From a virus: DNA of 64,000 nucleotides. The stretch spans positions 1 to 64,000 of the IMG/VR virus record IMGVR_UViG_3300023179_009503. One strand, written 5' to 3'. The notes below the pieces were generated by a model, which saw only the letters and a list, made by a program, of their open reading frames with translations, was not told the origin of the DNA and made no database searches. Shown here piece after piece: positions 1 through 64,000 of the stretch; within the stretch, counting starts at the first letter, position 1; each line of letters begins with the position of its first letter. Made by a program: the position numbers and the translations under genes.

Positions 1-551
1 CCGAGGCAAATGACGCCGCTGCTCTCGGGTTGCCTACAGGTGATACTGGTGAAGATGTCGGCGGAGAAGAAGTTAGCTTTACACTACCTCGTGATCTAGC
101 TGAAAAGCTACACGAAGTACTCGGTGCCGTTCTCGGCGGTGAGGAAGAGGTTGGTGGTGAAGAAGGCGCTGGTGAAGAAGGCGCCGGAGACGAAGTAGCT
201 CCTGAAGAAGCTAACGAAGAAAAGAAAAAGGACGAAAAGAAAGAAGAAAAGAAAGACGAAGAAGAAGACAACGTCGCAAAAGAAGCTACAGAATTAAAAG
301 AACTTCCAGATTCAGCTGGCCAGGCCCTTCAAAAGAAGGACAATAAGGTCGGCGATGTAACAAAGAGCCTAGTTTCACACGGTGAAGGTGATGGCAAGGT
401 TACAGATAAAGTTGGTAATGATGGTGAAAAAGGCCATGCTCTAGTAGGCGCTGGTGTAAAGGGCGGTGCCCCTACATCACCGAAGGGTAAGGCTAATGTA
501 GTAAGCTCAAAGACAAGCAAAGTAGGTGCTTATCTAGCTGGACTAAAATAA
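1..551 (+). CDS. Acidic Glu/Lys-rich protein, C-terminal part (5' end outside window)
   Basis: The reading frame is open from base 3, so the gene begins outside the window; about 183 residues are visible. A Gly/Glu-rich stretch is followed by a highly charged Glu/Lys segment (about 70 residues in), then a Gly/Ser/Lys-rich tail ending in AYLAGLK. The codon use is richer in G and C than in most of the window, like the major capsid gene, which suggests strong expression. A terminator follows directly. I infer an abundant virion or prohead-core type protein, since small acidic core proteins occur in T4-like proheads, but no family was recognised. Confidence 0.7.
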   Translation, partial: EANDAAALGLPTGDTGEDVGGEEVSFTLPRDLAEKLHEVLGAVLGGEEEVGGEEGAGEEGAGDEVAPEEANEEKKKDEKKEEKKDEEEDNVAKEATELKELPDSAGQALQKKDNKVGDVTKSLVSHGEGDGKVTDKVGNDGEKGHALVGAGVKGGAPTSPKGKANVVSSKTSKVGAYLAGLK

Positions 552-576
552 TAGTAGTCAAAACATAGTAAAAATT

Positions 577-608
577 AGGGCCTAAGTCAAATTAGGCCCT
601 TTTTTTTG
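577..608 (+). terminator. Rho-independent terminator
   Basis: A perfect 9-bp inverted repeat, AGGGCCTAA at 577-585 and TTAGGCCCT at 592-600 with a 6-nt loop, is followed by eight T (600-607). It ends the transcript of the acidic gene just before a late promoter. Confidence 0.92.
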
Positions 609-610
609 CT

Positions 611-616
611 TAAATA
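611..616 (+). promoter_or_regulatory. Late promoter (TAAATA, 5 nt before ATG 622)
   Basis: TAAATA matches the core of the T4 late element TATAAATA read by gp55. The next gene starts exactly 5 nt after it, so transcription should begin at or next to the ATG. Confidence 0.7.
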
Positions 617-621
617 TCTAT

Positions 622-942
622 ATGAATACCTTTAAGGATCATTGGCGTAAATTTAATAAGAAAGGCGATTTCGTTAAAAAGCGCCATGAAGGTTTAGGAG
701 CTACTCTACCTTCACAGTCTAGATTTGTTCCTAAGGCTCATCAAACTATTTTACAAAATCAAAGGGTTTTAAGCTTATTAAGAAAAAAGACCGGTAAGGT
801 TGTTGTTAACAGTGCTGACATTAAAGATATAGAAGATCAATTTAATCTTAAATACTCTAGTACTACTCCTAAAAAACTCGGTAATACAGGAATAAGTCTT
901 AGATTTGATCCGGTATTAGGAAAGGCGATTTTAGAAAAATAA
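622..942 (+). CDS. Small basic late protein, unknown
   Basis: This is a 106-residue protein rich in Lys and Arg with no recognised domain. It starts at an ATG 5 nt after a TAAATA element and has no Shine-Dalgarno sequence, so it is probably a late gene. It is followed after one base by a 57-residue fibre-like gene and then gp14, so it is likely cotranscribed with virion genes. A virion role is an inference from position and promoter only. Confidence 0.75.
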   Translation: MNTFKDHWRKFNKKGDFVKKRHEGLGATLPSQSRFVPKAHQTILQNQRVLSLLRKKTGKVVVNSADIKDIEDQFNLKYSSTTPKKLGNTGISLRFDPVLGKAILEK

Positions 943-943
943 T

Positions 944-1117
944 ATGGCAGATGTAACGATTTCTGGATTGGCTGAAATTACAGCTACTGGTAACTCTGTA
1001 ATACCAATTTCGCTAAATAATACAACTTATAAAACATCTGTAACTATAATTACCCCTGGTGATGGATATACATACCATACCTTTACTTCAACAGGAAACA
1101 ATACTTTTATAGGATAA
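944..1117 (+). CDS. Minimal fibre-like protein (57 aa)
   Basis: The 57-codon frame begins MADVTISGL and ends with a HTFTSTGNNTF segment. The start matches the N-terminus of the 158-residue protein at 33236 (MADVTISGL, then a Gly and a PIS motif), and the end resembles the opening strand of glycine-rich tips seen at the C-terminus of many phage tail fibres. It sits 1 nt after the preceding stop and 2 nt before the gp14 start. It looks like a fibre N-terminal module joined directly to the start of a tip, without shaft. It could be a true short virion protein or the degenerate remnant of a longer fibre. Confidence 0.65.
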   Translation: MADVTISGLAEITATGNSVIPISLNNTTYKTSVTIITPGDGYTYHTFTSTGNNTFIG

Positions 1118-1119
1118 TT

Positions 1120-1848
1120 ATGTCTACAGAATATTATACAGGTAATCTAGAACAGTCTAAGACATACCCTTTCTTTTTTGTAGATAATACTTGTTTTAGA
1201 TTTACTGATAAAGAGAAAAATGCTGATGAAAGAAATATAATCTCAAATTATTGGAGAGAGCAGATTAATCTTTATGGTCAAAAAGTTGGTTATATAGTTA
1301 ATAATACATCTACTTTAAGTGCAGATATGCTTTACGGAGAGCAGCCTACACAGCAATATTCGCCGCCTCAAGATTTAATTATAGCTATTAATTTAAATGA
1401 AAATGCATTGCTTTTGAGTAAGTTTGGTTTGGTTTCAGATGATGAAGTTACAGCGTTTGTACATATAAGTGCGTTTTATGCCACTTTTGGTCAAGGCGCG
1501 GAACCTAAAGCCGGTGATCTATTTCAATTAACTGAATATGGTAATGATAGACCGGGGGGTAGAAACGGTAACATATATGAAATTACCCAGAGATTAGATC
1601 AAGATATAGCACAAATTAATCCTCTTGCAGGTCATTATGTTTGGTTAATAAAAGCTAAGAGATTCGAATACTCGTTTGAACCTGGCGTAACGCCAGAAGC
1701 GCAAAACGATCAAGTATTTGACGATACAACATCTCCTACTGCTTCTGGTGCACAAAAATCTTACAATTATGATGTAAATGAAGCATCAAAAAATATATTC
1801 GACTACAGCCAGACAAGTTACGGTGATGTGTATGGCGGGTACCAATAA
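1120..1848 (+). CDS. gp14: Neck protein gp14 (head-tail connector)
   Basis: The 242-residue protein matches the T4 gp14 pattern: an early IVNN..LSADMLYGE region (the LYGED-like motif), LLSKFGL near residue 108, KAGDLFQL with a following GNIYEI segment, and a final VWLIKAKRFEYS block near residue 180, which is the usual gp14 signature. gp14 joins gp13 to close the filled head and receive the tail. It is separated from the other neck genes (gp13 and gp15 lie near 47-51 kb). The C-terminus adds a Ser/Asn/Tyr-rich tail. Confidence 0.8.
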   Translation: MSTEYYTGNLEQSKTYPFFFVDNTCFRFTDKEKNADERNIISNYWREQINLYGQKVGYIVNNTSTLSADMLYGEQPTQQYSPPQDLIIAINLNENALLLSKFGLVSDDEVTAFVHISAFYATFGQGAEPKAGDLFQLTEYGNDRPGGRNGNIYEITQRLDQDIAQINPLAGHYVWLIKAKRFEYSFEPGVTPEAQNDQVFDDTTSPTASGAQKSYNYDVNEASKNIFDYSQTSYGDVYGGYQ

Positions 1849-2124
1849 TTAGTCGGCGACGTTATCAACTACTGGTACTAATTGAACTTCGTAATTAGGG
1901 AGATTTTCGTTTCTAAATTTTGAAATAAACTGATCTGCTTCTCTACAATTATTAAAGTCTACTACTATTTTTTGACCGCCTCCTAAAAATGTATATACAA
2001 CTTTATTATCTTTTTTAGAAATGTGAATTAAAGTGTAGGCTTGTTGAGGAACAAACCGCTTGTCCCTAATTAAAGCCTTGGGATTAGGTGTTACTCTAAA
2101 ACTGGTTCCGACAATGTAGTGCAT
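1849..2124 (-). CDS. Hypothetical protein (91 aa)
   Basis: No family was recognised. The protein is small with alternating strands, including a KVVYTFLGGGQ stretch and a C-terminal acidic end. It starts at an ATG inside the end of the upstream gene (overlap of 34 bases) and ends directly against the gp14 stop on the other strand, so it is the last gene of a minus-strand unit running from about 3247. Confidence 0.6.
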   Translation of the reverse strand: MHYIVGTSFRVTPNPKALIRDKRFVPQQAYTLIHISKKDNKVVYTFLGGGQKIVVDFNNCREADQFISKFRNENLPNYEVQLVPVVDNVAD

Positions 2125-2399
2125 GGTAATTTTTTAATATTTATCTTAATACCCTCGTTCATCGACACCTCATCAATCATTGATTCAAAGCGCTCGGCAA
2201 CATATTTTTGAAATGATAAAGGCTTTATCCAATCTACATCTTTTCCGTTTAGGTCGACCTTAAACTTATCAGCACCCCTAGAGACAATATCTAAAGCTTC
2301 AATCAAGCATAACCACCGAGCATATTCTTCGGCTTTAAGCTTATGCGTTGCTTTACTTGTCTGTACTGTTATAAATTTTTTTGAGAAGGCTGATTGCAT
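2091..2399 (-). CDS. Hypothetical protein (102 aa)
   Basis: The ATG at 2399 is preferred over an in-frame TTG two codons upstream. The predicted fold mixes helices and strands (EEYARWLCLIEALDIVSRG near the N-terminus). It overlaps its neighbours on both sides, consistent with translational coupling in a minus-strand operon with 2353-2826 and 2798-3247. No function can be given. Confidence 0.6.
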   Translation of the reverse strand: MQSAFSKKFITVQTSKATHKLKAEEYARWLCLIEALDIVSRGADKFKVDLNGKDVDWIKPLSFQKYVAERFESMIDEVSMNEGIKINIKKLPCTTLSEPVLE

Positions 2400-2826
2400 A
2401 TCCAACTATTATGAGGGTAAAGCACTTAACGTCAAGTAAATTCTTTTGTTTATTTAAAATATTTAAAATGTTATAAAACGCGTCAAAGTTATTAGCTATA
2501 CTATCCATGGCCGTTTTAAGCTGTGAAGCAATAAAATGTTTATTCTCTACATCAATATCACTATCATTAACCGATCTTACCAGACTCTCATTTACAAGGC
2601 TTAAAAAATTTTTAACCACATGTTTATCATGAACTGTGTCTTTCTTAAAGTATGCTAATCCTAGCTCAAAGCTTGCAAGCTCTTTAGCAGTAAGAGATCT
2701 TTTGAAGACTAATGCTATATCATCTAAAGGTATTTCTGGTGCTTTACTAACAGATAAAAATGAATCGGAAGCCTTTTCTGTGGTGAGATTTTTAATACTA
2801 TTTGGTATCTGTGGCTCGGGGTGCAT
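2353..2826 (-). CDS. Hypothetical helical protein (157 aa)
   Basis: The product is mostly alpha-helical after residue 30, with a hydrophobic C-terminal helix (CFTLIIVGYAISLLKKIY) that may be a single membrane segment or a buried helix. It overlaps the preceding gene by 29 bases. No known family was recognised. Confidence 0.6.
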   Translation of the reverse strand: MHPEPQIPNSIKNLTTEKASDSFLSVSKAPEIPLDDIALVFKRSLTAKELASFELGLAYFKKDTVHDKHVVKNFLSLVNESLVRSVNDSDIDVENKHFIASQLKTAMDSIANNFDAFYNILNILNKQKNLLDVKCFTLIIVGYAISLLKKIYNSTDK

Positions 2827-3247
2827 TTAATATTCCTTTAGCTAGTATTTTATTTACAGCTTCTAAGCTTGAATCCTGGGGTTCAGTAACAACAGCTGTC
2901 TCTGGTGTAATCACCACGCCAATTGTCTTCTTACATTCGCTACATTTGTAGTAATTAGTTGTATTAAGTTTAATAGGAACAAATTCTTTAACTTGCTTAA
3001 AGCAAGGGCATACTACTTCAAGACCTTGATATGTTAGGGCGCTTATCCTTTCGTTTTCTAACTGCTTATTTTTTAATGCAACGATAGCTGTTAAAATATT
3101 TTTAAAAGCATAATACCCTAAAAATTGAATTGCAATACCAAATAACCCTCCTGCAATATAGCTTACACCCCAGTGGGATAATACAACACTGATTAATATA
3201 GAGCCAACTATTAGAGGTATTAGCTGTGATAGTACCGTCTTTACCAT
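2798..3247 (-). CDS. Membrane protein with a zinc-ribbon-like segment
   Basis: The ATG at 3247 is chosen (a TTG lies one codon upstream) because a TATAAT hexamer lies exactly 6 nt before it. Residues 5-55 contain two hydrophobic helices likely to span the membrane, followed by a charged helix. Near residues 80-108 there are two Cys pairs (CPC and CSEC, about 25 residues apart) that look like a zinc ribbon facing the cytoplasm. It would be an early or middle gene heading a minus-strand operon. Function unknown. Confidence 0.65.
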   Translation of the reverse strand: MVKTVLSQLIPLIVGSILISVVLSHWGVSYIAGGLFGIAIQFLGYYAFKNILTAIVALKNKQLENERISALTYQGLEVVCPCFKQVKEFVPIKLNTTNYYKCSECKKTIGVVITPETAVVTEPQDSSLEAVNKILAKGILNAPRATDTK

Positions 3248-3253
3248 CAATAT

Positions 3254-3259
3254 ATTATA
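3254..3259 (-). promoter_or_regulatory. TATAAT-like promoter, leaderless geometry
   Basis: TATAAT is followed by 6 nt (ATATTG) and then the ATG at 3247. With a normal sigma70 -10 box the first transcribed base would be the A of ATG. Confidence 0.5.
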
Positions 3260-3261
3260 AC

Positions 3262-3648
3262 TTATTTCTCTTTTTTTGCAACCGGTTTGTTTGCCTGAAT
3301 AACTATTCCTTTTATAATATCTATAATGGCGTCTAATTTACCTACTATTTCTTTTACAGCTTCTTTTGCAGTATTATTTCTTGCAATAACAGGATTAGCT
3401 AACGAATGTTTGAACATTTCCTTTACATTACAAGCATTAATATAAAGATCCCCTATTTGCTGGGTAACATTTTGTAATGGAAAAGGCATTACAGGCTCTG
3501 CTTTAGCATCGTTAGGATTCTGATCTATGTAAGGGTTCGAAAATAAGTCTTTTAAGCTAACTCTTTGTGATGCAAGCTCTCTAGAAGCGATGCCAGATAC
3601 CCATTTATTGTAATTTAAAATATCTTCAAAAACTAACTTTTTTCTCAC
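3262..3648 (-). CDS. Hypothetical late protein (128 aa), GTG start
   Basis: The start is GTG at 3648, fixed by a late TAAATA element exactly 5 nt before it. The product is helical, with a Lys-rich C-terminus and no recognised domain. It is transcribed divergently from the capsid-targeted protein at 3679, and the two late promoters lie only 8 nt apart. A virion-related role is inferred from the promoter type. Confidence 0.65.
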   Translation of the reverse strand: MRKKLVFEDILNYNKWVSGIASRELASQRVSLKDLFSNPYIDQNPNDAKAEPVMPFPLQNVTQQIGDLYINACNVKEMFKHSLANPVIARNNTAKEAVKEIVGKLDAIIDIIKGIVIQANKPVAKKEK

Positions 3649-3653
3649 AAAAT

Positions 3654-3659
3654 TATTTA
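3654..3659 (-). promoter_or_regulatory. Late promoter (TAAATA, 5 nt before GTG 3648)
   Basis: TAAATA on the minus strand, 5 nt before a GTG start. Divergent partner of the plus-strand element at 3668. Confidence 0.68.
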
Positions 3660-3667
3660 TTCAATAA

Positions 3668-3673
3668 TAAATA
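3668..3673 (+). promoter_or_regulatory. Late promoter (TAAATA, 5 nt before ATG 3679)
   Basis: The context AATAAATATTAATATG is identical to that before the gp21 gene at 51598. The start codon begins 5 nt after the element. Confidence 0.72.
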
Positions 3674-3678
3674 TTAAT

Positions 3679-4083
3679 ATGAGTTATTTTGCTGACAGAT
3701 TCACTGCATTATTAGAAGCCGATCAAAATGAAGCACCGGTTGCTACACCTGAAACTGATAAAGACGCTATGGCAGCTTCACTTGATACTGCAAAGCCTGA
3801 AGACTTCGACGTTCAGGGTGGTCGCGAGCAAGTCCAAGACCATAGAAAAAATGAGCAGATTTCTAAGTTAAAAAATTGGATATCACAGATCGATCAATTT
3901 ATTGGCTTTTTAAATAGTACTGATGCATCTAGCATGCAGGTTCAATTGCATACAGCTGCTTGTGATTCTATTTTCGAAGATATAGCTAGAAGCGAAAAGA
4001 AAAAGATTGCTAGATTGGCCGCTGAACTAAGCTCATTGAGTGAATCGTTAAAAGGTTATTTAATTTCTGCTAACGACAGATAA
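3679..4083 (+). CDS. Putative capsid-targeted internal protein (134 aa)
   Basis: The N-terminus reads YFADRFTALLEAD: an amphipathic helix ending in LLE|A, which fits the (L/I)xE|(A/G) cleavage rule of T4-type prohead proteases such as gp21. An acidic Ala/Asp-rich segment and a helical C-terminal half follow. It has its own late promoter. In T4, internal proteins with such leaders are packed in the prohead and trimmed. Function after packaging unknown. The last 14 bases overlap the convergent primase gene. Confidence 0.65.
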   Translation: MSYFADRFTALLEADQNEAPVATPETDKDAMAASLDTAKPEDFDVQGGREQVQDHRKNEQISKLKNWISQIDQFIGFLNSTDASSMQVQLHTAACDSIFEDIARSEKKKIARLAAELSSLSESLKGYLISANDR

Positions 4084-5104
4084 CAGACATTAATAACTTA
4101 GCTTTCATATCTGAATGTGAATTTTCAATAAAGAACTCAGGTTCAATATAGCTTTTATTTCTAGATATACACAAATCGTTTATATCTTTAAATTTTCTAC
4201 CAATATCTTCAGGCCAGATAAAAACTGTCTCGCCATTTTCAATTAGTTTATTAGTTTTGTTTCTACTAGCATTATCTGACCATTGACTATCTAATACCCA
4301 TATTTTATTAAAAAGTTTAAATGGTAAGAGTTGTTTTTCTTGTAGAGTAGAGAACGTATTAGCACTATTCTCCTGAATACCGGCGACAGCTGTACCGTTC
4401 TTTACAAAGAACGAATCAATAGGCCCTTCAAAAATAAAAATATAATCCAAGCTATTATCTATTTTATTAATATTATAAAGTGATTTTTCTCCATTTACTT
4501 TACTCAAATACTTTGGATAAAACTTTTCATCTTGCTTATAGATTAATCTTGTTTGATAAAAAATTATATTATTATTTTCATCGTAAAACGGTATTACAAT
4601 TCTATTTTTATGTACTTTATCTTTTAAGGTAACCCAGAGTGTATCGGGCTTGTTAATAGCTGTATCGAGTTTTCTCGACTTAACAATATCTAATGCATCG
4701 TTAACTATTTTATTATCTTTATAAAACTCTATTTGATTGCTATCAAATAAATTAATACAATCTGCAGGAAGAGTACTTAAGGGTTTCTGCTTTATCTGTT
4801 TATTAGATTCTGATAAAGTATCTAATGGTAATATATCAAAATTTTTTGATTCATTTAAAACTTCGCCAAAGTTCATACCGGACACTTCACAAATCCATTT
4901 AACAGCATCGCTATACCACCCGCAATTGTGACAGCACACTACATTATCTTCTACTATATAAATGCATCTTCTTTTCTTACCCCATGACTTGCCTTCCCTA
5001 CAAATAGGACACCCGGCAACATATGTATTACTGACTTTCTTAAATTGAGGGTAGCCAGCATACTGATAAAATTTTTGCAGTATATATTCGGACGGTATTA
5101 GCAC
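4070..5104 (-). CDS. gp61: DNA primase gp61
   Basis: The 344-residue protein has the phage primase layout: an N-terminal zinc-binding domain with C32-P-I-C35 and C58-H-N-C61, then a TOPRIM domain with FEGPID at 225-230 (catalytic Glu) and an LD pair near 271. It makes RNA primers for lagging-strand synthesis together with the gp41 helicase (10390-11718). The GTG start at 5104 is supported by TATAAT exactly 6 nt upstream. Length equals T4 gp61. Confidence 0.85.
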   Translation of the reverse strand: MLIPSEYILQKFYQYAGYPQFKKVSNTYVAGCPICREGKSWGKKRRCIYIVEDNVVCCHNCGWYSDAVKWICEVSGMNFGEVLNESKNFDILPLDTLSESNKQIKQKPLSTLPADCINLFDSNQIEFYKDNKIVNDALDIVKSRKLDTAINKPDTLWVTLKDKVHKNRIVIPFYDENNNIIFYQTRLIYKQDEKFYPKYLSKVNGEKSLYNINKIDNSLDYIFIFEGPIDSFFVKNGTAVAGIQENSANTFSTLQEKQLLPFKLFNKIWVLDSQWSDNASRNKTNKLIENGETVFIWPEDIGRKFKDINDLCISRNKSYIEPEFFIENSHSDMKAKLLMSVICR

Positions 5105-5110
5105 AATTTA

Positions 5111-5116
5111 ATTATA
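5111..5116 (-). promoter_or_regulatory. TATAAT promoter, leaderless geometry, primase
   Basis: TATAAT, then 6 nt (TAAATT), then the GTG start at 5104. A TTGTAA about 16 nt further upstream could serve as a -35 box. Confidence 0.5.
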
Positions 5117-5140
5117 AAGCAAAGTTATTAAGTTACAAGA

Positions 5141-5332
5141 TTAATCTTTTTTGTCTTTGCTCTTTAAGTCTCTAACAGAAACGATACCTTTTCTAATAAA
5201 GGCGCCACTAGCTGGATCAATATATTCTGCTTCAACAATCTCTTTACCTTCACGAATATATGTTTTTAGTACAGGGCGAACTGTCTGACCGCTAATCGGT
5301 GAAACTATTGGCTTAGGTGTAATGAAGTCCAT
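5141..5332 (-). CDS. Small conserved-looking late protein (63 aa)
   Basis: A 63-residue protein with a PISGQTVRP start and an IDPASGAFIRKG segment, followed by a Lys/Asp-rich tail. I recall similar short proteins in T4-like phages of aquatic bacteria but cannot assign a role. A late TAAATA lies 5 nt before the ATG, inside the end of the upstream gene. Confidence 0.65.
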   Translation of the reverse strand: MDFITPKPIVSPISGQTVRPVLKTYIREGKEIVEAEYIDPASGAFIRKGIVSVRDLKSKDKKD

Positions 5333-5336
5333 AATA

Positions 5337-5630
5337 CTATTTATCTGAAGTTACCGGTAAAGCACGTGTTTTATTCTTCTTATATTGTGCTTGACATACC
5401 TTATAAACAAAACTAGGTACTTTCTTTACTATGTCTATAATGTTTTGTTTCAACCCAAACTCAAATTTATCTACTGGTACTTCCCTAACATGCATATCTG
5501 GTAAAGACAAAAAGAAAAATGTGTTGTCTATTTTTTCCATAAAAACAAACAATTCACCAAGATATTTACCACCAGTAATTGCATAGACTATCTTCTTTTT
5601 AGGGTGTTTATTTAATAAGTTTAGGAGCAT
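5337..5630 (-). CDS. Hypothetical protein (97 aa)
   Basis: A small protein with alternating hydrophobic strands and a basic C-terminus. It starts at an ATG that overlaps the end of the epimerase-like gene by 10 bases, so the two are probably translated together. No family was recognised. Confidence 0.6.
   Translation of the reverse strand: MLLNLLNKHPKKKIVYAITGGKYLGELFVFMEKIDNTFFFLSLPDMHVREVPVDKFEFGLKQNIIDIVKKVPSFVYKVCQAQYKKNKTRALPVTSDK
5338..5343 (-). promoter_or_regulatory. Late promoter (TAAATA, 5 nt before ATG 5332)
   Basis: TAAATA lies within the last codons of the upstream gene and is followed by GTATT and the ATG at 5332. The geometry is the same as at the other late genes. Confidence 0.65.
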
Positions 5631-6463
5631 AGAGACTTTATACTCCTTTCTATAGACTCATGCGTATCTGGTAAACATAGACCTATACTTTTAATTTTAT
5701 CAGTATTTAAAACGCAATTAGATCTATTAGCAATAACATTTAAATCTTTAACTTCAATAAACTTCCAATTTGCATTTATCAAATTATACTTCTGCAAAAT
5801 ATTAACTATTTCTTTTGATTCAATAGGCTGTGGATTGACTACGTTGTATATACCAGGTCTAAAATCATTAACAAACTTTGAAATAAACACACAAAGATCA
5901 TCTATACTTGTTACACTGTTAGGCATACTAATTAAATTATCATACTTTAAAATTTTTATAAGATAATTTTTATCTTCATGTACCCCGGTATATGGCATCC
6001 TTATTCTTAAAACGGCTGATAATTTAGTATTAATAATTGTTTCTAATGCATGTTTGCTCTTTGAATAAAAACTAGATTCAGGATTATATAATCCAAAATT
6101 TGGCGTATCTAGCTCTGTGAATTCTTTTTCGTATCCTGTATAAATACAGCCGCTTGAAATATGTATACACTTTTTTCCAAAGCAATAAGAAAGCCGATCG
6201 ATCATTTCAGCAACTGTTACATTATACTTCCAGCATTCATCTTTATTAGACTCACAGCCGTCTACGTTAGGCTTCCCGGTATATCCACAACAATTAATAA
6301 CATGAGTAAAATTATAATCTCTTAAAAGTGTACTGAAAGTATAATGCGAGGTATAATCTATTTCATTTTGTGCGATATGAAATATATCGGCGCCTTGCTC
6401 AGTTAAAAAAGCGCCTAATTTTTTGCCTACGAACCCTTTGCCAAGTAAAAGTACTTTTACCAC
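5621..6463 (-). CDS. NAD-dependent epimerase / RmlD-like sugar-nucleotide reductase (SDR)
   Basis: The 280-residue protein is an extended short-chain dehydrogenase. It has an N-terminal nucleotide-binding turn GKGFVG (residues 8-13), an ISSGCIYTG segment carrying the catalytic Ser/Thr region, and a YSKSK sequence near 133 giving the YxxxK pair. Relatives convert sugar nucleotides, for example dTDP-4-dehydrorhamnose reductase. It could supply a sugar donor for the six glycosyltransferase-like proteins in this window. GTG start at 6463, with TATAAT 5 nt upstream. Confidence 0.75.
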   Translation of the reverse strand: MVKVLLLGKGFVGKKLGAFLTEQGADIFHIAQNEIDYTSHYTFSTLLRDYNFTHVINCCGYTGKPNVDGCESNKDECWKYNVTVAEMIDRLSYCFGKKCIHISSGCIYTGYEKEFTELDTPNFGLYNPESSFYSKSKHALETIINTKLSAVLRIRMPYTGVHEDKNYLIKILKYDNLISMPNSVTSIDDLCVFISKFVNDFRPGIYNVVNPQPIESKEIVNILQKYNLINANWKFIEVKDLNVIANRSNCVLNTDKIKSIGLCLPDTHESIERSIKSLCS

Positions 6464-6468
6464 AAAGT

Positions 6469-6474
6469 ATTATA
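6469..6474 (-). promoter_or_regulatory. TATAAT promoter close to the start codon
   Basis: TATAAT, then 5 nt (ACTTT), then the GTG at 6463. One base shorter than the main series of leaderless-type promoters. Confidence 0.4.
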
Positions 6475-6486
6475 ATTAGTAGCTAA

Positions 6487-6813
6487 TTAATCTCCAGAGT
6501 CTTTAGTAGAATTAAATATAAATTTATTCAATAGCGCACCCAGAGAATCGGCTTCCTGCTGGTTGTGGGCAGAAATCATTGAAATGGGTTCACCGTTAAA
6601 GTTATATCCAATTAAAATAAAGCTATTAAGAAACTCTAAAATTTGAGCGTTTAAAGCGTCTAAGTCTTTTTTATTAGAATTTTTTTCACTAATTTGATCT
6701 TTAAGAAAAGACAAAAGAGCTCTGTGCGTTAGCTCTTTAACTTCCTTATTCTCATTAGGATTAAATGCTTTATTTTGACTATCACCTTTGGATGAATTTT
6801 TATTTTTCATCAT
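6487..6813 (-). CDS. Hypothetical protein (107-108 aa)
   Basis: An Asn/Lys/Ser-rich N-terminus is followed by a helical segment and a short C-terminal domain (ILIGYNFNGEPISMISAHN). Two adjacent ATG codons at 6813 and 6810 are possible starts. A TAAATA element lies 3 or 6 nt before them. No function assigned. Confidence 0.6.
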   Translation of the reverse strand: MMKNKNSSKGDSQNKAFNPNENKEVKELTHRALLSFLKDQISEKNSNKKDLDALNAQILEFLNSFILIGYNFNGEPISMISAHNQQEADSLGALLNKFIFNSTKDSGD

Positions 6814-7162
6814 AAGTATTTAGTCTTTTTGACAAATATCTATCACGACCTGGGTAATGTTTATTATTAGAAACCCCGTGTCTAACTAGATAGTCTATAA
6901 TTACTTCGATTGAATCTGTTTTAATAGAAAAATTTCTTGGTATAAGTCTATCGCCGTCATTAAGCTCAAACAACACCTCATCAATATTATTCTTGTTTAT
7001 GTAGCAGGTAATAAAAACAGAAGCCTCTGTAGGATTGACAATAACTACCCACTGTCTGGGATCATGCTTTGCAAACACGTTAAATAACTTAATTGCAATA
7101 AATCCGTTATCACGCAAACGCTTAACAAAATAACTTGGTGTTTTAATTTTATTTTTGCTCAT
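6800..7162 (-). CDS. Hypothetical protein (120 aa), next to the clamp gene
   Basis: A mixed alpha/beta protein with an N-terminal SYFVKRLRDNGF helix, central strands (QWVVIVNPTEASVFITC) and a basic C-terminus. It begins 1 nt after the gp45 stop, so it is cotranscribed with the clamp. The position next to gp45 resembles that of clamp-loader or RegA genes in T4, but I see neither signature. Unknown function. Confidence 0.6.
   Translation of the reverse strand: MSKNKIKTPSYFVKRLRDNGFIAIKLFNVFAKHDPRQWVVIVNPTEASVFITCYINKNNIDEVLFELNDGDRLIPRNFSIKTDSIEVIIDYLVRHGVSNNKHYPGRDRYLSKRLNTYDEK
6817..6822 (-). promoter_or_regulatory. Possible late promoter (TAAATA before ATG 6810/6813)
   Basis: TAAATA is 6 nt before the second ATG and 3 nt before the first, close to but not exactly the standard 5-nt spacing. 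Confidence 0.4.
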
Positions 7163-7163
7163 A

Positions 7164-7895
7164 TTAATTAGCTAGTGCGGATATTACAAATTTAAACTTA
7201 GAATTATCGAGATTAAGGTCAAATGTTATAACGCCCATCTTAGTGATTAAATTAGCTTGAAGCTCTTTAAATCTCATAGAAGAAATTATTCTAAATATCT
7301 CAAAATTCAAGGGTATAGCTATAGCAAACTGAGTACCGTCATAGTCGTTAGAAATATTAATACCGTATGAATCTATATTTGCTCTCGTCTTATCTGTTAG
7401 TTCTCCAAATATCTGCTTGTCTTTAACAGATATGTAAATCTTATTAGTTTCCGTGCTTACAGAACTGCCTTTAATAAGATTGATAACTGAGCTGTAAGGC
7501 AGTGTGAATTTACCATCGAACGCCAGTGAATTAAGCTTATCAATACTGAGTTTAGGTGACGGTATTATACCATCATCATACAAATGATATTTAAACCTTA
7601 CATTATTAGAGTTATATCCAAGAAAATTAGAAGATATATCTAAAGAAAACGTAGTATCTTCAATACAAGAAATAATACGACATAACTTTTTAAGATCTGG
7701 AATGTTTAAGGTTTTAGTAGCATTAATACTGTCATCATCATATTCTGCATTAACTATAATTGTATTGTCGCTAGTAGAAATAAGTGATTTAATTTTACTA
7801 GGCGAGACTTTTAATACCGCACTATCTGTTATTTTACTTAAAGGTACTACAAAATTGTTAAGAAAATTATCTCTATCTTTTATATTTAAATTCAC
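7164..7895 (-). CDS. gp45: Sliding clamp gp45 (DNA polymerase processivity factor)
   Basis: The 243-residue protein has the length and strand-helix rhythm of T4 gp45, with two repeats of a DNA-clamp fold and the typical end (FDLNLDNSKFKFVISAL). As a trimer it would ring DNA and hold gp43, and in T4 it also activates late transcription with gp55. GTG start at 7895 with TATTAT exactly 6 nt upstream. The loader subunit gp62 lies far away at 44233. The large subunit gp44 is not in the window. Confidence 0.75.
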   Translation of the reverse strand: MNLNIKDRDNFLNNFVVPLSKITDSAVLKVSPSKIKSLISTSDNTIIVNAEYDDDSINATKTLNIPDLKKLCRIISCIEDTTFSLDISSNFLGYNSNNVRFKYHLYDDGIIPSPKLSIDKLNSLAFDGKFTLPYSSVINLIKGSSVSTETNKIYISVKDKQIFGELTDKTRANIDSYGINISNDYDGTQFAIAIPLNFEIFRIISSMRFKELQANLITKMGVITFDLNLDNSKFKFVISALAN

Positions 7896-7901
7896 ACATT
7901 T

Positions 7902-7907
7902 ATAATA
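7902..7907 (-). promoter_or_regulatory. TATTAT promoter, leaderless geometry, clamp gene
   Basis: TATTAT, then 6 nt (AAATGT), then the GTG start at 7895. One mismatch to TATAAT. Confidence 0.4.
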
Positions 7908-7925
7908 AGATAAAAAGTAAAATTA

Positions 7926-8336
7926 TCAATCTTTTTTTAGAATGTTTATAATTTTATCTAGCTTAGAATTTACAGCATCTATCTTTTCTAAAAACGAATT
8001 TGCAAATCCAGAATTACTAAAATTAAATTCAAGCTGATTAGGATCTACTTGTACTACCTGTTGCTGAACAACTTGAGGCTGTTGAACAGGAACTTGCTGT
8101 ACTTGCTGTTGTGTATTAATACCAGCATTAACAGAAGTAGCGTAAGGTTGCTGATACTTAGCAGAAACTGTTTGCAATACTTTTACGGGGTCTATATTTA
8201 GATTCTTAAGTGTAGAGCTTTCACTAATAATATTCTTATTAAGCTCTTTCATCTCCCCGGTGAGATGCTGGCCCATAAACTGAATAGTTGCCAACTTAAT
8301 CTCTTCCGGAGAAAGCTCTCTAAATAAGTCGTCCAT
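7926..8336 (-). CDS. Gln/Val-rich protein cotranscribed with gp32
   Basis: The N-terminal 50 residues are helical and acidic. Residues 70-100 form a low-complexity QQQVQQVPVQQPQV-like tract. The C-terminus has a LEFNFSNSGFANSFLEKIDAVNSKLDKIINILKK segment with a coiled-coil look. The gene overlaps the gp32 stop by 1 base. In T4 the genes beside gp32 encode gp59 and the late co-activator gp33; this protein could be a functional analogue but shows no clear similarity. Confidence 0.6.
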   Translation of the reverse strand: MDDLFRELSPEEIKLATIQFMGQHLTGEMKELNKNIISESSTLKNLNIDPVKVLQTVSAKYQQPYATSVNAGINTQQQVQQVPVQQPQVVQQQVVQVDPNQLEFNFSNSGFANSFLEKIDAVNSKLDKIINILKKD

Positions 8337-9190
8337 TATAGATCTTTAAGCAATTCGTTAATACTTTCGTCATCAGAGCTGGTCTCTTTTGCTTCTGACT
8401 TCTTATTTACTGTAACGCTTACTGAGGGCTTAGGAGCCTTAGTAGGCTCCGGAGCAGTAACAACTTCTTCTTCTACATCCTTTGTACCGTAATAATGCGT
8501 ATCAAGTAGACCTTTTAGTTCTTCATACCCCTTTACACTAACATAAGACTCTAAATCAAACGCACTGTTATAGATCTTCTTATAAGAATCCTCATCAAGC
8601 CCTTCAATCTCCTTAGGAGTGGAGAACTTAGAAGAAACATAAGTAGGATAATCGCCCTGCTTCTCAACTTTAATTCTCAAATTACATCCCTTTGGGGAAA
8701 GATCGAATATACGAGGGCCAAGATCTTCTGCCTCTTCACCTTCGATAGCGCCCATAATAATCTTATGAAGCTGACGACCAAAACGAAGTAACTTCACCTT
8801 ACCGTTATTGTCCGCATTAACAGGATCATTAATAACATATACACTAACGAGCCAATTTTCACGACGCTTAATAGCAAGAGCCTTTTCCTTCTCCTTTTCT
8901 GTGCCAGTGCGAAGAATCTTATATCTCTCTTCTGCAATAGGATCACGTTGATTCCAAGTTGTCGGGCTTACTGCGGTAATTAATTCACCAGTTGCAAAAC
9001 TATTCCAGCCGTAAGAATAATAATGAAAAAATGTCTTACTAGGATCCTTTACATTAGGAAGTAATCGAACAGTGTATGTATTGCCTACTTCACAGCGTAG
9101 GTAATCCTTAATCTTTGAAGCTGTGGATTCGTTATTTTTGGTCAAAGCGCCTTTAATACTCTCAAACATCGATGTGGTAAATGTACTCAT
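8336..9190 (-). CDS. gp32: Single-stranded DNA-binding protein gp32
   Basis: The 284-residue protein has the gp32 layout: a short basic N-terminus for cooperativity, a core OB-fold region with TYTVRLLPNVKDPSKTFFHYYSYGWNS (binding and strand motifs near residue 36-60), and an acidic Ser/Asp/Glu C-terminal tail used to contact replication partners. The classical zinc-binding Cys/His set of T4 gp32 is not obvious. It coats ssDNA during replication and recombination. ATG at 9190 with TATTAT 6 nt upstream. Confidence 0.8.
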   Translation of the reverse strand: MSTFTTSMFESIKGALTKNNESTASKIKDYLRCEVGNTYTVRLLPNVKDPSKTFFHYYSYGWNSFATGELITAVSPTTWNQRDPIAEERYKILRTGTEKEKEKALAIKRRENWLVSVYVINDPVNADNNGKVKLLRFGRQLHKIIMGAIEGEEAEDLGPRIFDLSPKGCNLRIKVEKQGDYPTYVSSKFSTPKEIEGLDEDSYKKIYNSAFDLESYVSVKGYEELKGLLDTHYYGTKDVEEEVVTAPEPTKAPKPSVSVTVNKKSEAKETSSDDESINELLKDL

Positions 9191-9196
9191 AAAATA

Positions 9197-9202
9197 ATAA
9201 TA
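9197..9202 (-). promoter_or_regulatory. TATTAT promoter, leaderless geometry, gp32
   Basis: TATTAT, then 6 nt (TATTTT), then the ATG at 9190. Confidence 0.4.
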
Positions 9203-9220
9203 AATGATATTAGGTTTAAA

Positions 9221-9877
9221 TCAAGCATTTTCTGTAATTTTTTTTAAGCCTAGCTCAACTAATTTGCTAGCTTTCTTAGAATTATATAATCTAGTCCTAA
9301 AGACTTGGACATTATTATAGATGTCTTCACCGATAATAAATTTTACTATTTCGGCATTACATCCTTTTAATGTTTTTTCAAAGCTATTAAATCCTAGCAA
9401 CGTATATACATTAACGTTATGCTCTTTAAGATGTATGATAAAACTATGCTCATTGTTAGTTTTGTGAGATATATAATTTCTAACGTCTAAGTTGTTTTTT
9501 CTACAAAAACTATTTATAAAGACTAGCGACTCTTTAATACTCTTAAGTTGTTCATCGCTATCCGGATCCATGTTAATTTGTTTTTTGTTAAACAAAGTAT
9601 ATGATTTTATAGCTTTTAAAGAATAATAATAATCAATTGAAAAATATTTTTCGTCGGGGTATAAAGTGTACGGGGCTTTAAAAAAGTCTTCAACCTTAAT
9701 GTGTGGGTATTTCTTAAAAAAACTTGAAAGCTTTTTTAATGCAATAAAAAGCTTATCATCTATTTTTTCGAAATTTTTACGAAGCTTATACGGTAAGTCA
9801 CTATTTGATCTGGTAACTTTTAAATATGAATTATAAATGTGCTTTTCAAACTCGGTAATCAATTGTAATACTTCCAC
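9221..9877 (-). CDS. Hypothetical protein between helicase and gp32 (218 aa)
   Basis: The protein is Lys/Tyr/Phe-rich and helical with a basic C-terminus. Its length and its location between gp41 and gp32 resemble the T4 helicase loader gp59 (217 residues), a helical protein that joins gp41 and gp32. I do not see a convincing residue match, so this is a positional hypothesis only. GTG start at 9877. It overlaps the bS21 gene by 19 bases. Confidence 0.6.
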   Translation of the reverse strand: MEVLQLITEFEKHIYNSYLKVTRSNSDLPYKLRKNFEKIDDKLFIALKKLSSFFKKYPHIKVEDFFKAPYTLYPDEKYFSIDYYYSLKAIKSYTLFNKKQINMDPDSDEQLKSIKESLVFINSFCRKNNLDVRNYISHKTNNEHSFIIHLKEHNVNVYTLLGFNSFEKTLKGCNAEIVKFIIGEDIYNNVQVFRTRLYNSKKASKLVELGLKKITENA

Positions 9878-10071
9878 TTAAATCTAGCTACTTGCTTCTT
9901 TAGTTTACGCAACACGCTGGGCTTATAAAAACATCTCTTAAATCTCAAATCCTCTAATACTCCTGATTTCAAAAACTCTCTTGAAAATCTTTTATACGCT
10001 TTATCGAAATAAACTTTGTCTGTACATTTCTTTCTATCTAGTGTTACTGACGCGTTAACTATTTTGCTCAT
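9859..10071 (-). CDS. rpsU: Ribosomal protein bS21
   Basis: The 70-residue protein matches bS21: FDKAYKRFSREFLKSGVL (residues 23-40) corresponds to the FD.ALRRFKR..E.aGVL core, followed by LRFKRCFYKPSVLRKLKK matching the R..EFYEKPT..RKRK block and a basic end. bS21 sits by the 3' end of 16S rRNA near the anti-Shine-Dalgarno. Phage-encoded bS21 is known from aquatic phages and is thought to enter host ribosomes. It overlaps the upstream gene by 4 bases. The link to leaderless phage mRNAs is discussed in the findings. Confidence 0.85.
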   Translation of the reverse strand: MSKIVNASVTLDRKKCTDKVYFDKAYKRFSREFLKSGVLEDLRFKRCFYKPSVLRKLKKQVARFKWKYYN

Positions 10072-10364
10072 AAAAAAAGAGCCTTTTTATTGGAATTTAA
10101 AAACTTCATAATATATTTACTTTTATACAAACTTGAATCAAATTGCAAGAAAAATTTAATAGCCGAAAAATCATTTTTCATATCACAATATATTTTAAAA
10201 ATATCTCTAAATTCTTTATGTTTAAGAAGAGTAATAAAAACATTTGCTAAATTTAGTTTTTTAGTATTCATAAGAGTTATGAACGAACAGAATGATAAAA
10301 ACAAATGAGTTTGTTCGTAATCAGTGATTTGTTCAGAAGGATCGTAACCTTTCACATTCAACAA
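10068..10364 (-). CDS. Hypothetical protein (about 98 aa), uncertain start
   Basis: A helical, Phe/Lys-rich protein lying between gp41 and bS21. There is no ATG near the start. Candidates are TTG at 10364 or 10361 and GTG at 10355. A GATAAT lies 6 nt before the second TTG. Function unknown. It may be part of an early replication and translation unit with bS21. Confidence 0.55.
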   Translation of the reverse strand: MLNVKGYDPSEQITDYEQTHLFLSFCSFITLMNTKKLNLANVFITLLKHKEFRDIFKIYCDMKNDFSAIKFFLQFDSSLYKSKYIMKFLNSNKKALFL

Positions 10365-10389
10365 CTAATTATCTAACAAAATCAATAAA

Positions 10390-11718
10390 TCAATTGTCAA
10401 TAGCTAATTTGGTCAACGTACTAATAGATGATGTGCTTGCCTCCGTGTCGTTTATATGTTCGTCTTCAGTAATAGTCAATGTAGAGTAATCAATTCTCAT
10501 TGCGCAATGACCGTAATTTGGTCCAAATCTGTTCTTCATTAATCCCATCTTTATAACGCCAAGCTCTTTATCCGTGTCTTCCTGCCAAATACTCATAATT
10601 ACATCTCCTGTCATAGCAAGGCCTATACTTTCTGAAATGGTCTTTAGCCCCGGATCAGTTATTTCATACCCTTCTCTATTTAACTGAGTTGCAGTTATAA
10701 CTGGGCAATTAAAGCTATAGGATAGAGCTCTAAGTTGTTCGGTGCAAATTTTTACTCTTTCATAGCTAGAATCACCCATAGTTGAGTGTAACAAGTTAAC
10801 ATAATCAAGTACAATTGCGTCTATTTTAATACCTTTTTGTGCAAGCTTTTTAATAAAGGCTTTTAGATTGTTAGGGGTAATAGTAGCTGGTGGAAATTCT
10901 TTAATAATAATTTTTGCATTAGGATTCTCAATGCAATATTCACCAATCTGCGACTTTAGAGATTCAGATTCTAATTTAAGCTGACTTAACGGTATCTTAG
11001 ATACACTAGATACTAATCTTTTAGCATAAATTATTTCAGGCATTTCTAAAGATACAAGTAAGACTGTTCTCCCTTGTTCAGCTATATTAATAGCTACATT
11101 ACCTAAGAAAATACTCTTACCAATATTAGTTTCACCTGCAAACAAATATAATGCTCTACCATCCTCTAAAAACCCACCACCTATTTTATCATCTAACCAT
11201 TTCCACTTAGAAGGAATATATTTTTCGTTTGAATTTAAATCTTGAATAACTCGATCAAGATCAGCATACAAATCTAATCCTATTTCGGTGGTTAAAGATA
11301 TATTACATGCTTTTTCAAACTTTGATAAAATCTTAGATGTGTCTACTGTATTTTTATTAATATCATCTACAACGTCCATCATCGTATGGTACACAGATTT
11401 TTCCTTAATAAATGTTTCTGTATTTGCAGATAGCTCATCATTATTAAAATTCTTATCAAGATTATTAAACTGTGTTACCACTGCTTTAAATGAATTTTTA
11501 AGATCATCATTAACAAGGTATGATTTTATTTCAGTAAGTGTTGGACAAGCGTTTCTCTTCTCGTAAAAGTCTCTAATAATTGTAAAGATTGCTTTAATAT
11601 CTTTATTTTTAAAAAAAATCGGCTTTATATGATCAACAATAGATGCCAGATAAGTTTCATCAGTTAACGACTTATAAGCAATAACAGTTTCAAAAAAGTC
11701 TAAATCTAGCTTAACCAT
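10390..11718 (-). CDS. gp41: Replicative DNA helicase gp41 (DnaB family)
   Basis: The 442-residue protein has an N-terminal helical domain and a RecA-like C-terminal domain with Walker A GETNIGKS (195-202), the DnaB LVSLEMPE segment, a Walker B block AIVLDYVNLL near 305-315, and an ATQLNREG-like motif. It forms the hexameric ring helicase that pairs with primase gp61. ATG at 11718 with TATTAT 6 nt upstream. Confidence 0.9.
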   Translation of the reverse strand: MVKLDLDFFETVIAYKSLTDETYLASIVDHIKPIFFKNKDIKAIFTIIRDFYEKRNACPTLTEIKSYLVNDDLKNSFKAVVTQFNNLDKNFNNDELSANTETFIKEKSVYHTMMDVVDDINKNTVDTSKILSKFEKACNISLTTEIGLDLYADLDRVIQDLNSNEKYIPSKWKWLDDKIGGGFLEDGRALYLFAGETNIGKSIFLGNVAINIAEQGRTVLLVSLEMPEIIYAKRLVSSVSKIPLSQLKLESESLKSQIGEYCIENPNAKIIIKEFPPATITPNNLKAFIKKLAQKGIKIDAIVLDYVNLLHSTMGDSSYERVKICTEQLRALSYSFNCPVITATQLNREGYEITDPGLKTISESIGLAMTGDVIMSIWQEDTDKELGVIKMGLMKNRFGPNYGHCAMRIDYSTLTITEDEHINDTEASTSSISTLTKLAIDN

Positions 11719-11724
11719 TATTTA

Positions 11725-11730
11725 ATAATA
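11725..11730 (-). promoter_or_regulatory. TATTAT promoter, leaderless geometry, helicase
   Basis: TATTAT, then 6 nt (TAAATA), then the ATG at 11718. The 6-nt spacer itself reads TAAATA but directly touches the start codon, so I do not count it as a late promoter. Confidence 0.38.
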
Positions 11731-11738
11731 TATTAAGT

Positions 11739-12431
11739 TTACACAGAATCAATGTCACTATATTCCTCTAGGAATTTTTCTTGACTATTAACAAAATTTG
11801 AATCATCAAAGCTCAGCAACCCCGGAGAAGAATGAACGACCCATATAGGGACAACCCCTATTTTAAGCTTTTTATTGTTAGCATCAATACAGCTAGCTAT
11901 GTCATAATGATGAAATCTATAATTTTCATTAAACTTCCAATCTTTATTTAAATAACATTCTGTTTTAACGCTGATAAATAGGCCATCTATAATTGCTACA
12001 CGAGATGGTGTTGGGCCAAAATTTGTCATGCCTATCTGATCTTTATTAACTTTATGTGCTACCGCTCCTCTTAGATTACCACCATGAAACCCTCCACACA
12101 TTAAATGCCAAAGAGCGGGTTGCTTGATAACAGGATTAAGGCCACCTGCTATACCTACTATATCAAACGTTTGATGCGCATTTTCAAGCTTGCTTACAAC
12201 ACCTAAATCATCAACATAAACATCATCATGAAGAAAAACAATATTATCAAATTCTTCTGCATGAAGCTTGAGAGTATTATTATATTTCTCGCTTAATCCA
12301 ATTTTATTATTTGTATCGTAAAAAATATCGAACTTCCAAGGTGTCGTACTTTTTATTCTTGAAAGTGACTTAAACGCGTACGTTTCTTCTGCTTCTTTAC
12401 ATTTAGTGCAAAAATAAAAAGCTGTTTTCAC
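11739..12431 (-). CDS. Glycosyltransferase-like protein, GT2 type
   Basis: The 230-residue protein has a GT-A fold look: an N-terminal nucleotide-binding half, the acidic metal site FLHDDVYVDD (near residue 70), and a C-terminal segment with FHHYDIASCIDA, where acidic and His residues usually bind acceptor and metal. Its GTG start overlaps the amidotransferase stop by 4 bases, so the two are likely translationally coupled. Donor and acceptor are unknown. Confidence 0.7.
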   Translation of the reverse strand: MKTAFYFCTKCKEAEETYAFKSLSRIKSTTPWKFDIFYDTNNKIGLSEKYNNTLKLHAEEFDNIVFLHDDVYVDDLGVVSKLENAHQTFDIVGIAGGLNPVIKQPALWHLMCGGFHGGNLRGAVAHKVNKDQIGMTNFGPTPSRVAIIDGLFISVKTECYLNKDWKFNENYRFHHYDIASCIDANNKKLKIGVVPIWVVHSSPGLLSFDDSNFVNSQEKFLEEYSDIDSV

Positions 12432-13111
12432 GGGGTAAAAAACGGTGAGTTGGTTTGAAATACGCCTACCGAAGTAATACCTTCTTTAGTTAGAAGATAC
12501 AAAACACCTTCCTCAAGAGCTACAAATTCCTGCTCTTTTAAAGAAGAAAAATCGTTTGACAAAAAATTTGCAAATACAGTACTCCCGGATCTAGCAAGAA
12601 ATATATTTGCAGATTTTTGATTATAAATCCATAAACCGAACGTACCTTTTAGCTTTGACAACGCTTTACAAATTCCTGCAACCTCATCATCTAAATCTTT
12701 AACATGCTGGTTAATAAATGGAGCTATAACCGAAGAATCCACCACATTATAAGCTTTCTTATCTTTAATTTGTTTCTTAAGTTCTTTATCGTTTGTTAAA
12801 ACACCGTTATGTGCGATTATCCAATCTTTGTATTGAAATGGATGTGATGTGTTAGGTGAAAATGCTCTTTTCTCAGAAGTAGGTGCTTGTGTATGGCCTA
12901 AAAAAGTATCAAAATCTGTTATACTCTTCTTTTTTTTGCCATACTCTATTACTAATTTATTAGATAAATTAGCGGTACCTGGTGTCTTTAAAATAGCATG
13001 AAGTTTCGATCCAATTAATAAACCTCCATAAGAAAACGTACCACGTTTCTTATTGCTCTTATAAAGCTTTACATAAGTTGTAAAGTCTTTAGAACCAAAT
13101 ATACCGCAAAT
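12428..13111 (-). CDS. Class II glutamine amidotransferase with non-canonical ATT start
   Basis: The 227-residue Ntn-type amidotransferase reads (M)CGIFG at its start, so the catalytic Cys is residue 2 as the family requires. GHTQAPT (72-78) matches the GHTR.AT loop, and HNGVLTND (101-108) is the family HNG motif. No ATG, GTG or TTG exists upstream in frame. An AGGAGG lies 8 nt before the ATT codon at 13111-13109, giving an ideal ribosome site. The first standard start (GTG 12745) would remove the whole active site. Gln75 replaces the usual substrate-binding Arg. The enzyme would release ammonia from glutamine for a partner; QueC or a sugar or nucleotide synthase are candidates. Confidence 0.82.
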   Translation of the reverse strand: MCGIFGSKDFTTYVKLYKSNKKRGTFSYGGLLIGSKLHAILKTPGTANLSNKLVIEYGKKKKSITDFDTFLGHTQAPTSEKRAFSPNTSHPFQYKDWIIAHNGVLTNDKELKKQIKDKKAYNVVDSSVIAPFINQHVKDLDDEVAGICKALSKLKGTFGLWIYNQKSANIFLARSGSTVFANFLSNDFSSLKEQEFVALEEGVLYLLTKEGITSVGVFQTNSPFFTP

Positions 13112-13119
13112 AGCTATAA

Positions 13120-13125
13120 CCTCCT
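13120..13125 (-). promoter_or_regulatory. Strong Shine-Dalgarno AGGAGG deciding an ATT start
   Basis: AGGAGG is the strongest ribosome binding site seen in the window. It lies 8 nt before ATT at 13111 and only 2 nt before an in-frame ATA, so ATT is the likely start. Most other genes here lack any such site. Confidence 0.75.
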
Positions 13126-13130
13126 GATTT

Positions 13131-13136
13131 ATTATA
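13131..13136 (-). promoter_or_regulatory. TATAAT promoter of the amidotransferase unit
   Basis: TATAAT about 20 nt before the ATT start. The transcript would begin close to the AGGAGG, giving a very short leader containing just the ribosome binding site. Confidence 0.42.
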
Positions 13137-13146
13137 ATATAAAGAA

Positions 13147-13152
13147 TAAATA
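13147..13152 (+). promoter_or_regulatory. Late promoter (TAAATA, 7 nt before ATG 13160)
   Basis: TAAATA is followed by ATTCAAG and the ATG at 13160. The spacing is two bases longer than in the exact series. Confidence 0.55.
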
Positions 13153-13159
13153 ATTCAAG

Positions 13160-14062
13160 ATGAACAAAGATACAAAGCTCATTTTCGAAGCGTATTTAAC
13201 TAACAAACCTAAGGTTTTAAAAGAAGCACCTATATATGCTGACGAACTAGGGTATACCGGCGATATTGAAAAGGCACCTGGCAAAGGCTATGGAATAGGT
13301 AAAACAGCTGCAAAAGAAGGTAAAACAAAAGCAGAAATTGCAAACCGTTTACTTCAAGCAATACAGACAAAGCTCTTTAAACCTGCAGTTCATACTATAG
13401 ATGGTAAAGAATATAAACTTTATTATCCGGGATCAAAAATGAAATTTAGAACAGATCTAGAAAATTTAATTAAAAACGAACTCAAGCTCGGTGGTACTGA
13501 AGCAAGATACACTGCTAGAATAGTTGACAATTTGTTAAACGTTTTAAGAGTAGATGTAGAAGGTGGTGCAGCGGCTAGCCCTGCGCAAGTCAAGCAAGCT
13601 GTTACCTCTGGAGTAGAGGGTAAGAAAGTAGTTGCTCCCGGCACACCTGGTACTTCACCTGCAACACCAGCTCCTACAACAAATACTTTTATAAAAAACG
13701 ATGTTAGGTTCATTAAAGAATGGATGCCAATCTTTAATGAATTGCCTGATGAAATAACTGTATCTGGTGGTGGCGATATTTATACTTCACCTGAGCTTAA
13801 AAAAGAAGTAGAAGAGGCTATTATTCGCGCTTATGATGAAAAGATGGCTAAAGACAGCGAAATGGTACAGGACTTTATTGATTCATTAAAATTTAAAAAT
13901 AGTTTTTCACCTTCATCTGAGAAAAAAGAAGGCGAGGGTACCGGTGAAGTGGAAACTGTAGAAGAATATCCTGAAGAAGACGAACCTACTTCAATTGCAA
14001 GAGAGCTAGGCTATAAAGGCGGAAGAAGCTTCGACGAATTTGACAAATATAGTACTAATTAA
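13160..14062 (+). CDS. Putative capsid-targeted internal protein (300 aa)
   Basis: The N-terminus holds two prohead-protease-like sites, LIFE|A (residues 7-10) and VLKE|A (19-22), suggesting stepwise trimming. The mature part contains a Gly/Lys/Ala-rich segment, a helical domain with GTEARYTARIVDNLLN, a Pro/Ala/Thr linker near residues 150-175, a second helical domain, and a Glu-rich tail. It is an isolated plus-strand late gene among minus-strand replication genes. A packaged virion protein is inferred; enzymatic function not recognised. Confidence 0.65.
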   Translation: MNKDTKLIFEAYLTNKPKVLKEAPIYADELGYTGDIEKAPGKGYGIGKTAAKEGKTKAEIANRLLQAIQTKLFKPAVHTIDGKEYKLYYPGSKMKFRTDLENLIKNELKLGGTEARYTARIVDNLLNVLRVDVEGGAAASPAQVKQAVTSGVEGKKVVAPGTPGTSPATPAPTTNTFIKNDVRFIKEWMPIFNELPDEITVSGGGDIYTSPELKKEVEEAIIRAYDEKMAKDSEMVQDFIDSLKFKNSFSPSSEKKEGEGTGEVETVEEYPEEDEPTSIARELGYKGGRSFDEFDKYSTN

Positions 14063-14080
14063 ATCTAATAAGCTAGATTT
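14061..14080. terminator. Weak AT-rich inverted repeat between convergent genes
   Basis: AAATCTA and TAGATTT form a 7-bp stem with a 6-nt loop between the 13160 gene and the QueC stop. There is no real T-run, so terminator function is doubtful. Confidence 0.3.
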
Positions 14081-14834
14081 ACTTAATCATCTTACACTTA
14101 TATTTTTCCCAAGGTATTGAGATTTTATAAGGTAACGGGTCTATATAACCGGAATCTATAAAACCTTTTATTCTCAAAGAGCACGCTGTACACTCTCCAC
14201 AAGCAATTTGCTCGCCTTCATAACATGTCCATGTTTCTGCAAAATTAACACCTAATTTTACGCCTAATTTTACTATATCAGCCTTAGATTTTTCAATAAG
14301 CGGTGCTTGTACTGTAATTCTGTTTCTACGATTAAGAGCTGTGAGTTTATTTATTTGAGTTAAAAATTCCTTACTCCCATCCCAATATCCTGCAACACTA
14401 TCAGCTTGTGCTGCACCGTGAAAAATAGTGGAAGCTCCTACATTTTCAGCTATAGCCAGGCTAATACCAAGCATCATTGTATTTCTAAATGGAACGTAAT
14501 TTACTGTCTGTGGATCTCCCATTACATCTTTTGCTTTAGCAACAGGAATTTTAGTATTGAGAAGGGAAGAAATAGAGCAAATATCCTTAAAAAACGGTAA
14601 TGTAATTATTTTATGTATAACGTTCTTTTCACCAATTTTATTTGCAACAGCAGCTAACTGGCGTGTTGCATACACTAATTCCCTGCTATGCTTTTGTCCA
14701 TAACTAAAGCTAACAGCTATAACTTTGTCGTATCTATCTGCAGCAAGATGTAACAATACTGAGCTATCCATCCCCCCGCTAATAGGAACAACTACTTTAC
14801 TCGACTGGCTCTTCTTGTTCTTGGTCGTTGGCAT
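14079..14834 (-). CDS. queC: 7-cyano-7-deazaguanine (preQ0) synthase QueC
   Basis: The 251-residue protein has the N-type ATP pyrophosphatase loop SGGMDSS (19-25), a SFSYGQKHSREL segment, and the C-terminal zinc site CYEG..IACGECTACSLR. QueC converts 7-carboxy-7-deazaguanine to preQ0 using ATP and ammonia. It overlaps UvsX by 38 bases and works with FolE (33709), QueD (36484), QueE (38074) and QueF (55480). The class II amidotransferase about 1 kb away could deliver ammonia or act later. Full length. Confidence 0.93.
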   Translation of the reverse strand: MPTTKNKKSQSSKVVVPISGGMDSSVLLHLAADRYDKVIAVSFSYGQKHSRELVYATRQLAAVANKIGEKNVIHKIITLPFFKDICSISSLLNTKIPVAKAKDVMGDPQTVNYVPFRNTMMLGISLAIAENVGASTIFHGAAQADSVAGYWDGSKEFLTQINKLTALNRRNRITVQAPLIEKSKADIVKLGVKLGVNFAETWTCYEGEQIACGECTACSLRIKGFIDSGYIDPLPYKISIPWEKYKCKMIK

Positions 14835-15912
14835 TGTATTTATATTCTTCCGTTAATCTCTTATCAAGCTCAGGTATAATAAACTCTTCATAAAAAGCGG
14901 GATCCTTAGCAAAAGTCTTAGCATATCCTAGTTTATCACCTTTTTTGTATTTACCGCTTGTTACACCAACAGTATATGTTGCACCATTTTGTTCAACGAT
15001 GCCTCTCACTGCCGCCATACCAAGAAGACCGCTATACTTGTTTAGACCGGTCTTAAAAGAAAGATACATTTCTGTCTCTAAAAACGGTGGTAGAAAGCGA
15101 TTCTTAACAGTTAGAGCGCGAAGTGTTGTACCGCTGTACTTATTGGCTTCTGCAAGCTTTTTATCCTCAGCATCCATAGAATCGCCTTCCCCTTCCTTTT
15201 CATGGCGCTTGGCAAGCTGCACAAGAATACTAGCCATATATACCGGGCCAGAACCACCAGCTTGATTCTTTACTAAGCTCGGAAACATTGAAGCCGGGTC
15301 ATCATAAGTATGATTAGTAAATAAAATCGTCACACCAGCCTTAGCAGCTTTAAAAGTTAGGGTACGGAACATACTCTTTAATGATTTTGCTCTAAGACCC
15401 ATGTCTGCTGCAGATTTATCCTTGGCAACGTCGTCGAGCTCTTTCTGAGAGGCTAAGTTACCAAGACTGTCAATACTAATAATAAACTTACCCCGAGCAT
15501 CATTTTCAATAATACTATCAAGTAAAGCGCTAACTTGATTACGACACTGATCAATAGTATCTACCGGTACATATTTTACATTTTCAGGATCTAAACCAAC
15601 ACCTTTTGTGCTGTTCTCATCAATGGCAATCTCGGTATCAAATATAACTGGAGTAAGACCCTTCTTCTGAGCAGTAGCAAGAATCTTATTTACAATAAAA
15701 GTCTTACCTGTTTGACTAGGACCGGAGAACCCTGTTATTCTCCCCTTAGGAACACCACCAGCCCTACAACTCCCGCCAAGTATAGCGTTAAGAGCGTAGC
15801 ATCCAGTATCAAACCACTCATCAACTTTACTAAGTGCATTTTCGTTTAAAAATGAAGCTTCTGTATTTAATTTGTCTAGTGATGCAAATATCTTATTAAG
15901 GTCTTTACTCAT
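14797..15912 (-). CDS. uvsX: Recombinase UvsX (RecA-like)
   Basis: The 371-residue RecA-family protein has Walker A GPSQTGKT (64-71), the PVIFDTEIAID and IISIDSLGNL blocks (Walker B), and the L2-type NHTYDDP region. It performs strand exchange for recombination-dependent replication, loaded by UvsY (25264). ATG at 15912 with TATACT exactly 6 nt upstream. Confidence 0.92.
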   Translation of the reverse strand: MSKDLNKIFASLDKLNTEASFLNENALSKVDEWFDTGCYALNAILGGSCRAGGVPKGRITGFSGPSQTGKTFIVNKILATAQKKGLTPVIFDTEIAIDENSTKGVGLDPENVKYVPVDTIDQCRNQVSALLDSIIENDARGKFIISIDSLGNLASQKELDDVAKDKSAADMGLRAKSLKSMFRTLTFKAAKAGVTILFTNHTYDDPASMFPSLVKNQAGGSGPVYMASILVQLAKRHEKEGEGDSMDAEDKKLAEANKYSGTTLRALTVKNRFLPPFLETEMYLSFKTGLNKYSGLLGMAAVRGIVEQNGATYTVGVTSGKYKKGDKLGYAKTFAKDPAFYEEFIIPELDKRLTEEYKYNANDQEQEEPVE

Positions 15913-15918
15913 AGATAC

Positions 15919-15924
15919 AGTATA
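15919..15924 (-). promoter_or_regulatory. TATACT promoter, leaderless geometry, uvsX
   Basis: TATACT, then 6 nt (GTATCT), then the ATG at 15912. Confidence 0.45.
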
Positions 15925-15954
15925 AAAGCTGTCTCGAGAAAAACAAGTATAAAA

Positions 15955-16311
15955 TTATTCGTCGAACAATTTAATTACCGGCGCAGATTCTTTTGCAGGG
16001 GTTGCAACAGGAGCGGAAAAAAGCTTGTTATATTGTTCAACTAGCCTCGGATCATTGTCAATTTCAACACCAAGAACTATTGTATTGAGGTTAAACTTCC
16101 AAACGGTACCGTTAGACTTTGACTTTTCACCAACAAACTCCCTAAAGAAAAGTGGAATTGTCTGAACGTTTAACTGCCCGTTCTGCGTAGGTTGCACGTG
16201 AATAATGGCAGGATTTTTTACAGTAAGGTGTGTCTTATCCTGGTCAACTAGAGTCGCCAGCATGGTTCTGCCAATATGATCTATAAATGTTACAATATTC
16301 TCTTTGCTCAT
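15955..16311 (-). CDS. Hypothetical protein with an Sm-like beta core (118 aa)
   Basis: Residues 1-80 alternate strands in a way that resembles an Sm/Hfq-type small barrel (TMLATLVDQDKTHLTVKNPAIIHV), followed by an Ala/Pro-rich tail and an acidic end (IKLFDE). It lies between DNA polymerase and UvsX with short gaps. An RNA-binding or polymerase-regulating role, like RegA in T4, would fit the location, but the sequence does not show RegA features. The fold assignment is tentative. Confidence 0.55.
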   Translation of the reverse strand: MSKENIVTFIDHIGRTMLATLVDQDKTHLTVKNPAIIHVQPTQNGQLNVQTIPLFFREFVGEKSKSNGTVWKFNLNTIVLGVEIDNDPRLVEQYNKLFSAPVATPAKESAPVIKLFDE

Positions 16312-16341
16312 GTAGTTATATTATGATATAATCAATTAAAA

Positions 16342-18930
16342 TCAACTCTCTTTTAACAAATCAAATAAATCAGTTTGTACTTGTGTACCTGGCGACTGAA
16401 GCTTCCAGTTTACGGCTTCATAAAAGCGTTCAATGACTGAAAAAATAATCTTTTCAAACATCATTTCATGGTTTGGTTCAAATGTATCGCTGAACTCTTT
16501 TGGAAATGTATACTTGTAGCCGATAGTGTTAATGCCAAATTTATTGGGTTGCTTTGCATAAAAATATCTTACCTTATCTCCGGAAGAAATCTTTTCATAC
16601 TTCTTTCCGGTATTAAACCTATCTAAAAGTATATTATAAAAATAAGCAGCTTTTACATGTATAGGCATATGTTTAGCTGTCTTAAACCCATCACACATTG
16701 CGGAGTATTTTTCATAGCCTTTAATACCCATTACAAAAGAAATATCTTCGATTTTAAGATTTTTAAATATTTCATACGTTTCGTTAAAAATTTTATTAGT
16801 CTGACCTAGGTCTTTTGTGAGTAGCATTGTCTCAATAATTTTCTTCACGTATGGTTTAATAGGCGCAGGCATTGTTGTTCTTACAACTTCGACTCCCGTA
16901 TACTTAAACTTACTACAGGGTATGCCTTCTTCATCAAGTACGCGTAAAACATATCTCTTTTTTTGTAAAAAGATTCCCGTATCAGCTATAGCTTCTCTCT
17001 TAAAGTTTAACCTACAGTCAATAGAACCCAATGCAGTTTGACCCCAAACCTTAATATTTTTATTCAAATAATCTTCAATATCTTGAACTTCTTTATAGTA
17101 TTCAGGTGTTACTTTACCCTTACTATCTAGCATTCTAAGACCTGTTTTTTCAACTATACTTTTTATAGAAATGTACGAGCTATCTGTATCATTATAGATA
17201 ATTGGAGTATTCTTTAATATATCTTCGTCTGTCATCCCTGTCTTACTCTTTACATATTCCTCAAGTAATCTGTTAGATTCTTTAATAACTGCTTGACCTG
17301 TTAATGTGATGCTTTCGGCTAGCTGATCGTCACCAAGAGGGCTATGTTTATTACCAAAGTAGCCATAGATAGTGTTAATTAAGATCTTAATTGTATGCTG
17401 AGTAATATTTAGATTATCAATTTGACGTTTAAGTTGCTTGTATTCATCAGATCCCTTCTCAAGAGTAATAATCTTTTTCTTTAACAGCTTAAGCTGTCTC
17501 TTAATCTCTACCCTCTTCTTATAATAATGGTCTACTGTCTCAGGTATAATACCTTTTTCTTTCTGAGTAAACAATACTTTAGCTTTAGAAATAGCTATCT
17601 TTTCTTTCTTAATAAAGTCGATAAAATGCTGAGGGGTAAGCTTAAATTCCTGCCCGTTAACATGTTGTATAGTTATCTCCTTATCTGTTTTCTCTGTTAT
17701 GACTCCAACTTTTGTTTCGGGGGAGAGGTTCAAAGTAATCATTACGTTTGGATACAGACTATTCGCATCAAAAGAAACAATATTTTCTTGAAATCCTTTT
17801 AAAGGCTCGCCTACATAAGCACCTGCGTTCTGCTCATCACTATGTACTTCTTTGTTAAATGTTGGTATTCGCTGGTCGCGTGTTCTCGCTCTAATAGCAC
17901 ATAAACCGGTTATAACTGATAATGAGCCAAGAGCGCCTTCAAATGTTGTGAGCCCAGCATAAGCTATCATCCTCAATAGCTCTAAGTATTGAAGTTTTTC
18001 TTCAAGTCTAACTAGAAGATTTACGTCTTGAATGTTATATTCAACAAATAATTCCCAATTATCATCTGCAAGGCTAGTTAAATTAGTATCACCATAATCA
18101 ATTTTATTTTCACCTAGCTCTATTTCACCAATTGCATCTAGCTTATAAGACTCCCGTAGTGTAGGGCAAAATCTTTTGTAGATATCTAGATAATCCACAC
18201 AAGATACACCTTCTATATGCCAATGTACTTGCTCTCTACCAAACTTACCTTTAAACATGATAGGTCGTATATAACCTACGGGGGATAACTTTTTTGTTTC
18301 ATCTTCACCTAGTATTCTTGTAATACGGTTAATAATATACGGCACGTCGAAGAATTCGCTATTCCACCCAGATAAAATATCAGGATAATCAGATGTAAAA
18401 AAGCTAAGAAACTTTGTAAGTAAATCCTTTTCAGTCTTGCAGTATATGTAGAGGCCATTATCTAAAGCTTTATGATAAGCTTTAAGCCCCCAGGTTATAA
18501 ATTTCTTTTTAACAGTATCGTATACTGTAATAATATTAATCGGGTGAGTTGGGTCTTCGGGTTTAGGAAACTCATCAGGGCTGTAGGTCTCAATATCAAT
18601 AAAAAGCACTCTTATAGGGTGTTGAGTAAAATTATCCTTTTCGTTATGCTCCCAAAAATTATCAATTAAAAATTGCTGTTGAATATTTAAATTTTCAAAT
18701 ACACGAACTATTTTATTATCCTTTAAATATCTTGCTCGTTCGGCTTGATTCTTAAATCGCTTCTTCTTTAACTTGGTGTTAAAAATGCTTGTACAATCCG
18801 GATGATTATTAGTCTCAAGATAAATGTAAGGCTCGTAAGTAGTATCTAAGGCTACGCGTTTACCGTCCTGATCCCAGGTAAACAAACGCATAAGCTGCTC
18901 TCTAGGCAAGTATGCAACATTTCTGTACAC
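16342..18930 (-). CDS. gp43: DNA polymerase gp43 (family B)
   Basis: The 862-residue polymerase has exonuclease motif I FIDIET (D112, E114), a YNIQD-like exo III region, polymerase motif A SFDANSLYPNVM, the NTIYGYFGNK helix (motif B) and motif C YNDTDSS. The C-terminus ends in a QTDLFDLL clamp-interacting tail, typical for gp45 binding. It is close to the T4 gp43 length. GTG start at 18930 with TATAAT exactly 6 nt upstream. Confidence 0.95.
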   Translation of the reverse strand: MYRNVAYLPREQLMRLFTWDQDGKRVALDTTYEPYIYLETNNHPDCTSIFNTKLKKKRFKNQAERARYLKDNKIVRVFENLNIQQQFLIDNFWEHNEKDNFTQHPIRVLFIDIETYSPDEFPKPEDPTHPINIITVYDTVKKKFITWGLKAYHKALDNGLYIYCKTEKDLLTKFLSFFTSDYPDILSGWNSEFFDVPYIINRITRILGEDETKKLSPVGYIRPIMFKGKFGREQVHWHIEGVSCVDYLDIYKRFCPTLRESYKLDAIGEIELGENKIDYGDTNLTSLADDNWELFVEYNIQDVNLLVRLEEKLQYLELLRMIAYAGLTTFEGALGSLSVITGLCAIRARTRDQRIPTFNKEVHSDEQNAGAYVGEPLKGFQENIVSFDANSLYPNVMITLNLSPETKVGVITEKTDKEITIQHVNGQEFKLTPQHFIDFIKKEKIAISKAKVLFTQKEKGIIPETVDHYYKKRVEIKRQLKLLKKKIITLEKGSDEYKQLKRQIDNLNITQHTIKILINTIYGYFGNKHSPLGDDQLAESITLTGQAVIKESNRLLEEYVKSKTGMTDEDILKNTPIIYNDTDSSYISIKSIVEKTGLRMLDSKGKVTPEYYKEVQDIEDYLNKNIKVWGQTALGSIDCRLNFKREAIADTGIFLQKKRYVLRVLDEEGIPCSKFKYTGVEVVRTTMPAPIKPYVKKIIETMLLTKDLGQTNKIFNETYEIFKNLKIEDISFVMGIKGYEKYSAMCDGFKTAKHMPIHVKAAYFYNILLDRFNTGKKYEKISSGDKVRYFYAKQPNKFGINTIGYKYTFPKEFSDTFEPNHEMMFEKIIFSVIERFYEAVNWKLQSPGTQVQTDLFDLLKES

Positions 18931-18936
18931 AAATAT

Positions 18937-18942
18937 ATTATA
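18937..18942 (-). promoter_or_regulatory. TATAAT promoter, leaderless geometry, DNA polymerase
   Basis: TATAAT, then 6 nt (ATATTT), then the GTG at 18930. No clear -35 box. Confidence 0.5.
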
Positions 18943-18964
18943 ACTACTTTAAATAAAAGTACAA

Positions 18965-19144
18965 TTATAAATGCAGTACTATTTTAAAAAGTACAATAGC
19001 TGAACAAATAGCTGCGACTAAGCTTGTAAATGTTCTTAGTAATTCAAGTTTATGATTATGCCTATCAACCCAAATCTCAACTAAGTCTCTTAGCCGGCCT
19101 TCTTCTTCTAGCTGTCTAATTTCTTTTTTAGTTAACTTTCTCAT
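18965..19144 (-). CDS. Small single-span membrane protein (59 aa)
   Basis: The reading frame begins MRKLTKKEIRQLEEEG, with a charged helical N-terminus, and ends in a hydrophobic helix (residues 40-58, SLVAAICSAIVLFKIVLHL) that should span the membrane. Its ATG overlaps the stop of the upstream glycosyltransferase as ATGA, the usual coupling in this genome. It fills a 200-base gap that otherwise looks empty. A tail-anchored phage membrane protein is inferred; role unknown. Confidence 0.65.
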   Translation of the reverse strand: MRKLTKKEIRQLEEEGRLRDLVEIWVDRHNHKLELLRTFTSLVAAICSAIVLFKIVLHL

Positions 19145-20358
19145 AGGTTGTTAATTTTATTTAACAATTTTCTATTAGGATGTCCATAAGGCAAGGTGTA
19201 AAGTTCAACATATTTGTTTATGTTGTCTTCATTTTCAAGCCATCTATCTTCAGCAACTTTTCTATATTTCGCACACATATTCATATATTTGCCCTTTTTA
19301 GCCAACGTCTCCTCTATACACCCGATCATTTCATCACCTGTATTAAATTTAATAGGTGCATTGCTATAAGTAACTAAATCTTGACAAGCAACGGGTAAGC
19401 CGTAGCAGCAAGCTTCAATATACTTTAAATCGCTTTTAGCTTTATTAAATGTGTTGTTTTGAAGGGGAGCGACCATCATATTAACTTTGAGATTAAAGAT
19501 CTTTTCTGGGTATGAATAAAGTTGCTGCCAAGTATGAAATTCGAGATCACCATTCTGCACATAAGGTTTTAAAGGTAGAGGAAACGCACCTAAGAATACC
19601 CACTGATACTTCTTTCTAGTTTTTATAATAGCGTCAATAACATGATAAAAATCATCATTCTGATTTACTCTATTATCAACATCAAAGTGAGCACCTGATC
19701 CTGCATATAATATTCTAGGCCTGCTTGAATATTCATCAAAATTAGATGAAATGCGCTTTTCATCGTAATAATTACCCATCCAAAACTTGGGAGGATAATT
19801 GGGTATAACCGTTATATTCTTGTTAGCGGTCTTACCGAGGTAATACTCCTTCATAAAATCACATGTAACTGTAATTTCATCGCACAGCTCCATGATCTCT
19901 TGTGCGGTTTTTCTAATACTAGGATCAGTAAATGCAGGTTTAAATTTATTATACTCAGGAATATCTTCACTAAAAACTAAATCATCAATTTCATATACCA
20001 TTCTAAATCCAACTTTTTGACTTAGTTCTTTTAAAAACTTTACAAATTTAAGCTGGCTAACAGTAGCTTGTCTTTGTATTCTAACGCATTCAGTACCACG
20101 GTAATAATTAGGATCAAAACACATTACTGTACTACCGTGTACAACTAATTTTTGATGCGCATTTAAAACGTGTTCAGGCCATATCATTCTCCAAAACCCG
20201 CACCCGCTATAATCTGCATAATAGTTTTGCACTCTTTTTAAATCGAGCTCGGGTGGACGCGGGAGAGCGTCTTGAGAGGTGGGTTGCGCTGTACGACCGA
20301 AAGGAGAAGCAATAGGATTAGCAAAAGGCGAAACAAAAGGAGACGCAAAGGGTAGCAT
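19141..20358 (-). CDS. Glycosyltransferase-like protein, GT-B fold (405 aa)
   Basis: The C-terminal half has features of GT4/GT-B enzymes: a strand RPRILYAGSGAHFD near residue 213, WVFLGAFPLP, and a KYIEACCYGLPVAC segment equivalent to the donor-binding E-x7-E/G-x-P-V region. The N-terminus carries Pro/Phe/Ala repeats (residues 1-30, three SPFANP-like units). It starts 8 nt after the gp46 stop. Target may be a virion protein, DNA or a host surface glycan. Confidence 0.65.
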   Translation of the reverse strand: MLPFASPFVSPFANPIASPFGRTAQPTSQDALPRPPELDLKRVQNYYADYSGCGFWRMIWPEHVLNAHQKLVVHGSTVMCFDPNYYRGTECVRIQRQATVSQLKFVKFLKELSQKVGFRMVYEIDDLVFSEDIPEYNKFKPAFTDPSIRKTAQEIMELCDEITVTCDFMKEYYLGKTANKNITVIPNYPPKFWMGNYYDEKRISSNFDEYSSRPRILYAGSGAHFDVDNRVNQNDDFYHVIDAIIKTRKKYQWVFLGAFPLPLKPYVQNGDLEFHTWQQLYSYPEKIFNLKVNMMVAPLQNNTFNKAKSDLKYIEACCYGLPVACQDLVTYSNAPIKFNTGDEMIGCIEETLAKKGKYMNMCAKYRKVAEDRWLENEDNINKYVELYTLPYGHPNRKLLNKINNL

Positions 20359-20366
20359 AACTAATA

Positions 20367-22178
20367 TTAACTGCTATATTCTTTATAATCAACTCTCTTA
20401 GTAATACCGTTAGATTTTTCTAAGAAGATGATATCTCCAGTAGCAGCTTTAATGCTTTCCTTTCTATGGCTAATAACCATTATGCATTCGTTATATTTTT
20501 CAACACGCTCCTTTAATATATTAATAACAAGCTCTACACCTCTTTCGTCTAAGCTTGAATCAAACAACTCATCATAGATACTAAAGTTAAACGTTACATC
20601 ACCCTGTAATCTTCTAATATCCATAAATGTAAACAAGCATGCTAAATCTATATTTTTTCTCTCTGCGCCGCTAAAGTTAAAGTATGAGCAAGGCTTACCT
20701 CTACTGTCTATAATCTCTTCTTCGAAATATTCATTAAACGTGCATATGCAATTGGCATCCATCTTCTTTAAATAATATGCTAGCTTACTGTTAAACAACT
20801 GAAGCATTTTTTTAACAATATATGATTTTACACCTTCTTCTGAAACCACAAACTTAGCTATATCGAGCATATTAAGCTTATCTTTAATGACCTCTATTTG
20901 CGTTTTTACAGACTCCAGTCTATTCTTTTGTTCGGTTATAACATTATCAAATGTTTGATGATCAGATTCTAGCTCTTTTAAATCTTGCTCTAGTTCTTTT
21001 TGCCAGGAATTAAGCTGATCTAATCTTGAAGTTAAATTGTCCTTTTCTTTTACTTTATGCTGATATGACGAAAGATTATCTCTAAGCTTTTGAATCTTAT
21101 CATCTATTTTACTTTGTAAAATAACAAATTGTTTTTCTTCTTCTTTAAGCTTAATAATTTTTTCTTCACACGTTTCTATCTCAAGATTAATTTTTTTCTT
21201 CTCGCTTTTAATATGATTTCTATCTACGTCTTGTATAGTTCTTAAGCATGTTGGACATACGTCTTTATCTGTTCCAACTGACGTCATCTTCTTATTTGCT
21301 TGAGAAATAAGCGTTGTATTTTCAGAGATAGAATGACGTATCTCTTGCAGCTTTTTATCAGTTTTTAAACTATTAGATTCTTGTTCAGCTATATTTTTCT
21401 TTATTTCTTGCACGTCGGGTAAAGTAAATTTTTCTAACTTCTTATTAATTTCAGTAATTTCTTTCGAATTACTTTCCTGCCTACCAATATATTTGTCTTT
21501 CTTTCTTTGACGCTCCTGTGCTTGTAGCTCTTGTTGCTTTTGAAGAGATAGAATATTTTTTGATATCTCATCATGCTTAGTTGCTTCTAAATCAAACGTC
21601 TTTTTATTATCATTAACATCAGCTTTTAGAATGTCTAGCATCTCACCAAATATGCCTAGATTAAAAATATCTTCAATAAACTTTCTTTTCTCTAGCTTCT
21701 TCTTAGCCATGAAAGGTACAACATTATTAATCGTCATAATAACACAGTTCTGAAATACTTCTGTATTACTATTAAACTTTGTAGCTATAAACAAATTAGT
21801 ATTCGAAATGCTATCTCTCGTCTTATCTTCACCGTTTACATATACATAGCACTTTGAAGGCTCTAGTGTTCGTATGATTTGTATCTCTTCTTTACTATCA
21901 AGATTAGAGACAGTTGCATCTAAAATAATCTCGCAATTTTTACGATTAATGTTATTAATAATATTTTCTTTTTTAAGATCTCGTAATGTTTCGCCAAATA
22001 CTGCAAAATATATAGCATCTGCAACAGTAGACTTCCCTACACCGTTTCTTCTATCTTCCTTATCTTTATTAATACCGGTAATGATGTGAATTCCTTTCTT
22101 AAAATCGACCACGACCGGTTGATTGCCTACAGAAAGAAAGTTCTTAATACTAATCTTATTAAAACTAATATACTTCAT
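20367..22178 (-). CDS. gp46: Recombination endonuclease subunit gp46 (Rad50/SbcC-like)
   Basis: The 603-residue SMC-like ATPase has Walker A RNGVGKST (44-51), long coiled coils, a zinc hook CPTC near residue 308, a signature FSGAERKN and Walker B FSIYDELFDSSLD. It pairs with gp47 to degrade host DNA and to process ends for recombination. The gene overlaps gp47 by 4 bases. Confidence 0.92.
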   Translation of the reverse strand: MKYISFNKISIKNFLSVGNQPVVVDFKKGIHIITGINKDKEDRRNGVGKSTVADAIYFAVFGETLRDLKKENIINNINRKNCEIILDATVSNLDSKEEIQIIRTLEPSKCYVYVNGEDKTRDSISNTNLFIATKFNSNTEVFQNCVIMTINNVVPFMAKKKLEKRKFIEDIFNLGIFGEMLDILKADVNDNKKTFDLEATKHDEISKNILSLQKQQELQAQERQRKKDKYIGRQESNSKEITEINKKLEKFTLPDVQEIKKNIAEQESNSLKTDKKLQEIRHSISENTTLISQANKKMTSVGTDKDVCPTCLRTIQDVDRNHIKSEKKKINLEIETCEEKIIKLKEEEKQFVILQSKIDDKIQKLRDNLSSYQHKVKEKDNLTSRLDQLNSWQKELEQDLKELESDHQTFDNVITEQKNRLESVKTQIEVIKDKLNMLDIAKFVVSEEGVKSYIVKKMLQLFNSKLAYYLKKMDANCICTFNEYFEEEIIDSRGKPCSYFNFSGAERKNIDLACLFTFMDIRRLQGDVTFNFSIYDELFDSSLDERGVELVINILKERVEKYNECIMVISHRKESIKAATGDIIFLEKSNGITKRVDYKEYSS

Positions 22179-23239
22179 CTTTGTGTGGCTTTCTTATAGA
22201 GCTCTAAGCAATAACGAGACACATCATTCTTTTTATCTATATCTAATAATGTAATAAATTCTTCTATTGCTTTACTCATGTCTACCCCAGATAAATCGTA
22301 GGATTGCTCTTCATTAACTGTAATAGAACTATCATATAAAGAGTAATCTACAGATAGGTTAAATGGTTTATATGTAGAGATTTTTTGTATTAGTAATTCA
22401 ATATTATCACTAGAGATTTTTTTATCTACCTGAAGTTTAACAATATTATTACCAACAAACTCTTTTACTTCTGTTGCGCTTAAAGATTTAAAATTTAATA
22501 ATTCAGTAATAGTCAATTTTCTATGTTTTGGAGAATGCGAATTCTCATAAAAATTATAACTTAAATCATTAAAGTCTAAAATATAATAACCCTTAGAAGA
22601 ACCAGTATCGCCGAAATCCATTTCAAAGGGGTTGCCTACATATATAATAGTTTTATCACCGTACTTTCTTTCATCCCTAAGATGAAAATGCCCAGTCATA
22701 ATTAAATTTGCTTTTGTTAGAAGCTCAGATGTTTTAATACCGTGATCACAGTGTTTATGGCTATTCATTTTGAAGCTCTCAATCTCTAAGTGACCAAACA
22801 ATACATCTGAAGTCTTTATATTTTTTAGACCGACTCCCCAAGGTAGAAATGTAGCTGTCTTGCCAATAATTGTATAGGTTGTAGGTTCGCTAACTACAAG
22901 AATATTCTTCCAACCGTCTAAAATAGAAAGTGAATTAACGTCTGATCTGTCTTTATAAAAAGAGTCATGATTACCAACTAAAATAACAATATTAAACTCA
23001 TTCCAAATCTTAAGAATCTGATTAACAACGTGAATCGTATTTACTGCAATTTCGTCCCTGTAATGATATAGATCACCCAATATAAAAATATCTTTTATCT
23101 TTTTCTTGTTAAGTTCTTCTTTAAGCCAGATAGCCCACTTAAGAGCAGTTTCATGCCAAAAAATACTGTTTTGATGTACGCCTATATGTAGATCAGCAAT
23201 ACAACAAACTTTATCTGATTTAAGTGTAAGTTCCTTCAC
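22175..23239 (-). CDS. gp47: Recombination endonuclease subunit gp47 (Mre11/SbcD-like)
   Basis: The 354-residue metallophosphoesterase has ADLHIG (15-20), GDLYHYRDE, VGNHDSF and a GHFHLR motif, the metal-binding set of Mre11/SbcD nucleases. GTG start at 23239 overlaps the gp55 stop. It partners gp46 immediately downstream. Confidence 0.92.
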   Translation of the reverse strand: MKELTLKSDKVCCIADLHIGVHQNSIFWHETALKWAIWLKEELNKKKIKDIFILGDLYHYRDEIAVNTIHVVNQILKIWNEFNIVILVGNHDSFYKDRSDVNSLSILDGWKNILVVSEPTTYTIIGKTATFLPWGVGLKNIKTSDVLFGHLEIESFKMNSHKHCDHGIKTSELLTKANLIMTGHFHLRDERKYGDKTIIYVGNPFEMDFGDTGSSKGYYILDFNDLSYNFYENSHSPKHRKLTITELLNFKSLSATEVKEFVGNNIVKLQVDKKISSDNIELLIQKISTYKPFNLSVDYSLYDSSITVNEEQSYDLSGVDMSKAIEEFITLLDIDKKNDVSRYCLELYKKATQR

Positions 23240-23856
23240 CCAGTCGAGTTATAGTTATCATCTGTTGGTTCAACATAGATATGTGCATTACCTGCAACAT
23301 CAGGATCGAGCATTAAATCGGTATAAACCTTTTCTCTATACTCATTAAGTACGGCGTGATGTTTATTTTCTTTCTTAATTCTATTAATAAACGCATGAAA
23401 GGCAATGGTTGTAAAATACGAGAATGGGCTAAACCCTGTATCAAGTTTAAACTTCTTATTTCTTAATGCGGAAAACATCTTAACAATAGCATCACCTATC
23501 ATGTCATCTTTATAAGAGTAGTTAATAAAATTAGGTGCATAAGAAAGACCGTGAGCAATTTTAGTAATACTCTCTCCTAACTTTTGCGTAACATTGCCAG
23601 ATTTATAGTAACGTCTAATTTCTTCTTCAAATTCTTTACCGTTAACATAATGAACCTTGTCTTTACCCTTCTTAACTGGTTCAGCAACTGCTGGTAAAGT
23701 ACCTGTCTTAAGCAACTTTTTAAGCTCTGGATCATTCTCAACAGATTCATCTATATCTGTATCGATATCTTCTTTTAAAGCTTTCTCAGGCTTCTTAGAA
23801 GCTTTTTTAAGCTTCTTGGATTTCTTTAATGGTGTGTTTGATTTGTTCTTTTTCAT
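23236..23856 (-). CDS. gp55: Late-transcription sigma factor gp55
   Basis: The 206-residue protein has a Lys-rich N-terminal extension (residues 1-60) and a C-terminal sigma region 2-like domain: YKDDMIGDAIVKMFSALRNKKFKLDTGFSPFSYFTTIAFHAFINRIKKE, which corresponds to the T4 gp55 region recognising TATAAATA late promoters. It explains the many TAAATA elements before virion genes. It overlaps UvsW by 50 bases and gp47 by 4. The extended basic N-terminus is longer than in T4. Confidence 0.87.
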   Translation of the reverse strand: MKKNKSNTPLKKSKKLKKASKKPEKALKEDIDTDIDESVENDPELKKLLKTGTLPAVAEPVKKGKDKVHYVNGKEFEEEIRRYYKSGNVTQKLGESITKIAHGLSYAPNFINYSYKDDMIGDAIVKMFSALRNKKFKLDTGFSPFSYFTTIAFHAFINRIKKENKHHAVLNEYREKVYTDLMLDPDVAGNAHIYVEPTDDNYNSTG

Positions 23857-25267
23857 ATAAAAGAATTCTTTTATCCATATGCAGTGAGCTATATTTCAAG
23901 TCATCTGCAATATCGAATATTATAAGCTTATCCTTATCCTTATGCAAGCGAAGGCCTCTACCTATTGATTGTACAATTTTAATTTTAGCTTTGCCGCCGC
24001 ATGCAAAAATAATATAATGAAGGTTTTTAATATTAATACCGGTAGAAAATATTTTAGAAATAGCTACCACTACTACATCATTATACTCTTCCATTAGTCG
24101 TCGTATTTTTTCCCTTTCAGTTACCTCTACTTCACCGCGAATAAAATAACACTGTTTCTCCGGGCAAACAGTTTTTATTGTTTTATATAATGCTTCACCA
24201 TGCTCAATGTAGTCAACGAGAATAAGAGAATTGTTGTTTAATTTACAAGCTACTTTACCGATAACATTATTTCTAAACGTGTTGCGCATTAAAAAGCGCT
24301 GTTCTTCTCTATACAAATTAGAAGAAGATATTACTACATCTTTAAAAGGATCTTCTTTATAAATAATTTTTAAAATTTGTACTAGGACATTGCTAACAAA
24401 ATTTTCTAATCTCAATTCATAGCTATTTTTTTCATAAATGATCGGTCCAATCTTTCCTATAATATTCCATTGATCGAGTAAATTCTCGGGCATAGTGCCA
24501 GTAAACCCAAATCTTACTGGTGTTTTAATTCTTTTAATAATTTTATTAACTTCATTTCCTCTTCTAATTTTATGAACTTCGTCAACAATTAATACATCAA
24601 TATTTTCTAACCATGTCAAATCTGTATTTTTACTCTGAAGTATTCCTAAGTTTGCTATTGTAACATTCTTAATATTTTCATCTAAGGGACAATTACCTGT
24701 CCATTTACCAACGCTAAAAGATACATTGTAGTTTTTAAAATCGCTTGATGTTTGTTCAACAAGCCCTAAATCTGGAACAATATATAAGCATTTAAATTCA
24801 GAGCCGTATAAAAGAAATAACTTTGTAAGTAAAGATGCTGCTGTAAGGGTTTTACCTCCGGCAGTTGCTAGTACTATTGTCCCTCTACCTATAGCTAGAG
24901 CTTTCTTAACAATCTCTTCTTGGTAGTCCCTAAGAGGTAAAGAAAGCGGTACTATATCTGTATTAAATTGTGTATTTGTTTTCCATGATTGAGAAGGGCT
25001 AATGACATTAAAAAGAGATTCGTCTGTATTAACATTACCTACATATTGTTGACTGGTAAGATATTTTCTTATTTCATAATAAAGCCCAGGCTCAAATTTG
25101 CCTGCAGGTGTAATAGCGTAAGTGCGTTGCGGAAGAAATCTGCCATACTTTTTTCTCATAAAAAAAGCGGCCTCGTTTTTTACTGAAAAGTTTTCTCTTA
25201 TGTCTTCAACCATTTCGCCGGTAATGACACCCATTCCCTTTTTAGCATCTAAGGAAAAATTAATCAT
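23807..25267 (-). CDS. uvsW: Recombination helicase UvsW (SF2)
   Basis: The 486-residue SF2 helicase has Walker A ATAGGKT (near 136-142), a DEVH box in IDVLIVDEVHK, GFTGTMP (motif III) and the QSIGRGLRLHKDKD motif VI. The N-terminal 90 residues form the DNA-binding domain of UvsW. In T4 UvsW unwinds branched DNA and R-loops and switches replication initiation to the recombination mode. It overlaps UvsY by 4 bases. Confidence 0.9.
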   Translation of the reverse strand: MINFSLDAKKGMGVITGEMVEDIRENFSVKNEAAFFMRKKYGRFLPQRTYAITPAGKFEPGLYYEIRKYLTSQQYVGNVNTDESLFNVISPSQSWKTNTQFNTDIVPLSLPLRDYQEEIVKKALAIGRGTIVLATAGGKTLTAASLLTKLFLLYGSEFKCLYIVPDLGLVEQTSSDFKNYNVSFSVGKWTGNCPLDENIKNVTIANLGILQSKNTDLTWLENIDVLIVDEVHKIRRGNEVNKIIKRIKTPVRFGFTGTMPENLLDQWNIIGKIGPIIYEKNSYELRLENFVSNVLVQILKIIYKEDPFKDVVISSSNLYREEQRFLMRNTFRNNVIGKVACKLNNNSLILVDYIEHGEALYKTIKTVCPEKQCYFIRGEVEVTEREKIRRLMEEYNDVVVVAISKIFSTGINIKNLHYIIFACGGKAKIKIVQSIGRGLRLHKDKDKLIIFDIADDLKYSSLHMDKRILLYEKEQIKHTIKEIQEA

Positions 25268-25656
25268 GTCGTTTCTAGTTTGATAATATCAATTATATTC
25301 TTTAAATCGTAAGATGTAGAGCTTAAGGTCTTTTCTGACTTTTCTAATAATTCTACAACCAACTCTAGTTGTTTAATATTATTATCCATATCAACTAATT
25401 CGCTATGCTTTTCAACTGTACGCTCAGCGACTGGTAAATTAAGTTTTACAGGGCTTTGTTCTTGAAGCTTCTCTACTAAAGTTCTTTTAAGTAAATCACG
25501 CTTTTTACGTAAATCGTTAAGCTCTAACTTGTGACGTATACATCTGCCCGCCCACTTATGCTTTACACCAGGTAATCTAAGTTGATAGTCTTTTAGCTCT
25601 AACTCACTTATTTTTAAGTCGTTTTCTAGCTCTTTTATGTAATCTTCTAGTAGCAT
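25264..25656 (-). CDS. uvsY: Recombination mediator UvsY-like protein
   Basis: The ATG at 25656 gives a 130-residue protein beginning MLLEDYIKELENDL, like the start of T4 UvsY, with a KHKWAG segment and long helices. T4 UvsY is 137 residues and its gene neighbours uvsW, as here. It loads UvsX on gp32-covered ssDNA. An in-frame TTG-type extension upstream would cross the divergent promoter region and is less likely. Confidence 0.7.
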   Translation of the reverse strand: MLLEDYIKELENDLKISELELKDYQLRLPGVKHKWAGRCIRHKLELNDLRKKRDLLKRTLVEKLQEQSPVKLNLPVAERTVEKHSELVDMDNNIKQLELVVELLEKSEKTLSSTSYDLKNIIDIIKLETT

Positions 25657-25682
25657 TAACTTAAATAATAGTATATAGTTAT

Positions 25683-25946
25683 ATGAAATCAATAGGTCTA
25701 TTCGAGTCTAGATTTTTAAGCCTTTTAGAACAAAATGTAGCTGGAGGTGGGGGTAGCGTTTTTGGTGTAGGGCCTGGTGGCGCTCCTGGGCAATACGGTA
25801 ATCAATTCCCTTCTCAAAACGATACAGCCTATGCTCCAGGTGATGCTCGTATCCCAAAATTTTTAGGCTCAAAAAAGAAAAGAGGCAAAAAAGGTCCTTT
25901 TATACAGCGTAGGCCGCTTCCTGGATTAGAGCTAAAAAATAATTAA
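25683..25946 (+). CDS. Small virion-type protein repeating the major capsid N-arm
   Basis: The 87-residue protein starts with an amphipathic helix FESRFLSLLEQN ending in a prohead-protease-like LLE site, then a Gly-rich linker. Residues 38-59 match residues 81-102 of the major capsid protein gp23 (53454) at 20 of 22 positions (YGNQFPSQND, then AYAPGDAR). The Gly/Val/Phe spacing before the match is similar as well. The C-terminus is basic (KKKRGKKG). It could insert where the capsid N-arm binds. The DNA differs mostly at third codon positions, so the copy is old and maintained. Confidence 0.8.
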   Translation: MKSIGLFESRFLSLLEQNVAGGGGSVFGVGPGGAPGQYGNQFPSQNDTAYAPGDARIPKFLGSKKKRGKKGPFIQRRPLPGLELKNN

Positions 25947-25954
25947 GTAACTAC

Positions 25955-26380
25955 GTGGAACTAGGACACTGGATTTTAAGTGAAGGAATAACTATAGACG
26001 AAAATACCTTTGGGTTTATATATGAAATAACAAATACGGTTACAAATAAAAAGTATATTGGTAAAAAACAATGTAAATCAAAATTAAAAAGAAAACCATT
26101 AAAGGGTAAAAAAAATAAAAGAATTGAAATAAAAGAATCGGATTGGAGAGAATATACAAGTTCTTCGACAGAGTTAAATGAAGACATTGTTAAGTATGGC
26201 AAATCTAAATTTATTTTTAAAATACTTAAAACTTGCGGATCTAAGTGGGAATTAGCTTATAAAGAAATTTCAGAACAAATATCAAAACAAGTTCTACTTA
26301 GAGATGATTACTATAATGGAATTATAAACGTAAGAATTGGACGTCCTCCAAAAAATTATCTTGAAAAGATTTTAGGTTGA
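25955..26380 (+). CDS. GIY-YIG family endonuclease
   Basis: The N-terminal domain carries FGFIYEI (19-25) and KKYIGKKQ (32-39), the GIY and YIG elements of the fold, followed by a basic stretch and an EYTSSS segment. Such proteins in T4-like phages are free-standing homing endonucleases (Seg/Mob type). The start is GTG at 25955. It lies between the capsid-mimic gene and unknown genes, possibly a homing insertion. The Arg/Glu catalytic residues cannot be confirmed without alignment. Confidence 0.7.
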   Translation: MELGHWILSEGITIDENTFGFIYEITNTVTNKKYIGKKQCKSKLKRKPLKGKKNKRIEIKESDWREYTSSSTELNEDIVKYGKSKFIFKILKTCGSKWELAYKEISEQISKQVLLRDDYYNGIINVRIGRPPKNYLEKILG

Positions 26381-26394
26381 GCCATAATCCAATA

Positions 26395-26955
26395 ATGGTT
26401 AGTCATCTAGAATTTAAGCAATATAATTTTAGAATTATAAATTTTAATTTTTTATTTAAGGATATTGAGACAAGTATAATAAATGACCTTCATAATTACG
26501 GTCTTTTAAAGGACAGAATTTCTTCTAATGCAAAGAAATTTTTTTATCATCATATTATTTTAGGTATTTGCGATTCTCTTTTAAAAAATAAAGTAAAAGA
26601 AAAGTCTATTATATACTTTAATAACACCCAACTAGGTTCGTATCAAATCTTAAAATACTTTAAAGAAGAAGATGTTTTAAAACTGCTTAATATAATTTTT
26701 AAACAAATTAAAAAATTATTGCCTATTAAAATTTTTATATCATCAATTTCATTTGAGTTTCTTATCCATCTTCTACACAAAAACGACGGTAGAAGCGTAG
26801 AGCTTATAAACAACATAAGGACCTATTTAGACTCAGTAAATCTTGAGAATTATACATTTAGCAATATTAAAACATTTACAAAAAAATTTGGATTGGTATT
26901 TCTTAATAAAGAATACTTTAATCAATTAAAAGCAAAGCAACTTATTATTGTTTAA
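26395..26955 (+). CDS. Hypothetical helical protein (186 aa)
   Basis: The ATG at 26395 is preferred; a TTG at 26377 overlapping the previous stop as TTGA is the alternative. The product is Ile/Leu/Lys-rich and helical, with no known motif. It is cotranscribed with the packaged-protein operon that follows. Function unknown. Confidence 0.55.
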   Translation: MVSHLEFKQYNFRIINFNFLFKDIETSIINDLHNYGLLKDRISSNAKKFFYHHIILGICDSLLKNKVKEKSIIYFNNTQLGSYQILKYFKEEDVLKLLNIIFKQIKKLLPIKIFISSISFEFLIHLLHKNDGRSVELINNIRTYLDSVNLENYTFSNIKTFTKKFGLVFLNKEYFNQLKAKQLIIV

Positions 26956-26960
26956 TTTAA

Positions 26961-26966
26961 TAAATA
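26961..26966 (+). promoter_or_regulatory. Late promoter (TAAATA, 5 nt before ATG 26972)
   Basis: TAAATA, then ATAAT, then ATG. It heads an operon of capsid-targeted proteins including nuclease, ligase and nucleotidyltransferase. Confidence 0.7.
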
Positions 26967-26971
26967 ATAAT

Positions 26972-27418
26972 ATGACATTTACTGACAAGCTTAATGCATT
27001 GTTAAATACATTAACAGAAGCGCCTCAACAAGATACAAATACACAGGATGCTGCAGCTCCTGCTCCTGCTGAAGAGCAACCTACTCCTGCTCAGCAGCCC
27101 GAACAAGCAGCTATTCCCCCTGAAGGTTATGTAGATATGGTAAGGATGCTAGCTAAAGCATTAGTAATGAATATTCCTACTGGGACTATTGATTCGTTGT
27201 TCACAACCCCTATAACTAAAGAAAACGCAACTACTGTTAGAGAAGGGCTTCAAAGCGCAATTAGATCTAGTGAAACTTCAGAAGATAATGCAATAAGATT
27301 GGGTAACCCCGCGTTTAAAAAATTCGAACAGTCAATAAATGAAAATAACTTTATGGCAAAGTATAAAGAAATTTTAAATGCTATGAAGAAATTTAGCAAC
27401 GATCCTAAGCTGGGATGA
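26972..27418 (+). CDS. Putative capsid-targeted internal protein (148 aa)
   Basis: The start MTFTDKLNALLNTLTE|A is an amphipathic leader with an LTE|A cleavage-like site. It is followed by a Pro/Ala/Gln low-complexity segment (about residues 20-50) and a helical C-terminal domain. The ATG at 26972 is placed by the late promoter 5 nt before it. It precedes the nuclease-like gene by 1 nt. A packaged accessory protein is inferred. Confidence 0.68.
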   Translation: MTFTDKLNALLNTLTEAPQQDTNTQDAAAPAPAEEQPTPAQQPEQAAIPPEGYVDMVRMLAKALVMNIPTGTIDSLFTTPITKENATTVREGLQSAIRSSETSEDNAIRLGNPAFKKFEQSINENNFMAKYKEILNAMKKFSNDPKLG

Positions 27419-27419
27419 T

Positions 27420-29006
27420 ATGGCTATCAAAAAAAATAAAAAGCCTTACAGGCCTTTATCTGAAATTTATTTAAAAGAGTCGTTTGCAAGACCTGTACCT
27501 TTGCTTCCTAGACAAACAATTTTAGGGGAAGCAAATGGAATGGCTGAAATATTAATTCAAAAAGACACCGGTGAAGATTTACCAGTATATAAAGTTCCTA
27601 ATGAAGTGGCTGATGAGGTTCTTAAGCGAATTAAAAGAGCAGAACAACAGTTAGGAGATAAAGAAGGGTTTACTGTTGATAAAATTATAGCCCAATGCTT
27701 AGAGCTAGACGGTTGGGCTGGTGAAGGCAAAGGTCAAAACAGTTCAGTATTTAGAGAGGTCGTCAATGCATTTAATGCAGTTGAGCTCAACTATAAAGAA
27801 TTTAATAAGTTATTATCTTTGCAAACGGATAAAGATAATCCTGTAAGAACTGTTTTACTTAATGACTTAAAGCCACATAGTATGGTTGAACTTCTTTCAG
27901 ACAAATTTAAAGCTCTTTTTGCTGATCCTGCAGGAGCATTAACTGTACTGCAATCGCTTTGGAGATTAATACCTGATGGTGGTAAAAATGTAAATGTAGG
28001 TCCTGGAGAGCTAGCTTTAACATTAATTAGCGATGCAGTAAAAGGTAAAGAGGGAGACTTACAGTTTGATTTTGGATTAGTTGAAGTTAAAGGTAATAAC
28101 GCAGCTTTAGGTTCCGGTAAATATGCAGTGGTTAATACTTATGAAGAGCTTAATAGAATTATGGCTTCTAAAATAGGCGGTGCATCTGTACGGGCTATAA
28201 ATATCGATAGGCAAAAATCTATAATCTTAAATTTAATAGATGAACTTATAGCTCAATATGATAAATTTGTTGCAGACCCTGCATCGGTTAAAGCAACGCC
28301 TGCAGATACACAATTGCATGTAAAAACTAGAGAGTTGCTTAAAAATCTTAAAATAAAAGCAAGCCAAGCTAAGAGTTTTCAGGAACTTGTAAGTGATGTA
28401 CAAAACTCAGATCTTAAAGAAGTTAAAAAAACAAGAACAAAGACTCTTCCTGGAGAAAAGGCTATCCTTTTAAAAGAATTAGAATTATTAAGACGTGTAG
28501 AAGCAGGTGAGGTAACCTCTATAGCCGGGGGTGAGAAAAGTAGATTTAACCCCGCAGTAAATGCATTTTTTAGTAATCCTAACCTTTCCGAAGAAAACAA
28601 ATTGGAAGGAATAAAATTTATTGTTTCTGATGAAAAAACTAATAAAGATGAGGTAGCAGAAGTTGCAAAAGAGCTACTTTCATCTTACCCAGATTTATTG
28701 ACATGGAAAAGTGTAGGTAAGTCTTATGAGGGCGATTCAACTTCGGATTTAAATAGGTTTATAGGTGCAGTACACTTAGCTGAATATCAACAAGAAAAGA
28801 AGTTTAAATACATAATATTTTTTAATGCAGATAGAAAAGATATAAATAAATTGCCTACTAGAATAGTTGCGCTTAGTTTTGCTAACAGCTCATTTAAAGA
28901 AGATGTAAAGAGAGTATTCGAGTTTTTTAAAGATAAAGATATTAATGCTTCAGTAAAACTGGGTATCGATAATACTAGAGGGACCGTAAGGATTGCAATA
29001 TCATGA
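27420..29006 (+). CDS. Putative packaged PD-(D/E)XK-like nuclease (528 aa)
   Basis: Residues 194-226 carry a nuclease-fold signature: GPGE (E197), GD (D213) and VEVKG (E222, K224), with the D-x8-ExK spacing of PD-(D/E)XK enzymes. Near the N-terminus ILGE|ANG (34-40) is a possible prohead-protease site after a basic leader. The C-terminal half is helical with a final mixed domain. It overlaps the ligase-like gene as ATGA. If packaged, it could act on DNA at infection, for example against host or competing DNA. Function inferred from motif only. Confidence 0.62.
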   Translation: MAIKKNKKPYRPLSEIYLKESFARPVPLLPRQTILGEANGMAEILIQKDTGEDLPVYKVPNEVADEVLKRIKRAEQQLGDKEGFTVDKIIAQCLELDGWAGEGKGQNSSVFREVVNAFNAVELNYKEFNKLLSLQTDKDNPVRTVLLNDLKPHSMVELLSDKFKALFADPAGALTVLQSLWRLIPDGGKNVNVGPGELALTLISDAVKGKEGDLQFDFGLVEVKGNNAALGSGKYAVVNTYEELNRIMASKIGGASVRAINIDRQKSIILNLIDELIAQYDKFVADPASVKATPADTQLHVKTRELLKNLKIKASQAKSFQELVSDVQNSDLKEVKKTRTKTLPGEKAILLKELELLRRVEAGEVTSIAGGEKSRFNPAVNAFFSNPNLSEENKLEGIKFIVSDEKTNKDEVAEVAKELLSSYPDLLTWKSVGKSYEGDSTSDLNRFIGAVHLAEYQQEKKFKYIIFFNADRKDINKLPTRIVALSFANSSFKEDVKRVFEFFKDKDINASVKLGIDNTRGTVRIAIS

Positions 29007-30214
29007 TATCTTTTAAGCAATTTGTTCTTGAAGGAGGTGCAGCTGGTCATATGGCTCATCCGTTTGATTTGCCTAATGTAAATTCTGGCAAAGATCTTAT
29101 TAATTTTTTTAATAAAGCTATTACCAGCTTAACAAAAAAGCCTGCTTCTGTAAAAATTGACGGTGTAAACACTTCTATTAAGCTAATTACGAATAGTGAG
29201 GGTAAAAAAGAGTTTGCTATGGATAGAGGCTCAAATAAACCTGAAGATATAGAAGGTGTTACAATAGCAAGATTAAGTCAAAGATTTCCTGAAGGGCATG
29301 GTATGTTAGAAACCGGTAAAACTGTTTTATCTATCTTCAATTCAGCTCTACCAAATATAGAGAAAGATTTAAAGAAATTAAAAATGTGGGATAATCCAAA
29401 TATTCTTTTTAATATGGAATTTGTTAAAGGCTCTACTAATGTTATAGGCTATGCAACTAACTTTGTAGCAATTCATGGGTTAAACGAAATTATTAAAGTC
29501 AAAAGTCCTGTTAGAGGCAGTGTGAGTAGAGCTTCAAGAGAAATAACTTATGATAAAAAAGCATTGCAGAGTTTAATAGAAAAAGTTAATCCTATTGCTA
29601 GAAAGCAAGGTTTTGATGTGGAGCATGAATTTACTATAAACTTAAAAGAAAAAGTCAATTTTAATAATGCGCTTGATTCCGATTTTACAGTAAATTACGA
29701 TTCAAAAAACGCGATTAAACAGCCCTTAAAAAATTGGCTTGCAAAAGCAAAGAACCCTAGAGCAGAAAAAATAAAATTAACTTCCGGAAAAACTATAAGC
29801 GCTATGAGCTTAGAAAACTTTAAAAATATATCTAGCGGTGTTCCTATGGATCATTATATCGGTAATAACAAAAAAGATATTGAAAAGGCTGTAAACGGTG
29901 CAGTATTTTATCAAGCAACAATTTTACTTGGTGATGCAGTAAAAAATGCTGCATCTTCTGCTTTAGGTTCTTTATCAGCACAAGAAGGTATAGTAATAAG
30001 AGATCCTTCAATTTCTAGCGCACCGGTTAAAATTACTGGAAGTTTTATAACGGGTAAAGAAGCTAGCAAATTCAGAAAGCAAGAAAATGAAGAGGGTATA
30101 AAAGGTGTTATATCTAATACCAATACTGTTTTAAACAAAACTAATTATCAAACTAACCCACCTTTTGGTAAGGAAGGTGCTAGATTAGTACAAACACCTG
30201 GAGTACAACTATGA
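29003..30214 (+). CDS. Putative packaged DNA/RNA ligase-like nucleotidyltransferase (403 aa)
   Basis: The leader ISFKQFVLE|GG closely resembles T4 internal-protein targeting peptides (such as MKTYQEFIAE). The body has covalent nucleotidyltransferase motifs: motif I KIDG (51-54, adenylated Lys51), motif III LFNMEF (135-140), motif IV EGIVIRD (328-334) and motif V VKITG (342-346). These mark ATP-dependent ligases or capping-type enzymes. No clear OB domain follows motif V. It overlaps both neighbours by 4 bases. Substrate (DNA, RNA or other) is unknown. Confidence 0.72.
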   Translation: MISFKQFVLEGGAAGHMAHPFDLPNVNSGKDLINFFNKAITSLTKKPASVKIDGVNTSIKLITNSEGKKEFAMDRGSNKPEDIEGVTIARLSQRFPEGHGMLETGKTVLSIFNSALPNIEKDLKKLKMWDNPNILFNMEFVKGSTNVIGYATNFVAIHGLNEIIKVKSPVRGSVSRASREITYDKKALQSLIEKVNPIARKQGFDVEHEFTINLKEKVNFNNALDSDFTVNYDSKNAIKQPLKNWLAKAKNPRAEKIKLTSGKTISAMSLENFKNISSGVPMDHYIGNNKKDIEKAVNGAVFYQATILLGDAVKNAASSALGSLSAQEGIVIRDPSISSAPVKITGSFITGKEASKFRKQENEEGIKGVISNTNTVLNKTNYQTNPPFGKEGARLVQTPGVQL

Positions 30215-30867
30215 AATTTGACCAATTAGTAAATGAAATATTAATGCCTCAAAAGAATAATCTTATTGTTATTTTTCCAGGTAGGTTTCAGCCTTTTCAT
30301 TTGGGGCATAAACGCTTTTATGATTTAGCAAAAAAGAAATTTCCGGGTGCTGATTTTTACATAGCTAGCTCTGATATACCGGAAAAAGCTGCAACTAAAG
30401 AGCCTGGTCGCTATCCTTTTAATTTTGCAGAAAAAAAAGCTATTATGATAGCTGCAGGCATACCTGAAAAAGAAATTGTTCAGGTCAAACAACCTTACAA
30501 ACCTATAGAAATTTTAAAAGACTATGATCAAAATTTTGCAAAAGTAATTTATATAGTTGGTGAAAAAGATATGAAAAAGGACCCTAGATTTGCATTTGGC
30601 ATGACTAAAAAAGGAACCCCTACTTATTTTCAGCCTTTTAAAAGCTTAAACGAGTTACAGCCTTTTAAAGAAGACGGTGGCCATGGTTATATATACTCTC
30701 CTGGAACTATAGAATTTAATGTTAACGGAAAAAATATTACTAGTGCATCTGAATTAAGAGAGCTATATAAAAATTCTAACGAGCAAAGTAAAAAAGAAAT
30801 TATTACACAAATTCTAGGTAAATTCGATACAAAGATTTATAATCTATTTAACGCAAAAATTATTTAA
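30211..30867 (+). CDS. Nucleotidyltransferase (NMNAT/cytidylyltransferase-like), capsid-targeted
   Basis: The protein has FPGRFQPFHLGH (22-33), the HxGH-type site of the nucleotidylyltransferase alpha/beta phosphodiesterase family, and an ITSASELR segment resembling the ISxTxxR motif near the C-terminus. Residues 1-9 (MKFDQLVNE) look like a short targeting leader. Relatives make NAD, FAD, CoA precursors or CDP-alcohols. Coupling to the ligase-like gene suggests a joint role, perhaps NAD metabolism or nucleotide transfer inside the newly infected cell. Confidence 0.75.
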   Translation: MKFDQLVNEILMPQKNNLIVIFPGRFQPFHLGHKRFYDLAKKKFPGADFYIASSDIPEKAATKEPGRYPFNFAEKKAIMIAAGIPEKEIVQVKQPYKPIEILKDYDQNFAKVIYIVGEKDMKKDPRFAFGMTKKGTPTYFQPFKSLNELQPFKEDGGHGYIYSPGTIEFNVNGKNITSASELRELYKNSNEQSKKEIITQILGKFDTKIYNLFNAKII

Positions 30868-31502
30868 TTTTTCTTCTTATTTTCAAGAAGTATTATAGTC
30901 TCAAGTAAAACTTTCTCTAAATTTTCAACGCTTTCTCTTTTTAGTACTTTGCTTATCTGACTTAAAAGGGCATCGCCACCTTTAGATATAGCAGAAAATA
31001 GTTCTTCTTCATTATTTTCTTCTAAATTACCGCATGCACCGTGCATAGGGTTTTTAGCAGCTTCATAATCTTCATAACCGAAAACTGATTCAAGTTGATC
31101 ATGTGCATTAGTTATCTTGCTTAGTACCCAAGCTTCAACATTATCTTTCCCATTAAGAATATCGTGTAGCATTGCGGATAACTTAAAAATTCTAAACAAA
31201 AGTTGTCGCGACATTTGTCCATTACTATCATAAGTCGAAGGATCATACCCTTCACAATCCTCGCTTTTACTTTGATTACCTTTACATTCTGGGCAATTAT
31301 TGCAAGTACAGCCTTGAGCTGCAGCATGGCAATGCTCTTCTTCTTCGCAGCCACATTCTCTTTTTACAGGAAAATTTACCTTAGTAATTTTTGATGGTGA
31401 AGGTGTTACAGACTGATCACCTAAAGGACCAAGCCCAACGCTTTCAGTAACTATCTTTTTTACATAAAGATCGTTTAAAGCATCAAAGTCGCGTGCAAAC
31501 AT
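30864..31502 (-). CDS. Cys-rich putative capsid-targeted protein (212 aa)
   Basis: The N-terminus ends with KIVTES, a possible cleavage site after a leader of about 20 residues. Residues 50-75 hold a dense Cys/His cluster (CGCEEEEHCH and CTCNNCPEC) likely to bind metal. The rest is helical, with a HAHDQLESVFG-like helical bundle. It has its own late promoter, divergent from the gene at 31535. No family was recognised. Confidence 0.62.
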   Translation of the reverse strand: MFARDFDALNDLYVKKIVTESVGLGPLGDQSVTPSPSKITKVNFPVKRECGCEEEEHCHAAAQGCTCNNCPECKGNQSKSEDCEGYDPSTYDSNGQMSRQLLFRIFKLSAMLHDILNGKDNVEAWVLSKITNAHDQLESVFGYEDYEAAKNPMHGACGNLEENNEEELFSAISKGGDALLSQISKVLKRESVENLEKVLLETIILLENKKKN

Positions 31503-31507
31503 ATAAA

Positions 31508-31513
31508 TATTTA
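31508..31513 (-). promoter_or_regulatory. Late promoter (TAAATA, 5 nt before ATG 31502)
   Basis: Minus-strand TAAATA with the 5-nt spacing, back to back with the plus-strand element at 31522. Confidence 0.7.
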
Positions 31514-31521
31514 TTCAAAAT

Positions 31522-31529
31522 TATAAATA
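31522..31529 (+). promoter_or_regulatory. Late promoter, full TATAAATA
   Basis: This is an exact copy of the T4 late consensus TATAAATA, 5 nt before the ATG at 31535. Confidence 0.8.
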
Positions 31530-31534
31530 ATTTT

Positions 31535-31822
31535 ATGTTATTCGAAAAAGCTTTTCTACATGCTCTTGAACAAGATATAATTGAAGAAAAAAAAGGTGCC
31601 AGGTGTACTAAAGTTACAGGTCAGCAATCTTCTACTAGATCTGATAAAAAATATATGCGCTGTACACGTGTAGATGGTAAGTTGAAAAGAATACATTATG
31701 GCGATCCAAATTTACGTATAAAAAAATCTAACCCCAAGAAACGTAAATCATTTAGAGCGCGTCATAAATGCTCGTCCGCAAAACCAGGTACTGCAAAATA
31801 TTATAGTTGTAAGAACTGGTAA
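31535..31822 (+). CDS. Small basic Cys-containing protein (95 aa)
   Basis: The late promoter fixes the ATG at 31535. The N-terminus FEKAFLHALEQD looks like a capsid-targeting leader. The rest has MRCTRVDGKLKRIHYGDPN and NPKKRKSFRARHKCSSAK, with a final YYSCKNW. I recall this pattern as a conserved small protein of unknown role in phages and some algal viruses. Its high positive charge suits binding DNA inside the capsid. Confidence 0.72.
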   Translation: MLFEKAFLHALEQDIIEEKKGARCTKVTGQQSSTRSDKKYMRCTRVDGKLKRIHYGDPNLRIKKSNPKKRKSFRARHKCSSAKPGTAKYYSCKNW

Positions 31823-32208
31823 CCTTTACTAGTAGAGTAATAAATCTTTTTAAAATTAAGCTGCTCTAAAAGTGAAGTACAGCCTTCACAAGGTTTAGAT
31901 AAATCTAGCTGATGATTACGATTAATTCGTGTATTAACTATAGTAAATTTAGAGCAGTCTTCTTCTCCTAGTTTTAATATTGCAGAAAGCTCAGAATGCA
32001 CTCCTATAGTATGAGAAATATCTTCACCTTTTCTATTGTAAAAGCCTATTTCTAAATTTTTAGGGTGTGTCTTTGTCGGATTATTAATTCCTATGGAGAT
32101 TAATCTATTTCTCTGAAAGATAAACGAGAAATGCTTGCAGCGATAATTACCATGCTTTTTTAATAAAGCGTAAGAAATTTCGGTACACTTTTTAAAGATA
32201 TTATCCAT
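31801..32208 (-). CDS. Cytidine-deaminase-fold protein (135 aa)
   Basis: The protein shows the zinc-deaminase signature H71-S-E73 in GVHSELSAIL and PCEGC (C107, C110), with the usual 30-40 residue spacing. It could deaminate a free nucleotide, a pterin/purine-type base, or nucleic acid. dCMP deaminase in T4 is longer and has extra zinc sites. It overlaps the end of the convergent gene. No promoter of the two main types was seen. Confidence 0.7.
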   Translation of the reverse strand: MDNIFKKCTEISYALLKKHGNYRCKHFSFIFQRNRLISIGINNPTKTHPKNLEIGFYNRKGEDISHTIGVHSELSAILKLGEEDCSKFTIVNTRINRNHQLDLSKPCEGCTSLLEQLNFKKIYYSTSKGYQFLQL

Positions 32209-32242
32209 AATACTATTATCATGAAAACCTCTTATTAATCAA

Positions 32243-32248
32243 TAAATA
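32243..32248 (+). promoter_or_regulatory. Late promoter (TAAATA, 5 nt before GTG 32254)
   Basis: AATAAATATCTTTGTG: the element followed by 5 nt and a GTG start, showing that the rule holds for non-ATG starts. Confidence 0.7.
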
Positions 32249-32253
32249 TCTTT

Positions 32254-32916
32254 GTGCAGTCGTTTAAAGAATTTTATGATAAGCCAGTATTCGGAGTTAA
32301 TGAGCTCATCGAAATTGATGGTATTGGAAAACTAAAAGCTAAAGTAGATAGTGGTAATGAAGCATATAACGTTTTGCATGGAGTAGATATATCTGAAGAA
32401 GGTGAAAATGTCACCTTCACTACCGTTAACGACAAAAAAATAACAAAACCTAAAACAGGCTCTATAACCATCCATATTGGGAGTGGAGTAAAGGAAGAAA
32501 GACCGACGGTTGAATTCGATATTAAGGTAGACGGGAAGCAGTATAATGGTGTGACATTTAGTATAGCTGATAGATCAGAGAATGAAGATCCTATTTTAGT
32601 GGGAGAACCCTTTTTGAAGAAATTAAACGCTGTTATTGATGTTAATAAGGATCAAGTACATGAATCAATAAAATATAAAGTTGTTGCTTTAAATAAAAAG
32701 GATAAGCTTGCAAAAGATTGGAAAAGGTCTAGTTATTCAGAAAATGCAATTCGTGCAATAGCTAATAAACAAAAGACACTAATTGTTAATAAACACGGTA
32801 GTCCAAAATTTAAAGGCAAAGAAACATTAAAAATCTTTAACCCAATTACTAAAAAACCTTTTATTATTTTAAAGAAAAAATTAAAAGCCTCTGAATCCGA
32901 TACTCCTCAAGATTAA
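32254..32916 (+). CDS. Retropepsin-like protease-family protein, capsid-targeted (220 aa)
   Basis: GTG start. The leader (M)QSFKEF resembles T4 internal-protein targeting sequences, although a clear (L/I)xE site is less obvious (ELIE at 17-20). KAKVDSGNEAYN (28-39, D32) matches the active-site turn of RimK-associated aspartic proteases, and FSIADRSENEDPILVGEPFLKK with NAVIDVNK matches their second half. The usual D-T-G or D-S-G turn is kept as DSG. A packaged protease or a binding derivative are both possible. Confidence 0.65.
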   Translation: MQSFKEFYDKPVFGVNELIEIDGIGKLKAKVDSGNEAYNVLHGVDISEEGENVTFTTVNDKKITKPKTGSITIHIGSGVKEERPTVEFDIKVDGKQYNGVTFSIADRSENEDPILVGEPFLKKLNAVIDVNKDQVHESIKYKVVALNKKDKLAKDWKRSSYSENAIRAIANKQKTLIVNKHGSPKFKGKETLKIFNPITKKPFIILKKKLKASESDTPQD

Positions 32917-33204
32917 CTGCACATTTCTTGCATCTATAATATCTGTTACATAAATTGTCGGGCTATAATGAAAATCTTTATCGATTCTCATACCTTCCTC
33001 TTCTCCGAAAGCTGTTAACTCATCTACGTAATCCATAGCACCGAAGTTTTTAAGATAACGATGATAAAAGTCTTTCTCAGCTATACATTCAATTATTACA
33101 TCTAAATCAAGATATTCATGTGCAATAAAAGTTATATCCCTTACACACGATATTGACGACGGAGGGTTTATTAAATCGCCATTTATTAATAGCGACTGAC
33201 TCAC
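32881..33204 (-). CDS. Hypothetical late protein (107 aa), GTG start
   Basis: A small alpha/beta protein with acidic regions (AFGEEEGMRIDKDFHYSP) and no recognised family. The GTG at 33204 is supported by a late element 5 nt upstream. It overlaps the previous plus-strand gene by 36 bases at its end. Divergent from the fibre-like gene at 33236. Confidence 0.62.
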   Translation of the reverse strand: MSQSLLINGDLINPPSSISCVRDITFIAHEYLDLDVIIECIAEKDFYHRYLKNFGAMDYVDELTAFGEEEGMRIDKDFHYSPTIYVTDIIDARNVQLILRSIGFRGF

Positions 33205-33209
33205 ATAAT

Positions 33210-33215
33210 TATTTA
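33210..33215 (-). promoter_or_regulatory. Late promoter (TAAATA, 5 nt before GTG 33204)
   Basis: Minus-strand TAAATA with ATTAT spacer and GTG start. Divergent from the element at 33225. Confidence 0.68.
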
Positions 33216-33224
33216 GTCAAATAT

Positions 33225-33230
33225 TAAATA
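33225..33230 (+). promoter_or_regulatory. Late promoter (TAAATA, 5 nt before ATG 33236)
   Basis: TTAAATA, then ATATT, then ATG of the fibre-like gene. Confidence 0.7.
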
Positions 33231-33235
33231 ATATT

Positions 33236-33712
33236 ATGGCTGATGTAACAATATCTGGATTAGATAATCTATCACCTGCAGGGTCTAGTTTTCTACCTAT
33301 TTCAACCGGTTCTTTAACAGGTAAAACAACTATAGCATCGCTGCCAGTAGATTATAATAGCATTACGAATAAGCCAAATATTCCTGTAGTAAATAATTCA
33401 CAGCTCGCAAAAGCATGGGTATGTTTTAACGGTCAGGGCTCTAACAGTACTAATCAGCTTATAAAAGCATCTTTTAATGTTACTAGTGTTTATAAAAACG
33501 GGAGTGGTAGTTATACTGTTAACTTCACCCCAGGTACATTCGCTAACGGTAATATAGTTGTTGTGGGCACTTTTATGCACGTTCCTAATGTATCGTGGGG
33601 AGGAGCAGCAGTTCCTAACGCAGAACCAACAGCAAGCTCAGCCACTATTTTTACCGGTGACCATGGTAAAGGTCTTGTTAATTCTGCACACGTGTCGGTA
33701 GTCTTTTTTTAA
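33236..33712 (+). CDS. Short fibre-like structural protein (158 aa)
   Basis: The N-terminus MADVTISGL with FLPIS matches the 57-residue protein at 944. From residue 58 the sequence AKAWVCFNGQG with ASFNVTSVYKNGSGSYTVNF follows the pattern of the C-terminal domain of many phage tail fibres (a beta-rich tip). It has its own late promoter. It is likely a small virion appendage or head fibre, with the N-terminal module as anchor. Confidence 0.72.
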   Translation: MADVTISGLDNLSPAGSSFLPISTGSLTGKTTIASLPVDYNSITNKPNIPVVNNSQLAKAWVCFNGQGSNSTNQLIKASFNVTSVYKNGSGSYTVNFTPGTFANGNIVVVGTFMHVPNVSWGGAAVPNAEPTASSATIFTGDHGKGLVNSAHVSVVFF

Positions 33713-34362
33713 ATAAGTTTTCTATTTTGCGCAAATTCAATGAACTTATAAAACTCGTTTCTAGAATTATCTTTATCATCCAAAAATGCTCCGGACATTC
33801 TCGCTGTACGCATTGTTGAATCATGTCTAATACCGCGGTTTGAGCAGCAAGTGTGCGCGGCTTCAATCATTACAGCTACACCCTTATTCTTTAAGCATAC
33901 CTCATCAATATACTTGTGTACTTGCATTGTAAGGTTCTCTTGAACCTGGGGGCGGCGAGCAAACCAATCAACAATTCTATTAAGCTTACTCAAGCCAATA
34001 ACCTTACCATCTTTAGAAGGAATATAAGCAACATGCGCAAATCCCATAAACGGGGCATGATGATGCGAACAAAGTGATGTTAATTTAATATTAGTTTGTG
34101 CTACAATACCGTCATACTTATCTACGTTATCAAAAGCTGTAACCTTAGGTGGGTTACTATAACAACCCCAAGCAAAATCTTCAACAAATGCCTTAGCGAC
34201 TCTATGCGGGGTATTATCGCTGTTAGGATCATTTCTCCAATCATATCCTAAAGCATCCATATAAGCTTCATATGCTTTGGCTGCTCTTTCTATTATTTGC
34301 TCTCTTTCTTCTTGAGTATGAGGATGATTATGATTCGCAAAAGCTAATTTCTTCTTAAACAT
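33709..34362 (-). CDS. folE: GTP cyclohydrolase I FolE
   Basis: The 217-residue enzyme has the zinc site LCSHHHAPF, the GLSKLNRIVDWFARRPQVQE segment and AHTCCSNRGIRHD, all signatures of FolE. It converts GTP to dihydroneopterin triphosphate, the first step to preQ0. It feeds QueD (36484). ATG at 34362, TATAAT 7 nt upstream. The end overlaps the convergent fibre gene by 4 bases. Confidence 0.95.
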   Translation of the reverse strand: MFKKKLAFANHNHPHTQEEREQIIERAAKAYEAYMDALGYDWRNDPNSDNTPHRVAKAFVEDFAWGCYSNPPKVTAFDNVDKYDGIVAQTNIKLTSLCSHHHAPFMGFAHVAYIPSKDGKVIGLSKLNRIVDWFARRPQVQENLTMQVHKYIDEVCLKNKGVAVMIEAAHTCCSNRGIRHDSTMRTARMSGAFLDDKDNSRNEFYKFIEFAQNRKLI

Positions 34363-34369
34363 ATTAGCT

Positions 34370-34375
34370 ATTATA
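34370..34375 (-). promoter_or_regulatory. TATAAT promoter of folE
   Basis: TATAAT, 7 nt (AGCTAAT), then the ATG at 34362. One base longer than the exact leaderless series. Confidence 0.45.
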
Positions 34376-34418
34376 TGATAAGATGTAACGAGATCAACAT
34401 AAATAATAGTGTAATATT

Positions 34419-34853
34419 ATGAAGTATAATGACATAATTCTTGAAAGCTTAAAGAAAACAGCTTTAAAGCGTATTAGGATTAAGGTTGATCCTGCGTGTG
34501 TCAGTGCTGAAGCAGATTTTTCTAATATTGATGGTTATGAGGGGTATGTTTTAGAAGAAGGAAAAAGCCATTTAAAGATTTTAGTAATTACTCCTGAGCT
34601 TGGAATACAAGATGTACCTATTGAATTTATTGAGGCTATAGCAGATGATGCAGACTATGATTCTTTTTGTAGCTTAAAAGAATATATTGTTAAAACACTC
34701 TTTAAGGATGGTGTAGTAGAAAACGATCCTATTATAATTCAAATATCTAACAGCAATTGTTTAAACGATATTGAAAGAATAATTAATCAAAAAGGATATA
34801 CAGGAGATAAACTAGCAGATCTGTATAAAAACTTTATCACCAATGATGAATAA
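34419..34853 (+). CDS. Putative capsid-targeted protein (144 aa)
   Basis: The start MKYNDIILES has an ILE|S site 9 residues in, similar to the other leaders. The remainder is an acidic alpha/beta domain (VDPACVSAEADFSNIDGYEGYVLEEG). A TAAATA lies 13 nt before the ATG, so this transcript would have a short leader. It overlaps the following gene by 11 bases. Unknown function. Confidence 0.6.
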   Translation: MKYNDIILESLKKTALKRIRIKVDPACVSAEADFSNIDGYEGYVLEEGKSHLKILVITPELGIQDVPIEFIEAIADDADYDSFCSLKEYIVKTLFKDGVVENDPIIIQISNSNCLNDIERIINQKGYTGDKLADLYKNFITNDE

Positions 34854-36036
34854 TTTTGATAATTTAGCCAACCTTGCTTTGAACGAAAAACTATTTTCTG
34901 ATTACATGAAAGATGCTATGAAAATAGCACAAACAGCTAAACAAAAAGCGGGTAAGCCTTTAAAAAGAGCTGTGCAAAAAACGAGAATTGGGGCCCGGAA
35001 GCTTGGAAGAGATATTATTGATGATCCTGAAAAAGTTGCTAAAGCTGCAGTTACTGGGGCAGCAAAAGGTGTAGCAAAGGGTGCAGATGTACTGGGAGGT
35101 GCTGCTTTAGGAGCTGCAGGAGCTGCAGCTAGAGGCATAGGTAAAGCAGTTACAAAAGTACCGGGAGCCCTTGCGGCAGCTCCTGGAGCAATACGCGGTG
35201 TAACAGATTTCTTTACCGGTAACAGACCGAGCCAGCAAATTGCTGGTGCATTGGGTAAGCTACAAGCAGGTATTGATAAAAAAATGCAAGATAGAACAGC
35301 TAAGTCTTTAGGATTAAGAACAGAAAATCCAAAGTCTGGTGATAATCTTTCTATTGAAATAGGTCGCAATCCTACTGCAGGGGTAGGTATAAAAATACCT
35401 GTTTCAGGTAATGTGGGGACTAAATTTGGTAAAACATCTAAATTCCAGAACATGACAATATATGATGTACCAATTAATAATAATAAAAATATAGCTTTAA
35501 TAAAAGTAGGTGTCGGCGATCCTAAAGATTCAAATGTACAGCTTTATTATTTTGATCAAAATAATCAAAAAGTAGATGGTAGAGGGTTAGGTCTACCTGC
35601 TGCTGCGATTTTAAATTACAGTAATAAAGTAAATGGATGGAAAATAACCGATAAAGAACCGCCCGGTATTGAAGAGTTTAGTCTTGTTAAGGTTAAGCAA
35701 GCTATGCAAAAAATGGCAGCACAGCAACAGCAAGCACAACAAACCACAGTTACACCTACAGCACCTCCTGCTCCGGGTACCCCGGTCTCGGGCACGGTTT
35801 CAGCACCGGGAGCTGTTACCGGCGGTACTGCAACCCCGGCTAGTGCTGCAGGTACAGCATCAGCTGCGACAACTGCTCCTACAACAGCAGGTACACCTGA
35901 ACCTACTAAACCTTCTTCTGCTAATGTTATACCTAAAGTAAATGATGTATTTAATATTGAAGATAGGTATGGTAAATTAAAGAAATATAAGATATCTGCT
36001 GTAGATAATGATACAGTTTACGCGTTTCAGGTTTAA
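34843..36036 (+). CDS. Ala/Gly-rich putative internal virion protein (397 aa)
   Basis: After a leader-like start (NNFDNLANLALNE) comes a basic segment, then residues 65-125 rich in Ala and Gly with spaced Lys/Arg, able to form long amphipathic or membrane-active helices. A folded region follows (residues 150-285), then a Pro/Ala/Thr-rich linker and a short C-terminal beta domain. The composition recalls proteins ejected with DNA. Two adjacent ATGs (34843, 34846) are possible starts. Membrane activity is an inference. Confidence 0.62.
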   Translation: MMNNFDNLANLALNEKLFSDYMKDAMKIAQTAKQKAGKPLKRAVQKTRIGARKLGRDIIDDPEKVAKAAVTGAAKGVAKGADVLGGAALGAAGAAARGIGKAVTKVPGALAAAPGAIRGVTDFFTGNRPSQQIAGALGKLQAGIDKKMQDRTAKSLGLRTENPKSGDNLSIEIGRNPTAGVGIKIPVSGNVGTKFGKTSKFQNMTIYDVPINNNKNIALIKVGVGDPKDSNVQLYYFDQNNQKVDGRGLGLPAAAILNYSNKVNGWKITDKEPPGIEEFSLVKVKQAMQKMAAQQQQAQQTTVTPTAPPAPGTPVSGTVSAPGAVTGGTATPASAAGTASAATTAPTTAGTPEPTKPSSANVIPKVNDVFNIEDRYGKLKKYKISAVDNDTVYAFQV

Positions 36037-36053
36037 AACCAATAGCAGTTTAA

Positions 36054-36059
36054 TAAATA
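36054..36059 (+). promoter_or_regulatory. Late promoter (TAAATA, 5 nt before ATG 36065)
   Basis: TAAATA, then ACTAT, then ATG. Confidence 0.7.
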
Positions 36060-36064
36060 ACTAT

Positions 36065-36265
36065 ATGCCGGCAAAATCTGAAAAACAAAAAAGATTTTTT
36101 GGTGCAGTTATGGGCGCTAAAAAAGGGCAAAAAGGTATTAAAGGTGCAGCTAAAGAAGTTGCAAAAGAAATGCCTAAAAAAGAGATTAAAAAGTTTTTAA
36201 AAAAAGAATCTTTTAATGATACAGTTAATAATATCCTTAGAGAATTCTTTAAACCTACTGAATAA
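36065..36265 (+). CDS. Small basic DUF3008-like protein (66 aa)
   Basis: The late promoter fixes the ATG at 36065. The protein begins MPAKSEKQKRFFGAVMGAKKG, matching my memory of the DUF3008 family (MPA.S.KQ..FMG.V), found in bacteria and phages with unknown role. It is Lys/Ala-rich and ends with the helix SFNDTVNNILREFF. Confidence 0.7.
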   Translation: MPAKSEKQKRFFGAVMGAKKGQKGIKGAAKEVAKEMPKKEIKKFLKKESFNDTVNNILREFFKPTE

Positions 36266-36423
36266 TGTCTGCTATAGACAAAATTAAGAAAACCTCACAC
36301 TTTATTCTTCTTCCGGATCAGAAGGCCTATTCTGACGAACACGGAAATATTATCTATTTTAAAACGGCCAAAGAAGCTTTTAAATATTTAAAAGAAAAAA
36401 AAATTGACGGAATAGTAAAATAA
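36265..36423 (+). CDS. Small hypothetical protein (52 aa)
   Basis: The ATG shares its A with the stop of the previous gene (TAATG), a coupling used elsewhere here. The protein has a strand-rich start (SHFILLPDQKAYSDEHGN) and ends with a helix AKEAFKYLKEKK. It fills most of the gap before QueD. Unknown function. Confidence 0.55.
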   Translation: MSAIDKIKKTSHFILLPDQKAYSDEHGNIIYFKTAKEAFKYLKEKKIDGIVK

Positions 36424-36483
36424 TAGTTGATTTTATTAAATTTATACTTATAATATTATAGATAATAGAAAAGACTATTACCG

Positions 36484-37158
36484 ATGATATACGAGAGTAC
36501 AAAGATTATTGAGTTAGGTTCTTGCGCATTTAGACAATGGAAAGCTAATCATAGCCATTGCAAGTTTATTCATGGTTATAGATTACAAGCTAAATTTTGG
36601 TTTGGATGTACAAATTTAGATGATAAAAATTGGGTAGTCGATTTCGGTGGTTTAGATGATTTAAAAAAAATACTACAAAAACAATTTGATCATACATTAT
36701 GTGTAGCTGCAGATGATCCTTTACTAGAAGGATTTAAAACTTTACATACTGCAGGTGGCTGTGATTTGAGAATAATGGAAGGCGGTGTTGGTATAGAAAA
36801 GACCGCTGAATGGTGTTTTAACACAGCTAATGCTTATTGTCAAACCATAACAAGTGGAAGATGTTGGGTTAATAAAGTAGAAGTTTGGGAACATGAAAAA
36901 AACTCTGCAATTGTTTCTTTTCAAAACTCACAAAACTCTGAATTACCTCCTCCTGTACACGCAGCTTTTCAACGCCCGGTAAATCCAATTCGAGAAACTA
37001 TTAATGAAATAGAAAAAGAAACAGGCGTACCTATTTCGAACGTTTTAAAACAGATTCCTGTAAGCAATACTCAAGCTGGTACAAGACCTGCGCCATTAAA
37101 GAACCCTAAATCCGAAGGATATTCGAATTTATTCGGCGGTACAAGCTGGGGTTCATGA
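36484..37158 (+). CDS. queD: 6-carboxytetrahydropterin synthase-like protein QueD
   Basis: The N-terminal 130 residues follow the QueD/PTPS fold: CAFRQWKANHSHCKFIHGY with the Cys/His set near the active site, QFDHTLC (the DH pair), and a C-terminal RCWVNKVEVWEHEKN segment with the Glu that binds the pterin. The usual HGH zinc motif reads HGY here. A 70-residue Pro/Asn/Gln-rich extension follows, ending GGTSWGS. It converts dihydroneopterin triphosphate to 6-carboxy-tetrahydropterin. A TATAAT about 30 nt upstream may drive it. Confidence 0.82.
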   Translation: MIYESTKIIELGSCAFRQWKANHSHCKFIHGYRLQAKFWFGCTNLDDKNWVVDFGGLDDLKKILQKQFDHTLCVAADDPLLEGFKTLHTAGGCDLRIMEGGVGIEKTAEWCFNTANAYCQTITSGRCWVNKVEVWEHEKNSAIVSFQNSQNSELPPPVHAAFQRPVNPIRETINEIEKETGVPISNVLKQIPVSNTQAGTRPAPLKNPKSEGYSNLFGGTSWGS

Positions 37159-37334
37159 ATTTAGATAAAAATAACCCTGAAATAAGACAGCAATTATACG
37201 GGGGAGAAATTTCAGATTATTACAAAGAAGTTAAAAAAGAAAGCCAACCTTCATTAAGTCAAATTTACGATAGAATATTAAAGTCAGGCCTTAGGCTTAA
37301 TAGTAGCAATAACTCTGACAAGAAACTTAAGTAA
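37155..37334 (+). CDS. Small hypothetical protein (59 aa) coupled to QueD
   Basis: The ATG overlaps the QueD stop as ATGA. The 59-residue product is charged and helical (PEIRQQLYGGEISDYYKEVKKE). Its last 51 bases overlap the 3' end of the convergent phoH gene. I count it as probable because coupling of this type is the rule in this genome. Confidence 0.5.
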   Translation: MNLDKNNPEIRQQLYGGEISDYYKEVKKESQPSLSQIYDRILKSGLRLNSSNNSDKKLK

Positions 37335-38021
37335 CTTACTTCTTGTTATATCATCTTCAGTAAAATGAAAAACATTTATACCGTGATCTTGACTATCCTT
37401 TGAATCAAAACCATTCATTATATTTTTAAAGCCAGATTTTTGAATATCAGATTGTAAGGAATCGCCTATAACAAACATCTTACAATTTCTTCCATACCTA
37501 GTTAAAATAGTTACTAATTCACTATGCTCTAAATTTTGAGCTTCATCAACTATAACAACACTGTTTGCAAACGTCGCTCCTCTTAGAAAGTTAACAGGAG
37601 TACATTTAAGATATTCGTTCTCAAACAACATATTAGTAATTTGTTTACCTACCAACTCATCGCATTTCTCTATTAATGGAATACTCCAAGGCTTAAACTT
37701 GTCGTCTACTTCTCCAGGTAAACTACCTAGCTTTCTAGTAGCTGATTCTACTATACTTCTTATATAGATAATTTCATCTATCTTTTTCTCCTTAAGCATA
37801 GACAAAGCAACATAGGTTGCGCAGTAAGTTTTAGATGAACCTGCTGGGCCATCACAAAATACAATATGGGTATTATCTTCAAAAGCTTTATCGACAAAAG
37901 CTTTGTGGTGATCATTAAAATGAAATTTTTGCTCTACTTTAAAATTGAGAAAAATATCAGATTTTATGAGCGCTTTATCGTCTCGGGCAGCTTTTTTAAG
38001 CTGTCTATCCTTTTTCGACAT
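37284..38021 (-). CDS. phoH: PhoH-like P-loop ATPase
   Basis: The 245-residue protein has Walker A GPAGSSKT (58-65), the FLRGATFANSVVIVDEAQN block (Walker B near residue 155) and a final ITRSKLLKFLV region, matching PhoH of marine phages. PhoH proteins are RNA-linked ATPases; the role in phages is unsettled. A TAAATA lies 7 nt before the ATG at 38021. Confidence 0.92.
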   Translation of the reverse strand: MSKKDRQLKKAARDDKALIKSDIFLNFKVEQKFHFNDHHKAFVDKAFEDNTHIVFCDGPAGSSKTYCATYVALSMLKEKKIDEIIYIRSIVESATRKLGSLPGEVDDKFKPWSIPLIEKCDELVGKQITNMLFENEYLKCTPVNFLRGATFANSVVIVDEAQNLEHSELVTILTRYGRNCKMFVIGDSLQSDIQKSGFKNIMNGFDSKDSQDHGINVFHFTEDDITRSKLLKFLVRVIATIKPKA

Positions 38022-38028
38022 CTATTAA

Positions 38029-38034
38029 TATTTA
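38029..38034 (-). promoter_or_regulatory. Possible late promoter before phoH
   Basis: TAAATA, 7 nt, then ATG at 38021. Context AATAAATATTAATAG resembles the exact late series. Confidence 0.5.
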
Positions 38035-38059
38035 TTCTTGAACAATGTAAATTATGTAT

Positions 38060-38065
38060 TATAAT
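38060..38065 (+). promoter_or_regulatory. TATAAT promoter of queE
   Basis: TATAAT, 8 nt, then the ATG at 38074. Confidence 0.4.
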
Positions 38066-38073
38066 AATAAAAA

Positions 38074-38817
38074 ATGAGTGATAAAACTATTTTTCTAAGT
38101 GACGATAAGATATTTTATACAATTGAGGGGGAAGGGGAGTATGTAGGTAAACCATCTGTTTTTATGAGACTTTCAATGTGTAATTTAACATGTAAGGGGT
38201 TTGCTTCAGCAGATTCGCCTAACGGTTGTGATAGTTTTATTAGCTGGTCTGTAAAAAATAAACTTTCATTTGATGAAGTTTTTGAATTTATGGCGCAACA
38301 TAGCTATAACTGCCATCTTAAAGACGGAGCTATATGGAAAATAACTGGTGGTGAACCTCTTATACAGCAAAAAAATCTTCTTGACTTAGTTGATCAATTT
38401 ATTTTTAGATTTAATTTTCTTCCTAAGATTGACTTTGAAACAAACGCAACAATTTTACCAGATCAACAATGGGTTGATTGGAAAGCTACATTCACTACAT
38501 CACCAAAACTTAGCAATAACGGTGACCCTGAAGAAAAGAGGTACAAGCCGGCAGTTTTAAAATGGCATGTTGATCATGGTTCAAGTTTTAAATTTGTTAT
38601 AAATGAAGAAAAAGATCTTGACGAAGTATATGAAAAGTATATTTGTCATAATAATATCTTAGTACCAAAAGATAGAGTATGGTTAATGCCGTGTTGCGGA
38701 AGTCGCTCCGAACATGTTGAAAAAGCAGCTATGGTTGCAGAGCTCTGTAAAAAACATCACTTTAATTTTAGTCCACGCTTACAGCTTGTTATTTGGGATA
38801 AAGCACTTAAAGTATAA
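38074..38817 (+). CDS. queE: 7-carboxy-7-deazaguanine synthase QueE (radical SAM)
   Basis: The 247-residue protein has the QueE start YTIEGEGEYVGKPSVFMRLSMCNLTC, the SAM-binding KITGGEPL segment (near 98-105) and the ETNAT motif. The cluster-binding Cys residues are C36, C40 and C52, a CX3CX11C arrangement instead of the common CX3CX2C, similar to cluster-loop insertions reported in some QueE proteins. It forms the deazaguanine ring from carboxytetrahydropterin. The kinase gene follows after 1 nt. Confidence 0.9.
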   Translation: MSDKTIFLSDDKIFYTIEGEGEYVGKPSVFMRLSMCNLTCKGFASADSPNGCDSFISWSVKNKLSFDEVFEFMAQHSYNCHLKDGAIWKITGGEPLIQQKNLLDLVDQFIFRFNFLPKIDFETNATILPDQQWVDWKATFTTSPKLSNNGDPEEKRYKPAVLKWHVDHGSSFKFVINEEKDLDEVYEKYICHNNILVPKDRVWLMPCCGSRSEHVEKAAMVAELCKKHHFNFSPRLQLVIWDKALKV

Positions 38818-38818
38818 T

Positions 38819-39556
38819 ATGAGAATCGCTATATCCGGAAGTGCATGTCAAGGTAAAACAACACTTGTAAAAGATATACTTAAAAATTGGCCAGTTTATA
38901 ACCGATCAAATGAATCTTACAGAAAGCTTCTTAAAAAAGAAGATATAAAAATTAATAAAGAGGTTAATAAAGACGGGCAGTGGAAAATTTTAAATTGTTT
39001 AATTGATGATATTCAACACACTGCAAAAGGTGATAAAGTAATTTTTGATAGATGCCCGCTAGATAATTTAATTTATTCTTTATGGGCAGAAGATAAAAAA
39101 AGTTCTGATATAGATAAAGAATTTATTGATAAGTGTATTCCGTTGGTACAGGAAAGCATGAAATCTATCGATATAGTTTTCTTTTTACCTATTACTAAAG
39201 TTGCTCCGGTTAAGGTTGAGGAAAAGACTAATAGAGAAATCGATACTCTTTTTATTCAAGAGATTGATAATATTTTTAAAGCAATAGAACACAATCTTAT
39301 GAGAAATGGGATATGCCCTTTTCTTTCAAAAGACGATAGACCGCCTATTATAGAAATATTTGGAAATCCAGAGCAAAGAATAGAAATGATTAAGTTTTAT
39401 CTTAACGAAAAAGGTGATCTTATTGAAGATGAAACGAGCGTTTTAGATCAAGAGAATATATCAGATATGGAAAGACTTTTAACTGCACAAAAGAGTGCAT
39501 TATTTGAGGAAAAACAAGAAGATCGTATACGCAAAAAAATCATTACAGGTAGATAA
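38819..39556 (+). CDS. P-loop nucleoside/nucleotide kinase-like protein (245 aa)
   Basis: Walker A GSACQGKT (7-14) and a FDRCPLDNLIYSLW segment (typical of AAA_28/NadR-type kinases) are seen. The C-terminal third is charged and helical (DMERLLTAQKSALFEEKQE). It follows queE by 1 nt. A second relative lies beside queF (56372), so both kinases sit next to deazaguanine genes. Substrate unknown; a nucleoside, nucleotide or deazaguanine derivative is possible. Confidence 0.75.
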   Translation: MRIAISGSACQGKTTLVKDILKNWPVYNRSNESYRKLLKKEDIKINKEVNKDGQWKILNCLIDDIQHTAKGDKVIFDRCPLDNLIYSLWAEDKKSSDIDKEFIDKCIPLVQESMKSIDIVFFLPITKVAPVKVEEKTNREIDTLFIQEIDNIFKAIEHNLMRNGICPFLSKDDRPPIIEIFGNPEQRIEMIKFYLNEKGDLIEDETSVLDQENISDMERLLTAQKSALFEEKQEDRIRKKIITGR

Positions 39557-39559
39557 ATA
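39554..39559 (+). promoter_or_regulatory. Possible late promoter before 39568
   Basis: TAAATA, 8 nt, then ATG. It overlaps the stop region of the kinase gene. Confidence 0.45.
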
Positions 39560-39567
39560 ATATTGTA

Positions 39568-39777
39568 ATGAAGTTTAACGAAAACTATGATCAAATCATG
39601 GAAGGATTTGGTTACCTAAAAACTGTTAAAAAAGAGTTTTACCCTAAAAACTTTAAGCTATCAGAAGAGTTTGTTAAAACATTTAAATCAGAATTTAAAA
39701 GACTAGTAGACGAGGGTATACATCCAAGAATAGCTTTAGCTAGAATTAATAAAGCTTTAATGTTCCACTCGCGTTAA
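39568..39777 (+). CDS. Small putative capsid-targeted protein (69 aa)
   Basis: The start MKFNENYDQIMEGFG contains IME|G, fitting the prohead-protease rule with a 12-residue leader. The rest is a small basic helical protein. Late-type promoter with longer spacing. It overlaps the convergent fibre-like gene by 4 bases. Confidence 0.6.
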   Translation: MKFNENYDQIMEGFGYLKTVKKEFYPKNFKLSEEFVKTFKSEFKRLVDEGIHPRIALARINKALMFHSR

Positions 39778-40475
39778 TAAGTATAAAGAATGCGCCAAAA
39801 AATATTTGTGGCTACCGGGACATTATATCCTAAATTTACCCTAAAAGATAAATCGTTTATCGAGCTTCTATCTTGATTAATATCTGTAACGTAAGGAGCT
39901 GCTGATACACGAGAAGTTGCGGTACACAAAAAATGTAATGGTCTTAAAGACGTACTACTAAACTGGGTGTTATTTTGATAGAAGTTACTAATAATAATTA
40001 TATCAAAAGGAGTACCGGCATCAATAGTAGCAGTGCCATCATAATCAAAAACTCTCTTATATTGAGTGTTCTGCCATGCAGTTACATTGGGAATTATAGT
40101 TTGTGTTATTAAATTGTATTCAGGAGAGCCGAGAACATAAGATGCTGTTGTTACTAAACCACCATTTAAAGTAAATCTATTGTAATATGCATTTGTACCG
40201 TAATAGCCCTTTACATTATTTGCATAATAGTTAACAGCTCTTACGTCATTTGATGCTGACAAAGTTGTAAATTGCGCAGTAGCTAGACCAGAGATTGTGC
40301 CTGCAACAGTAGCATTGCCAGCAGCATCTGTCTTTACAACATTAAAGTCATTAAAAGTTATCGTACTGGTACCGCCGTCAGTTTGCACTATAAGTAAATC
40401 ATTACCAAAAACTTGTTGCGTTTGTGGTAAATTACTAATATTGACGTAGTTGCTATTAGATGTATTGATTGCCAT
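39774..40475 (-). CDS. Fibre-like structural protein (233 aa)
   Basis: The N-terminal part (VNISNLPQTQQVFGNDLLIVQTDGGTSTITFNDF) resembles the attachment module of short phage fibres, followed by repeating Ala/Thr/Asn strands and a beta-rich C-terminal domain (residues 125-233) ending NIFWRILYTY. A late element lies 6 nt before the ATG. It is likely a tail or head fibre; receptor unknown. Confidence 0.65.
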   Translation of the reverse strand: MAINTSNSNYVNISNLPQTQQVFGNDLLIVQTDGGTSTITFNDFNVVKTDAAGNATVAGTISGLATAQFTTLSASNDVRAVNYYANNVKGYYGTNAYYNRFTLNGGLVTTASYVLGSPEYNLITQTIIPNVTAWQNTQYKRVFDYDGTATIDAGTPFDIIIISNFYQNNTQFSSTSLRPLHFLCTATSRVSAAPYVTDINQDRSSINDLSFRVNLGYNVPVATNIFWRILYTY

Positions 40476-40481
40476 CGTTAT

Positions 40482-40487
40482 TATTTA
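40482..40487 (-). promoter_or_regulatory. Late promoter (TAAATA, 6 nt before ATG 40475)
   Basis: ATATAAATA followed by ATAACG and the ATG at 40475. Confidence 0.65.
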
Positions 40488-40507
40488 TATTAAAATAATA
40501 AAATTAT

Positions 40508-41305
40508 ATGGGTAAAATAGGTATAGGCATAGTTACATGTAATAGACCTTCTTTCTTTCTAAAATGTTTTAGATCAATACCTGATAATTATTTAATAGCA
40601 GTTGTCAATGATGGTTCAGATTTTGAAGATATTGATAAACTTCAAAAAGAAAAGAGCTTTACCTATTTTCATAATAACGTTAATTTAGGGGTAGGTAAAT
40701 CAAAAAATATTTTATTTAGATATCTATTAGATAGTGATTGTGATCATATTTTTATAATAGAAGATGATATAATTGTAAAAGACAAAACAGTTTTCGAAAA
40801 ATATATACAAGCTAGTAAAAAAAGCGGATTACAACATTTTTTGTTCGGATATCACGGACCTGCAAATAGAGGTAACGTTTCAAAAGGTACACCTCAACCA
40901 AGATACATTATAGACTACAAAGACTGTAAAATTGCATTTAATGCAAATTGTGTTGGTGCTTTTTGCTATTATTCACGCGATTCGCTAAAAAAAGTAGGTT
41001 TAATTGATGAAGACTATATTAACGCGTTTGAGCATGTAGATCATAGCTATAGATTAGCTAAAGAAGGTTTTTGCACACCTTATTATCATTGGCCAGATTT
41101 AGCAAATAGCTATGAGCTGTTAGATGAAGTTGAATGCTCCGAAAAGAGCAGTGCAATAAGACCGAGAAATGATTGGATGGATAATATTAAAAAAGGCGCT
41201 ATACTTTTTAAAGAAAAGCATAATTATTCACCAGCATGGCAAAACGCAGTACCAGATACACCTCCGGAAAAAGTGCTTACTTTTTTAAAAAAAATTAAAC
41301 AATGA
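40508..41305 (+). CDS. Glycosyltransferase, GT2 family-like (265 aa)
   Basis: The protein has an N-terminal GIGIVTCNRPSFFLKCFRSIP, a VVNDGSD strand, and FIIEDDIIVKD, where the acidic pair would bind metal and UDP-sugar; an FEHVDHSYRLAKEG segment matches the acceptor/base region of GT2 enzymes. It opens a run of four overlapping genes (ATGA junctions) on the plus strand. Donor and acceptor unknown. Confidence 0.8.
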   Translation: MGKIGIGIVTCNRPSFFLKCFRSIPDNYLIAVVNDGSDFEDIDKLQKEKSFTYFHNNVNLGVGKSKNILFRYLLDSDCDHIFIIEDDIIVKDKTVFEKYIQASKKSGLQHFLFGYHGPANRGNVSKGTPQPRYIIDYKDCKIAFNANCVGAFCYYSRDSLKKVGLIDEDYINAFEHVDHSYRLAKEGFCTPYYHWPDLANSYELLDEVECSEKSSAIRPRNDWMDNIKKGAILFKEKHNYSPAWQNAVPDTPPEKVLTFLKKIKQ

Positions 41306-42036
41306 AAATTGCATTATTATTACCTACAAGAGAAAGACTTAATAATAAAATAAGCTTTATTATGTCTGCTCTTGCAAGATGCAAGGACCCTAGCAATTAT
41401 AATTTATATCTAGGGTTAGATCCGGATGATCCTACTCTAGAACGATGCAAAAAAATTGCAAAAGGATTTACCAATTTAAAAATAGTTATAATACCGCCTA
41501 ACCCTACCGGTAAATTTAGTCTAGGTTATTTTTGGAATGTTTTAGCTAATAATTGTAATGAAGAAATAATTTCTATGTTAGGAGATGATTTTGTTTTCTC
41601 TACAGATAACTGGGATGAAGAGATTTTAAATGAATTTAAAAATTGCCCTGATAAATTTAAACTCGTTTGTGGATTTGATGGGCATAGACGAGATGGTTTT
41701 GCTTCTTGGCTCTTTATTCACAGGTTTTACATGGAAAAGACAGGATACTTTATGAGAGAAGAGTTTTCACGCAATTGGATTGATCAATGGCTTGACAATA
41801 TGTACTCAGCTTTTAATAGAAAAGTTTACAGAAAAGATATAACAATAACACACAATCACTGGGTATTTGGTTCTTCCAAGTTTGATAAAGTTGCAGAAAA
41901 ATTACGTGAACATGAAGGTAAAGACAAAGAGTATTCAGATAAAATTTGGCCTGAACTATACAACGAAAGGATTAAGGAGGCAAAAATGTGGGAGCAGGTG
42001 TTAAATATAACGCCAGACCTAAGTAAAATACAATGA
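41302..42036 (+). CDS. Glycosyltransferase-like protein (244 aa)
   Basis: The GT-A style start KIALLLPTRERLNNKISFIMSAL, SMLGDDFVFSTDNWDEEI (acidic metal site) and a following FVCGFDGHRRDG region support a nucleotide-sugar transferase. It overlaps both neighbours by 4 bases. It is less typical than the gene before it. Confidence 0.7.
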   Translation: MKIALLLPTRERLNNKISFIMSALARCKDPSNYNLYLGLDPDDPTLERCKKIAKGFTNLKIVIIPPNPTGKFSLGYFWNVLANNCNEEIISMLGDDFVFSTDNWDEEILNEFKNCPDKFKLVCGFDGHRRDGFASWLFIHRFYMEKTGYFMREEFSRNWIDQWLDNMYSAFNRKVYRKDITITHNHWVFGSSKFDKVAEKLREHEGKDKEYSDKIWPELYNERIKEAKMWEQVLNITPDLSKIQ

Positions 42037-42758
42037 AAAAAGTTGTTAGTTTTAGCCTTTATGGCTATGCAGATTATTACAGAAAAGGGGCTTTAAAAAA
42101 TTTAGAGCTCTGTAAAATACATTACCCGGACTGGGAAGTCTGGATGTATGTGTCACCTACTATACCTAAAGAAATAGTTACAAGCTTAAAAGAAGGCGGA
42201 GCAAAAATTTATATTGTAGAGGACGGCGATACACCGTTTTTTATGAACTATAGATATTTTCCTGCTTCCGATGAATCGGTAGATTATGCTATTTTTAGAG
42301 ACACGGATTCACGTATTGATGAAAGAGAGGCAGCTGCTGTAAATGAATGGATTAATAGTGGTAAGAGCCTTCATATTATGAGAGATCATCCATGGCATGG
42401 TCCTGCACCGCTTCATCATATGATGCTAGGTGGTATGTGGGGTGTAAAATGCGATAAACTACGCGACGCAAAAGATATTATTCTCGCAAATAAAATTCCC
42501 TGTAATCATGGATATGATCAATATCTTATTACCAAATATTTTTATCCCAAATTTACGGAAGATTATATTGCGCATGATGAATTTTTTGAAAAAACAAAAT
42601 GGCCTCTACCACGTGTAAAGCGGTTTATACGGGCATTTAATAGAGAGATGTATCTATTTACTGGATGTCAGTACGACTGGGATGATCAGCCTCTTCACCC
42701 TGAACATTTAGCAATGGTTGAAGATTATTTAAAACAGAATAATTTATTACCAGAATGA
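42033..42758 (+). CDS. Glycosyltransferase-like protein (241 aa)
   Basis: Residues 75-95 include DYAIFRDTDSRID, a DxD-type metal site, and HIMRDHPWHGPAPLHHMMLGGMWG with many His/Gly, as found in small sugar transferases of phages and bacterial surface loci. The rest is mixed alpha/beta. Overlaps its neighbours by 4 bases, so the four genes act as one unit. Confidence 0.68.
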   Translation: MKKVVSFSLYGYADYYRKGALKNLELCKIHYPDWEVWMYVSPTIPKEIVTSLKEGGAKIYIVEDGDTPFFMNYRYFPASDESVDYAIFRDTDSRIDEREAAAVNEWINSGKSLHIMRDHPWHGPAPLHHMMLGGMWGVKCDKLRDAKDIILANKIPCNHGYDQYLITKYFYPKFTEDYIAHDEFFEKTKWPLPRVKRFIRAFNREMYLFTGCQYDWDDQPLHPEHLAMVEDYLKQNNLLPE

Positions 42759-43627
42759 ATTTTCTTTTTATTCAAGAAGCCGGGAGGCATGAAGCTAATA
42801 AACATTTTAGAGAAAGCCTATGCTTAAAAAACTCTATTAATAGAATTCAAGGTCATTCTGCAGAAGTTTGGGGAATGAACTACCCAAAGTTTAATGAATT
42901 TGAGGAGTTAGAAAAATGGGCTGATGTTATTTTTATACTAGAGAATTATACACCCGATTGGCTTCCATTAGATAAAATTAGTAAAAGTAATAAGCTTAAA
43001 ATTTATTGGAGTATAGATAGTCATTGCGTACTGCCTATGCATATTGATGTATGTAAAAAATTAAAGCCCGATATACATTTAAATTCTACAGAATATTATC
43101 TGCAATATTTTAATGATTTTTCAAAATATACATATTGGTTTCCTAACGCTTATCCTAGCGATTTAATTAAACCTATTAACAATGTAGATAAGAAATATGA
43201 CTTCGGATTTTGTGGCAGCCTTCACAATGAAAGAAGGGACATTATGAATGCATTAGCTGAGTTTAACCCTAAGGTAGATAATTTTGTTATAGGTGATGAT
43301 ATGGTCAAAGCAATTAACTCCTATAAAATTCATTTTAATAGAAATTTAGGTAATGACATAAATTATAGAACTTTTGAAACTTTAGGTTGTAAAACTTTTT
43401 TAATAACCAATCACACACCAGGGCTAGAAAAATTATTTGATATTGGTAAGGATTTAGTTACATGGGACAATATGAATGATTTGAAAGAAAAAATACGGTA
43501 CTACCTTGACAACCCTAAATCGAGAGAAGAGATTGAAAATAAAGGATATGAAACAGTACTTAAAAAGCATACATATGATTCAAGAGCAAAGTACTTATTA
43601 AGAATAATTTCTGGAATTAGCAAGTAA
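42755..43627 (+). CDS. Glycosyltransferase-like protein, CgeB/GT-B type (290 aa)
   Basis: The protein reads like the CgeB-type transferases: LKIYWSIDSH, HLNSTEYYLQYF, WFPNAYPSDLI, DFGFCGSLHNERRDI and a C-terminal YRTFETLGCKTFLITNHTPGLEKLF with the conserved E-x-G-C. It ends the four-gene glycosyltransferase run. Confidence 0.78.
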   Translation: MNFLFIQEAGRHEANKHFRESLCLKNSINRIQGHSAEVWGMNYPKFNEFEELEKWADVIFILENYTPDWLPLDKISKSNKLKIYWSIDSHCVLPMHIDVCKKLKPDIHLNSTEYYLQYFNDFSKYTYWFPNAYPSDLIKPINNVDKKYDFGFCGSLHNERRDIMNALAEFNPKVDNFVIGDDMVKAINSYKIHFNRNLGNDINYRTFETLGCKTFLITNHTPGLEKLFDIGKDLVTWDNMNDLKEKIRYYLDNPKSREEIENKGYETVLKKHTYDSRAKYLLRIISGISK

Positions 43628-43633
43628 TTATAT

Positions 43634-43639
43634 TATAAT
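43634..43639 (+). promoter_or_regulatory. TATAAT promoter, leaderless geometry
   Basis: TATAAT, 6 nt (TAAAGC), ATG at 43646. A plus-strand example of the early-type series. Confidence 0.5.
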
Positions 43640-43645
43640 TAAAGC

Positions 43646-44236
43646 ATGATTTTAAAGGATATTAAAGTATACGACGGTAGTTTATTACACTCAAGATTTG
43701 CATATAGGTTTTTTAAAGAACGTACTCTACCGATTGGCAATGTTATTGCATTTAGAGCACCTATGAAGGTAGAGGCTGCTGGTATGATTGACAGTGAAGA
43801 TATTATTAATAATGATTTCATTTATAGTGATGATGCTATTAATTTTCTTTGGGAGATACCTAATTTAGATTCTTTTGGTGCAGTTGCTTGGCAGAGGCTT
43901 TTTAATACCCAGATTGCAAATATTTTAAGTACAAAATACTTAAAAGCGCCTATTGAAGTTGATGGAGACGATCTAATTGTTCATAAAGAACATAGCCAAG
44001 GTGGAGTTACGCAAACTAAAGGGAAATGTTCTGTTAGTATTACATATGTAAATAATAACATAGCTTTAGGCCATACCGGTATTAATATTGTAGCGGGTAA
44101 AAAAGCGCCGGCATTTGCTTATTCTACTAATCTCACAAATGAACAAGCTGATGAATTTATGAAAGATATTATTGGGCTTTTTTATACTATGAACGATGAT
44201 ATTTTTATTGCTACGTCAAAAGTTATTTGTAAATGA
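43646..44236 (+). CDS. DUF366-like protein (196 aa)
   Basis: The start KVYDGSLLHSRFAYRFF, then GNVIAFRAPMKVEAAGMIDSEDI and IYSDDAINFLWEI resemble the archaeal DUF366 family as I remember it (YDGSQLHSLWAY, IVAFRGP, MVDLED, IYSEDM). Its function is not known to me. It has its own promoter and overlaps gp62 as ATGA, which ties it to replication genes. Confidence 0.65.
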   Translation: MILKDIKVYDGSLLHSRFAYRFFKERTLPIGNVIAFRAPMKVEAAGMIDSEDIINNDFIYSDDAINFLWEIPNLDSFGAVAWQRLFNTQIANILSTKYLKAPIEVDGDDLIVHKEHSQGGVTQTKGKCSVSITYVNNNIALGHTGINIVAGKKAPAFAYSTNLTNEQADEFMKDIIGLFYTMNDDIFIATSKVICK

Positions 44237-44610
44237 CAATATTTGATCATATATCAAGTATTCTTTTCTTAAAAAAGAAAATAGTTTCAAATGTTGAAGA
44301 AGAAAGCGAATTTTCACCTTATTTAGTCAATAGATGGGCAAGCATGTATTCACCTTCAGTAGCTAGTGTCAGTAATGTAGTTAATAAATACCTTCAAGTC
44401 TTTAATAATAAAAAAGATCTGTTTAATCTTTTTTTAGCAGTTTTTCCAAAAGTTCAAAGTAAAAAAATAACTTACTTTAAAAGGCGTAAAGATGATGAAA
44501 CTGACGAAATTGAAAATTTAGAGTTAATAGCAAAATACAGAGAAATAAGCAAGAGAGAAGTTTTAGATAATATTCAAACATTGAAAATGCTCAATACACA
44601 ATTAAATTAA
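44233..44610 (+). CDS. gp62: Clamp-loader small subunit gp62
   Basis: The 125-residue protein matches T4-like gp62: FSPYLVNRWASMYSPSVASVSNVVNKY (cf. NPFIVNR.LS), a FNLFLAVFPK segment, a basic TYFKRRK and a final YREISKREVLDNIQTL helix (cf. YYGYS..KA.EAL). With gp44 (not in window) it loads gp45. It overlaps the previous gene by 4 bases. Confidence 0.78.
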   Translation: MTIFDHISSILFLKKKIVSNVEEESEFSPYLVNRWASMYSPSVASVSNVVNKYLQVFNNKKDLFNLFLAVFPKVQSKKITYFKRRKDDETDEIENLELIAKYREISKREVLDNIQTLKMLNTQLN

Positions 44611-44613
44611 CAT

Positions 44614-45075
44614 ATGCCATTAGACATTGATACGCTGCCTACGCAAAAGAGTTTAATCGATTTATCAGAACTACCTAAAAATTCATTTAACTCAGTATTC
44701 TTTGGTTACAATCTTAAAACAGTTCTTGATGATGTGTTGTTAGTAAAATACGTTGACGAGACAGAAGATGGATCTTCGATAGTAAGAAACGGTATTGTAG
44801 TTCCTATTAATGCTGATACACGCGCTTGGAGAATTGGTGAAGTTATACTTTGCGGTCCAACAGCTAAACATGTAAATAAAGGTGATTACGTTTGTTTTCC
44901 CAACAATCTAGGCGTACCGGTAGCTAATCTTGATATCGATGGATACGGTACCCTTAAGAAAGGTTTATTTTTAAACGAGCAACGTATTTTCGGTATTTGT
45001 TCATTAAGAAAAGATGATGAAAGCGTCGCTAGCCACATTAAAAAAACTTCTTCTAAACAACGTGGCAGAAATTAA
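44614..45075 (+). CDS. GroES-like co-chaperonin (gp31-type) protein
   Basis: Residues 37-130 show a GroES-type beta barrel: VLLVKYVDETEDGSSIVRNGIVVP, then WRIGEVILCGPTAKHVNKGDYVCFPN and a final NEQRIFGIC strand. The region between strands could be the mobile loop that contacts GroEL. In T4 gp31 is needed to fold gp23. The extra N-terminal 30 residues and basic C-terminus are unusual. Conservation with gp31 is structural rather than in sequence. Confidence 0.68.
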   Translation: MPLDIDTLPTQKSLIDLSELPKNSFNSVFFGYNLKTVLDDVLLVKYVDETEDGSSIVRNGIVVPINADTRAWRIGEVILCGPTAKHVNKGDYVCFPNNLGVPVANLDIDGYGTLKKGLFLNEQRIFGICSLRKDDESVASHIKKTSSKQRGRN

Positions 45076-45391
45076 ATTTCTAAGGAAGAGACCACGGCCT
45101 GGCCTTCCTCCCACGCGTAGAATGCTATGTACCAATTCGCTTCCTCTGCTCAACAGCCCTGAAGGGAGAATAGCTTTAAATTATAGAAGAGCTATTAATA
45201 GAGTAAAATATGACCCAGATTCAAAAAATATTTTAATTACTTGGGACATACTTATGCAAGATTATAGGTGTATTAATATGGCAGCATGCGATCTTGTAAG
45301 TGTTATTCCAGTGCAGCAATTTTGGAAGTTTTTTAATGAAAAGCTGGCTCTTATGCCAGCTAACGAAAAAACGAGATTTATGAACTCATGA
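45062..45391 (+). CDS. Hypothetical protein (109 aa), probable GTG start
   Basis: A GTG at 45062 (14 bases before the end of the GroES-like gene) gives VAEIKFLRKRPRPGLPPTRRMLC. An upstream start at 45014 would overlap much more. The protein has a Pro/Arg-rich N-terminus, a strand region KNILITWDILMQDYRCIN and a helical end. It ends 4 bases into the next gene. Function unknown. Confidence 0.6.
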   Translation: MAEIKFLRKRPRPGLPPTRRMLCTNSLPLLNSPEGRIALNYRRAINRVKYDPDSKNILITWDILMQDYRCINMAACDLVSVIPVQQFWKFFNEKLALMPANEKTRFMNS

Positions 45392-45735
45392 CATCGCCAT
45401 TAGAAATAGAAAAGGCTATTAGCGATCATCTTCAGAAAACTGTACAGTTTTCTATTGAAACAAAAATACTTAAAAAAGGTAAATTAATATTATTTTGTAT
45501 AAAAGATTTCTTTTGTGTATTTACATTATTATGTGAAGAAAAAAAGAATAAAAGAATTATTTACGAAATACCTTACCCCTTTGATTTACAGGTAATGAAC
45601 GATAAGCTTATTTTTGATTATACTTTAAATACATTTTGCAGAGTTAATAAAGAGTTATCAAAAGCTATAAGCTTATTGCCTATAAAAAAACCTGCTAAAA
45701 TTTTTAATAAAAAAATTACTATTACACCGCTTTAA
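45388..45735 (+). CDS. Hypothetical protein (115 aa)
   Basis: An alpha/beta protein with Lys-rich surfaces and central strands (KGKLILFCIKDFFCVFTLLC). It starts at an ATGA overlap with the previous gene and is the last of the gp62 unit before a separate promoter. No family was recognised. Confidence 0.6.
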   Translation: MTSPLEIEKAISDHLQKTVQFSIETKILKKGKLILFCIKDFFCVFTLLCEEKKNKRIIYEIPYPFDLQVMNDKLIFDYTLNTFCRVNKELSKAISLLPIKKPAKIFNKKITITPL

Positions 45736-45752
45736 TTTTGCAAAATAGATAT

Positions 45753-45758
45753 TATAAT
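45753..45758 (+). promoter_or_regulatory. TATAAT promoter of the DinG/XPD-like helicase
   Basis: TATAAT, 7 nt (ATAAGTT), GTG at 45766. Confidence 0.42.
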
Positions 45759-45765
45759 ATAAGTT

Positions 45766-47397
45766 GTGTTTAGCAGATATTTACTACATTTTCCTAAAGA
45801 GTATAATCCGAGCTCACAGCAAGTTAAACTTATTAAAGGTGTGGAAAAAGCTTTTAATAATGGCAAGAAATTTGTAATTTGTTGTGCACCGACAGGGACA
45901 GGAAAGAGCTTTTTAGCTAAAACGTTATCTGGATTAAGTTCAGCCCCTACTGATAGATTCAAACATAACATTACCACATACTCTGCATATAAACAAGATT
46001 TTGCGGGTAATTATATTAACGAGGTCGATTGCCTGTCACAGCCACCTTTTGGTACATTTGCATTAACTATAACTAAATCATTACAAGATCAATATTTAAA
46101 TTTATTTCCGGATACAGATATCTTAAAAGGTAAAACAAACTATCTCTGTGACATCGATAATAATTTTGATGTAGAGACTGCTCCATGTGTACTTGTGTCA
46201 AAAATTAAAGATGAATGCTGGGAGAAAAATAGATGTCCATATTATAATGCTAGAAATAGCGCACTATTATCGAAGTTTGCAGTTTTAAACTATAAGATGT
46301 TTATGACATTGCCAAGTCATGTTAAGAGAAAAAACTTTATAATATGCGATGAGGCTTCAGAGTTAGAAGATGAATTGATAAAAAGATTCTCTGCAGAAAT
46401 TACATATGATAAATTACGCAGCTACGGGGTAGAGTGTAGAACGTTAATAACTGATGATCGTAGTAAAATTCGTGCATGGATGTATGATTTATTGTTTAAT
46501 ATAAGCGAGCAAATAAATGTATTAATTAATCGCGCTAATAAAAAACATAGAACATTATCACAGCCAGAAAAAATAAAAATGCAATACCTCAAGACTGTGC
46601 ATAATTCACTTACAACAGTTGACGGGCTTTGGCGCGATGTTGAATATATTATTGACAAAGACACTAAAAAAGTTACATTAACGCCTCTCAAAGCTGACAA
46701 ATTAACAAAATTTATTTTTGACTATGCAGATAATGTTTTACTAATGTCGGCTACAATTATTGATCATAAAAATTTTGCAAAAACTTTAGGTATTAAAGAC
46801 TATGAGTATGTAGAGGTAGATAGTGATTTTGATCCCCAGAAATCACCAATTTACGTTTCATCAAAACATAAGTTAAATTATAAAAATCTTACCAATATAT
46901 TACCACAGATTTGTGAACAAATAAAAGTTATAACAGAGCATCATAAGACAGAAAAAGGTATTATACATACTCATTCGAATGAAATAACAAAATTTATAAA
47001 AACAAAGTTAGCAAATAATTCAAGATTTTTGTTTAGAGATGAAATCTCGAATAACGAAGATATATTAAAAGAGCACTATGATACTACGCAGCCCAGCGTT
47101 TTAGTATCTCCTTCGCTAGCTTTCGGTGTAGATCTTAAAGATCATCTTGCAAGATTTCAAATATTAGTAAAAATGCCTTATCCATCTCTTTCCTGTAAGC
47201 GTATTAAAAAAATGTTTGAAACAGACAAAAACTGGTATGAGAATAAAATGTTAAATGCGCTAGTACAAGCATGTGGACGTGCTACACGTAGTAAAAATGA
47301 TTTTTCAACTACATATATACTTGATGGTAATGCTGTTAACGTTTTAAAAAGAACAAAAGATAAGTTACCAAAAACCTTTATTGACCGTATTTGTTAA
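45766..47397 (+). CDS. DinG/XPD-like iron-sulfur SF2 helicase
   Basis: The 543-residue protein has Walker A APTGTGKS (42-49), a DEAS box (FIICDEASELED), LLMSATI (motif III), and a motif VI-like ALVQACGRATRS. Between motifs Ia and II are Cys residues (YLCDI, APCVLV, DECWEKNRC) placed like the 4Fe-4S ligands of XPD/DinG helicases. It would unwind DNA 5' to 3', perhaps during recombination or repair (compare T4 Dda, a different family). GTG start. Confidence 0.82.
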   Translation: MFSRYLLHFPKEYNPSSQQVKLIKGVEKAFNNGKKFVICCAPTGTGKSFLAKTLSGLSSAPTDRFKHNITTYSAYKQDFAGNYINEVDCLSQPPFGTFALTITKSLQDQYLNLFPDTDILKGKTNYLCDIDNNFDVETAPCVLVSKIKDECWEKNRCPYYNARNSALLSKFAVLNYKMFMTLPSHVKRKNFIICDEASELEDELIKRFSAEITYDKLRSYGVECRTLITDDRSKIRAWMYDLLFNISEQINVLINRANKKHRTLSQPEKIKMQYLKTVHNSLTTVDGLWRDVEYIIDKDTKKVTLTPLKADKLTKFIFDYADNVLLMSATIIDHKNFAKTLGIKDYEYVEVDSDFDPQKSPIYVSSKHKLNYKNLTNILPQICEQIKVITEHHKTEKGIIHTHSNEITKFIKTKLANNSRFLFRDEISNNEDILKEHYDTTQPSVLVSPSLAFGVDLKDHLARFQILVKMPYPSLSCKRIKKMFETDKNWYENKMLNALVQACGRATRSKNDFSTTYILDGNAVNVLKRTKDKLPKTFIDRIC

Positions 47398-47403
47398 TAA
47401 ATA
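47398..47403 (+). promoter_or_regulatory. Late promoter (TAAATA, 5 nt before GTG 47409)
   Basis: TAAATA overlaps the stop of the helicase gene; the spacer ATAGT is followed by GTG, the start of the gp15-like gene. Confidence 0.68.
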
Positions 47404-47408
47404 ATAGT

Positions 47409-48221
47409 GTGAAGAACCAAACGTTTCACTTTGAAATTAAAGATGTTCTAACGCAATTTGTTGCTGCGTTTGATAACATTATTATACGACGGTTTGATAA
47501 GAATAGAGAACCGCAAAACAGAGTACAAGTTAGATATGTTTATGCTCCAAAGCAAAGAGTTATTTACGATCTTGTAAATAAAGCTCAAAACTTAACAGTA
47601 CCATGTGTTGCAGTTAATATCACTTCTGTTAGTAGAGATGAAAATAGAGTCTTTAATAAAAATAACGGTTTTTATATTACTCGCGGTGGTAAAGAAAATA
47701 ATTACAAATTAACTTCTGATTACTACCGTACGCCTGTACCAGTTAACATTTCTATCTCTATGTCTATCTTAACAAAATTTCAAACTGACATGGATCAGAT
47801 TATTTCAAACTTTGTACCATATACTAACCCTTACATTATTATTTCATGGAAAGTACCTGAAGATTTAGCTACAGGATTATTTTCTCCCAAACAAGAAATA
47901 AGAAGCGAAGTATTATGGGATGGTAATATAGCTTTAAGCTATCCAACAGATATAAGCGCTAACGAAAAATATAGAATTGTAGGCGACACCACTTTTGTAA
48001 TTAAAGGATGGTTATTTCCATATGTTCAAAATCCTTATGGCAATATCTATTATATAGATGCAAACTTTAGATCATCATCAATAATCACTACGTACGACTC
48101 GCTTTCGGACAACACATATTCTTGGCCTGTTAGTACAGGGCTTATTAATGAGATTGAAACAATATCTCTATCTGGCAATCCTCTAATAACAAATGTAGAT
48201 TATACTAATTATAGTCCTTAA
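47409..48221 (+). CDS. gp15: Tail completion / sheath stabiliser gp15
   Basis: The GTG at 47409 is chosen over an upstream TTG because of the late promoter. The 270-residue protein matches gp15: FDNIIIRRF, RVQVRYVYAPKQR, VPCVAVNITSV, then TPVPVNISISMSILTKFQTDMDQIISNFVPYTNPYI (cf. the PSPI...LSIFTRYEDDM.QI..QILPYF.P run in T4) and TFVIKGWLFPYV. gp15 caps the tail tube and joins it to the neck. First gene of the head-neck block. Confidence 0.82.
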   Translation: MKNQTFHFEIKDVLTQFVAAFDNIIIRRFDKNREPQNRVQVRYVYAPKQRVIYDLVNKAQNLTVPCVAVNITSVSRDENRVFNKNNGFYITRGGKENNYKLTSDYYRTPVPVNISISMSILTKFQTDMDQIISNFVPYTNPYIIISWKVPEDLATGLFSPKQEIRSEVLWDGNIALSYPTDISANEKYRIVGDTTFVIKGWLFPYVQNPYGNIYYIDANFRSSSIITTYDSLSDNTYSWPVSTGLINEIETISLSGNPLITNVDYTNYSP

Positions 48222-48235
48222 ATAATTAATACTTT

Positions 48236-50035
48236 ATGGCAGATCCAAATAGAGAGAGTTCATTCGGGAGAGAGTTAGTTAAGTTTATTTCCTCTAAACT
48301 ACCTTACCAGTCTATAGGCATTGAGGATCAAATAAACAAGCTCAATCCTAAGTATGAAGAATTTTTTAATAAGGGTACTAAAAGAGAAGAAGCTCTAGCA
48401 AGACAATCTGTTTCTTCTTCTCTTAGCTTTACTGATGATTTATACGCTAATGTAGTACAAAATAAAGACTACCATAACTTTATGTACGCAAATCTTCAGC
48501 CCGATAAGGGTAGAAGGTTGATGGATTATAGGGTTATGGCTGCTTTTGCAGAAGTAGCAGATGCGCTAGATGAAATTTGTGATGAATTTATTAACAAAGA
48601 TGATAATGGCGATATTGTTAAAGTACAATTTAAGTCCGCTACCCTTTCCGAAGATCAAAAAGAAAAATTAAAAAAAGAATTTCAAAAATATGTAGGTTTT
48701 TTTGATTTAGAGAATAAAGGGTGGGAGTATTTAAGACAGCTTTTAGTAGATGCTGAGCTTTATTGGGAACATATTATACACAAAAAATATCCCGAAGAAG
48801 GTATTCTAGGTGTAGTAACAGTACCCCCGGATGTTATAGACCCTATCTTTGAAAATGTTCAAAATCAAATAGTGAGAGGGTATTTACTTAGAAAAAATAT
48901 TTACGATGCAAAGAATCCCGGTAAAGTAGCTAAAGTAGAGCTGGTACCAATGGATGTAAACCAAATTACATATATTAATTCAGGTATATGGAATGAAACA
49001 AAAACAGTTAGATTACCGTTTATTGAAAATGCACGTAGAGCTTACAGACAGCTATCTTTAATTGAAGATGCAATAGTAATTTACAGGCTTGTAAGAGCTC
49101 CGGAACGACTCGTATTTAACGTAGATGTTGGTAATATGGCCCCGCCTAAAGCGGAAGCCTACCTTCGTAAGTTAATGCAAAACTATTGGTCGCGTAGAAC
49201 TTATGATGCAGATCAAGGCGCTTCTGTACAAAAATTTAATCCACAAAGTATGTTAGACAGCTTTTGGTTTGCAAAGCGTGCTGGTAGTACCGGAACTGAA
49301 GTCGTTCAACTCCCTGGAGGAGCGAATCTCGGTGAACTAACAGATTTAATGTATTTTGTACAGAAGCTTTATAAGTCTCTCAAGGTACCAGTTACTAGAT
49401 TAAATGTAGAGGATGTCTTTAAAGATGGTGTAGATATTTTGCGCGAAGAATTAAAATTTGCTAGATTTATAATTAGACAGCAACAACGATTTGCATCTGG
49501 ATTAAAGAATGGATTTATTACTCATCTTAAATTAAGAAAACTTTGGGAAGAATATAAATTAAGAGAAGTAGATATTGATCTGGTATTTAATGTTCCTACT
49601 AATTTCTACGAATTAAGAGAAAATCAAAAATTCCAGCTTAAAGCTGAAAACTTTAATAATATTACACAAAGTGATCTCGTGTCGAAGACATTTGCACAGA
49701 AAAAGTATCTTGGCTGGTCTGAGATTGATATTATGGCAAATAGAGAGTTTCTTAGAAAAGATAGAGAATTTTTATGGGAGTTAGATCAAATTTCTAATAG
49801 CGGTCCAAACTGGAGAGAACTAGGTGCTACTGCTCCTGGTAGTAGTGGCGCAGAAGAGCCCGGCGGCGGTGGGTTTGGTGGAGGCGCTGCAGCTGCAAGA
49901 ACGCCTCCAGAATTCGGACCTGGCCCGGCAGGTGCAGGCGGGGCTACAGAAGCGCCTGTTGCTGGCGGTGAACCTGCAGCCGGCGGTGCTGCTCCTGCGG
50001 CAGGAGGAGCTCCTAGTGCAGGCCCTACAGCTTAA
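48236..50035 (+). CDS. gp20: Portal vertex protein gp20
   Basis: The 599-residue protein has the gp20 start (SSSLSFTDDLYANVVQNKDYHNFMYANL, DYRVMAAFAEVADALDEICDEF), RIVYRLVRAPERLVFNVDVGNMAPPKAEAYL and the downstream LPGGANLGELTDLMYFVQKLYKSLKVP pattern. The C-terminus adds a Gly/Ala/Pro-rich tail of about 70 residues. It forms the dodecameric portal for packaging. A TAAATA lies 11 nt upstream. High-confidence family match. Confidence 0.95.
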   Translation: MADPNRESSFGRELVKFISSKLPYQSIGIEDQINKLNPKYEEFFNKGTKREEALARQSVSSSLSFTDDLYANVVQNKDYHNFMYANLQPDKGRRLMDYRVMAAFAEVADALDEICDEFINKDDNGDIVKVQFKSATLSEDQKEKLKKEFQKYVGFFDLENKGWEYLRQLLVDAELYWEHIIHKKYPEEGILGVVTVPPDVIDPIFENVQNQIVRGYLLRKNIYDAKNPGKVAKVELVPMDVNQITYINSGIWNETKTVRLPFIENARRAYRQLSLIEDAIVIYRLVRAPERLVFNVDVGNMAPPKAEAYLRKLMQNYWSRRTYDADQGASVQKFNPQSMLDSFWFAKRAGSTGTEVVQLPGGANLGELTDLMYFVQKLYKSLKVPVTRLNVEDVFKDGVDILREELKFARFIIRQQQRFASGLKNGFITHLKLRKLWEEYKLREVDIDLVFNVPTNFYELRENQKFQLKAENFNNITQSDLVSKTFAQKKYLGWSEIDIMANREFLRKDREFLWELDQISNSGPNWRELGATAPGSSGAEEPGGGGFGGGAAAARTPPEFGPGPAGAGGATEAPVAGGEPAAGGAAPAAGGAPSAGPTA

Positions 50036-50047
50036 CATTCAATTAAA

Positions 50048-50053
50048 TAAATA
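50048..50053 (+). promoter_or_regulatory. Late promoter (TAAATA, 5 nt before ATG 50059)
   Basis: AATAAATATTGATATG: TAAATA, TTGAT, ATG. Confidence 0.72.
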
Positions 50054-50058
50054 TTGAT

Positions 50059-51135
50059 ATGGATTGCTCTGCTATTACTCCTATAACAGCGTTTCAAAGC
50101 ACTAATCTTAGTAGCAAAATAGATTCTTTCTCTAGATTAGGTGACAGAATTTCCCGTACATTAGGTGCGCCAATGATAAATTTAGAAATACATCATGATC
50201 AACTATTTGAAAATATTTCTATAGCTTGCGAAATGTTTGCAAAGTTTGCCGGGTATACAGAAGAATATCTTATATTTGATTCAGATCTTTATGAAAAAAA
50301 TAAAGGATTAAAACTGGATGAGTTATTTACTATTACACCTTATTTTAATAAGGTAATCGACCCTTCACCCACAGTTTATGCCGCCACTTCTTCTATTCCA
50401 TCTAGTTATTTCCTAACTTCACCTACTCTTTCTTCAACTTATAAAGATGGTATTTTTGAGAATCAAATACTAACACAGACAAATTATTTATCTGTAATTA
50501 ATTTTAATGGCGTACTAGGTGAATACTTTAAACCTTCTTCTAATTCACAAATTAAATTTGTTAATAGTTTTGATTATGATATTATGGACTACAGAAAAGT
50601 AGTTGATATAATAGATTTTGAAGAAGGATCATCTACTGGTGTTAATACCTTATTTACAATTGAGCAAACACTGGCGCAGCAAACATATTTTAGCTATGCA
50701 ATGGGTAATTACGGTTTTGATCTTGTTAGCTGGTATGTATTAAAAGACTGGCTTGAAACGCGTGAAAAGCTTTTAGCAATAAGAAGATATTTCACGTTTG
50801 ATGATAGAACTCAGTATCTTACTTTTTACCCACCACCTAAAACTCCAAGCTCAGGCTCTAGATTTTATGGTATAATAGGTGCATATGTTGAGAAAAGATT
50901 AAAAGATATTATTAAAGAACCTTGGGTCTATCAATATGCATTAGCATTAAGCAAGATAGCTGTTGGTAATGTAAGAGGTAAATATACCGGTACAACGATG
51001 TTCGGTGGTGGGCAAATAAATTATAACGATCTATTATCTCAGGGATTGAGGGAAAAAGAAGAATTAGAAAGAAAGCTTTACGAAAGCGCGCCTGGCTTTG
51101 GAGATGCTGCTCCACCTCAATTTTTTGTTGGATAA
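50059..51135 (+). CDS. gp13: Neck protein gp13
   Basis: The 358-residue protein has LGAPMINLEIHHDQLFENISIACEMFAKFAGY near residue 35 (cf. the gp13 helix where head joins), and a C-terminal WVYQYALALSKIAVGNVRGKYTG plus GGGQINYNDLLSQGLREKEELERKL typical for this family. It works with gp14 (1120). It overlaps gp4 by 1 base. Confidence 0.82.
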   Translation: MDCSAITPITAFQSTNLSSKIDSFSRLGDRISRTLGAPMINLEIHHDQLFENISIACEMFAKFAGYTEEYLIFDSDLYEKNKGLKLDELFTITPYFNKVIDPSPTVYAATSSIPSSYFLTSPTLSSTYKDGIFENQILTQTNYLSVINFNGVLGEYFKPSSNSQIKFVNSFDYDIMDYRKVVDIIDFEEGSSTGVNTLFTIEQTLAQQTYFSYAMGNYGFDLVSWYVLKDWLETREKLLAIRRYFTFDDRTQYLTFYPPPKTPSSGSRFYGIIGAYVEKRLKDIIKEPWVYQYALALSKIAVGNVRGKYTGTTMFGGGQINYNDLLSQGLREKEELERKLYESAPGFGDAAPPQFFVG

Positions 51136-51596
51136 TGATACCCTTAAATAAAAGCGATAAATTTAGACAGGGATTATTTCGTCCAAAAAATACGAGTAAA
51201 TACGTTGGCCGCACTCCACCAGTTTATAGATCAGGGTGGGAATTAAAATTTTTTAGATGGTGTGATGAGAATACTAATGTAGTTGAATGGGCAAGCGAGG
51301 CAGTAATAATACCTTATACAAATCCGCTAGATGGTAAAGTTCATAGATATTATACTGATGGTATAATTGCTATTAAAGAAAATGGTATATTAAACAAATA
51401 TATTATAGAAATTAAACCATCTACTCAAGTAGAAGCTCCAAAACCTGGCAAAAAAAAGCATAGTACTGTAATTTATGAAAATAAGAGATATATACAGAAT
51501 ATGGCTAAGTGGGAATCTGCTAAAAAGTGGTGTAACCAAAGAAATTATAAATTCTTAATATTAACAGAAAAAGAATTGGGACTTAATAAATATTAA
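51135..51596 (+). CDS. gp4: Head completion nuclease-like protein gp4
   Basis: The 153-residue protein has YRSGWELKFFRWCDEN, VVEWASEAVIIPY, HRYYTDGIIAI and NKYIIEIKPSTQV, a TnsA-like endonuclease core (E-x-D-x-E-x-K pattern) as in T4 gp4/50, a protein that completes filled heads. ATG shares its A with the gp13 stop. It is followed by a late promoter for gp21. Confidence 0.82.
   Translation: MIPLNKSDKFRQGLFRPKNTSKYVGRTPPVYRSGWELKFFRWCDENTNVVEWASEAVIIPYTNPLDGKVHRYYTDGIIAIKENGILNKYIIEIKPSTQVEAPKPGKKKHSTVIYENKRYIQNMAKWESAKKWCNQRNYKFLILTEKELGLNKY
51587..51592 (+). promoter_or_regulatory. Late promoter (TAAATA, 5 nt before ATG 51598)
   Basis: Identical context (AATAAATATTAATATG) to that before 3679. 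Confidence 0.72.
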
Positions 51597-51597
51597 T

Positions 51598-52269
51598 ATG
51601 GCGCTTCGTCTACTAGTCGAAACACCTGCTTCTGAAGAGCAGTTTGAATATATTTTAGAGGAAAAAAACCCTAAAGAGCCCGCAAAACTCTATATTCAAG
51701 GTCCTTACATGGTTTGTAATGAAGTAAATAAGAACCAGCGTATTTACGAGCGTGATGATATGCGTCGTGAAGTTGAACGCTATATAAAAGAAATGGTTTC
51801 AACAAACAGAGCGATGGGCGAGCTTAATCATCCCACATCCGCAGAAGTTAATCTAGAGAGAGCCTGCCATCTTGTTACAAATTTAAAATTTGAAGGAAAC
51901 CAGGTAGTAGGAAGATCACAAGTACTTTCAACACCGATGGGTCAGATTGTACGTAATCTTATCAATGATGGTGTAAAGGTAGGAATGTCTAGCCGCGCAC
52001 TTGGAAAATTAAATGAAGAAACAAATGGTATTAATCGTGTAACAGATATGAGATTAATTGCTGTTGATTGTGTAGCTGATCCGTCATGCCCTAAAGCATT
52101 TGTAAATGGAATATTAGAAAGCAAGCAATTTATTTTAAATACTAAAGGTGAACTAGAAGAAGTTTATGATGCTTTCGAAAAATCTATTAATAATTTACCT
52201 CGAAAAGACGTACAAGCTTATTTAAAAGAGCAAATTTTGACGTTTTTTAAATTTTTAAGAACTACTTAA
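51598..52269 (+). CDS. gp21: Prohead maturation protease gp21
   Basis: The 223-residue protein carries ELNHP (H78), a LSTPMGQIVRNLINDGVKVGMSSRALG segment with the active Ser (131-132) and VDCVADPS, matching the herpes/T4-type prohead serine protease. It would cut gp22, gp23 and leader peptides at (L/I)xE sites, as proposed for the leaders in this window. Length equals T4 gp21. Confidence 0.92.
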   Translation: MALRLLVETPASEEQFEYILEEKNPKEPAKLYIQGPYMVCNEVNKNQRIYERDDMRREVERYIKEMVSTNRAMGELNHPTSAEVNLERACHLVTNLKFEGNQVVGRSQVLSTPMGQIVRNLINDGVKVGMSSRALGKLNEETNGINRVTDMRLIAVDCVADPSCPKAFVNGILESKQFILNTKGELEEVYDAFEKSINNLPRKDVQAYLKEQILTFFKFLRTT

Positions 52270-52272
52270 TAT

Positions 52273-52488
52273 ATGAAAAGCCGTAGAAAAAATAGCAAAG
52301 GCAAAATAAATAATTCTATGGCAAAGGCTAAGAAAGACTCAAGGATTGACGAAAATAATAATATTGTTAAATTTTTAAAGTCAATTTCTCAAAAAAATTA
52401 TTCTGAAGCTAATAAATATTTACAGAGCGTCATCGATTCGAAGATTAAATCTAAGATTGGTGGCTCTCTAAAAGAAAAATTATTTTAA
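52273..52488 (+). CDS. Small prohead core-like protein (71 aa)
   Basis: A Lys/Ser-rich small protein ending NIVKFLKSISQKNYSEANKYLQSVIDSKIKSKI, lying between protease gp21 and scaffold gp22. A second in-frame ATG at 52318 could be the start. T4-like genomes have small core genes (67, 68) near here. Assigned by position and composition. Confidence 0.6.
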   Translation: MKSRRKNSKGKINNSMAKAKKDSRIDENNNIVKFLKSISQKNYSEANKYLQSVIDSKIKSKIGGSLKEKLF

Positions 52489-52491
52489 TTT

Positions 52492-53376
52492 ATGGAAACA
52501 AACATTAGCAAAACTCTAAAAGAAGCGACTAAAGATATTCTCACAGAGGATGTTCTTAAGGAAATCGAAACTGCATTTGAAACATCAGTTAATGAAAAAG
52601 TTCAAATTCATGTTGAGAAAGCTCTCGCTGAACAAGATGCTGATTATTCCAAAAAATTAGAGACTTTAGTAGAAGCAATAGATACAGATCATACCAACAA
52701 GCTTAAGAAGGTTGTTGAAGCAATTGATGCTGATCGTGCTGCTAAGCTAAAGACGGTAGTAGAAAAATATGAAGCAGCATTGAATAAAGAAGCTTCTGAG
52801 TTCAAGAATAGCATTGTTGATGAAATAAGCAAATATCTTGATCTCTATATTGATGAAAAACTACCCTCAGCTTCAATTACTGAAGCTGTAAAGAATAAAA
52901 AGGCTATTTCTCTTTTAGAGAATTTACGCCAGGTTCTTGCTGTTGATATGGCACTCGCTAAGGATAATATCCGCGATGCTGTAGTTGATGGGAAGAATAA
53001 AATAGATGAAGCTGCTAGCCAGCTTGAAGCCGCTACAAAAGAAGTAGCTAGATTGTCAGAAGAGAATAAGAAGCTCTCCGCTAAAGTAATGCTTGAGGAA
53101 AGAGTTTCTAAGCTCGAAGAAGACAAAAAGACTTACATGAAGAAAATGCTTAATGGTAAGTCTGCAGAGTTTATTAAAGAGAACTTTGACTACACTTTGA
53201 AGCTGTTTGAAAAGACAGAAGAAGAGCGGCTGAAAGCATTAAAAACGGAAGCGGTTTCTGAAACTGTATCTGCACAAGTTGATAGACCAGTAATTGAAGA
53301 AGCTGTACAGCCCCAGGAAGTAAATGAAGCAGATCCAATGTTTAATACTTACATGGGCGAGCTTTCGAAGTATTAA
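52492..53376 (+). CDS. gp22: Prohead scaffold gp22
   Basis: The 294-residue protein is almost entirely helical and highly charged (Glu/Lys/Ala), with long coiled coils and a final EADPMFNTYMGELSKY tail matching the conserved end of T4-like scaffolds. LKE|A near the N-terminus fits protease cleavage. It lies directly before gp23 in the normal T4 order. Confidence 0.9.
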   Translation: METNISKTLKEATKDILTEDVLKEIETAFETSVNEKVQIHVEKALAEQDADYSKKLETLVEAIDTDHTNKLKKVVEAIDADRAAKLKTVVEKYEAALNKEASEFKNSIVDEISKYLDLYIDEKLPSASITEAVKNKKAISLLENLRQVLAVDMALAKDNIRDAVVDGKNKIDEAASQLEAATKEVARLSEENKKLSAKVMLEERVSKLEEDKKTYMKKMLNGKSAEFIKENFDYTLKLFEKTEEERLKALKTEAVSETVSAQVDRPVIEEAVQPQEVNEADPMFNTYMGELSKY

Positions 53377-53412
53377 TTTTGCTTTTGTTGAGGGTTTAAC
53401 CCCTGAATAGTT

Positions 53413-53440
53413 TATAAAAGGTCGACATATTATATTGGAG
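53413..53440 (+). promoter_or_regulatory. gp23 leader: TATAAAAG element and GGAG ribosome site
   Basis: TATAAAAG at 53413-53420 is a relaxed late-type element. GGAG at 53437-53440 lies 13 nt before the ATG. Unlike most late genes here, gp23 therefore seems to have a real leader of about 25-30 nt with a Shine-Dalgarno, which fits high translation of the major capsid protein. Confidence 0.45.
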
Positions 53441-53453
53441 AAATATAATTTAT

Positions 53454-54977
53454 ATGGCTAAACAAATTCGTCCTACACAGGCTTACATTGATGAGTCACG
53501 CGCTAAGGTACTTCTCGAGAAGTGGGGTCCAGTTCTGGATTACTCTTCCGATAACGTCCGCGCTATCGAAGACGATCACACACGCTTAAACACCGCTATC
53601 CTTTTGGAAAACCAAGAGAAGTGGTGCTTTGAGGCTAGCAACACAGTCGGTGGAAACACTGGCGTATTCGGCGGCGCTATTAATAATGGCGCTTACGGTA
53701 ACCAGTTCCCTTCACAGAATGATAATGCTTACGCCCCAGGCGATGCGCGTCTACCGAAGATCCTCATCCCGATGATTCGCCGTACGTTCCCTGAGTTGAT
53801 CACTAACGAAATCGTTGGTGTTCAGCCCATGAGCGGTCCAGTAGGTCTTGCTTTTGCCCTCCGTTATAAGTACGAACCCACCAGCTTAGGTTACAATCCC
53901 GATGGCAAGATCGACGCAAGCAACTCTACAACAAAGTATGCTAGCTCGTTCTTACAGTCATTGTCGACAAACCCTGAGCTAGGGTATCAGTTCCTCGCTT
54001 CCGGCTTTACCGGAACGCAGCAGCCACAATTGTCGGGTAATTCCGACTTCACAATGCTAACACAAGATCAGGGTGTTGCTCAGCTACTCGGCCAGTTCGA
54101 GTTGAATGCAAACATTCCTCAGGTCGTTGTAAGCTTTGAGAAGACAGCAGTCGAGGCCGGCACACGCCGTCTCGCCGCTCGCTGGTCAGTTGAGCTCGAG
54201 CAGGATCTTAAGAACATGAACGGTATCGATATCGATACTGAGCTCACAAACGCTATGTCGTATGAGCTACAGGCCGAAATCGACCGTGAAATGATCATTC
54301 GCATGATCCAGACAGCACTCAATGCTGGCTACGGCACAGGTTATTCAATCTGGTCGCCCGTATCAGCAGACGGTCGCTGGCTCGTTGAACGTAATCGTGA
54401 CTTCTATCAGAGACTAATCGTCGAAGCTAATCGTATTGCAGTACGTAATCGCCGTGGTTCTGCCAACTTCGTTGTTGCAACACCTCGCGTTTGCGCTATC
54501 CTAGAAATGCTCCCTGAATTCCAGTGGGTACCAGTACAGGGTAATGTTAATACACAGCCCGTCGGTGTTGCAAAAGTAGGTTCGCTGGGTGGCAGGTTCA
54601 ACGTTTACCGTGATACTCGTACAGAAGCTCAGGCTGAAGCTTATAATACTGGTGGCATCCCTCCTGGTAATTTCCAGGGTCAGGGCTGGCCAACAGCTTA
54701 TGGCACCCAGAACTTCTCGCGTCAAGTACGCCTCGAGTATGCACTCCTTGGTTACAAGGGCCCGGAATTCTACGACACTGGTATCATCTATTGTCCGTAC
54801 ATCCCGGTAATGGTTCAGAGAACGATTGGTCCTAATGATTTTGCTCCTCGCGTTGGCTTACTAACACGTTATGGTGTAGTAGACAACATCTTTGGTGCTA
54901 ATCTTTACTACCACGTCATTATTCTCAAGAACCTCGGTACTCCGTTTGTTCCTGGAACACAGTCGGTCTACTTCTAA
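53454..54977 (+). CDS. gp23: Major capsid protein gp23
   Basis: The 507-residue HK97-fold protein has the gp23 block LIPMIRRTFPELITNEIVGVQPMSGPVGLAFALRYKY (residues 104-140), SFEKTAVEAGTRRLAARWSVELEQDLKNMNGID and the LTRYGVV end. Prohead cleavage is predicted after E60 (CFE|ASN), the same place as T4. The codon use is markedly GC-richer than nearby genes, typical for a very highly expressed gene. Part of its N-arm is repeated in the small protein at 25683. A strong terminator follows. Confidence 0.97.
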   Translation: MAKQIRPTQAYIDESRAKVLLEKWGPVLDYSSDNVRAIEDDHTRLNTAILLENQEKWCFEASNTVGGNTGVFGGAINNGAYGNQFPSQNDNAYAPGDARLPKILIPMIRRTFPELITNEIVGVQPMSGPVGLAFALRYKYEPTSLGYNPDGKIDASNSTTKYASSFLQSLSTNPELGYQFLASGFTGTQQPQLSGNSDFTMLTQDQGVAQLLGQFELNANIPQVVVSFEKTAVEAGTRRLAARWSVELEQDLKNMNGIDIDTELTNAMSYELQAEIDREMIIRMIQTALNAGYGTGYSIWSPVSADGRWLVERNRDFYQRLIVEANRIAVRNRRGSANFVVATPRVCAILEMLPEFQWVPVQGNVNTQPVGVAKVGSLGGRFNVYRDTRTEAQAEAYNTGGIPPGNFQGQGWPTAYGTQNFSRQVRLEYALLGYKGPEFYDTGIIYCPYIPVMVQRTIGPNDFAPRVGLLTRYGVVDNIFGANLYYHVIILKNLGTPFVPGTQSVYF

Positions 54978-55034
54978 GAAGTACATCGGTTTAGAAAAAG
55001 AAAGTAATTTTCACCTGGTAAGTCCCAGGAACTT

Positions 55035-55066
55035 TAAAAAAGGGCATCTTGCGGTGCCCTTTTTTA
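55035..55066 (+). terminator. Rho-independent terminator after gp23
   Basis: AGGGCA (55041-55046) pairs with TGCCCT (55055-55060), extended by A- and T-runs, with an 8-nt loop and T5-6. It closes the head operon. Confidence 0.92.
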
Positions 55067-55098
55067 TGTTTAAATTCAAAAAAAACACATAAAAAGAA

Positions 55099-55104
55099 TA
55101 AATA
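55099..55104 (+). promoter_or_regulatory. Late promoter (TAAATA, 5 nt before ATG 55110)
   Basis: AATAAATATTTGTATG: TAAATA, TTTGT, ATG. Confidence 0.7.
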
Positions 55105-55109
55105 TTTGT

Positions 55110-55478
55110 ATGGCATTAACAATATTTTCTAATATAGTAGCTGACCCTGCAGCAACACTACCTACAGCTTTTAACCTAACAACATCAAATAACGGTGTTA
55201 CAGCTACAAGCTTAGGCAGCAATGCAAAAGCTATTTTGTTTAATGCAAAAACAACAACATCTACTTGGAATAATCTACAATTTTTAGTAGATGGTGTTAC
55301 AACCTCGTTTGCTGTTGCTAATGAATATAATGGTGAAACCTTTGCTTTATTACTTAATAGTGGCGATTCTTATACATATACAATCAATACTGCCTCGGTA
55401 TTACAGAAACTTTCTGCCTATAATGCTTATGATTCAATAAGCACTGAAAAAACAAGACTTTGGAACTTAAACGGTTAA
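55110..55478 (+). CDS. Small late structural-type protein (122 aa)
   Basis: A Thr/Ala/Asn-rich beta protein with even strand spacing, suited to a capsid decoration or fibre-tip domain. It has an own late promoter right after the gp23 terminator. No family recognised; a head-associated role is inferred from location. It meets the queF gene end to end. Confidence 0.65.
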   Translation: MALTIFSNIVADPAATLPTAFNLTTSNNGVTATSLGSNAKAILFNAKTTTSTWNNLQFLVDGVTTSFAVANEYNGETFALLLNSGDSYTYTINTASVLQKLSAYNAYDSISTEKTRLWNLNG

Positions 55479-55479
55479 T

Positions 55480-56394
55480 TTACTGCCTTACAGTCTTAGT
55501 AAAATACTTATATTCGTCTATTAGCGCTTTATCTAGAAGACTATAGTTACTAGCTCTTGTAGGGTTAATATCAATACCACCGCGCCTTACGTATAGACAG
55601 CTCACAACAAGCTCTTCAGGTTTAAACAGTCTAAATAAACGCATATAAATTGTTTCACAAATCTCCTCATGAAAATGACATTCATCTCTAAAAGAAACAA
55701 TATATTGTAAAAGAGATGTTTGATTAATCTCATACTTGCCTTTATAGTGAATATAAACATCGCCCCAATCAGGTTGAGAAGTAACTCTACAATTACTCTT
55801 TAATAAAGCAGAATGAAATCTTTGTACTTTAGCTTCAGGGATCTCTATTGCAGATAAAATAGAAGGATCCTCTACATATGATCTAGATTGTATCATAGTA
55901 ACATCAATATTATTTTCAAGTGTAGGATAATCTTTATTGCTAAATACCGGTGGATAATACAAATCGTCTGACACCGCAGCCGTAGATCTTACATATACTT
56001 TGACATCCGTCTCAAGTAAACTGGACAAATCCTTTGCAATAGTACTCTGTAATTCGTTTAATACTTGAATCATGTTACCTTTAAATACTTGCATATTAAA
56101 AGAATTCATGTATAGCTTAATAGACTTTGATTCTACAATATACTTGTTCTTAGCAGGATAAACTATTTTAGCAATTGCTGCAATAGGCATACCTTCCTGT
56201 GTTAAGCAAGAAACTTCATATGCATTCCAAATATCAAAACCACCGAAAGGTGCGTTTTCGTCTGTGATATCTAAATGCTTACGATTGTTGATTCTTGGCT
56301 CACGTACTAAAAGTGAAGGATCATAAGTCGACTTATACCCTGTTACTTTACCTAAATGCTTCGAAATGTTGCTATTGTCTAATACCTTGTTCAT
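55480..56394 (-). CDS. queF: NADPH-dependent preQ0 reductase QueF (bimodular)
   Basis: The 304-residue protein is the long, two-domain type: the QueF motif ESKSIKLYMNSFN (88-100) in the N-terminal domain, then SNCRVTSQPDWG (200-211) with the catalytic Cys202 and Asp209, and CHFHEE near 239-244. It ends with RRGGIDINP. It reduces preQ0 to preQ1. Its presence predicts preQ1-type rather than preQ0-type DNA. Full length; last gene of the five- to six-gene minus operon. Confidence 0.94.
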   Translation of the reverse strand: MNKVLDNSNISKHLGKVTGYKSTYDPSLLVREPRINNRKHLDITDENAPFGGFDIWNAYEVSCLTQEGMPIAAIAKIVYPAKNKYIVESKSIKLYMNSFNMQVFKGNMIQVLNELQSTIAKDLSSLLETDVKVYVRSTAAVSDDLYYPPVFSNKDYPTLENNIDVTMIQSRSYVEDPSILSAIEIPEAKVQRFHSALLKSNCRVTSQPDWGDVYIHYKGKYEINQTSLLQYIVSFRDECHFHEEICETIYMRLFRLFKPEELVVSCLYVRRGGIDINPTRASNYSLLDKALIDEYKYFTKTVRQ

Positions 56395-56959
56395 ATAGTT
56401 TAATTTTAATCTGTTCTAAGCGTTCTTCAACTGTTCCTTTTAAAATAGTTACTCTATCTCTCCATGAAGGTTGATTCAAATAATGATCTTCGTATAAATC
56501 TATAATAGCATTCCTAAACTCAATATCAGTACTTCTCTCTCCGTCATCAACTAACTTAATTTCATGAGGATCAGGATAAAAAATAATATCATACTCATTA
56601 TAAAATCTGTACCAATAATGAACTGCTTGTTGCCATACTTGCTGAGTTACTAATTTCTTTTTAAAGAAATATTCTGTATAAACCAACCCGTCAAGCAGAC
56701 ATCTATCATGAACAACGCCTTTACACCAATCGCCCATACCCCTACATGTAAATAAATTCTTTAGTTCTTCGTTTATAATTAACAATTGAGTTATATCATT
56801 AGCACCTTCTTCATTAATAGGTATATTACATTCATCTCTTATTTTTCTTGTAACTTCATCAATATAAAAGAATTTATCAAAAATACCACCACTACTCTTC
56901 ATTAATTTAAGCAAAGTAGTCTTGCCCGAACATTGCGGCCCAGTAAACGTAATATTCAT
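56372..56959 (-). CDS. P-loop kinase-like protein next to queF (195 aa)
   Basis: Walker A GPQCSGKT (7-14), a YIDEVTRKIRDE segment and HDRCLLDGLVYTEYFF resemble AAA_28-type kinases and the protein at 38819. It overlaps queF by 23 bases. ATG at 56959 with TATAAT 6 nt upstream. It may phosphorylate a nucleoside or a deazaguanine derivative. Substrate not shown by the sequence. Confidence 0.75.
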   Translation of the reverse strand: MNITFTGPQCSGKTTLLKLMKSSGGIFDKFFYIDEVTRKIRDECNIPINEEGANDITQLLIINEELKNLFTCRGMGDWCKGVVHDRCLLDGLVYTEYFFKKKLVTQQVWQQAVHYWYRFYNEYDIIFYPDPHEIKLVDDGERSTDIEFRNAIIDLYEDHYLNQPSWRDRVTILKGTVEERLEQIKIKLYEQGIRQ

Positions 56960-56965
56960 TAAACT

Positions 56966-56971
56966 ATTATA
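56966..56971 (-). promoter_or_regulatory. TATAAT promoter, leaderless geometry, kinase-queF
   Basis: TATAAT, 6 nt (AGTTTA), ATG at 56959. Confidence 0.5.
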
Positions 56972-56981
56972 TACTAAGAAC

Positions 56982-57329
56982 TTACTTACACCACTTTTTT
57001 CTTTTAACTATTTCTGCAATAATACAATAAACAGAAGTATCACTAAAAGCATCAAATATAGGCTCATTAGCTGACTCAAATGTCTTTTTACGTAGAACTA
57101 AATTAATTAGACGTTGTATTTTATCATTTAATCTTACCACTATAGCGGATATTGATGCAACAATATCTTCTTTTTTATGAAGATCTGAACCAAGACTTAT
57201 ATTATGCGGGCCGTAGTCAAATTGCTTTTTGCAAAATGTTTCATATTGCTCGCGTTGAATTTTTTTAAATTCTTCACAAGTCTCAGGATACGTGGCTTCA
57301 ACGCTCTTAATATAGTCTTCCGGATTCAC
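56982..57329 (-). CDS. DUF1599-like protein (nucleotide-modification-associated, 115 aa)
   Basis: The segment FCKKQFDYGPHNISLG, KKEDIVASISAIVVRLNDKIQRLINLVLRK and DAFSDTSVYCIIAEIV fits DUF1599, a family I recall as linked to nucleotide modification in phages. It overlaps the GMP-reductase-like gene by 4 bases. A helical regulatory or carrier role in the modification operon is possible. Confidence 0.7.
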   Translation of the reverse strand: MNPEDYIKSVEATYPETCEEFKKIQREQYETFCKKQFDYGPHNISLGSDLHKKEDIVASISAIVVRLNDKIQRLINLVLRKKTFESANEPIFDAFSDTSVYCIIAEIVKRKKWCK

Positions 57330-58297
57330 AATCTTACCCCGTAACCAACTTTACTTAAACTAAGAGTATTTAAATTGCAACCCCCCGCATAACTAATAGC
57401 GCTTTGCAAGTCCTGTGTAATTTCTAAAAGCTTTTCTTCGTAAGTAAAAGAATCGGTTTCCATAAGCTTCATTGTACCTTCAATGTTCTTTTTATCCATC
57501 TTATTGTGTATGCTAGCAGATCCGTAGTACTGTTTATATCGTCGTCCAGAAGCGTCTTTTACTACCGGTGCGGGGCTATCTGAACATGCAGCAAATATTG
57601 ACCCACACATAACTATCTTAGCTCCTGCAACTAAAGCTTTCGCTATATCACCATTACAGCGAACACCTCCATCCGCAATAATAGGTATATCAAAATTTGT
57701 TGCATCATTATTAGCACACTCCATAACACAACTAAACATTGGATAAGTAAATCCTGTTTTATCTTTTGTAGTACAAGCATAGCCGCCTCCTATACCAACC
57801 TTAACTGCATCAGCACCCGCCATAGCTAAATATTCTACCCCATTACGTGTTGCAACATTACCTGCAATTACTTTTGTGTTAGGCAAATTATCCTTAATTA
57901 TTTTAATTTGATCAGCGACTTTAGAGTGATGTCCGTGTGCGACATCTATAGTAATAAAATCCACTCTAAGCTTATGGTTACCTAAATTATTAATTAAAGC
58001 TTTATCTTTAAATTGTATTCCCACGCTAATTGAAACATTATTAAAACACGCCTCGTTTGCATCTCTGACAAATGCAAAAATATCATGATCAAACCTATGC
58101 ATAATGTAAAAATAATGCTTTGAATCTAACATTTGACAAGTATCAAAATCAACACAGCATTTCATATTCGCCGGTACCACTGGTAAGCGAAAGGTTTTAT
58201 CTAAAAAATTTACCTCCGTACTAATGTCTGCTCTTGTTCGAACAGAATTAAAGTTTGGCTTTAAAAAAACGTTTTCGTAATGTAAGGATATGTCCAT
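57326..58297 (-). CDS. GMP reductase / IMP dehydrogenase family enzyme
   Basis: The 323-residue TIM-barrel protein has AGNVATRNGVEYL, the loop VGIGGGYACTTKDKTGF with catalytic Cys175, PIIADGGVRCNGDIAKALVAGA and YYGSAS, all IMPDH/GMPR signatures. The absence of CBS domains and the length favour GMP reductase (GMP to IMP). It could shift purine pools, or lower free guanine nucleotides competing with modified bases. It shares bases at both ends with its neighbours. Confidence 0.85.
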   Translation of the reverse strand: MDISLHYENVFLKPNFNSVRTRADISTEVNFLDKTFRLPVVPANMKCCVDFDTCQMLDSKHYFYIMHRFDHDIFAFVRDANEACFNNVSISVGIQFKDKALINNLGNHKLRVDFITIDVAHGHHSKVADQIKIIKDNLPNTKVIAGNVATRNGVEYLAMAGADAVKVGIGGGYACTTKDKTGFTYPMFSCVMECANNDATNFDIPIIADGGVRCNGDIAKALVAGAKIVMCGSIFAACSDSPAPVVKDASGRRYKQYYGSASIHNKMDKKNIEGTMKLMETDSFTYEEKLLEITQDLQSAISYAGGCNLNTLSLSKVGYGVRL

Positions 58298-58866
58298 TAT
58301 TTTTCTAAGATTTTATAACCGGTAAATAAGCTTTTCCACAAATCAAATGCAACTTCATGTAACTTACTGTATACGTCTGGGAGTGTAAGATTTTCTATAC
58401 CTATACCCTGACTTAACAGAATTTCACCTGCATCTACCTCGGGTACTACTCTATGTATAACGCAACCTGCATGCTTATACCCTTCTAGGAACGCTCTCTC
58501 TTGCGGATTAAACCCTTTAAGAGAAGGGTACTTATCAATAAGACCGGGGTGTAGATTATAAATTTCGTATTTATTACAGATATCTTTAGGTATAATTCTC
58601 AGATAGCCGTGCAGAGTTATAACTGGATTACTAAATTGACTTAAAATATGCTCATAGCTTTCTACAGACGGTTTAGATTGCAACATATACCATATAGTCC
58701 TATTAAGTTTATGCTCCCTAAACGTGGTTGTAGTCAGCAAATCTTTATTAACACCATCTGTGGTCAAGCGGTTTGTAACAATTGCATCAGGGTAAATGCT
58801 AAGAGCATTACAAAGATTATTAATCTCTGTACCTGTTTGTGAAAAAAAAGCTATCCAAGGTCTCAT
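58297..58866 (-). CDS. dpdN: PurN-like formyltransferase, candidate dPreQ1 formyltransferase (DpdN)
   Basis: The 189-residue protein has the 10-formyl-THF transferase core: YNLHPGLIDKYPSLKGFNP (N104, H106) and VVPEVDAGEIL with D145. The N-terminal GART-like nucleotide loop is altered. Its gene overlaps dpdA by 4 bases and belongs to the queF operon. Family knowledge: a formyltransferase named DpdN was proposed to convert dPreQ1 in DNA to formyl-dPreQ1. The position makes this the preferred role; purine synthesis (PurN) is the alternative. Confidence 0.7.
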   Translation of the reverse strand: MRPWIAFFSQTGTEINNLCNALSIYPDAIVTNRLTTDGVNKDLLTTTTFREHKLNRTIWYMLQSKPSVESYEHILSQFSNPVITLHGYLRIIPKDICNKYEIYNLHPGLIDKYPSLKGFNPQERAFLEGYKHAGCVIHRVVPEVDAGEILLSQGIGIENLTLPDVYSKLHEVAFDLWKSLFTGYKILEK

Positions 58867-59675
58867 CTTCTAATAATCTTTTTAAACATCGATGTATTAT
58901 ATTTGATTAATTCTAGCTGATCATCAGTAACTTGATGTGAAATTAGATCAGCTAACTTAGTAGTTGGCTTATTGCTTAAACCGTAATCAGCATCATATTT
59001 TAATCCGAATATTGCGCATACAATAGGATTACTAGTATCACAAGAGACAATATTGTGTATGTTTCTATCGACATAATAACGAAATTCTTTTGCTAAGGAG
59101 CAGCCTAAAAGATGATGAGGCTTGCTCCAATCCCATACATTACTATTTATTAAATCAGCTATAAAACGTTGCCGACCTGAACAATACCGCTCAAGATTTG
59201 TCTTACCGTACCCTGTAGTTTGATAATAACTAAAATCAAAACTAATAGCTATCATATCTGCGTTATCAGACATAAATTTGTAGCAATCAACCAAATCTTT
59301 CCAGGTTTTCCCTTGTACTGCGCCAATAGCTTTTGTATAAAAGCTCTGCTTTAATGAATCAGCTTTATCTTCAAAAGATCCCCAACTTTCTACGGTGCCG
59401 TCCGCATCTTCTAAAACATCCGGTACAATAAACATATTTGGTTTAATATCTAGCCCGGCTTTATAAAATTCTTCTGAATCAAACGCTTTGCCTAATTCAA
59501 ATATAGAGTTATCTAATAAAACCTCTCTATTATAAGTATCTCTTGCTGACTTAAAATAATTGTAATATTCCAGGTAATCTTTAAATAGATGAACTAATGC
59601 ATAGTCAAAATCGTTGTAACTTCTTGATTCATTTAGTATAGATATAGGCGATTCGTGCGAAACTTTCATTAGCAT
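58863..59675 (-). CDS. dpdA: DNA guanine transglycosylase DpdA
   Basis: The 270-residue protein follows the TGT fold: LLDNSIFELG with D55, VPDVLED, AIGAVQGKTW (QG at 121-122), HLLGCSL (188-194) and SCDTSNPI with D213, equivalent to the nucleophilic Asp of TGTs. The C-terminal RNA-binding/zinc part of tRNA TGT is missing, as expected for phage DpdA. It replaces G in DNA with a 7-deazaguanine. ATG at 59675, TATAAT 6 nt upstream. First gene of the operon. Confidence 0.85.
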   Translation of the reverse strand: MLMKVSHESPISILNESRSYNDFDYALVHLFKDYLEYYNYFKSARDTYNREVLLDNSIFELGKAFDSEEFYKAGLDIKPNMFIVPDVLEDADGTVESWGSFEDKADSLKQSFYTKAIGAVQGKTWKDLVDCYKFMSDNADMIAISFDFSYYQTTGYGKTNLERYCSGRQRFIADLINSNVWDWSKPHHLLGCSLAKEFRYYVDRNIHNIVSCDTSNPIVCAIFGLKYDADYGLSNKPTTKLADLISHQVTDDQLELIKYNTSMFKKIIRR

Positions 59676-59681
59676 AATTAT

Positions 59682-59687
59682 ATTATA
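59682..59687 (-). promoter_or_regulatory. TATAAT promoter, leaderless geometry, dpdA operon
   Basis: TATAAT, 6 nt (ATAATT), ATG at 59675. It likely drives dpdA, the formyltransferase, GMP reductase, DUF1599. Confidence 0.5.
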
Positions 59688-59711
59688 AATGTAAATAATA
59701 AGTAGATCAAC

Positions 59712-62549
59712 ATGAATTATCCCAAATACTATGGTAATTATCTAGGTATAGTCGTACAAAATAATGATCCACTTAAAAGAGGTAGGGTAAAAGTCTTTGT
59801 ACCGCATATTTCGCCGACTGTTTATAAAAAATGGAATGAAGTTTCTAAAGATAAAAAGTTTAGATTTATAGGTGCAAATGTTTGCAGTGATATAACAGAA
59901 ATTCTAGAAGATTTAAAATTAATTTTACCATGGGCTGAAATGGCTGCACCTTTAGCAGGTGAAAGCGCTAGCGGTAGATTTAATGCTTTTTTAAACGCTT
60001 CAACTATTAGTGATAGTAGTAATTTCGAAACTGCTTTTGTTAATTTAAGTTCTTGTGAACCAAATCAAGAAGAAGTGTCCGAAGATACACAAAATGTAGA
60101 TAATATAGGTGAGAAACCCGCTAACATATATGATATTTCGTATTTTAAATTAAAAGATGCATTTAGTAATCCTGCAGAAGTTAATGCCAATACGGCTAAT
60201 GAATTTTCTTTTTGCTATAAACCTGAAGCATATAGTAATTGTGCTAAGGGAGCATTTCCTCTGCTTAGAGTTGGTGCGCATGTATGGGTATTTTTTAATG
60301 ACGGAGATCCGCTCAAACCAGTAGTATTTGCCGCATCTTTTGGAAGTGAGGATTGGAAAGGCATACATGACATAATTGATGATGATGTTGGTAGTAATGA
60401 GCCTGATGAAGGTATGGATTACCCAGGGACATATGAAAATGTCGCTAAAACAGAAAATGAAAATGAAGATATTAATACACAGACTTATCGAAATAAGTAT
60501 GTCATCAATCAAAAAGGCGGTACAATAGCATTCGTTAACACAGATAACAAAGAAGTTTTAAAATTGACTCATTATTCAGGGTCTTTTAAAGAGTTTAATA
60601 ACAAAGTAAATATTGAATTAGCTACAGGTAACGATCAGAAATTAGTTTTAAGAAATCAATTTTTAACAGTAAGAGGAAGTAGAAGTGAGTTTACAGAGCT
60701 AGATTATGATAGTATAGTTCGAGGTGACTTTTATAAAAAAATAGGTCTGCTCAATACAGACGTACATGAACAATGGAAAGAAAAGGTTTCTCTCATTAAT
60801 CAGATTAAAACTTTATTTAATATTGATAGAGCTAGCGGAGGAAATTATGATGTATGTCCATCTTGTAACAAGCCTATAGATAAAAGATTTTTAATTAATT
60901 CTTATGTTGAAGAAGGTAATAACCAACAATTTTTGTTTGATATTATGAACGCTACATCTTCTTCCAGTAAAGCTAATAGCGCTTGGAGCAAAGGGCTTAC
61001 CCCTTCTGGGTTAGTTGAAAATATTAAAGTCGGGCCTAAAGGGCAACCAGTCTTAAAAGATCCTACAGAAACTATTGATGGTACAGCAGATGGCAGCTCT
61101 TTCTTTCCTCCCCCTGGTAATGCATTTGGCTCGACTTGTAAAACTTGTGGTGGATCAGGAAATAGTCCTAGTTCTGCGGGTGGCAGTTTTTCAAAAACAC
61201 CAGAAAAATCACAAATACCAGATTTAATTAAAGGAAAAATAGGAGAGCTTACAGAATTAGAAAAACAAATGGGGCTAGGTGGAAGTGAGATTATTGAAAT
61301 AACAAAAAATAAAATTGAAACTATTGGTATGACTATGAATGATTTTTCTCCTTTAAGAGTCGATCCTGAAGGTAGATTACTAATATCAGAAGTCGCAGTA
61401 TCTAAATACGGTGCATATACAGCAAGAAAACCCTCTCCATATTTTGAAAAAGTTCAAGTTGATGATCTACCTGGCGGCTCATACACATTAAACGTATGCA
61501 ACAAATATAATGTAATGGTTGGTGCAGGGGGACTGAACTTAAAAAGCTTTGGTATTGTTAATATTGCTGGTGCTATGACTAATATAACAGGCATGCAAGT
61601 TAATATAGGTAGTCAGCATGAAATTAATATTGATGGTGGACAGCGACTGAATTTAATTGCTGATACTGTAAGCGTCTCGCAAAGAGAAAATAAGCAAGTT
61701 GTTGTAGGTGGGTCGCTAGGTGTTACTCATAATGTTACGATTGAAGGCGGTCTTCATGTAGAAGGAGAGCTTTCCTGTAACCACTTAACTGTGCCTATGC
61801 AAGCACTAGAAACCGGAGAAGCAAATGTATATGCATCTCCAAATACAGATGCACAAAATAAAAACGGTTATGTTATAGGGTTTGCTGTTCCAATGTCTAA
61901 TTACGCCACAGTTAATGATGCAAAAAATAAAACGTATAAAGAAGGACAGCCTAAAGATACCGGTGAGCCGTATTTAGGTTTTACAGATGCATCTGTAGTC
62001 GCAGGTCGTATTAAGAAAAAGACAAAAATAGGATATCTCAAGAGAGACGAGGTTATAGGCTATATTGACCCTACTGATTATAATAAAATATTTGCACCGG
62101 ATGTAGGCGGCCCGTGTTATGGGAGCCAGCGCATACCGATTTACGCCACTAAAAATGTTAATACATTAGAGGATGTTCCTGTCTTAGCTTCTGATGTCGG
62201 CGAAGAAGCTGATGCTAAAGATATTCCGATTTATGGGTCCGGACCCGGTGATGATGCAGATCTTCGAAATGGTACGGTTCGAGCTAGTATTAAAGGATCT
62301 GATGCAGGAACAGGCGGAAAAGACCCAGAAAAAATGCCATTTATTGTATACGGCTCTGGCGCAGATCCGGATTCTATTTTAAGCTATCCTCATACACATA
62401 CATATCAAACACTTGCTGTTGATCTAAAGAAAGCGCAGTATGAAGTAAGACAAGAGGTAATCGATCGAGGCGACGCGCGCGGAATGGCTAAGCTGCCTAC
62501 AAATGCTCCTCAAGGTGATAACCGTAGTATTAATTCAATTGAAGGTTAG
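59712..62549 (+). CDS. gp5: Baseplate hub/spike protein gp5-like (945 aa)
   Basis: The N-terminus YGNYLGIVVQNNDPLKRGRVKVFVPHIS is the OB-fold start of gp5/gpV baseplate proteins, and VGAHVWVFFNDGDPLKPVVFAASFG follows. Two CxxC pairs (CPSC near 382, CKTCGG near 476) form an inserted zinc ribbon. The C-terminal 250 residues contain beta-helix repeats (GGLNLKSFGIVNIAGAMTNITGMQVNIGSQHEINIDGG), a spike shaft. No lysozyme catalytic domain is evident. In T4, gp5 holds gp27 and pierces the outer membrane. Confidence 0.82.
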   Translation: MNYPKYYGNYLGIVVQNNDPLKRGRVKVFVPHISPTVYKKWNEVSKDKKFRFIGANVCSDITEILEDLKLILPWAEMAAPLAGESASGRFNAFLNASTISDSSNFETAFVNLSSCEPNQEEVSEDTQNVDNIGEKPANIYDISYFKLKDAFSNPAEVNANTANEFSFCYKPEAYSNCAKGAFPLLRVGAHVWVFFNDGDPLKPVVFAASFGSEDWKGIHDIIDDDVGSNEPDEGMDYPGTYENVAKTENENEDINTQTYRNKYVINQKGGTIAFVNTDNKEVLKLTHYSGSFKEFNNKVNIELATGNDQKLVLRNQFLTVRGSRSEFTELDYDSIVRGDFYKKIGLLNTDVHEQWKEKVSLINQIKTLFNIDRASGGNYDVCPSCNKPIDKRFLINSYVEEGNNQQFLFDIMNATSSSSKANSAWSKGLTPSGLVENIKVGPKGQPVLKDPTETIDGTADGSSFFPPPGNAFGSTCKTCGGSGNSPSSAGGSFSKTPEKSQIPDLIKGKIGELTELEKQMGLGGSEIIEITKNKIETIGMTMNDFSPLRVDPEGRLLISEVAVSKYGAYTARKPSPYFEKVQVDDLPGGSYTLNVCNKYNVMVGAGGLNLKSFGIVNIAGAMTNITGMQVNIGSQHEINIDGGQRLNLIADTVSVSQRENKQVVVGGSLGVTHNVTIEGGLHVEGELSCNHLTVPMQALETGEANVYASPNTDAQNKNGYVIGFAVPMSNYATVNDAKNKTYKEGQPKDTGEPYLGFTDASVVAGRIKKKTKIGYLKRDEVIGYIDPTDYNKIFAPDVGGPCYGSQRIPIYATKNVNTLEDVPVLASDVGEEADAKDIPIYGSGPGDDADLRNGTVRASIKGSDAGTGGKDPEKMPFIVYGSGADPDSILSYPHTHTYQTLAVDLKKAQYEVRQEVIDRGDARGMAKLPTNAPQGDNRSINSIEG

Positions 62550-62740
62550 TTTTTATTTTTCCAGTCAACTCTATGTTTTATATTCCAGTCTAATAAAGCA
62601 CGTTCGAACCCTACATCTTTACCTTCTTTTTCAGACATAAACCATTTATGTCGTAAGATTTCTTCGCGTTCTTTAAAAAATTCTTTATAAAGATTAGAAT
62701 TTCTTAAAATAGTATCTGAAGACGACAGGGAGCTCGTCAT
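62546..62740 (-). CDS. Small late protein, DUF4032-like end (64 aa)
   Basis: The protein has a helical, charged centre and HKWFMSEKEGKDVGFERALLDWNIKHR, a pattern I recall from short DUF4032-type segments in cyanobacterial and phage proteins. ATG at 62740 with a late TAAATA 5 nt upstream. Its stop overlaps the gp5 stop. Function unknown. Confidence 0.65.
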   Translation of the reverse strand: MTSSLSSSDTILRNSNLYKEFFKEREEILRHKWFMSEKEGKDVGFERALLDWNIKHRVDWKNKN

Positions 62741-62745
62741 ATTAT

Positions 62746-62751
62746 TATTTA
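62746..62751 (-). promoter_or_regulatory. Late promoter (TAAATA, 5 nt before ATG 62740)
   Basis: Minus strand TAAATA, ATAAT spacer, ATG. Confidence 0.7.
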
Positions 62752-62764
62752 TTTAATAAAGTAT

Positions 62765-62811
62765 AAAAAACACTAGTCACCTCAAAGGTGCCCACCGTCC
62801 CACCCCTAGTG
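62765..62811 (-). terminator. Compact GC-rich hairpin followed by T6 (minus strand)
   Basis: CACTAG (62771-62776) pairs with CTAGTG (62806-62811) around an inner CACCT-CAA-AGGTG hairpin (62778-62790) and a G-rich minus-strand loop. On the minus strand six T follow the closing stem. It should terminate the nrdB transcript. The long G-rich loop with four G runs is unusual for a simple terminator. Confidence 0.7.
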
Positions 62812-62845
62812 CATATATGCTTTGCTCCTTCTAAATTTATTTATA

Positions 62846-63070
62846 TTACTCTAACAGCTTTTTTTTCAAAGAATTAAAAATTTCTTTTTTTTCGTCTAAT
62901 GCTTGCGTTTGTAAAACATCAATCATTTTTAATATAACATTTAATCTTAGCATTTTTAAATACTGAAACTTAGCACTAATGTTAATCGGCTCAAACATTT
63001 TTTCACAAATCAAAAATAATATAGAAAGCTCATCATCATTAAGAGATCTTAATGTTTGCTCGTAGATCAT
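62846..63070 (-). CDS. Small hypothetical protein coupled to nrdB (74 aa)
   Basis: A helical 74-residue protein. Its ATG overlaps the nrdB stop by 4 bases, so it is cotranslated with the ribonucleotide reductase. No known family. It is followed by the GC-rich terminator. Confidence 0.6.
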   Translation of the reverse strand: MIYEQTLRSLNDDELSILFLICEKMFEPINISAKFQYLKMLRLNVILKMIDVLQTQALDEKKEIFNSLKKKLLE

Positions 63071-64000
63071 AATTTTATATCTAAAAATGATTCTTCTGTT
63101 ATATTAGTATCGCGTGCGCCTATTTTATAGGAAGAAATCTCTGTCTCTTGAGGCGCAACCTGAACTTTGCTACTATCTAAATAACTATCCAGCCACCCAG
63201 ATATAGGATTTTCTTTTTGATTATATATTTTCTTGTAACCTAAGGATCTTAATCGATTATCACAAAGCCACTTTGCATAACCGCCTAATACATCTATATT
63301 AAGCCCTAATAATGACCCTTTACTAAACAAAAATTCTGCCCACTCTATTTCATTCTTAACAGCTTGCTCATATATAGCATATATTTTATCTTCACTCTTT
63401 TTTACTATAGAAGTAAATCCTTCTTTTTCTTCGTCGCGCAAAATTTTAAGTAAATTTTGTGTTATAGCAAAATGTTGAGATTCATCTCTTTGAATAAATT
63501 TTATAATCTTTGCATTGCCTTCCATCTTACCCCGATATCCAAAATAAAATGAGCATGCAAAGCTCACATAAAAAACCAGCCCTTCCATTACATTAACTGA
63601 CAAAATACAATCAAATATTTTCTGCTTTAAATCTTTTCTATCTTCATCACCAAGAATTTTATCATAATTATTTCTAATTAATTCTGCTCTACGAACAATT
63701 TCTTTATCTTCCATTATGCTATCAAAAAAAGCAGAAGCATCAGGGTGTACATTATTTAAAAGATAAGAATAGCTATAACTATGTATACCTTCAAAACGTT
63801 GCCAAGTATTCATGCATATCTCTAATTCTGGATTTGAAACATAGTCTTTTAAGGAATGTATAGACCTAGAGAGCATGCTATCCCCTAATGTTTGAAATCT
63901 CAAGTTTTGATCAAAAACAAATCTTTCTTCTTTAGAAAGCTCTTTATAATCACTCCTATCTTTACCTAGCGCTATTTCATGAGGCCACCAAAAAAACTCT
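63067..64000 (-). CDS. nrdB: Ribonucleotide reductase small subunit NrdB (N-terminus outside window)
   Basis: The frame stays open to the window end, so the gene begins beyond base 64000. Visible residues include WWPHEIALGKDRSDYKEL, QTLGDSML, WQRFEGIHSYSY, NVMEGLVFYVSFAC and QRDESQHFAI, which contain the carboxylate and His ligands of the class I diiron site. It makes dNTPs together with NrdA, not in the window. The C-terminus ESFLDIKL matches the end that binds NrdA. Confidence 0.93.
   Translation of the reverse strand, partial: EFFWWPHEIALGKDRSDYKELSKEERFVFDQNLRFQTLGDSMLSRSIHSLKDYVSNPELEICMNTWQRFEGIHSYSYSYLLNNVHPDASAFFDSIMEDKEIVRRAELIRNNYDKILGDEDRKDLKQKIFDCILSVNVMEGLVFYVSFACSFYFGYRGKMEGNAKIIKFIQRDESQHFAITQNLLKILRDEEKEGFTSIVKKSEDKIYAIYEQAVKNEIEWAEFLFSKGSLLGLNIDVLGGYAKWLCDNRLRSLGYKKIYNQKENPISGWLDSYLDSSKVQVAPQETEISSYKIGARDTNITEESFLDIKL

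Follow-up and report, generated by a model that had tools for sequence, protein, structure and literature searches.

A small protein of Far-T4 phages repeating the mature N-terminus of gp23, with counterparts in cyanophages and T4

The small protein and the part of gp23 that it repeats

Why should a phage encode, apart from its major capsid protein, a separate small protein repeating the mature N-terminus of that same capsid protein? This question is raised by an 87-residue open reading frame (ORF) in the 64,000 nt stretch of Far-T4 phage DNA analysed here (the window). The initial annotation had pointed to a 20/22 match between the ORF product, MKSIGLFESRFLSLLEQNVAGGGGSVFGVGPGGAPGQYGNQFPSQNDTAYAPGDARIPKFLGSKKKRGKKGPFIQRRPLPGLELKNN, and gp23, and the comparison bore this out: residues 38-59 are identical to gp23 residues 81-102 at 20 of the 22 positions, and of the 20 matching codons 13 are silently different and 7 identical. 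The local alignment score against gp23 was 138 and none of 5000 shuffles exceeded 62, which rules out chance similarity, and a search of the full 74.6 kb record yielded the ORF itself and gp23 as the only matches (7.5e-14). The features concerned are listed below.

25264..25692, minus strand: uvsY, divergent neighbour of the small ORF (phrog_231), in synteny in distant relatives
25662..25667, plus strand: TAAATA late-promoter-like box, 21 nt ahead of the ATG of the small ORF
25683..25946, plus strand: N-fist-copy ORF, 87 aa, ATG start
25683..25730, plus strand: leader of 16 residues, MKSIGLFESRFLSLLE, whose LxE end is a putative gp21-type cleavage site
25731..25865, plus strand: residues 17-61, copying the N-terminus of mature gp23 (approximately T4 gp23* 66-94)
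25794..25859, plus strand: YGNQFPSQNDTAYAPGDARIPK, residues 38-59, forming the core of the copy, 20/22 identical to gp23 81-102
25866..25943, plus strand: GSKKKRGKKGPFIQRRPLPGLELKNN, the basic tail (net charge +8) that stands where gp23 has its capsid body, with a conserved K-rich stretch and QRR
25955..26380, plus strand: GIY-YIG (SegE-like) gene directly downstream (PF19835, 5.4e-29), in synteny in distant relatives
51598..52269, plus strand: gp21-like prohead protease, presumed to process the small protein (phrog_207, 1.5e-57)
53454..54977, plus strand: gp23, major capsid protein (phrog_138, 5.6e-80; Pfam PF07068)
53631..53765, plus strand: copied segment, gp23 residues 60-104 (N-fist and start of the N-arm), from the alignment to T4 gp23

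The alignment spans residues 18 to 61 of the small protein and is nearly in register with the presumed cut sites (marked by a slash), LLE/QNVAGG...VFG in the small protein and CFE/ASNTVGG...VFG in gp23, so that the Gly/Val/Phe spacing originally noted after the LLE site is real. The similarity begins at the presumed gp21 cut and ends where the capsid body starts (gp23 60-104); in the small protein a Lys/Arg-rich tail, which the initial annotation did not point out, directly follows in place of that body.

A profile of 23 Far-T4 gp23 sequences was aligned to T4 gp23 (PDB 5VF3, 6UZC), the anchor being the conserved Far-T4 IPMIRR region, which pairs with T4 MGMVRR; by this pairing, the copied residues 60-104 correspond approximately to T4 residues 66-94. 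The T4 N-fist comprises residues 66-91 (PMC7136217). What had been described as a copy of the N-arm is indeed a gp23 N-terminal segment, but mostly the N-fist and not the whole arm. AlphaFold2 applied to gp23 with 23 relatives gave a pLDDT of 31, and structural mapping was therefore limited to the alignment with T4 gp23. In the T4 prohead interior the N-terminal regions are disordered, ordered N-arms and N-fists appearing at expansion, and one N-fist touches four subunits, two of its own capsomer and two of the neighbouring capsomer (PMC9958956); the five portal-facing N-fists are disordered (PMC7136217).

No Pfam or PHROG family matched the small protein, and searching PDB with a small-protein profile retrieved nothing useful. 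It lacks an HK97-fold capsid domain and falls outside the gp23/gp24 type, being restricted to the N-terminal 45 residues, whereas the T4 vertex protein gp24, likewise a second gp23-derived head protein, has the full capsid fold. A gp24 vertex paralogue was sought for this Far-T4 clade in the seven records where gp23 was found, and none of them yielded a second gp23/gp24-type capsid gene. The cement protein Soc resembles the small protein in the proposed holding of neighbouring capsid subunits; Soc is a folded protein bound to the outer capsid surface, and we know of no copying of a capsid peptide by it. The sequence patterns of T4-type internal proteins, a leader with a gp21-type site (LLE) and a basic mature protein, are both present, and T4 IPI, IPII and IPIII share with the small protein a short propeptide with such a site, a basic composition and presumed packaging. 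To our knowledge, no capsid-protein arm has been described in these three proteins, which by their descriptions are set apart from the small protein. By leader and basic character alone, the latter would count only as a newly found internal protein of the T4 type, and a leader is missing from several cyanophage members. Judged by its predicted sequence, it carries both a segment of its own gp23 and a Lys/Arg stretch, the sequence features of the class proposed here, capsid N-fist copy proteins.

The sequence TTAAATAATAGTATA or a close variant is located upstream of the small gene in most relatives; in the window, TAAATA stands close upstream of many structural genes and is nearly absent ahead of the replication genes examined. 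A predicted late expression of the small protein is supported by these motifs. TAAATA often lies exactly 11 nt ahead of the start codon (622, 3679, 31502 on the minus strand, 32254, 33236, 51598 and 55110), and nearly leaderless late mRNAs would therefore result. Short, amphipathic-looking leaders with an LxE-like site were seen in many other window proteins (3679-4083, 13160-14062, 26975-27418, 27420-29006, 29003-30214, 30864-31502, 31538-31822 and 34419-34853), suggesting that these may form a large head-packaged set; a cytidylyltransferase-like protein is encoded among them at 30211-30867. Four ORFs resembling, by eye, QueC, FolE, QueD and QueE (14079-14834, 33709-34362, 36484-37158 and 38074-38817) suggest a 7-deazaguanine pathway.

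Conservation and history among Far-T4 phages

Searches of IMG/VR for relatives of the small protein gave 22 matches, then 206 and 153, of which the best 80 of 206 and the best 80 of 153 were used, some matches being gp23 itself. More than 40 distinct related small ORFs were recovered from uncultured Far-T4 phages, sharing the hydrophobic-x-E leader, NVAGG, GNQFPSQND.AYAPGDAR.P..LG, the K-rich stretch and QRR, with tail net charges of +8 to +13. The hydrophobic-x-E site precedes the copy in 46 of the 49 small ORFs collected, which is consistent with the cleavable leader proposed at the outset. The position divergent to uvsY and ahead of a GIY-YIG-type gene was also found in two distant relatives, G036 and G037.

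Codon identity at shared residues was 0.37 for small-gp23 pairs of the same phage and 0.40 for cross pairs, compared with 0.56 between small genes and 0.58 between gp23 genes. Since the silent sites of own pairs are as different as those of cross pairs while the peptide is kept, the selection on the peptide claimed by the initial annotation holds, and the small gene is supported as an old gp23 duplication in which the peptide was kept while silent sites diverged; recent gene conversion between the two genes is ruled out by the same identities. Conserved and variable positions of the copy core largely coincide between the two families (correlation of column conservation, rho = 0.46; permutation p = 0.012), a value somewhat biased by search patterns that favour conserved stretches.

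The own-versus-cross test performed on 15 same-contig Far-T4 pairs, uncorrected for kinship, was not significant (p = 0.06), leaving strong covariation within Far-T4 unsupported; one G/N column, picked post hoc, gave p = 0.023. In one relative (G012), both gp23 (L024) and the small protein (L014) have changed from YGNQFPSQND.AYAPGD to TG..FPG...YAPND. The syntenic gene of G037 (L169:2472-2729) is devoid of the copied motif and that of G036 (L168:2689-2973) shows it only in eroded form, the gp23 of each retaining it. Both syntenic members retain the leader and the basic tail and represent useful natural controls.

Such tolerance of erosion or loss would suit a partial gp23 duplication that is selfish or neutral and has no role. 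The retention of the peptide while silent sites changed, the more than 40 Far-T4 proteins, the up to 1437 records matched by the T4 counterpart gp61.1 and the design common to three lineages, both described below, make a role-less duplication highly improbable.

Counterparts in cyanophages and T4

A tblastn search of cultured phages with the small protein gave no match at E up to 1, and counterparts surfaced there only when the other lineage's own N-fist served as the query. With the gp23 N-fist of P-HM2, a second site was detected in the P-HM2 genome, PHM2_171, which reads MMGAGGITNVGPINTQTTGKGAIMGFDPILGMSRRRTKKRKK..., the gp23 of this phage reading LTE/APTNVGPINTQTTSAGAVDGFDPILISLIRR; the switch from copy to basic stretch falls at the position where it occurs in the window protein (..IL/FL followed by G and K/R). 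The S-CRM01 N-fist retrieved small ORFs in S-CRM01, S-SCSM1, SynMITS9220M01 and S-SSM6a, and further cyanophage members were found in S-CAM7, P-RSM4, S-CAM9, ACG-2014a/d, Syn30, S-RIM8 and S-H34; with the queries used, a second N-fist copy was absent from S-PM2, HTVC008M, S-BM3, S-SKS1 and S-CREM1. The cyanophage copies lie just upstream of gp61/nrdA wherever the wider context was seen, and start almost at the N-fist or with a leader that has an E shortly ahead of it; several have no leader and several carry long extra C-terminal regions. These 'gp190'-type proteins (PHROG 696, named 'major head protein'; SSCSM1_97; PHM2_171 in PHROG 4187) thus resemble the window protein in joining their own N-fist to a Lys/Arg stretch, and differ from it in the frequent lack of a leader, the long domains of some, the gp61/nrdA context and the absence of sequence similarity.

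For 13 cyanophage pairs the own score was 86 versus 68 for cross pairs (permutation p = 5e-5, uncorrected for kinship), although most copies resemble one another more than they do the gp23 of their own phage, P-HM2 and ACG-2014d being the exceptions. The covariation that had been proposed as a check is hence seen between lineages and in the 13 cyanophages, but weakly within Far-T4 (p = 0.06). Conservation in relatives was likewise found, the peptide being kept and matching the gp23 of its own lineage, and a cyanophage counterpart is labelled as a virion protein; the outcome named at the outset as refuting the interpretation did not occur. This counterpart is SSCSM1_97, annotated 'virion protein' in S-SCSM1, for which 45 virion proteins are reported from mass spectrometry, 13 of unknown function (PMC9602691). 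PRSM4_198 bears no S-SM1-homologue note, of the kind that P-HM2 records give to structural proteins, which counts against a head protein.

The virion label also bears on whether the protein is a prohead core or assembly factor, whose copy would bind the partner of the gp23 N-terminus and regulate assembly or expansion without remaining at a capsid site. The gp23 N-terminal regions face the prohead interior (PMC9958956), the leader would put the protein in the core and the basic tail could bind it; nevertheless, the copied segment begins after the cleavage site and so belongs to the part retained in the mature shell, and this, with the label of the S-SCSM1 counterpart, argues that such a factor is unlikely.

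In the T4 genome, the T4 N-fist matched gp23 and, as the sole other hit (E = 3e-4), gp61.1 (NP_049649.1, PHROG 1823, hypothetical), with the sequence MKTFKEFIKEDMVAGDSGGNPENISIGTTSGAVVNKGPEQIPKKKKEESKEKEE. The alignment with T4 gp23 is ungapped over 31 residues (score 71, shuffle maximum 43) and pairs the E of IKE with the E of LTE, both at presumed cut sites. This 54-residue protein has a ten-residue leader resembling a capsid targeting sequence (CTS), and a Lys stretch directly after the copy. A T4 CTS has to be roughly ten residues long, with processing at positions 8 and 10 (PMC9026906), and the predicted gp61.1 leader fits this description. Retained in related T-even phages, gp61.1 matched up to 1437 phage records when used as query, some of which may be gp23 itself; a few are named 'major capsid domain-containing protein', and automated pipelines have therefore already noticed the similarity. 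In two T4-like relatives from IMG/VR (L349, positions 1198-1662, and L350), a gp61.1-type segment forms the C-terminus of a 155-aa protein (phrog_2086), with LFE ahead of it.

Like the window protein, gp61.1 has a leader ending in E, its own gp23 N-fist in cut-site register and a Lys stretch, whereas its copy is unrelated in sequence, its gene adjoins gene 61 and not uvsY, and its tail is net neutral overall; no TAAATA box was found just upstream of gene 61.1. It is a counterpart of the window protein and not an explanation of it. The gp23 N-fists of Far-T4 phages, cyanophages and T4 are mutually unrelated in sequence, and the copy design is common to all three: mean local scores of copies against the gp23 arm of their own lineage were 110 (Far-T4), 69 (cyanophages) and 71 (T-even), while all cross-lineage means were 31 or less and the highest single cross score was 48. 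Either an ancestral protein has tracked gp23 in each lineage or N-fist copies have originated repeatedly.

The protein could alternatively be an internal, injected one, with the N-fist copy as an anchor to the shell or core and with tail or C-terminal domains acting on DNA or in the host. The leader and basic composition resembling T4 internal proteins, the long C-terminal regions of several cyanophage members and the many other leader-bearing genes near the window ORF are in keeping with this; the shortest members (64 aa in S-CRM01, 54 aa in T4), however, consist almost entirely of the N-fist and a charged tail and leave no room for an enzyme. We regard injection as rather improbable. Capsid proteins are known triggers of defence, as when the Gol peptide of T4 gp23 activates Lit, and a soluble mimic could compete with the capsid protein as a decoy for such a host sensor of its N-terminal region. 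The Gol region presumably starts about where the N-fist copy ends, the leader, the basic tail and the virion label suit a head protein better, and conservation across very different hosts would be unexpected for a host-specific decoy, to which we assign very little probability.

A candidate head protein with a free N-fist

The explanation we favour, with a probability of about 0.55, is a late head protein whose free-standing N-fist docks at capsid N-fist sites and whose basic tail reaches DNA or core. Its footing is the demonstrated identity and register with gp23, the conservation, the tail, the late-type box and the recurrence in three lineages. The leader would carry the protein into the prohead alongside other core proteins, where gp21 would remove it after LxE, and the mature product would, like mature gp23, start with an N-fist, followed by a basic tail where gp23 has its body. 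At expansion, the free N-fist may dock on the N-fist sites of capsid subunits, most plausibly donor-less ones, for instance at the pentons or surrounding the portal vertex, the basic tail contacting packaged DNA or core. The occupation of a capsid groove first suggested, as cement, plug or assembly timer, is likewise a candidate role. In favour of a head protein, the copy starts at the presumed cleavage site and stops where the capsid body begins, and no gp24 was found in the seven Far-T4 records; the head location of N-fist copies is supported indirectly by the label of the S-SCSM1 counterpart. Against it count the motif loss in G037 and erosion in G036, the Far-T4 result (p = 0.06), and the neutral tail and missing TAAATA of T4. 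N-fists finish on the outer surface, and a DNA-facing tail would therefore need a path through the shell.

More broadly, and only as a tentative proposal that we think rather improbable, T4-like phages may encode a trans-acting N-arm that tracks their own capsid arm and completes donor-less N-fist contacts, foremost at the portal vertex, the basic tail tying shell to DNA; gp61.1 would be a hidden example.

The initial remark that no equivalent had been described stands for the papers searched, in which neither gp61.1 as an N-fist copy nor any such separate protein is described, but not for the databases, which hold unrecognised equivalents in gp61.1 and PHROG 696. Because no described protein of that kind was found, a separate protein repeating the mature N-terminus of its own capsid protein is rated a categorically new arrangement. 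The similarity was already visible in automated annotation; the new part lies in identifying the class and what it probably means.

The T4 head is among the best-studied virus shells, and gp61.1 repeats the locking arm of its capsid. N-fist-copy proteins, present in at least three distant T4-like groups including T4, may represent an overlooked head component, and PHROGs 696 and 1823, loosely labelled or of unknown function, would merge into one functional class. The reading is directly testable in T4 with existing genetics and cryo-EM. If the proteins bind the capsid, they would add a component to head assembly, bear on the partner-less sites at vertices and portal, and offer a naturally occurring peptide handle with which T4 heads could be loaded or stabilised.
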